DNA of 23,106 nt, taken from Ectocarpus siliculosus. Lineage: Eukaryota; Sar; Phaeophyceae; Ectocarpales; Ectocarpaceae. Under the pieces are notes generated by a model that ran no database searches, had not been told where the DNA came from, and saw only the letters and a program-made list of their open reading frames with translations. Positions 1 through 23,106 of this stretch are shown here, one piece after another. Every line of letters begins with the position of its first letter. Positions within the stretch are counted from its first letter, which is position 1. The stretch is taken from assembly GCA_000310025.1 (NCBI GenBank), contig FN649728.1, forward strand, positions 6,362,450 through 6,385,555, in the 5' to 3' direction. The translations under genes were made by a program, and so were the position numbers.

Positions 1-27
1 GGGGGGGGGGTTGGGGGGGGGGGGGGG
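1..27. repeat. G homopolymer tract at the left edge
   Basis: Ten G, two T, then fifteen G. A similar run of 14 G lies near the right edge (23071-23084). Such tracts often interrupt assemblies, so base counts here may be unreliable. Confidence 0.8.
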
Positions 28-789
28 CAAGAAACCTAGCATAGAGTTGAGTCCTCCTTATGCAGGCATTAATAGCAATGGGGCTGGTATTGGTAGCACC
101 TTTATCGCTGTGACTCGGCGGGTAAGTCCAAAACCAATCCAGTATCACTGCACATGAAAGCGATTCTCAAACATTTTCGTACACTCGCGCGAAGCGGAGT
201 TGTGTTTGTCTTTTCGCTTAGGAGTACATGCATAGGACCGATCATGAACGTGAGTGGTTCATTACGGAGTCGACGTGAGGCATAGAAGCTGCTCTTTTCG
301 GATGTTTCGTGATAAATGTTGTTCTGAACATTTCCTCGCATACTGCTCCCAAGTTTACATATACACTAGATCACGTGTCGGCTTGGGTGAAACACGCTGG
401 CCACTTCATGAGCATGGCGTAAGGCTTCATGGGGAGTCCGAACGCTTCGTAATCCTGCTGCAGCCTGGGGGTGCGGAAAACACATGCACTAGGAAACGTG
501 AAAAAATCCTCAGGTTCCTCGGAGAAGGGGGGACATTGGTCCAACCTCACCGTGACCCTGTCGACTTTCTACTTTGTTCCGCGTTGTATCACAGATCATC
601 ACTGTGATTCATGGGCATTCTCAACGAGACAGAGATGGTTCACGGTCGCGCGAGTGAATACCCGCGTGACATACTGTAGTTTCATGATTCATGACCTAGA
701 GGGCACCGATCTGATGGACAGAGACGCGCAATGCCATGTGAAGGTGAGGGCACATGAGAAAATAGAGTACATCGGATCAACACAACATT
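28..789. other. No gene recognised left of duplicated unit A
   Basis: Only short overlapping frames on both strands (up to 121 codons, none with a recognised motif). No LRR consensus or paired splice sites were seen. Confidence 0.4.
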
Positions 790-3700
790 TGGCAAGTCGA
801 CTACGGGGGGCACTCAATGAAGAGCCACATACCTAAGGTATACTGCGCTGGAATAGATGCATGTCGGGCAAATCCATGCCAACACGTCATCGAATACACC
901 GTTAGGCGCCACCTGGTGCAATTTCTACTTGGTGGTCGTCCACTAAATCATACCATACAAACCATTATTCGGGCCAGAAACCACCAGGAGTGTGGACCAC
1001 TTCTCCAACGAAGCTCACGTAAACGACCGCGAAACATCTAATCTTACTAGGATACACTGTCGCTACTTCCGCGCAAATACCCCTTGTAGGAGAAGAGAAC
1101 AGCTGCCGCGCTACATAAATCCTTTCGTTGCAGTTCGATATTCTGGATTGCTGGACTACCAAGGCCTGCCCCCCAGTGACATGTTTCCTGAACAACGACG
1201 GCATTATTTCAACATAGATAGCTCTCATTTGGTCAGCATCGTGCGATGCTTGCAGCCTGCATTCGTTCGTGCTTTGAGCCCTCAAAACACAGCGTTTCCC
1301 CCAACCAAATTCATAGGATGAGCAATTCCCGTGCCGTTCACACCCTCGTCCCCACTGAATAAAAGAAGCTCGACCGACTACTGTGGTCGCGATGGCAGCG
1401 CTCTTTGCAAACCTCCAACGTCTGAAAACACTGGCCTGGTCGGCCAACAAAACTAATATCGAACACGCCTCGGCCCCGAAGATGTGCGCGCGTGCAGTTT
1501 CCGAGAGTATGGGAGTTTGTTCCTGACTCAATCGCCGAGTTTGAGCTATGACTCTATTGCTGTTCTAAATGTTTGGCATACTATACTCCTTCGCACGTCT
1601 CGATTGGGCCCATGTATTTCTTGCGAGTGGTTGGTACAAATCACCGAGCACTAGATGTCTAACTACAGTATTCTAGTATGTCGTTCCACTGGAGGTTTAT
1701 CCCCGGAACACCGAAATTCTTTTCTTTGCCTGTGCATAGCGGCGAGAGGTAATCGACACAATGTTGCTGTGAAAACTTTATAACGGCAACTAAACCACAG
1801 CAGCAGCAGTAACACCAGCGGGACCCGATCACTGCGACTCTGAGATTGAGGTTGAAAACCAACTAAAAGTGTACCCATTCTCGCAGTCCTACGAATCTGG
1901 GGAAAGCTCAGTACTCAGCAAATCACGCCTTATCACGACATCAAACTCAAGATCCAGAACTGAACGCGAGCGGTCTAATAGCGGATTCTACTTCCGTTTT
2001 GGACATGATCATTGGATAAAGAACTCCTGTTCAATTTCTGAAAAACAAATAACTTTTTCTCAAAATTAACACGTGGCTTTGTCCGAGTGAGCTGGACACC
2101 ACTGGAGTTGACACAGGTGTTGATCGGAAGCGAGAACCATGCAAAGAATACCTGCGTTTGAAAGAGTGAGACGTTACTTCTGGTGCAGCATACTATTCTA
2201 GATCTCTTCACTTGGGAAAATGCTTGAAAACACGCCAGTCTCCTCGGAGGGGGCTATCGTTGACCCATCGGCGTTCATACTCTTTCACCGATCATTAAAC
2301 ACAAGTGTGGGGTGCGTTCACGACAAGGACTCGTTGGAGCACGCCGGCGTTGGTTAGGGGTTACCTGGGCCATCACTCACCGTTCAGTTTGTTTTGGTGC
2401 AGGTGCAGCTTCTTCAGAGCCGTCAGTCCTCCCAGAGCAGGCGAAATCGGTCCTGAAGCAGGACGCCCACAGCATGCGACGAACGACGGATTAGCCCATG
2501 ACAGGTGGACAAAGTATGCAACATGCCACTCGTTTGCGCTCATCGTACTGGCCCCCGATACAAACGTGTATGAGAAACATGGTGGCGTTCGAAGTAGACG
2601 ACACGGCCAACATCAACCCATCGCACCGCACGGCAACGCTGTGAAGACAAAGAGCCCCACCCTGACAATCGTACGGTAAGCCATGCCCTTCAACGTGCGT
2701 TGGAGTTGCAGGGATATGACAGTTGAAAAAGAAATAAATATAAGAGGTGAGTGGTGGGTCGGGCCGTGTCGCGAGTCTCGTTTATATGGTACGCTGTAAC
2801 TCGGGTGAGCTGATACTCAAGAGGGTCGGGCTCACACAGGCAGGTATAGTCTAACGCAAGGGTGTAACCATGAGCGTATTTTGTCCATGTTGTGCAAAGT
2901 GGCCACCGGTAACCCCAGGGCACCCGCTTCAATTCATGATCATGAGCTTCGGCCATCCCTCCCAATGCATTCAACAGGCGAAGTTTTCTTTCGCCGACGA
3001 CAAAACCAGCCCTCTTTGATTATCGTACGTCATGTCCGTGACGCCACAGGACCTCTTAGCGTCGACCTTGGCACCCATCCCTACGCATGGCAATAGGAAA
3101 ACGTCACGGCGATGGCGCAGAATCGCGAATCTAGCTCACGCGTGATCCCTTTTGGGAACGTCCTCTACTCCAACTCGAGCATTCGATGCATAGACACTTT
3201 CGGGTACTCGGCCAAATACCACAAAACATGCTCTTGTTCTACACGATGACGTTTTCAGCGCAGCCAGCGCCACATCACCTGTTACCAGCCATCACGCCGA
3301 CTAAAATATATGGCACTTTTCGTATTGGAGGAATTTCCCTCGTCGACGTCGGGCGACTTCCCAAACACGTAGTAATCCTTTTTCAGTTGGAATAATTCGA
3401 GGAATACAGCCGGACCCACGCGTTTCAATCACTGAAGAATACACCAGCAGCACCAGGGATTCCCACGTCTGATCCCCGAGTACAGCAACAGAGTGGCCCG
3501 GCGACACCAAGCTTTCAACAACAGACCCGAGAAGGGTACTCGGCACGAAATGTCGATTCCGGCAGCACCCGCCCGCTCATATGTTGCAGCGAATATCAAC
3601 ATTGGAAGTTGACCAACAGTATTTGCGCTTGTTCATTGCTGTAGGACATACACCTGCTAGTCAAGGGTGTGTGATGACCGTTGAGGAGGGATCGTGACCA

Positions 3701-4190
3701 CGGCGAGATTGATATTTCCTAACACGGTACGCGCCAATGATATACTTCGCATCATCAAGGCATACCGTCATCCTCTTGCCGTAGAAAGCGCAGGGACAGC
3801 TATGAGGGGTGACGAATGGACGCCTTTCATCAAAAATACTCCCAGGAACCGGCAAGACCTTGGCCAGAATCGAACAACACCTTGTCAGTCAAGCCTCACC
3901 CAGCTCCCAAGAACACCGTAAAAGTGGTGTGGGAACACTGCCTTAAGCACACTTAGCGACGTCCCTCGTTTTCCCTTTCGTGCCGCTGCTCAGAATTTCA
4001 GGCTACGCCCGACAAAGAGTGTGGGGCAAAGAGCGCGTTTTATGTAGTCGAGACTTCGCAGCTTGCTTGGTACACACCGGGGGGAGACTTCCCAACGTGT
4101 GCTGAGAAACGAGTCCTCGAACTATTTCCTGTGGGGTTGAACTCCAACACAGTCGAAACGCAATCTCACGACCATGAGCTACTCCAGCCA
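790..4190. repeat. Tandem duplicated unit A (about 3.4 kb)
   Basis: Aligns in direct orientation with unit B (about 5040-8620). Matching landmarks include cactcaatga (811 and 5079), gaaaccaccagga (976 and 5256), the LRR exon (2381 and 6524), cttgttctaya (3232 and 7641) and gttsaactccaac (4136 and 8570). The offset grows from about 4268 to 4434 bp through indels. Substitutions are frequent, so the duplication is old. Ends are approximate. Apart from the LRR exon there is no recognisable coding sequence. A minus-strand open frame (965-1531) has a similar-length counterpart in unit B. Confidence 0.8.
2381..2452 (-). CDS. LRR exon A: one 24-residue leucine-rich repeat (in duplicated unit A)
   Basis: This 72-nt exon is phase 1 to phase 1, with acceptor CTGCTTCAG and donor G|GTGAGT. 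It encodes [G]PISPALGG, then LTALKKLHLHQNKLN. The in-frame TGA that follows GTGAG lies in the intron and is not a broken gene. It aligns without gaps to exon B, with 12 of 72 bases different; ten of these changes alter the amino acid. The variable surface is basic here (KK, H, H, K) against acidic in exon B. No further LRR exon was found between this exon and the left edge, so the rest of the gene may lie beyond position 1. Confidence 0.7.
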
Positions 4191-4209
4191 TCAGACCTCA
4201 TCAGACCTC
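4190..4209 (+). repeat. Small direct duplication (catcagacct twice)
   Basis: Two adjacent 10-bp copies lie just beyond the right limit of unit A. It may be a scar of the duplication boundary or simple slippage. Confidence 0.5.
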
Positions 4210-4599
4210 AATAGGTCATCGAAGTCTGGAATGCGTTCGAGTTGCTTCCAAGGGACACCCCCAGACAAAGGTCATTAGTGATTTCTGGCCTCCAAGCGCA
4301 TGGCTTCAGCATCGTTTGGGCGGTGATCGGTCAACTGTGTTCTGCCACAGCTGATGGTCGAGCAGCACATACTATGTACCGTAGATGGATGTTCACGGTC
4401 ACAGCGAAGAATAATCCCCACCAGGACTCTCTATTGTGATTTTTCCTAGAGGGGTTTTGCCGCAAGTTTTTAATTGATAGTTCGACAAGTACTCTATTGG
4501 AATGACCATCGAAACGCCGGTGTATATTCAGGACTATTCTAGTCTGCCTGCTTGGAAATTGGCCGGTCCCCGTGCCTTCGTGGCGCCTCTTTTTCAACC

Positions 4600-4920
4600 A
4601 TGTCCGGAGGCGTTCGCTTCAGCAGGAGGGTCTACCGTGCGAGACATCTACTCCGTGCTGTAGGGTACCTTGAAGATGGTACCCTACAGGTGCAGCGGTT
4701 GACCCCGACGAACCGCAAGCTCACCGAGCAGTCGTTGGTCACAGCAGTTGGGCGTGGATACGGTCACATGGCTTGCAGTGTTTCGGGTTCGGGCGGCAGC
4801 CGGCCGTTGTTATTCGTGAGGGTTTGGTCTGTGGGGGTGATTCATGGCTTCGGTTTCATGTATCCTCTCTTTCCGGGTGTTTTTTTGCGTACTCCACCAC
4901 ATCGTAGTGTGATCGATTGA
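4600..4920 (+). CDS. Hypothetical protein or exon, 106 codons, unrecognised
   Basis: The frame runs from an ATG in good context (ttcaaccATGtcc) to TGA. The first 60 codons read like protein: RARHLLRAVGYLEDGTLQ, then LTPTNRKLTEQSLVTAVGRG, with many C- or G-ending codons. After about codon 70 the translation becomes Val/Phe/Gly-rich, and a GTGAGG donor-like site lies near 4816, so the frame might be an exon ending there. A perfect 12-bp hairpin (4658-4689) lies inside it. It sits in the spacer between the duplicated units and opposite to the LRR gene. I recognise no family. It could be a chance frame. Confidence 0.25.
   Translation: MSGGVRFSRRVYRARHLLRAVGYLEDGTLQVQRLTPTNRKLTEQSLVTAVGRGYGHMACSVSGSGGSRPLLFVRVWSVGVIHGFGFMYPLFPGVFLRTPPHRSVID
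4658..4689. repeat. Perfect 12-bp inverted repeat with 8-nt loop
   Basis: The arms are ctgtagggtacc (4658-4669) and ggtaccctacag (4678-4689), separated by ttgaagat. It is a strong hairpin on either strand, centred in the spacer and within the 4600-4920 frame. Function unknown. Confidence 0.85.
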
Positions 4921-6392
4921 AACTTCGCGTGATTCTGTGTAAAGCCTCTTCCGTGGTTCAAGGCCTGCACGATATCGCTCACAATATCTCAGTACAGGAG
5001 ATGCCATCCATCTCCGTGACGCGAAAAAAAATCTCTACACTAGATCGAAACAAAAGCTGAAAAGTCGATGACGGGAGGCACTCAATGAACAAGGCCTAAC
5101 CTAGATTGATGCCGGCCTGGATGCATCTTGGGCAAATCCAAGCCAGCTTGTCATCAAAATATGTTTTTCGGAACCTGCTGCTTTTCAACTGGATGTCCTT
5201 CACAACGTCATACTATGCCATGGAATGTTTACATAGGGATTAATGGTTCGGGCAAGAAACCACCAGGATTGCATGAAACTTCTCGAACGAAGCTGAAGTG
5301 AAGGGCTGTGAAAAATCCGAAATCTCGTTGGCATTGTTGGTACTTCTCGGATACACCACACCGATGGTTGGAGAAGCCCTAACCTCGCGGGCTAAATTAT
5401 TTCCTTTCAATATTCTGGACAGCCGAGGGCCGCTTCTTCGAACACCATGCCATGTCCTGGACAAAGGTACGTTCTCAAAGCAAGTCCCTCCATGCGTCAC
5501 CATTGTGCGATGTCGGAGCCGGCATTCGTTCTGGCTTTCAGCCCGCGTAAAGCGTTTGCCGCAACGAATTTCGAGGGATGCGCATTCCCGTGGCGTCCTC
5601 ACCCTCGCCCTCCCCCACGATACAATAACTCGATTGACTGCGGTTGTGATGACAGCGCAATTCAAAACCTCCGGGGTCTGACGACATTGGGTTGGTCGGT
5701 CGAAAAGCCCTATAACGAACACTCCCCGGCCTCCAACACATGCACGCGTGAAGATTCTATTTTGGGTTTCGGGATACGCCAAACATCTGGGAATTTGTTC
5801 CTGACCCAATCTGTTCGTTTTGAACTAAGCACATTATCCTCTCGTATGTCTCGATGGGGGTCTTGTACTGTAACGTCTTGCGAGTGGTTGGCGCAACTCC
5901 CGGTGCAGTAAATTTCTAACTAATATGCCGTTCCATAGAGGTTTTCCCTTGAACTCCGAAATTCGCGACTCGAAGCACTACGAACTTGGCGAATGTTCAT
6001 TACTCTGCCAGTCAGTCTTTCTCCGAACATAATACTTCTACGTAGGACCCGTGATGCGCCTGAGCGGTAACGTCGCGGATACGACTTCCGGCATGGACGC
6101 GACCATCATTGAAAATGCTCACTTGTTCAATTTCGCTTGTTTCTAATGTACTATTAAACAGTTGACTACTCCGGTTAGCTGGAAAACACCGATGAAGAGG
6201 CAAGTATGTCGCAGGTGCTGATCGGAAGCGAGAACGATGCAAAGCAGGCTTGAATTCGAAAGAGTGAAACGTCATGCACTTCTGATGAAGCATGAGATTG
6301 TGACAAGGCATCTCTTCACTTGGAAAACGCTTGAAACTACCCCAGTCTCCTCGGTCGGAGAAGGGGCTAATGCGGACCCATCCACACCTTCT

Positions 6393-6462
6393 CACCAATC
6401 ATTCAAAAATATTTTTGGGGCCCCTTTCACCAATCATTCAAAACATTTCTGGGGTGCGACCA
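6393..6462 (+). repeat. Local 35-bp tandem duplication in unit B
   Basis: The motif caccaatcattcaaaa followed by a tttctgggg-like stretch occurs twice with a 35-bp period (starting at 6393 and 6428). Unit A has one version, near 2287, so the copy arose after the large duplication. Confidence 0.7.
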
Positions 6463-6523
6463 CGACATGGATTACCTTGTGGCATATACATGCGTTGGTT
6501 GGGGCACCTGTAGCACCACTCAC

Positions 6524-6595
6524 CGTTCAGTTCGTTTTCGTCCAGCAACAGCTCCTCGAGAGCCGTTAGTCCTCCCAGAGCAGACGGAATCGGTC
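6524..6595 (-). CDS. LRR exon B: one 24-residue leucine-rich repeat (in duplicated unit B)
   Basis: This 72-nt exon is phase 1 to phase 1, with acceptor GCTCTAG and an ideal donor G|GTGAGT. It encodes [G]PIPSALGG, then LTALEELLLDENELN. The repeat surface is strongly acidic (EE, DE, E at the variable positions). Splice sites and frame are intact although the surrounding duplicated DNA has diverged greatly from its partner, which suggests the exon is maintained. Its partner, exon A, lies 4143 bp to the left. Membership of the same gene as exons 1 and 2 is inferred from strand, phase and repeat type. Confidence 0.7.
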
Positions 6596-7146
6596 CTAGA
6601 GCATGACGTGCACAGAATGCGACGAAAGGCGAATTAGCCCATGACAGGTCGACAATGGCATGCAGCATGCAAAGCGTTTACGCCGATCGCACTGGTGTCC
6701 AATACAAAGGTGCATGAGAAATAAGGAAAGTTTACTCGTCGAACAGACAGAATAAACTGCTGTTTATTAGGGTGACAGTTTCGGAGTGTAGTTTTGCTAA
6801 TTGTTCGGAAATTTGGGGTCACCAGGAATGAAAGTAGAACCTCCTGCCATTCCGTTGACAAGAAAGTACGCAGCGGTGTAGCAAGTCGAGTGACGAACGG
6901 GAGCTACAGAGCGTACGGAGAGAAGGAAGGACAGCAGTGGCCGCCCAACGTAGACGGCGGCAGTATTATAGCGAAGTATAAATGAATGGTGGTATTGTAG
7001 GTAGACGGGGACAAAATGGGCTCCTCACCGCACGGCATCGCAAACAGCCCCACGCCAATCGTACAGTAGGTCACGCCCCTCAAACCACGTTGCTATTACA
7101 AGGGCATTACACTTGAAACACAAAATAATAGAAGATGAGTGGTGGG

Positions 7147-7180
7147 CCGCGCCGTGCCGCGCCGTGCCGCGCCGTGCCGC
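7147..7180 (+). repeat. 10-bp minisatellite (gccgtgccgc)n
   Basis: Three exact copies at 7151-7180 preceded by a partial one. The matching site in unit A (near 2760) has a single degenerate copy, so the expansion is specific to unit B. Confidence 0.85.
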
Positions 7181-8743
7181 GCGACTAGTTCAAATGGTAC
7201 GCTGAACCTTGGGTGAGCGGATATTCAAGAGGGTTGGGCTCACACTGGCAGGGATAGTCTTAACAGACGGGTGTAACCATGCACAAATATTGTCCATGTT
7301 GTGAAAATGGCCACGTTCACCTTCAGGCAGCGGCCTCATCATCTCATGAAAATGAGTTTCGGCCTTTCCCCCCATGCGTTCGACAGGCATCATTACGGTA
7401 GCCGACGAGAAACAACCCGCTTCGATTATCGGATGTCATGCCCATGGCGGTACCTGACCCCTGTGCGTCGGCCTTAAAATCCATCCCTAGACAAGGCGAA
7501 AGGAAAATCTCATGGTAATGGTTCCCAATCACGAATCTAGCTCACGTGTGCAACGTTTCGGGAATGACCTCCGAAGCAAACAGGGCCCTTTGATGCGTGT
7601 GCACATTTTCGGGTATCGGCAGTTCGGCGCAAAACATCTTCTTGTTCTATATGAGGACATTTCCAGCATCGCCAGTGACAGTACTTGTCACAAGCGATCA
7701 CGCAGAAGAAAAAGTACATGCACTTTTCATATTGGAGATATTTCCTTTGTGGACGTCGGTCGACGTCTCAAACGCGAGCGGATTCTTCAGTGAGCAACAA
7801 AATTGGAGGAATAGAGCCGGACCCCAGCTGTTTGATTTTTTGAAGGAAACGCGACCAGCACGAGGGATTCCCACGTGAGACCCAGTTTTGCAGCAGTCTG
7901 GCCCGGCGACGCTAAGGTTCCCAGAACAGACCCGAGGCAAGGCACTCGGCAAGAAAGGTCGATTTGGAGTGCACCTGCCCGCGCATATGCATATGTTGCA
8001 GGAAACATCAACGTTGGAAGTTGATCACTGCTACTTGGGCTAGTGTGTTTCGGTAGGACATACATGTGATAGTAACGATTCGTCATGGTTGAAAAGAATT
8101 GATCGTGGCGTCGGCAAGATTGAAGAGGAGTATTTGCGAACACGGTACGCGCCAATGATGTACTACACATCACCGAAGCACACGGACGGCCATCCTCCCG
8201 TTGATAGCAACGGGTAGGAGCGAGGGACGGAGAGTATACTCGTCTCGTCGGATACAATCTATAGAACCGGCAAGACCTCGACAAATCGAGAAACCCCTTG
8301 CCCATCAAGTCAAACCCAGCTCGAACGAACGCCTCGAACGTTAAGTGGGAACAAAACCTCAAGCACACGTGGCGGCCTCTCTCGTTGTTTCCTTTTCGTG
8401 CCGCTGTTCAGAATTTCTGGCTGCCCCCGACAAAGAGCGCGGAGCAAAGTGCGGTTTCGCGGGCACTGGTGAAGACTTCGCCCCTTGCTGCGGGGCACAC
8501 CCCGGGAGGGAATTCCCCAAAAGGCACTGAGAAACCATTCTTCACATTTCCTCATTGTTTTTCTGTGGAGTTCAACTCCAACGAAGTCGAAACGCTATCT
8601 CAAGACCATGGGGTAATCGACATCCTGCTTTCTGATCCTGCTTACGCGATGAAGTAACGGAGAACCACTTCTAGCTGTGTCGGGTTTCAGTTCGCAGCAT
8701 CTGCAAGCCGGAGTGCACTTCCTTGCACGACTCACACTAGCGT

Positions 8744-8992
8744 ATGGCTTGCAAGGGTCTCCATGACAATAGCGAACGAAGCACCGAAGATACTTGCAAA
8801 TATATCATTTCAGAGAACCGGCTACATAATGTAGCCTTTTTTGGTGTGCCGAAACGAGGGCCGATGGAAGACGAAGACGAAGACATTAAGTCGTTGGTTG
8901 CTGCTCCGGTGGATATTCTCAGCGAACAGGTCCGACAGCTGCTTGAAACCGAAATAACGACCCTTCAGACCGATGCCACCGGGAACGACTAG
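8744..8992 (+). CDS. Hypothetical acidic small protein, 82 codons
   Basis: ATG (with G at +4) to TAG, just right of duplicated unit B. The product has an acidic cluster (MEDEDEDIKSL) and a helical C-terminus (DILSEQVRQLLETEITTL). No family is recognised and no flanking splice sites were evaluated as convincing. It might be a real small gene, an exon or a chance frame. Confidence 0.25.
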   Translation: MACKGLHDNSERSTEDTCKYIISENRLHNVAFFGVPKRGPMEDEDEDIKSLVAAPVDILSEQVRQLLETEITTLQTDATGND

Positions 8993-11874
8993 CAGAGCAA
9001 AACGGCTGACTGTCCTGACAGCATATTGGCGTCTGACATTTTCGTGAGTAAAACGTCATGCATGGTCGGCGACAAGACACCTCGCGCAACTGGTTCACTG
9101 GGGTACACCTTCGGTGGCGGCAAAACAATTATATTTCGCAAATATCCAAACGAAACAAGAACATCTGCTCGGGCGGGGAGACCTCCTCCGCTCGACTTTC
9201 CTTTGCTAAGAGTTCAATTACCGGGAAGACTATGCCTGTTTCGGGCTATGTTTCAGCTTAGCACAAAATCTTATCTATGCTTGACGGGTGTACACGACAT
9301 GCTGGGCTTTGTGGTATCGGCAGATTGGTTCCGACGCCCATTCTGGTTCATGCTCGTGTTCTCCCCCCAAGAGGAGATTCAGGGATGGCGGATTCGTGTG
9401 GTGCAGACACTGCATCACAGATGCCGGTACACGAGCAAGTGAGAGCCAAACCACTCGTGGGTCAGTCACAACAACACGCCGCCGAAGATAGCTGACTTCT
9501 TGTGACCTTCCAATGCCTCCACAACGACAGCCACCCGAAGCAATGAGGAGGGACGGCCTCTTGCGCCTCCCCAACGGTCAAGAGCAGACAGTAAAAATTC
9601 AAAATCAGGTGTTACGTGTGCCCGCAATAAAGTTTTACTTCAACTGTAGACTAGTAGTTTGTTGTCGAAGAGCTGATAAACTGTGTATTCGGTTCCTTTT
9701 ATGCCTTTTATCCGCCCTGGAGGCGTGTTGGATCGAATGTCCTGGTTCGGTTTTCCGGGGGGCCAAAAAGAGAAAGGGTTCATAGCTCGGATCCTGCTGC
9801 CTTGCTGCTCCCGCAGCAAGAGATTGATAGACGCGTGTCTGATGGACTCAAGGGCCAAGTGCTGAGGAATGCAATGTGTAATACGCAGCTTGCTTTGGAG
9901 GGTCACACAGCAAGGAGGGCAGCAGCTAGCTACATCCAAGTTTGGACAATAGCTAGCAAACATTTCGTATCTTTTTTCTGTGGCGGTACGTGTCGACTGA
10001 ATAAGTTTCTGTTGAGACACGTGAAACCGCGCCATGACCACATTGTCAGGTAAGCTCCGACCGGCAGCAGCAATGCTTCCACCATACAGAACGCGCCGCA
10101 CTTGCGAACCTCTAGTTTCGGCCGAGGCTGGGGTCTTAGTTCCTATCACAGGCTCATGCCACGAGTGGCGCACTATAGGATTTAGTGTAGGGGTTCTTAA
10201 ACGAGCTCAAAAACGGTCCTCAAGTTCAAAATTCTTGATTAATATTGGGCTCAATTTCTTAACTCCTGGGTTCTTAAGTATTGGCGCTTTCTGTAGAAAT
10301 AAGAGAAGAACGCCGTCGCAGGGCTCTCTTTGGCATTGTCCCCTACTTCTGTTTTCCGGAAGGGTTTCATTCGTATACCTTCATAACACGACTTTGTCAA
10401 ATCTGAACCGTGGGTTGTGTCGCTGGGAGAGTACTGTTCCCTATTCAGAGCGGTCACTTCTCGGCCAACCGTTGCCGTTCGACGGCATTTGCGAAAACGA
10501 ACAAACGGACGGGCTCACGTTGTCTTGTCCAACCGGCACCTTTTCGAGTAGCAAACGATAGTCAGTCCCAGATGAACCGAAGCTGCATCCTGCCCTTAAG
10601 TTGCTTATCCCTGTGCCGCCATCGAAACATCTCGGTCATATCCAGCGCAAATTGTCATGAAAACCATTCTCAAGAGTTGGTGTATTGCAATTGGTTGGTC
10701 GTCCAAAAAACACAAATTTTGAAGCACCATTTTAACCATGACGCCTACATCGGATCCATTTCCGAGACCGGCAGATTCACGACCCGGGCAACAAACCTTC
10801 AGGACTGTATGCAGCACCTCGAACTATGCTGAAACGAGTGATTGCAGAATTCCTTTCGCATTGCTCGGATACGCTGGCACCACTTCTCGTGATACCCGAG
10901 TGTTCAAGAAACACAGGCCGCTTGGGCAGTCTTAATTTTGTCTCGTTCTTCTGAACGCCAAACGACTGCCTACGCGAATACCATGCCACACGTTCCGGAG
11001 GCACACCGGCACTTTTCACAACAGCGATCTCGATGCATCGACATCGTGCGATGCCGCAGCCATTAATGACGATTACGCGCGGCTTCCATCTTAACTTCAT
11101 TTTCCTCCTGCACTTCTAACGACGTATTCATTCCGTGGCGCCGATCACCCTACCACGGCAGACCACTGGAAAGCACTGGTAAATTTGTGAGCATGGTGGA
11201 AAGGGTCGGTGGGAAGCCAGGACCCAACAACGTCATTGAGAAACAACCAGACACCGGCGACTCGTTTCAAAATTCCTCAGTCTCCTTGCACTGCCCCACC
11301 CCCTCCTTGGGCTTTCACTAACCTTCCCTGTCTTATGAACGCGTTGCATGAAAAGCTTGGACATCATCCATAGGTATCCTCGACAAGACGTAGAAAGTCG
11401 AGGTCGTGTGCTTGACTGCACAAGTGGCACTGTGTTGAACTACTTGTGTGTTCGGTGTCATTCTGTTGACCCACTTCTGTGTTTGGTATGAAACCCGGTC
11501 AAGTCGTTGGTGACGGAATCAGAGTATTGGTCGTCACTGCCTCAGGACGAGGAGGGCATCGATGCAAAGTATACATTTGCACCTTGCCTAGTATCAACAC
11601 CAAAAATCTTGTAGCGCGGAATTCCATTTTCAAACACCAGACGACTCCAAAGCCACGGTGGTACTGTATAGCTAAGATTTGCGGATCTACCACAGGAAGC
11701 GGGAATCAAGTACATGGGATGGTAAGCGTGCTCCCAAGGCAAAGACGCCCAAACCAACAATGAAACAGTGGGCTTATCTAGCATTGAACACGCCACAAAC
11801 ACAGCTAATGTACCAAAGGATGCGTCCATCTATCACCTGCAAAATAGTAGAGAGAACCGAATGCAAGATCTCAC
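8993..11874. other. Region without a confident gene (2.9 kb)
   Basis: Overlapping frames of up to about 178 codons occur on both strands, most starting at non-ATG codons and none with a recognised motif. The best exon-like signal is on the plus strand at 9802-10049. No LRR exon was found here. Confidence 0.4.
9802..10049 (+). CDS. Possible exon of an unrecognised plus-strand gene
   Basis: The open frame contains LLLPQQEIDRRVSDGLKGQV and LALEGHTARRAAASYIQVW. It meets a consensus donor CAG|GTAAGC at 10049/10050, two bases before the in-frame TAA. The nominal start codon is not ATG, so an upstream acceptor would be needed. A minus-strand frame (9640-10173) overlaps it. No homology is recognised, and confidence is low. 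Confidence 0.2.
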
Positions 11875-11946
11875 CGGTTAGGTTGTTCTCGCCAAGATTC
11901 AATTTCGTGAGAGCCGTCAGTCTGGCGAACTCCGGTGGAATAACAC
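11875..11946 (-). CDS. LRR exon C: one 24-residue leucine-rich repeat
   Basis: This is an exon of exactly 72 nt, phase 1 to phase 1, with acceptor TTCCCAG and donor GTGAGA. It encodes [G]VIPPEF, then ARLTALTKLNLGENNLT, with the next Gly split by the intron. This is the plant/brown-algal LRR pattern GxIPxxxxxLxxLxxLxLxxNxLx. It sits 1155 nt downstream of exon 2 and continues the repeat begun by ELRENGLSG in the same phase. In the genomic frame the translation runs on past the donor for about 30 codons before stopping, which is ordinary intron read-through. Sequence flanking this exon does not clearly resemble the flanks of the other two LRR exons. Confidence 0.75.
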
Positions 11947-13101
11947 CTGGGAAGTTTGGTGGTAGCATGGACCCGATGGAAAATCATTCATGAATGCGAA
12001 ACACTCGAGAGCACCGTCGATAGGACTATGTACTTCTGTCGTTCAATTCCGTCCAAGTGTGCTGCGCTATATTCTCATGTGTACCCCGCAAATGTTGTGA
12101 TGCACGCCGAGGTCATCTCCAAGCGAGACATACATCCCAGCGTTTCAAACAAGTGCGAGAGAGTCGGGAGGAAAGAAGGGGGCAGTGGGCGAGGAAAAAC
12201 GTTTGAACGATTCCAAAAGACCGACTGGCTGCGCTCATGTACTCCGATGCTGGTGGTGTCCCGCATCGAACACAAGCAACAAGAAACATCATGTCGAGCG
12301 CGTGTCGTCGCCATCAGCAAGCCAATCTCCGCAGTAGAACACGTCGCATGAGGACATGGGCTAAGAACGAAGGGGTGAAGCTATTCCCAAGAGGGCGCTG
12401 CCACTCCACTTGGACGAGGCCCACTGGCGCAACGGAATCTCGAACGTTCATTCGTGAAGATTGTGAGCCATGGACTAGAGGCAAAGCAGACAACCGCCCT
12501 GACTCGACCTTTATCTTCAACCCAATCGCTGTCAAGGGATGGGATATTTAAATGACCTGACAACCGGGAATTGCCTCCCCGATCGAAAAGCCAAAACCAA
12601 GTAAACGGGCATACTTGCTCTATTCAACAACCCGCCCAGAAACATCACCAAACACCCTCGCATGAATGCCCAAGAACAACCAGCGTCTGCGGCCTTGCGA
12701 TCTGGCGCTTCTGACTCGAAGTGATGCCCAACCGCTAGAAGGGTGTAGAAAAATTATCACCACAGCGGGATGAAGTCACGTCAGGGGGGGAATCAATTGT
12801 ATTTTGCAGTTGTTTTATTATCCTCCAGAAAGAGACTCCATGTGTGTGCTACTCTTCGGCCGAGTTTTGTGGGACGGCCGGGGTTAGGGGGGCACAGAGG
12901 GGATTCCGGGAAAAGCCTACAATGCCGACAATACGGACAACATTTGGTTCGCGATAGGATGGCGAGAAAAAACGTTCTGCGAGTTATTACTGGAAGTAAT
13001 ACCAAGACCAAGTCTTCTGAACGTTCGAATGGAAGAAGCATTTCCCTTTCGTGCTCTACAGAGAAACCTGTTGCAGCGCACCGTGCTGTGTTTGGACCTA
13101 C
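11947..13101 (-). other. Proposed intron 2 (1155 nt) between the LRR cap and the first single-repeat exon
   Basis: The donor is GTAGGT next to 13102 and the acceptor is TTCCCAG next to 11946. Phase 1 is kept on both sides. The interval has only short open frames in several directions. One pyrimidine-rich minus-strand stretch (about 12150-12200) translates to a leucine-containing peptide but lacks the LRR consensus and splice sites. I see no other feature. Confidence 0.5.
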
Positions 13102-13852
13102 CGGACAACCCGTTTTCCCGTAGCTCCAGTTGTGACACCCGACCGTCATCATCCACGGTAACGCCGTACCACTCTCCAAGGGGGGCAGCCGTCCCCCACG
13201 CCGTGCTTGTTGTCCATGACGGGCCGTTCGTAGCGATGAACAAGGCTAACAGAGCAGCGCGGTCGGTCGAAGCATCTCGCGTTGGGTTGAGGTCCTTCCC
13301 CGATCCAAGAAGAATCTTGATCACGTGGGTCTTGTAGCGGTCGATATCCACATCCTTTTCACGCGCCAATTGACACAGATCCAACATAGTCTGGCTTTCA
13401 AGCTTTGCCTCGACCCCCGTGGCGGGTGCACGAAAGAGGGCTTTGCCGGACCCTAGTAGAATCTGGATCACCTCGTCTTTGCTGGTACATCTGGCGACAT
13501 CTACATCGACCTCATCGGCCAACTCGAACAGGTCTCTCATCGTCTGACTAGCAAGCAACGCCCTTGCCGCAACGCCTCCGATCTCGGGATACATGCGATA
13601 AATCCCGGGCTCGGTCGCACAGAGTGTGCCGAAGGCTGGGAGGAGGCGCTTGTCGAGGTCAGGCAAGACTGGTTCAGCCACCGGGGGAAGGGCGCATACA
13701 CAAGACACAAGGTTGAGGAGAAATGCCAAGACCTTCGGTCCATCGGCCGAAGCAGCGCGGGACGAGTCCACCCAGAGCGGAGCCAGGACGTCCACGATGT
13801 TCACTAGCGTCCCGTTTACCGTGAACTGTTTGGCTTCAAGCGGAGAATCCGT
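13102..13852 (-). CDS. Exon 2: helical two-repeat region and LRR N-terminal cap
   Basis: This exon has 751 nt, phase 0 at its 5' end and phase 1 at its 3' end (TCC G|GTAGGT). It supplies residues 453-702 of the joined product. After a hydrophobic helical stretch (VNIVDVLAPLWVD, VLAFLLNLV) come two copies of a roughly 36-residue repeat: SQTMRDLFELADEVDVD with KDEVIQILLGSGKAL, and SQTMLDLCQLAREKDVD with HVIKILLGSGKDL. Their helix-loop-helix pattern recalls SAP/HeH-like folds, a weak resemblance. The last 56 residues are an LRR cap of brown-algal type: TDRAALLALFIATNGPSW, a central Trp, EWYGVTVDDDGRVSQL, then the first repeat ELRENGLSG. A CDD or HMM search should hit the LRR superfamily. The frame is open for about 300 codons, although only the part before the donor is called as exon. 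Confidence 0.8.
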
Positions 13853-14182
13853 CTGTGAGTTCGAAAAACGTCCAAAATGACGTTAGAGCAGAGGAGGCGG
13901 TCATGTATGAGAGAAAGAGTCAACGAAGGTTAGTACCAGCAACGTAACACACGAACTCGGGGGCCAGCACCTTACATTGGTGATGGCGTGTAGAGCACAC
14001 AGAGATGGTTGATAACCAACGAATATCGCCCTCCTCATCTCTCCTCATCAGTGACACACCCAATAAACTCTGGTCTTGCACACGAACCCATGAAACTCCC
14101 ATGCCGTTCCTTCCAATGTTGGTGGGCAACGGCTCAACCAGGAAACGGGAAAAATTACACCGTGGTCGACATAGGTGCTCAC
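13853..14182 (-). other. Intron 1 (330 nt, phase 0)
   Basis: The donor is AAG|GTGAGC at 14182 and the acceptor is CTCACAG|ACG at 13853. Both exons are in phase 0, so the frame continues from VFASK into TDSPLEAK. Without splicing, the exon 1 frame continues about 45 codons to a stop at 14048, and a stop in the exon 2 frame lies just upstream of 13852. Both observations support the intron. Confidence 0.7.
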
Positions 14183-15538
14183 CTTGCTCGCGAAGACGTA
14201 GCCGGCTGAAACAGCTATGACGGCCGCGCTAAGCTTGACATCGACGGTGTGACCCTGGACCAAGGCTGTCATGGCTTTGCTGTGCGCCACGTCCAAGAAC
14301 CGCACGTTGCCACCGCTGGCTGTGAAATTCTTGAGAGCCATCTCTGCCTCTTTCAGGGGCGCGCTCTGTGCAAGACCAAGAGGATCAAGAGCAACGTTGG
14401 AACCGTCTGAGGTCTCAGTCTGTAGTATCGTTTCCGTCATTTTCGACGAACTCCTGCAATTGTCGACATCAACCAATTGCACTTTCGCTCGTTTGATACA
14501 GTGCGAAAGCTGTGACAACAGGCGTGCACCGATCAGTGGGCACAGGTTTCTACCCGATGTCATCGACACTATACATTCGGATGCGGTAGTGGAACAACAG
14601 GTCCTAGACGTTCTGGAGGACGTTTTACTTGCCATCAGGGTCTCGATGCCCCGGTGCGTAGCCGCCAACCCTTGCGTGAAGCTCTTGAAAAACAGCTCGT
14701 TCTCCGATCGACACTCGTCCACCGATGCGCTCACGCTTGCTAGGTCCCACTTGACGTCGGCGACTTGAGAACGAGCGCCTTTCAACTGCGCCATGGTAGC
14801 GTCATGCGAGCTCGCCACATCGTACTTCACGCCGTGCACTTGTTGCTCAACCCCAGCGAGCTGTGCTATGGTAGCCTCGCGGGCGGTCGCTACGTCGTGC
14901 TTTACGCCGTGTACTTGTCGCTCAACCTCGGCAAGCTGTGCCGTGGTAGCCTTCCGGGCATCCGCGATATCACTCCTTACGCCGTGTACTTGACGACCAA
15001 CACCGGCGAGCTGTCCTGTGGTGGCTTCGTGGGCGTTCGCTATGTCGTGCTTCACGCCGTGTACTTGTTGCGCGACCCCGGAAAGCTGTGCTGTGGTAGC
15101 CTTCCGGGCATCCGCGATATCACTCCTTACGCCGTGTACTTGACGACCAACGCCGGCGAGCTGTGCTGTGGTGGCTTCGTGAGCGTTCGCTATATCGTGC
15201 TTCACGCCGTGTACTTGTTGCGCGACCCCGGAAAGCTGTGCCGTGGTGGCCTTCCGGGCATCCGCGATATCACTCCTTACGCCGTGTACTTGACGACCAA
15301 CGCCGGCGAGCTGTGCTGTGGTGGCTTCGTGGGCGTTTGCTGCGTCACGCCTCGCCCCGAGAACTTCGGAATGTGCCACGTGTCGCTCTGCCTTGGCGGC
15401 CTCACCGAGCGCCCCCAGCTCGCCGCTCAACGTTTCCAGGCCACGCCGTGTCTGTTGCAGTTGGCGCAAGGAGCATGGTGGTAGAAGGCAGACGCGCAAA
15501 CACGAAGTCAGAGTTGAGCCCGGGCATTGTTGCGACAT
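14183..15538 (-). CDS. Exon 1: coiled-coil N-terminal region with nine 25-residue repeats
   Basis: An open frame of 452 codons runs from ATG at 15538 to a donor AAG|GTGAGC at 14183/14182 (phase 0). A TGA lies five codons upstream in frame, so this ATG is the first possible start. An alternative is that the exon begins at a CAG acceptor at 15452-15454, which would drop the odd Cys-rich first 29 residues. Residues 47-271 form nine 25-residue repeats around the motif QVHGV. Hydrophobic positions fall at 6, 9, 13, 16, 20, 23 and 27, a 3-4-3-4-3-4-4 spacing (two heptads plus one hendecad), as expected of a left-handed coiled coil with one stutter per repeat. Residues 305-330 are Ser/Thr/Cys-rich. 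Residues 434-450 are hydrophobic (AAVIAVSAGYVF) but short and next to the splice junction. No catalytic motif is seen. It probably acts in oligomerisation (inference). Confidence 0.75.
14790..15360 (-). repeat. 75-bp tandem repeats inside exon 1, organised in 150-bp higher-order units
   Basis: Tandem 75-bp units encode the 25-residue coiled-coil repeats. Two unit types alternate (GVGRQVHGVRSDIADARK and GVAQQVHGVKHDIANAHE), giving a 150-bp higher-order repeat that recurs at exactly 14950, 15100 and 15250. The first two 150-bp copies differ at only a handful of bases, so the amplification is recent compared with the outer, degenerate units. No unit shifts the reading frame. Unequal crossing-over could change the coiled-coil length in steps of 25 or 50 residues. 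Confidence 0.9.
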
Positions 15539-17991
15539 GAGTCTGACGCTTCATGGGAGAGACAACGTTTGCCCAGCCCATCACGCCGCGCTTCCATCGA
15601 TGACAAACCACAAGTTGGCAAGTGAAACCAAGCGCAGATTGCAATGATGACGAGCAACGCGTTTCACGATGCCTGGGGAGGGAAAGCATCTTTTGGATTG
15701 GTTGTGTTTCAAACACTCAGAGGGTAACTGATGCACGTTGTTGATCTTGGTTCAAGGACGCAGTGGCAGAGCAACATGTCGAGGATCAATACGACGGCGA
15801 AAGACGGCGGGTGTGTGGAAACATCGGTTTGGCAAGACACGCCCTCCCACAGAGTCCCGCATCACCGATTTTTCGCCGAAATTGTCAGGGTCGAAGATAA
15901 GAACCACGTGACCCAAGTGAAAGGATACGACACCGTGCGTTTTCGAACGTCGCTACTTACCCGATACTTGTTTCCATCATCAGGTAACACGATAGTCGCA
16001 CCGACGTTTTAGGCTTGATACAAACTCCCACACTACAGCGACGAGCATGATATCCTAATGTATTCTCCCTGGACTGCACCCCAGAACCTACACGCCCGAA
16101 CATCTTCTTTCGGGAAGCATTGCGCAACGAGAATGTTGCAATTGTCTAGGCTTCTGGATCAGAACATCGAGGATTGGGCTTCCTTCGGATCCCCAGCGAG
16201 AAGCACCGCCAACGGAATCAGCTGAACCTGCTGTTCATTGAAGGACTACTGCGGTAGATTATACCATGCACAGCAAGACCTCTTCACTGTGTGGACCTGA
16301 AGCGTTGTTTGCCCCCTTCCATGCATGTCGCTGAGCACTAAAAATATGCGGAAGGTCACATAGTGTACCCCCCACAGTCACACACGGGACACACGGAAAG
16401 CACCAACTTCCCCGCGTGAAAACACTGCCGTCCGCACTTAACGGTGGTCTTATCCGACGTCTGCCGGGGTTTAAAAGTCATTCAGTAGCTGTAATATGTA
16501 TTTTGCAAGACTGCCACGAAAGCCTGAAGAGAAGCACTAAGTAAGGTGGAATCACCACCATATTTGTTGAAACGCATGGAGGTAAACTACTATACGTGCC
16601 CACAGATGAGAAGCGTCAACATCGAATTAAGGGTCAACTCCACATGGGGGGTCCAACGAGGCGTCAAAGTGTTCCATCATTGTTACTAGGGCCTTGACGG
16701 TTTCTTCGGCCCCGAGTGGGCGGCGGGGGCCGAATCGCAAGGTGAAAGAGGGTAGTAGAGCGAGAAGTACAAAAAGGAGTGCACACAATGGTCATCCTTG
16801 AATGGGTCAGTCAATAGGGAGAGAATAAGTAAGGGCGGCACAACGTAGACATTCTTGAATGGATCCAGCCAACAAGGGTGCCCAGCATCGAATGTTGTTG
16901 ATGCATACCATATACTACAGTACGCAATAAAACTTCGTGCCGACGACTTGATACTGGCCGATTCCATGGTCCATGTTACCATGGTACACGATGCCGAACA
17001 GAGAACGGGCCGGCGATTGGAATTCTCGGTGACTGGACTTGAAGTCATAGTTCGACGAGCGAGGTTCACTATTCTTCTGTGGTCTGGAGCAAGTCTGCTA
17101 CCCAAAGAAATCTGTGTACTCGTTCAGTGCAAACTTGCGAACACCGTACATGTGATGCTGCCAAACACGTTTTCGAACGCCCGATCGATGATATGCTGGT
17201 TGAGCCAAGTTATGTGCTGACCGTCGTGTGCATGCCTCAAGAAGGTGGTAGTTGTTCATTGCACTGTGAGATGTGATTCGGATCTCATTTGTGCAGGATG
17301 TTCGTGATTTTGCGTGGGGAAGTTAGACTTCGGACACAGCCGTGCCATGCAACATAGAGGGCAACAGCTCCATTCTTGGACAGCAATGGATCATAGCAGC
17401 AGACGGGGGCTTTGTGTATGCCAAAGTTTGCAATCTATGTGTATCGTGCAGTTTATTGCTTAGCCTTGTGTTTTCAGACCTCGATACCTTTTTTCGCACA
17501 TCGACATGCTCGTGATGCACGCACAAGCAAAGCTTCCTTCCAGGAAGTCAGCGATGACCCGCAGTGTGTCACACAAAGAGGGGCAAATACCTGCTGAATG
17601 GCAGTGGGAAGCTGTGTGTCTCGCCAGTCTGTGTTGTGCCTACACGCCAGACGTCGAGTTTTTGGCATATTTTACATTCTGAAAAAAACGCGGAGAGTAG
17701 TGTAGAAAGATCCTATGCAATATTCAAGTTAACGGTGGACGCCACAGCTTGCTCGGCGCGTTGCTTCCCACGACAGCTGTTTCCGGCGTCCGCAGACGAA
17801 GTATTTTCGTCCTACTTTTTGAAACAAAAAATTCACACAGCACTCAGTAATGCCTCGCGCCAGCCACACCATGTTCCTCCCTGTATTTGTGTGTGTGTGT
17901 GGGTACGGTGCACGAGTTCCTACAATAATCTAAATTAGGTTGACACGGCACAAGATGACACACCCACGCAACAGAAGACACCCCCCACAGA
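15539..17991. other. Upstream flank of the LRR gene and gene-poor region (2.45 kb)
   Basis: This includes the expected promoter side of the minus-strand gene (start at 15538). No TATA-like element stands out. Frames are short. One from ATG at 15731 to TAG at 16012 (93 codons, plus strand) is divergent to the LRR gene but has no recognised motif. A short imperfect direct repeat (ccttgaatgggtcagtcaa near 16795, and a close relative near 16852) and a (GT)n tract at 17888-17901 are present. Confidence 0.4.
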
Positions 17992-18486
17992 ATGCATCAA
18001 TACCCAGTGCTAAAATGTTTGGCTTTCAAAGGTGGAGCCGAAATACCACCCGGGTTTCGCAAGGTATCACACCCCGTGACGTTAGGACGCGCGTATCACG
18101 GAGCCCGTGCTACTATCGCCCCTAACCCGAACGACTCCGCAGAGGTGCCTGATGACATCCAAGTTGACCCATCAGGGAACATGCGCAACACGCCCTCTGA
18201 TTGCGGGGGAACCACAATGCAAGCGGTCGATCTCAATGCGAACCAACCAGCACTAGACAATTTCTCCCCCGCGTTTGTTTGCATCCTTTCTCTTTGCCAG
18301 GTGGTTGCGGTGGATAAAACCTCTTTTCAAAACATGGCAAAACACTCTCTTTCGCTGTTCGAGAGGGCGCTGAAGACGTTCATGCTGGGCGTGTGTGCAT
18401 ACGATCTACCCCTTCACTTCCGCACGACTGGAAGAACCCTCGGCAGGAACTTCACTGCTGTAGTCAGTGGTCAGTGGTGTCAGTAA
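17992..18486 (+). CDS. Hypothetical protein, 164 codons
   Basis: ATG to TAA, the longest ATG-started frame in the right half outside repeats. The translation has a mixed composition that looks protein-like (FKGGAEIPPGFRKVSH, then AEVPDDIQVDPSGNMR, then HSLSLFERALKTFMLG), without recognised motifs, signal peptide or membrane segments. It lies in a repeat-rich region, so it could be a fragment of a mobile element or a chance frame. No neighbour suggests a role. Confidence 0.25.
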   Translation: MHQYPVLKCLAFKGGAEIPPGFRKVSHPVTLGRAYHGARATIAPNPNDSAEVPDDIQVDPSGNMRNTPSDCGGTTMQAVDLNANQPALDNFSPAFVCILSLCQVVAVDKTSFQNMAKHSLSLFERALKTFMLGVCAYDLPLHFRTTGRTLGRNFTAVVSGQWCQ

Positions 18487-18621
18487 AGTCACCATCGCTC
18501 AGTACCGCACACTCTCATCCAGCAGCGAGGTAGTATTTGGTATGTTAGGGCTGGGGTATCACCCCACCCCCCTAAATACTGTACGCCGCCATACGTGTGG
18601 CCGCATGCACGTTAGGAAGTT

Positions 18622-18807
18622 CTATGAACGCGGTGCTAACACCCCCCCTAGTTCCCACACAACTTCAGTACCTGCAAGTTTGAGATAAGTGGTATCCCAC
18701 ACCCGCTTCGTGGCTCCCGCGACCTGCACTTGATCGCCCGGGCTATATTGTACAAGATATGACACCCCCACAGAATACAACAACCGGTTAACCCAGTGAT
18801 ACACCAT
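18622..18807 (-). CDS. Hypothetical small frame, 61 codons, possibly a gene fragment
   Basis: ATG to TAG on the minus strand. The translation includes SYLVQYSPGDQVQVAGATKR followed by VWDTTYLKLAGTEVVWEL. The GDxVxV pattern recalls small beta-barrel segments such as those at the C-terminus of retroelement integrases, but this is only a resemblance. It may be a remnant of a larger decayed gene. It directly abuts the 180-bp tandem repeats. Confidence 0.2.
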   Translation of the reverse strand: MVYHWVNRLLYSVGVSYLVQYSPGDQVQVAGATKRVWDTTYLKLAGTEVVWELGGVLAPRS

Positions 18808-18826
18808 ATTTTATGGCATGTCTTAA

Positions 18827-19185
18827 TACCCCACCGGTGGGGTAGAAAAACCTCATTTACCCCACCCGCTGTATCTTGCCCCACAAGGCTCTAATCGACA
18901 CACATGGCGTTGCTCCGTTGCAGGGCTATCATGGGACCCTTCGTGAAGCTGAAACAATACAGTAGTGTTGGCGCTGCGATGTGGCTGGTGGGGGAAGTTT
19001 CGCAGCTACCCCACTGGTAGGGTACAAAGCCTTGACTATCCCGCCACCGGAATCTCGCCCTCAAAGACTCCGATCGACACAGGAACATGCACAGTGTGGC
19101 GGGGCTGTCGTGGGGCCTATCAAAAAGCCTGAAGAGCTCGTTTGTGGCGCTGCCAACGCCGGTGGGGCAAACTAAGCACGCCTGT
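18827..19185 (+). repeat. Two tandem 180-bp repeat units, each opening with a palindrome
   Basis: Unit 1 starts with the perfect 18-bp palindrome taccccaccggtggggta (18827-18844). Unit 2 starts with its imperfect version taccccactggtagggta (19007-19024), exactly 180 bp away. Shared landmarks include ctcyratcgacaca, cagggctatcatggg versus cggggctgtcgtggg, and a ggcgctgc end. Divergence is moderate. The function is unknown. It could be part of an unclassified dispersed repeat, since a third copy lies at 21555. Confidence 0.75.
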
Positions 19186-19290
19186 ACTCTCAACAGGCAG
19201 CAGCTAAGGAAGGAAAACAGGACAAAGGGAACAGGTCATTCAAATCTTCCGGACAGACTCAGTCACGAAGTGGAAAAGCGAAAAAGGGGA
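19186..19290 (+). repeat. Continuation of the dispersed repeat after unit 2
   Basis: The stretch with cagcagctaaggaaggaaaa, then caggacaaaggg and cagtcacgaagtgg matches 21680-21770 (cagcagctgaggaagggg, then caggacggcggg and caatcacgtgct). This shows that the repeat copy at 21.55 kb extends past the 180-bp unit. Confidence 0.6.
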
Positions 19291-19362
19291 GATTTGTTGT
19301 AGGAGCAGACGGAAACAAATCAAGGTTTATTGAAAGTAGTCGAATTTGTAACGTCGTTGTTA

Positions 19363-19417
19363 GGCCACTTGTTAAGCTGTCCTTTTTTGGGCTGTCCCTT
19401 TTCTAAAAAAGGGACAA
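19363..19417 (+). repeat. Left terminal inverted repeat of the Harbinger-like element
   Basis: Perfect over 42 bp with the right end and near-perfect for about 13 bp further. It contains an internal hairpin, so single strands could fold on themselves as well as pair with the other end. Confidence 0.85.
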
Positions 19418-19495
19418 CTGACCAAGAACCACTTGTTACGTGGTCTTTTTTTGCATTTTTGAACCTCCCGAAAAGGGACAGCGAAAAAAGATCGC

Positions 19496-19536
19496 CCCAT
19501 CCTGTCCCTTTTTGGGCAACTTTGTGACAGGATGGG
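19496..19536. repeat. 11-bp inverted repeat inside the transposon
   Basis: The arms are cccatcctgtc (19496-19506) and gacaggatggg (19526-19536) with a 19-nt loop. It lies subterminally in the Harbinger-like element and may be structural. Confidence 0.7.
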
Positions 19537-19749
19537 ACGGTCCTTTTTTGTTGTCCTTTTTCTGTCACAACACATGACACTTGCCCACAAACTTGAATAT
19601 CTCGACGGATGATCCCCGCAAACTCTAACGGTATTCGCACGAGTCGTGTCATGTGACTGGTACGGAGTCAGTAGCCTCGGCGATAGACGTAATGTTGTCA
19701 TTCGGCTGACCAGGTGGACAACCCGATGTGTGCGGCAAACAAGCGGCAA

Positions 19750-20420
19750 ACGAGCCGAAAGAGCCTGGACGCACCAGCGGTGGGTCTTTTTGGTGCACAG
19801 TCAACTTTTGCGAACCCAACTTCTGGGCGACCTATAGCGTCCTGGTCTGTATCAATCACCACACAAGACGAATCAGACGCACAGCTCATGGATACCTTTG
19901 TCATCGCTGTTGCTTCGGTGTGTGACGAGGGAGCATCGATGAACCAAAGTTGCAACACGGGGAAAAAGAACAAAAAATATGCTTGGAGACGCGGCGGGTC
20001 ATTTTTCCCGCTTGTCCACCACTCTCGGGCTCACAACCTCTGACCGCCCGTCAGCCTTCTGGTCTGTATCAACCACCACACAAGACGGACCATACACATA
20101 GCTCGTGGCGGATACCTTTGTCATCGCTGTTGTTTCAGTGTGTGGCGAGGGAGCATCCATGAACCAAAGTTGCGGCATGGGCAAAAAAGAGCAAACAAAG
20201 CTGGTTGTTGGCGCGGTGGGGTTTTTCAAGGTGCTGTTGACTCTCGCCACCTCAGTTGCCGTGCCTCCCACTGCCCTGTGGTCTCGATCAGCCGCCACAC
20301 AAGGCGGACCAAGCACCCAGCTCGCGGGGGATAGCTTTACAGTTGCTGATGCTTCGCTCTGTGCGGAGATATCACCGAAAAACCAACTCGGTGCCAAGGT
20401 ACTCATTGTGTGACGAACGG
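19750..20420 (-). repeat. Three direct repeats of about 218 bp inside the transposon, open on the minus strand
   Basis: Landmarks tggtct, then gccaccacacaag-like, then gatacctttgtcatcgctgt and catgaaccaaagttgc recur with spacings of 217 and 219 bp. On the minus strand, two units share one open frame (20484-19999) and the third lies in another (19973-19698). The peptides align: QLWFMDAPSPHTETTAMTKV, QLWFIDAPSSHTEATAMTKV and a more distant SWFFGDISAQSEASATVKL, each followed by a Cys-Val-rich segment (SCVVVDTDQ, SCVVIDTDQ, PCVAADRDH). The repeat is about 73 residues. The third (20.3 kb) is the most divergent. I recognise no family. It may be captured host coding sequence or transposon-internal repeats. 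Confidence 0.6.
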
Positions 20421-20525
20421 CCGTTGCACTTGTTGTTGCAGGGTCATTTTTTTTGGCGGATGAGCAAAAAGGATCGACCAGCACCGTAACAAGTGGGTCA
20501 TCTTTTTGCTAGATTCTTTTTTGGT

Positions 20526-20580
20526 TCGTCCCTTTTTGAGAAAAGGGACAGCCCAAAAAAGGACAGCTTAACAAGTGGCC
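20526..20580 (-). repeat. Right terminal inverted repeat of the Harbinger-like element
   Basis: Reverse complement of the left end, 42 bp perfect at 20539-20580. A TTA follows immediately at 20581-20583. Confidence 0.85.
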
Positions 20581-20583
20581 TTA

Positions 20584-21200
20584 TTAGGGTATGCATAAAT
20601 TGCTACGGAAATACGGGGTCCCCTCCCAAGCGGGAGCAGGGGAGTAGCCACCACCTCGGCACTCTATCGAAGCTAGGTGTTCACACAAAGTCTTACGAGG
20701 ACTAGTCTAGAGAGAGCAACGCAGAGACAAGGAGCGAGGTGGACACTGTGAGGGCTTCGAGTGGTTTGCCAGCTGGAGGAGCGGCAAACAAGTTTGGCTT
20801 CGAGACAACAAGCAGGCAACACCCGGGTCCGCCGATGAAACAATCAGGCCAAATTCGAAGATACCGACTGGGGCGATGACTACTCCTCACGATCTAGTTC
20901 CGGCAAATGTCAAATTTGCACTAAAAAGACAGATTGGGCGGTCTTGCTATATATGTAGATTGTTTGTGTTCTCCACGCATGTTCGCGTGACGCGGGTGTA
21001 CTGTAGTAGAGAATCCATACACATGGCACGACTCTGTGCTTCGTGCCACGTTTCCTCAAGAGAATATCTTGTGCATCACGTCTTGTTCTGGAAGTGTTAG
21101 CCGACTCTTTTGTCTCGATTTCGGGTTGGGCAATCTAATTCATCCGTTGGAAACTATGCTGTAGCAGTAGGATCTGGGTATTTACGTATTTACCATTGGT
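20584..21200. other. No gene recognised between transposon and SINE
   Basis: Only short frames on both strands. No splice-supported exon, LRR or transposon end was seen. Confidence 0.4.
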
Positions 21201-21211
21201 ATGCCTTGGTA
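21201..21211 (+). repeat. 5' target-site duplication of SINE copy 1
   Basis: atgccttggta, matching atgcctcggta at 21426-21436 at ten of eleven positions. Confidence 0.7.
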
Positions 21212-21425
21212 GGAGCCGGTCGCCCCGGTGGTCTAGTCGGTATCCTCGAAAGTTCGTGTTACACAGAGGGAAGAAAGGGCTGAACTCTTCCCGCATTAAA
21301 AATCGAACGCAACATACCGCAGGAGGGCAGGGTAGAGAGGGGCTCTTCTGTTTGACCACGGGTTGGAGTAAACGGCACTAGTGCTGTGAGGGCTGATTCG
21401 AAGTGAAGACAAAAAAAGAAAAAAG
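21212..21425 (+). mobile_element. SINE copy 1 (plus strand), tRNA-related head shortened
   Basis: It begins with a GC-rich leader and a pol III A-box-like motif tggtctagtcgg (21229-21240). The body matches the minus-strand copy at 22.3-22.6 kb, and it ends in an A-rich tail (aaaaaaagaaaaaag). Direct repeats atgccttggta (21201-21211) and atgcctcggta (21426-21436) flank it, an 11-bp target duplication with one mismatch. This shows retroposition. About 104 bp present in the other copy, including the B-box-like motif, are missing here just after the A box. Confidence 0.8.
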
Positions 21426-21436
21426 ATGCCTCGGTA
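21426..21436 (+). repeat. 3' target-site duplication of SINE copy 1
   Basis: atgcctcggta directly follows the A-rich tail and pairs with 21201-21211. Confidence 0.7.
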
Positions 21437-22278
21437 CTTGTAGTACCTTGCCGAACACACCCTTGCAATATACCACACCACCGGGGACAACACTTTGTTT
21501 AGGTTTCAATAAATATAGTAATGTCTAGTCTAGATGGCCCACCGATGACTTTCTCATCCCAGAGGTGGGGTAAATAAGCCTGCCACGTCACCTGGGATCT
21601 CAGCCAACTCAAGAATCGAGTCGCAACACAAGAACCGTAATTGGAGTGTGTGGTTGATGCACTGTACTCACAGCACAAACCAGCGCACAGCAGCTGAGGA
21701 AGGGGAACAGGACGGCGGGGACAGATGAAAAATCCCTCTGCACAGCCTCAATCACGTGCTGCAAGGACACACGAGTTCGTCATACCTTTGGGAGGGGCCT
21801 TCCACAGAAACAACGTACTTTTCCAGGCGGCTCCGAGGACGTTGATGTTGTACCTGGTGCAGAACTACTGCTGGATATCTCTGTATCTCTAGATTTACAC
21901 CATCAGCCTGGGACAGGGGACAGTGCCACTTCTTTGTTGTACGTACGTTAGAGATGTATCGGAGGCCTTCATTGGATGAACGAAGATAGGAAGCTGGTAG
22001 AACAAAATCTTGCGGACCCTTGTCCGGCAGCAGAGCGCCCAGCTCTCCTGTTCCTACGTACGATTGCGCCGGCATGGCAATGTTTGCAACGTGAAATGAG
22101 TGAGCGACTTCTGTGTCAAAATGCACGACAACGCAGTGACAAGAAACTACCGCCAAAGAAGCAACGCTCTGACAGAAGGGTGCTTGTTTTTCCGGCGCTG
22201 GTGCACGGATGTTTCATCGTGTAGGGTTCCACTGCCGAATGCACCTCGATGCCAACATTCGCACGAGGCCGAGCTTCT
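21437..22278. other. Interval between the two SINE copies
   Basis: It contains the third copy of the dispersed repeat (21555-21770). The rest has short frames only (for example 22156-21752 on the minus strand), with no recognised motif. Confidence 0.4.
21555..21770 (+). repeat. Third, diverged copy of the 180-bp repeat and its downstream flank
   Basis: It starts catcccagaggtggggta, a broken version of the 18-bp palindrome at 18827. It then follows the same order of landmarks as 19007-19280, ending with the cagcagctgaggaagg segment. Direct orientation, 2.5 kb from unit 2. Confidence 0.55.
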
Positions 22279-22628
22279 ACTATTTATTTTCTTCCTTTGT
22301 ATTTTCTTTTTTTTCTTTTTGTTGTCTTCGCTTCAAATCAGCGCTCACAGCACTAGTAGTGCCGTTTACTCCAACCCGTGGTCAAACAGAAGAGCCCCTC
22401 TCCACCCTCCCCTCCTGCGGTGATTTGCCTTCGATTTTTAATGCAAGAAGAGTTCAGCCCTCTCTTCCCTCTGTGTACACACGAACCAGCGCTATCCACT
22501 ACGCCAGGAGCGGAAGCGAGAGAAAAACTCACTTTCCAAGGAAAGCTCGCTTACGCCGGAATTTGAGCCCCTGACCTGGCCTCTAGAAGGTTTCGAGGAT
22601 GCCAACTAGACCACCGGGGCGACCGGTT
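22279..22628 (-). mobile_element. SINE copy 2 (minus strand), fuller tRNA-derived head
   Basis: Read on the minus strand it starts near 22628 with ggtcgccccgg, an A-box-like tggtctagttgg (22613-22602) and a B-box-like ggctcaaattcc (22569-22558). These are about 32 nt apart, the spacing found in tRNAs. A second tRNA-like stretch follows, tggcgtagtggatagcgc (about 22504-22487), which resembles the start of an arginine tRNA. After the shared body it ends in a long A-rich tail (22325-22279). It is the inverse of SINE copy 1. Clear target duplications were not found. The boundaries are approximate. Confidence 0.75.
22558..22613 (-). promoter_or_regulatory. Internal pol III promoter-like A and B boxes of SINE copy 2
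   Basis: tggtctagttgg and ggctcaaattcc fit the tRNA A- and B-box consensus with small deviations and tRNA-like spacing. A clean cloverleaf could not be drawn, so this is a tRNA-derived promoter and not a tRNA gene. Confidence 0.6.
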
Positions 22629-23070
22629 CTATGTGCCACGGATGAATGAACGTCCATGTGTGTCTACGGGCGATTGACATGTACCACACAGCAGCCTATG
22701 GTAGTTAAGAATGAAATTTTGACCTGAAAAATGCCGTTACAGTTTTGCCAACCGATGAGAAGAGATTTCCGAAGTGCATATCCACTACACGTGGTGAAGA
22801 CCCCTGCTTCTTTGGGATCTGTATCCGTACGTGTCGATTCAATTTCGACACAGGGCACGACAGACAGAGTTCTGTCGAGTGAGACTCCGTGGTTTCATTG
22901 CATCACCTCGGCCAGTGACTTGATTCATTCCTTCGGTATTTACCATACCGAGCGTCTCGGTATGCTTCGGTAGGATTTCAATACCTTACCGAAAATCTTG
23001 GTATGCTCAACGGCCCACAAAAAATATTTTTTCCGACACCTAACCCCCAAAACGTTCTTAGGAGCCCTCC
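22629..23070. other. Right flank without a recognised gene; TACCG/CGGTA inverted-repeat cluster
   Basis: Around 22940-23005 the motifs cggta and taccg alternate. They include a perfect hairpin cataccgag-cgt-ctcggtatg and an imperfect one (ttcggtagg with ccttaccgaa). A related string lies at 21199-21213 beside SINE copy 1. No coding candidate stands out. Confidence 0.5.
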
Positions 23071-23084
23071 GGGGGGGGGGGGGG
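23071..23084. repeat. G homopolymer tract near the right edge
   Basis: Fourteen consecutive G, then AGG. Its length may be inexact in sequencing data. Confidence 0.8.
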
Positions 23085-23106
23085 AGGCTTCATCATCAAT
23101 CATTTC

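Follow-up and report, generated by a model that had tools for sequence, protein, structure and literature searches.

Results

LRR exons and the predicted gene at the locus

The DNA analysed here, called the window throughout, is a 23,106-nucleotide stretch of the Ectocarpus siliculosus genome (C3:6362450-6385555; genome 189 Mb), and the coordinates of its features are collected in Table 1. It contains three short exons, designated A, B and C, each of which encodes exactly one leucine-rich repeat (LRR), and since their borders share a common phase, gain or loss of such an exon leaves the reading frame intact. Two further exons are predicted, and joining all five yields a single open frame of 774 residues. 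The putative first coding exon is built around seven 25-residue (75-base) repeats, seen at the DNA level as a tandem repeat at 14812-15341 with 7.1 copies, which also has a 150-base higher period. When this coiled-coil-like frame was compared with Pfam, 17 weak matches were returned at E <= 0.1, all under the cut-offs, and several of these were to coiled-coil proteins. The other predicted exon, in which an upstream domain is followed by an LRR N-cap, ends in a phase compatible with exons C, B and A, and it matched 0 Pfam families at E <= 0.1. Genome-wide, the N-cap has at least 69 matches, while the upstream domain has 7, at 6 places including the window's own.

Table 1. Coordinates of features in the window
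Feature	Position	Strand	Description
LRR exon A	2381..2452	-	72 bases, phase 2, open frame, AG/GT; protein PISPALGGLTALKKLHLHQNKLN
LRR exon B	6524..6595	-	72 bases, phase 2, open frame, AG/GT; protein PIPSALGGLTALEELLLDENELN
LRR exon C	11875..11946	-	72 bases, phase 2, open frame, AG/GT; protein VIPPEFARLTALTKLNLGENNLT
Predicted exon, upstream domain then LRR N-cap	13102..13852	-	ALLALFIATNGPSWTT...LELRENGLS; open frame, AG before, GT after
Predicted first coding exon, coiled-coil-like, putative start	14183..15538	-	open frame ending at GTGAGC
Repeat unit with exon A	775..4184	-	aligns with 5043-8618 in four blocks (blastn)
Repeat unit with exon B	5043..8618	-	aligns with 775-4184 in four blocks (blastn)

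Exons A and B each lie in a larger repeat unit, and in blastn the aligned blocks of the two units are 67-72% identical when gap columns are included. The exon B unit contains, at 7146-7182, 3.7 copies of a 10-base tandem repeat (GCCGCGCCGT), and none was reported in the exon A unit. Because 5.3 kb separate C from B and 4.1 kb B from A, and the nearest further copy found lies ~18 kb beyond, some of these units may not be spliced together. Two inverted-repeat structures were also noted in the window. At 19362-20581, 54-base inverted arms (98% identical) stand 1112 bases apart around three repeats with ~220-base spacing, an arrangement that looks like a DNA-transposon-type element, and at 21260-22477 a pair of 121-base arms in inverted orientation (93%), separated by 976 bases, adjoins a second inverted pair on its inner side.

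Exons A and B differ at all six variable core positions

The borders of the two exons are nearly the same, reading tgcttcag/GACCG...AACG/gtgagt for A and tgctctag/GACCG...AACG/gtgagt for B. The first-pass annotation had claimed that A and B differ at every variable position of the LxxLxLxxNxL core and at none of the structural ones, and we found exactly this: the x positions 13, 14, 16, 18, 19 and 21 are all unlike, and the leucine and asparagine positions 12, 15, 17, 20 and 22 are all alike (5/5). A recount also reproduced its hand count of 12 differences in 72 bases, which leave 8 of 23 residues unlike, two of these eight replacements (S3P and P4S) falling outside the core. Its division of the twelve into ten replacement and two silent changes, however, did not stand; averaging over mutational paths gives 9.25 non-synonymous and 2.75 synonymous changes, the three-base change CAC -> TTG behind H16L having been counted as three replacements.

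The pair was then set against the other LRR exons of the genome. Among all 36,046 pairs that can be formed from the 269 intact exons of the fetched loci, 10,739 (29.8%) are unlike at all six x positions and alike at the five core positions, and the same is true of 13 of the 599 pairs (2.2%) with a divergence comparable to that of A and B (8-16 base differences), most such pairs being unlike at three to five x sites. A and B are a tidy, hand-picked example, and the pattern itself is family-wide. In net charge over the six x sites, B (-5) ranks first in acidity among the 269 intact exons and A is among the 15 at +3 or above, so the charge swing from A to B is extreme. The 269 exons scatter roughly evenly about zero, and the shift from basic to acidic that had been annotated, although correct for this pair, is no family trend.

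We rejected the A/B pair as a stand-alone test of selection, given that it offers too few sites and that its intron figure depends on the alignment. Replacements at the x positions amount to 7.25 in 15.8 sites, and to 5.2 in 10.5 at the four positions 14, 16, 18 and 19, while intron divergence is 38% by global alignment or, calculated from the 646 mismatches and ~2,049 identities of the local blast blocks, ~24%. Evidence for selection from this pair alone is weak and inconclusive, being unclear against the higher intron estimate.

Four x positions change faster than neutral DNA

The comparison of x positions with scaffold and neutral sites was therefore made over a larger set of exons from this single genome (Ectocarpus), the x positions being fixed in advance from the motif of the earlier annotation. 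A strict scan recovered 122 single-LRR phase-2 exons of 72 bases from 22 of 23 sequences scanned, from which 23 disjoint pairs with both flanks alignable, none containing a window exon, were formed. In this first set, divergence was 0.251 for x replacements, 0.013 for the scaffold, 0.101 for synonymous sites and 0.087 for introns, and the ratio of x to synonymous was 2.52 (1.96-3.38). After the addition of 13 further pieces, a profile search (nhmmer) gave 446 matches, of which the 316 with at least 45 of 72 positions covered and E <= 0.05 were classified (269 intact, 47 broken). Pairs were sought among 313 of these 316, requiring ~72% matches in each 60-base flank, and from the resulting 533 pairs disjoint ones were taken with the closest introns first, providing a main set of 76 pairs of intact exons, disjoint and alignable in both introns, again without the window exons.

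Changes in the 76 pairs numbered 225.0 in 1107 x replacement sites, 634 in 8267 intron sites, 104 in 1377 synonymous sites and 27 in 1242 scaffold sites. Relative to introns, replacement in x codons was 2.65 (95% 2.23-3.13), the scaffold 0.28 (0.19-0.40) and other codons 0.43 (0.31-0.56). Picking pairs by intron similarity may depress the intron figure, but the synonymous rate, which lies outside that selection, agrees with it at 0.98 (0.77-1.23) of intron. Synonymous change inside x codons stood at 1.10 (0.74-1.51); since these sites are not raised, local hypermutation of the x codons is disfavoured. Examined codon by codon, only positions 14, 16, 18 and 19 exceeded the intron rate after Bonferroni correction for 23 codons, their rates being 2.9 to 4.2 times as high, with P from 1.3e-9 to 2.4e-21 by a binomial that treats sites as independent, the bootstrap over pairs being the safer figure. 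Position 13 was at 1.50 times intron (uncorrected P 0.03) and position 21 at 1.10. For the four sites together the ratio was 3.71 (2.21-5.52) in the 12 pairs with both exons in loci that have a Roc match, and 3.47 (2.87-4.15) in the 58 pairs with neither exon in such a locus.

Hence purifying selection acts on the scaffold, and residues 14, 16, 18 and 19 change faster than neutral DNA. The suggestion that the pattern reflects selection for altered ligand recognition was supported in part, insofar as x replacements exceed intron, synonymous and scaffold change in both the 76 and the 23 pairs; it was too wide in embracing every x position, because only these four exceed the intron rate after correction and sites 13 and 21 do not.

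The copies of exon A and alternative explanations

A DNA search with exon A and its flanks found six places, namely A, B and four others, and all six are open 72-base exons bounded by AG and GT. As the pair pipeline yielded only 1 pair from this family, the six copies were aligned instead. The introns of A differ by 19-20% from those of copies D and E, less than from those of B at either estimate, and these closer A, D and E introns carry only 8-11 gaps in 865-883 bases. Between D and E, 7.0 of 10.5 replacement sites at the four positions are changed with introns 16% different. Over the three disjoint pairs A/B, D/E and F/G, replacement at the four positions is 18.8 in 30.5 sites, compared with an intron divergence of 36% (P 0.0025); for the scaffold it is 1.0 in 45.5 sites. 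The F/G introns are 58% different and barely alignable, which makes the pooled intron figure too high, and therefore the four-site comparison is cautious whereas the scaffold and indel comparisons are generous. Elsewhere, on the minus strand of C13:1372893-1488195, nine places finish with virtually one LRR exon tail, eight matching exactly and the ninth differing by a single base, a set that perhaps reflects a recent amplification.

Could the x positions merely be free to vary while leucines and asparagines are held? Such relaxed constraint would account for A and B taken alone, where the x positions have diverged about as far as the higher intron estimate, and also for sites 13 and 21, which change at about the neutral rate; we nevertheless regard it as very unlikely, since rates of 2.9 to 4.2 times intron at sites 14, 16, 18 and 19 are beyond what relaxation can produce and the synonymous rate equals that of introns. 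Of all the explanations weighed here we give least credence to replacement of exons without their flanks, by shuffling or gene conversion, which would inflate exon over intron divergence. Exon shuffling has been published for such exons (PMC11378527), and one locus carries near-identical exons on both its strands, but replacement should also have raised synonymous and scaffold divergence, which were seen at 0.98 and 0.28 of intron, with 1.10 for synonymous sites in x codons.

A different doubt concerns the gene itself, which might be a decaying cluster of copies that no longer works as one gene. Long introns, the scattering of A-like and C-like exons over ~100 kb of the contig, all on one strand, and the lack of a nearby Roc match among the matches listed all fit decay. 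Against it stand the intact frames and splice borders of all six A-like places, the 1.0 replacement in 45.5 scaffold sites of the three disjoint pairs and the joining of the five predicted window exons into one open 774-residue frame; the exons also lack indels (P 0.005 if each of the three intron alignments is accepted as it stands), but with so few gaps in the closer A, D and E introns this adds modest support only. We judge decay unlikely, though less so than the two explanations above.

LRR exons on the opposite strand

Intact LRR exons were present on both strands in 18 of the 22 pieces in which the sense strand had been assigned and at least one exon was intact, a share that is no estimate for the genome, as most of the pieces L023-L035 were chosen for mixed or rich pattern matches. 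Opposite-strand exons are interleaved within single gene spans (L003, L004, L005, L023, L030 and others), often a few hundred bases apart. The sense strand was taken from N-cap and Roc matches, except in L035, where the majority decided, and in L027, where the N-cap is ~18 kb away. Antisense exons were broken in 32 of 118 cases and sense exons in 11 of 173, leaving 86/118 and 162/173 intact, respectively (Fisher P 1.4e-6). With stricter matches, 160/169 sense and 83/107 antisense exons were intact (P 3.6e-5), in another stricter set 152/158 and 73/87 (P 0.001), and by arithmetic without L035 and L027, 151/161 and 82/112.

Scaffold divergence relative to introns was 0.20 (0.09-0.33) in 45 sense pairs versus 0.73 (0.38-1.13) in 29 antisense pairs, broken exons included in the latter, and in the same pairs the x excess over intron was 3.13 versus 1.92. 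For 22 intact antisense pairs the scaffold stood at 0.34 (0.13-0.63) and x codons at 2.01, and for 46 mixed-strand pairs the scaffold was 0.31. That antisense exons form a reserve, turned into new receptors through germline or somatic inversion, is allowed by the 86 of 118 that are intact and by their raised x rate (1.92 times intron), but it is improbable, and we rejected an active reserve given that antisense exons are broken more often and have a looser scaffold. The greater breakage and looser scaffold favour antisense exons as short-lived relics of past inversions. Because the scaffold is at 0.34 in intact antisense and 0.31 in mixed pairs, antisense exons may have been under selection until a recent inversion, or may be used occasionally. 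In the part of Teng et al. 2024 (PMC11378527) drawn on here and in the literature searched, nothing relevant to strand or inversion of LRR exons was found, and we claim no novelty.

Discussion

Taken together, A and B very probably belong, as single-repeat exons, to an LRR gene of the exon-shuffling kind found in brown algae, in which four x residues have probably been selected for changed binding. Judging from the published model and general LRR geometry, residues 14, 16, 18 and 19 would line the concave beta-sheet face, and it is because of this presumed position that we infer selection to have acted on binding, the target probably being pathogens or other non-self. Repeats would be duplicated together with their introns, after which selection for new binding would drive the copies apart, as in immune receptors. 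The predicted product would be a protein of coiled-coil plus LRR that has a role in recognition and itself lacks a GTPase domain.

We rejected assignment of the gene as an LRR-ROCO, since no Roc domain (PF08477) lies nearby among the matches listed. Of these matches (at least 54 genome-wide) none falls between C3:6.27 and 6.39 Mb, and the closest C3 match, at 6659001, lies on the opposite strand, although a divergent domain could escape the model. COR (PF16095) gave one match genome-wide, on C17, the model being too weak in this genome to discriminate.

Selection at the four sites of such exons is already published (PMC11378527). What the introns add, used as the exons' own neutral yardstick, is support for the claim that selection at four residues of the binding face diversifies such LRR exons, and this support covers loci with a detected ROC domain as well as loci without one. 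The measured fate of opposite-strand LRR exons bears on the recombination proposed for such genes in brown algae.

Among known systems, the NB-ARC-TPR genes of brown algae, candidate immune receptors that combine TPR repeats with an NB-ARC domain, resemble the window gene in having one repeat per exon; the two window frames scanned with Pfam gave no TPR or NB-ARC match. These genes are also mentioned in Teng et al. 2024 (PMC11378527). The same article mentions 15 non-ROCO sequences with shuffling LRR exons in Saccharina japonica, which are alike in having such exons without ROC-COR but consist mostly of LRR motifs only, whereas the window gene has an extra N-terminal region. For brown-algal ROCO genes it reports exon shuffling of 72-bp phase-2 LRR exons, with positive selection at sites 14, 16, 18 and 19 on the concave face, which its authors call consistent with Zambounis et al. 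2012; its test relied on PAML site models, ours on introns. The window gene differs from the LRR-ROCO genes in lacking a nearby Roc match and in carrying N-terminal coiled-coil-like 25-residue repeats, and it shares the brown-algal shuffling-LRR exon kind while standing, as far as the search can see, outside ROCO. Exons A, B and C fit the published exons in being 72 bases long, in phase 2 and of one LRR each, A and B differ at all four selected sites, and because the same four sites are selected in the Ectocarpus exon family as in Teng et al. 2024 (PMC11378527), the window gene can be regarded as kin of the published brown-algal exon kind.
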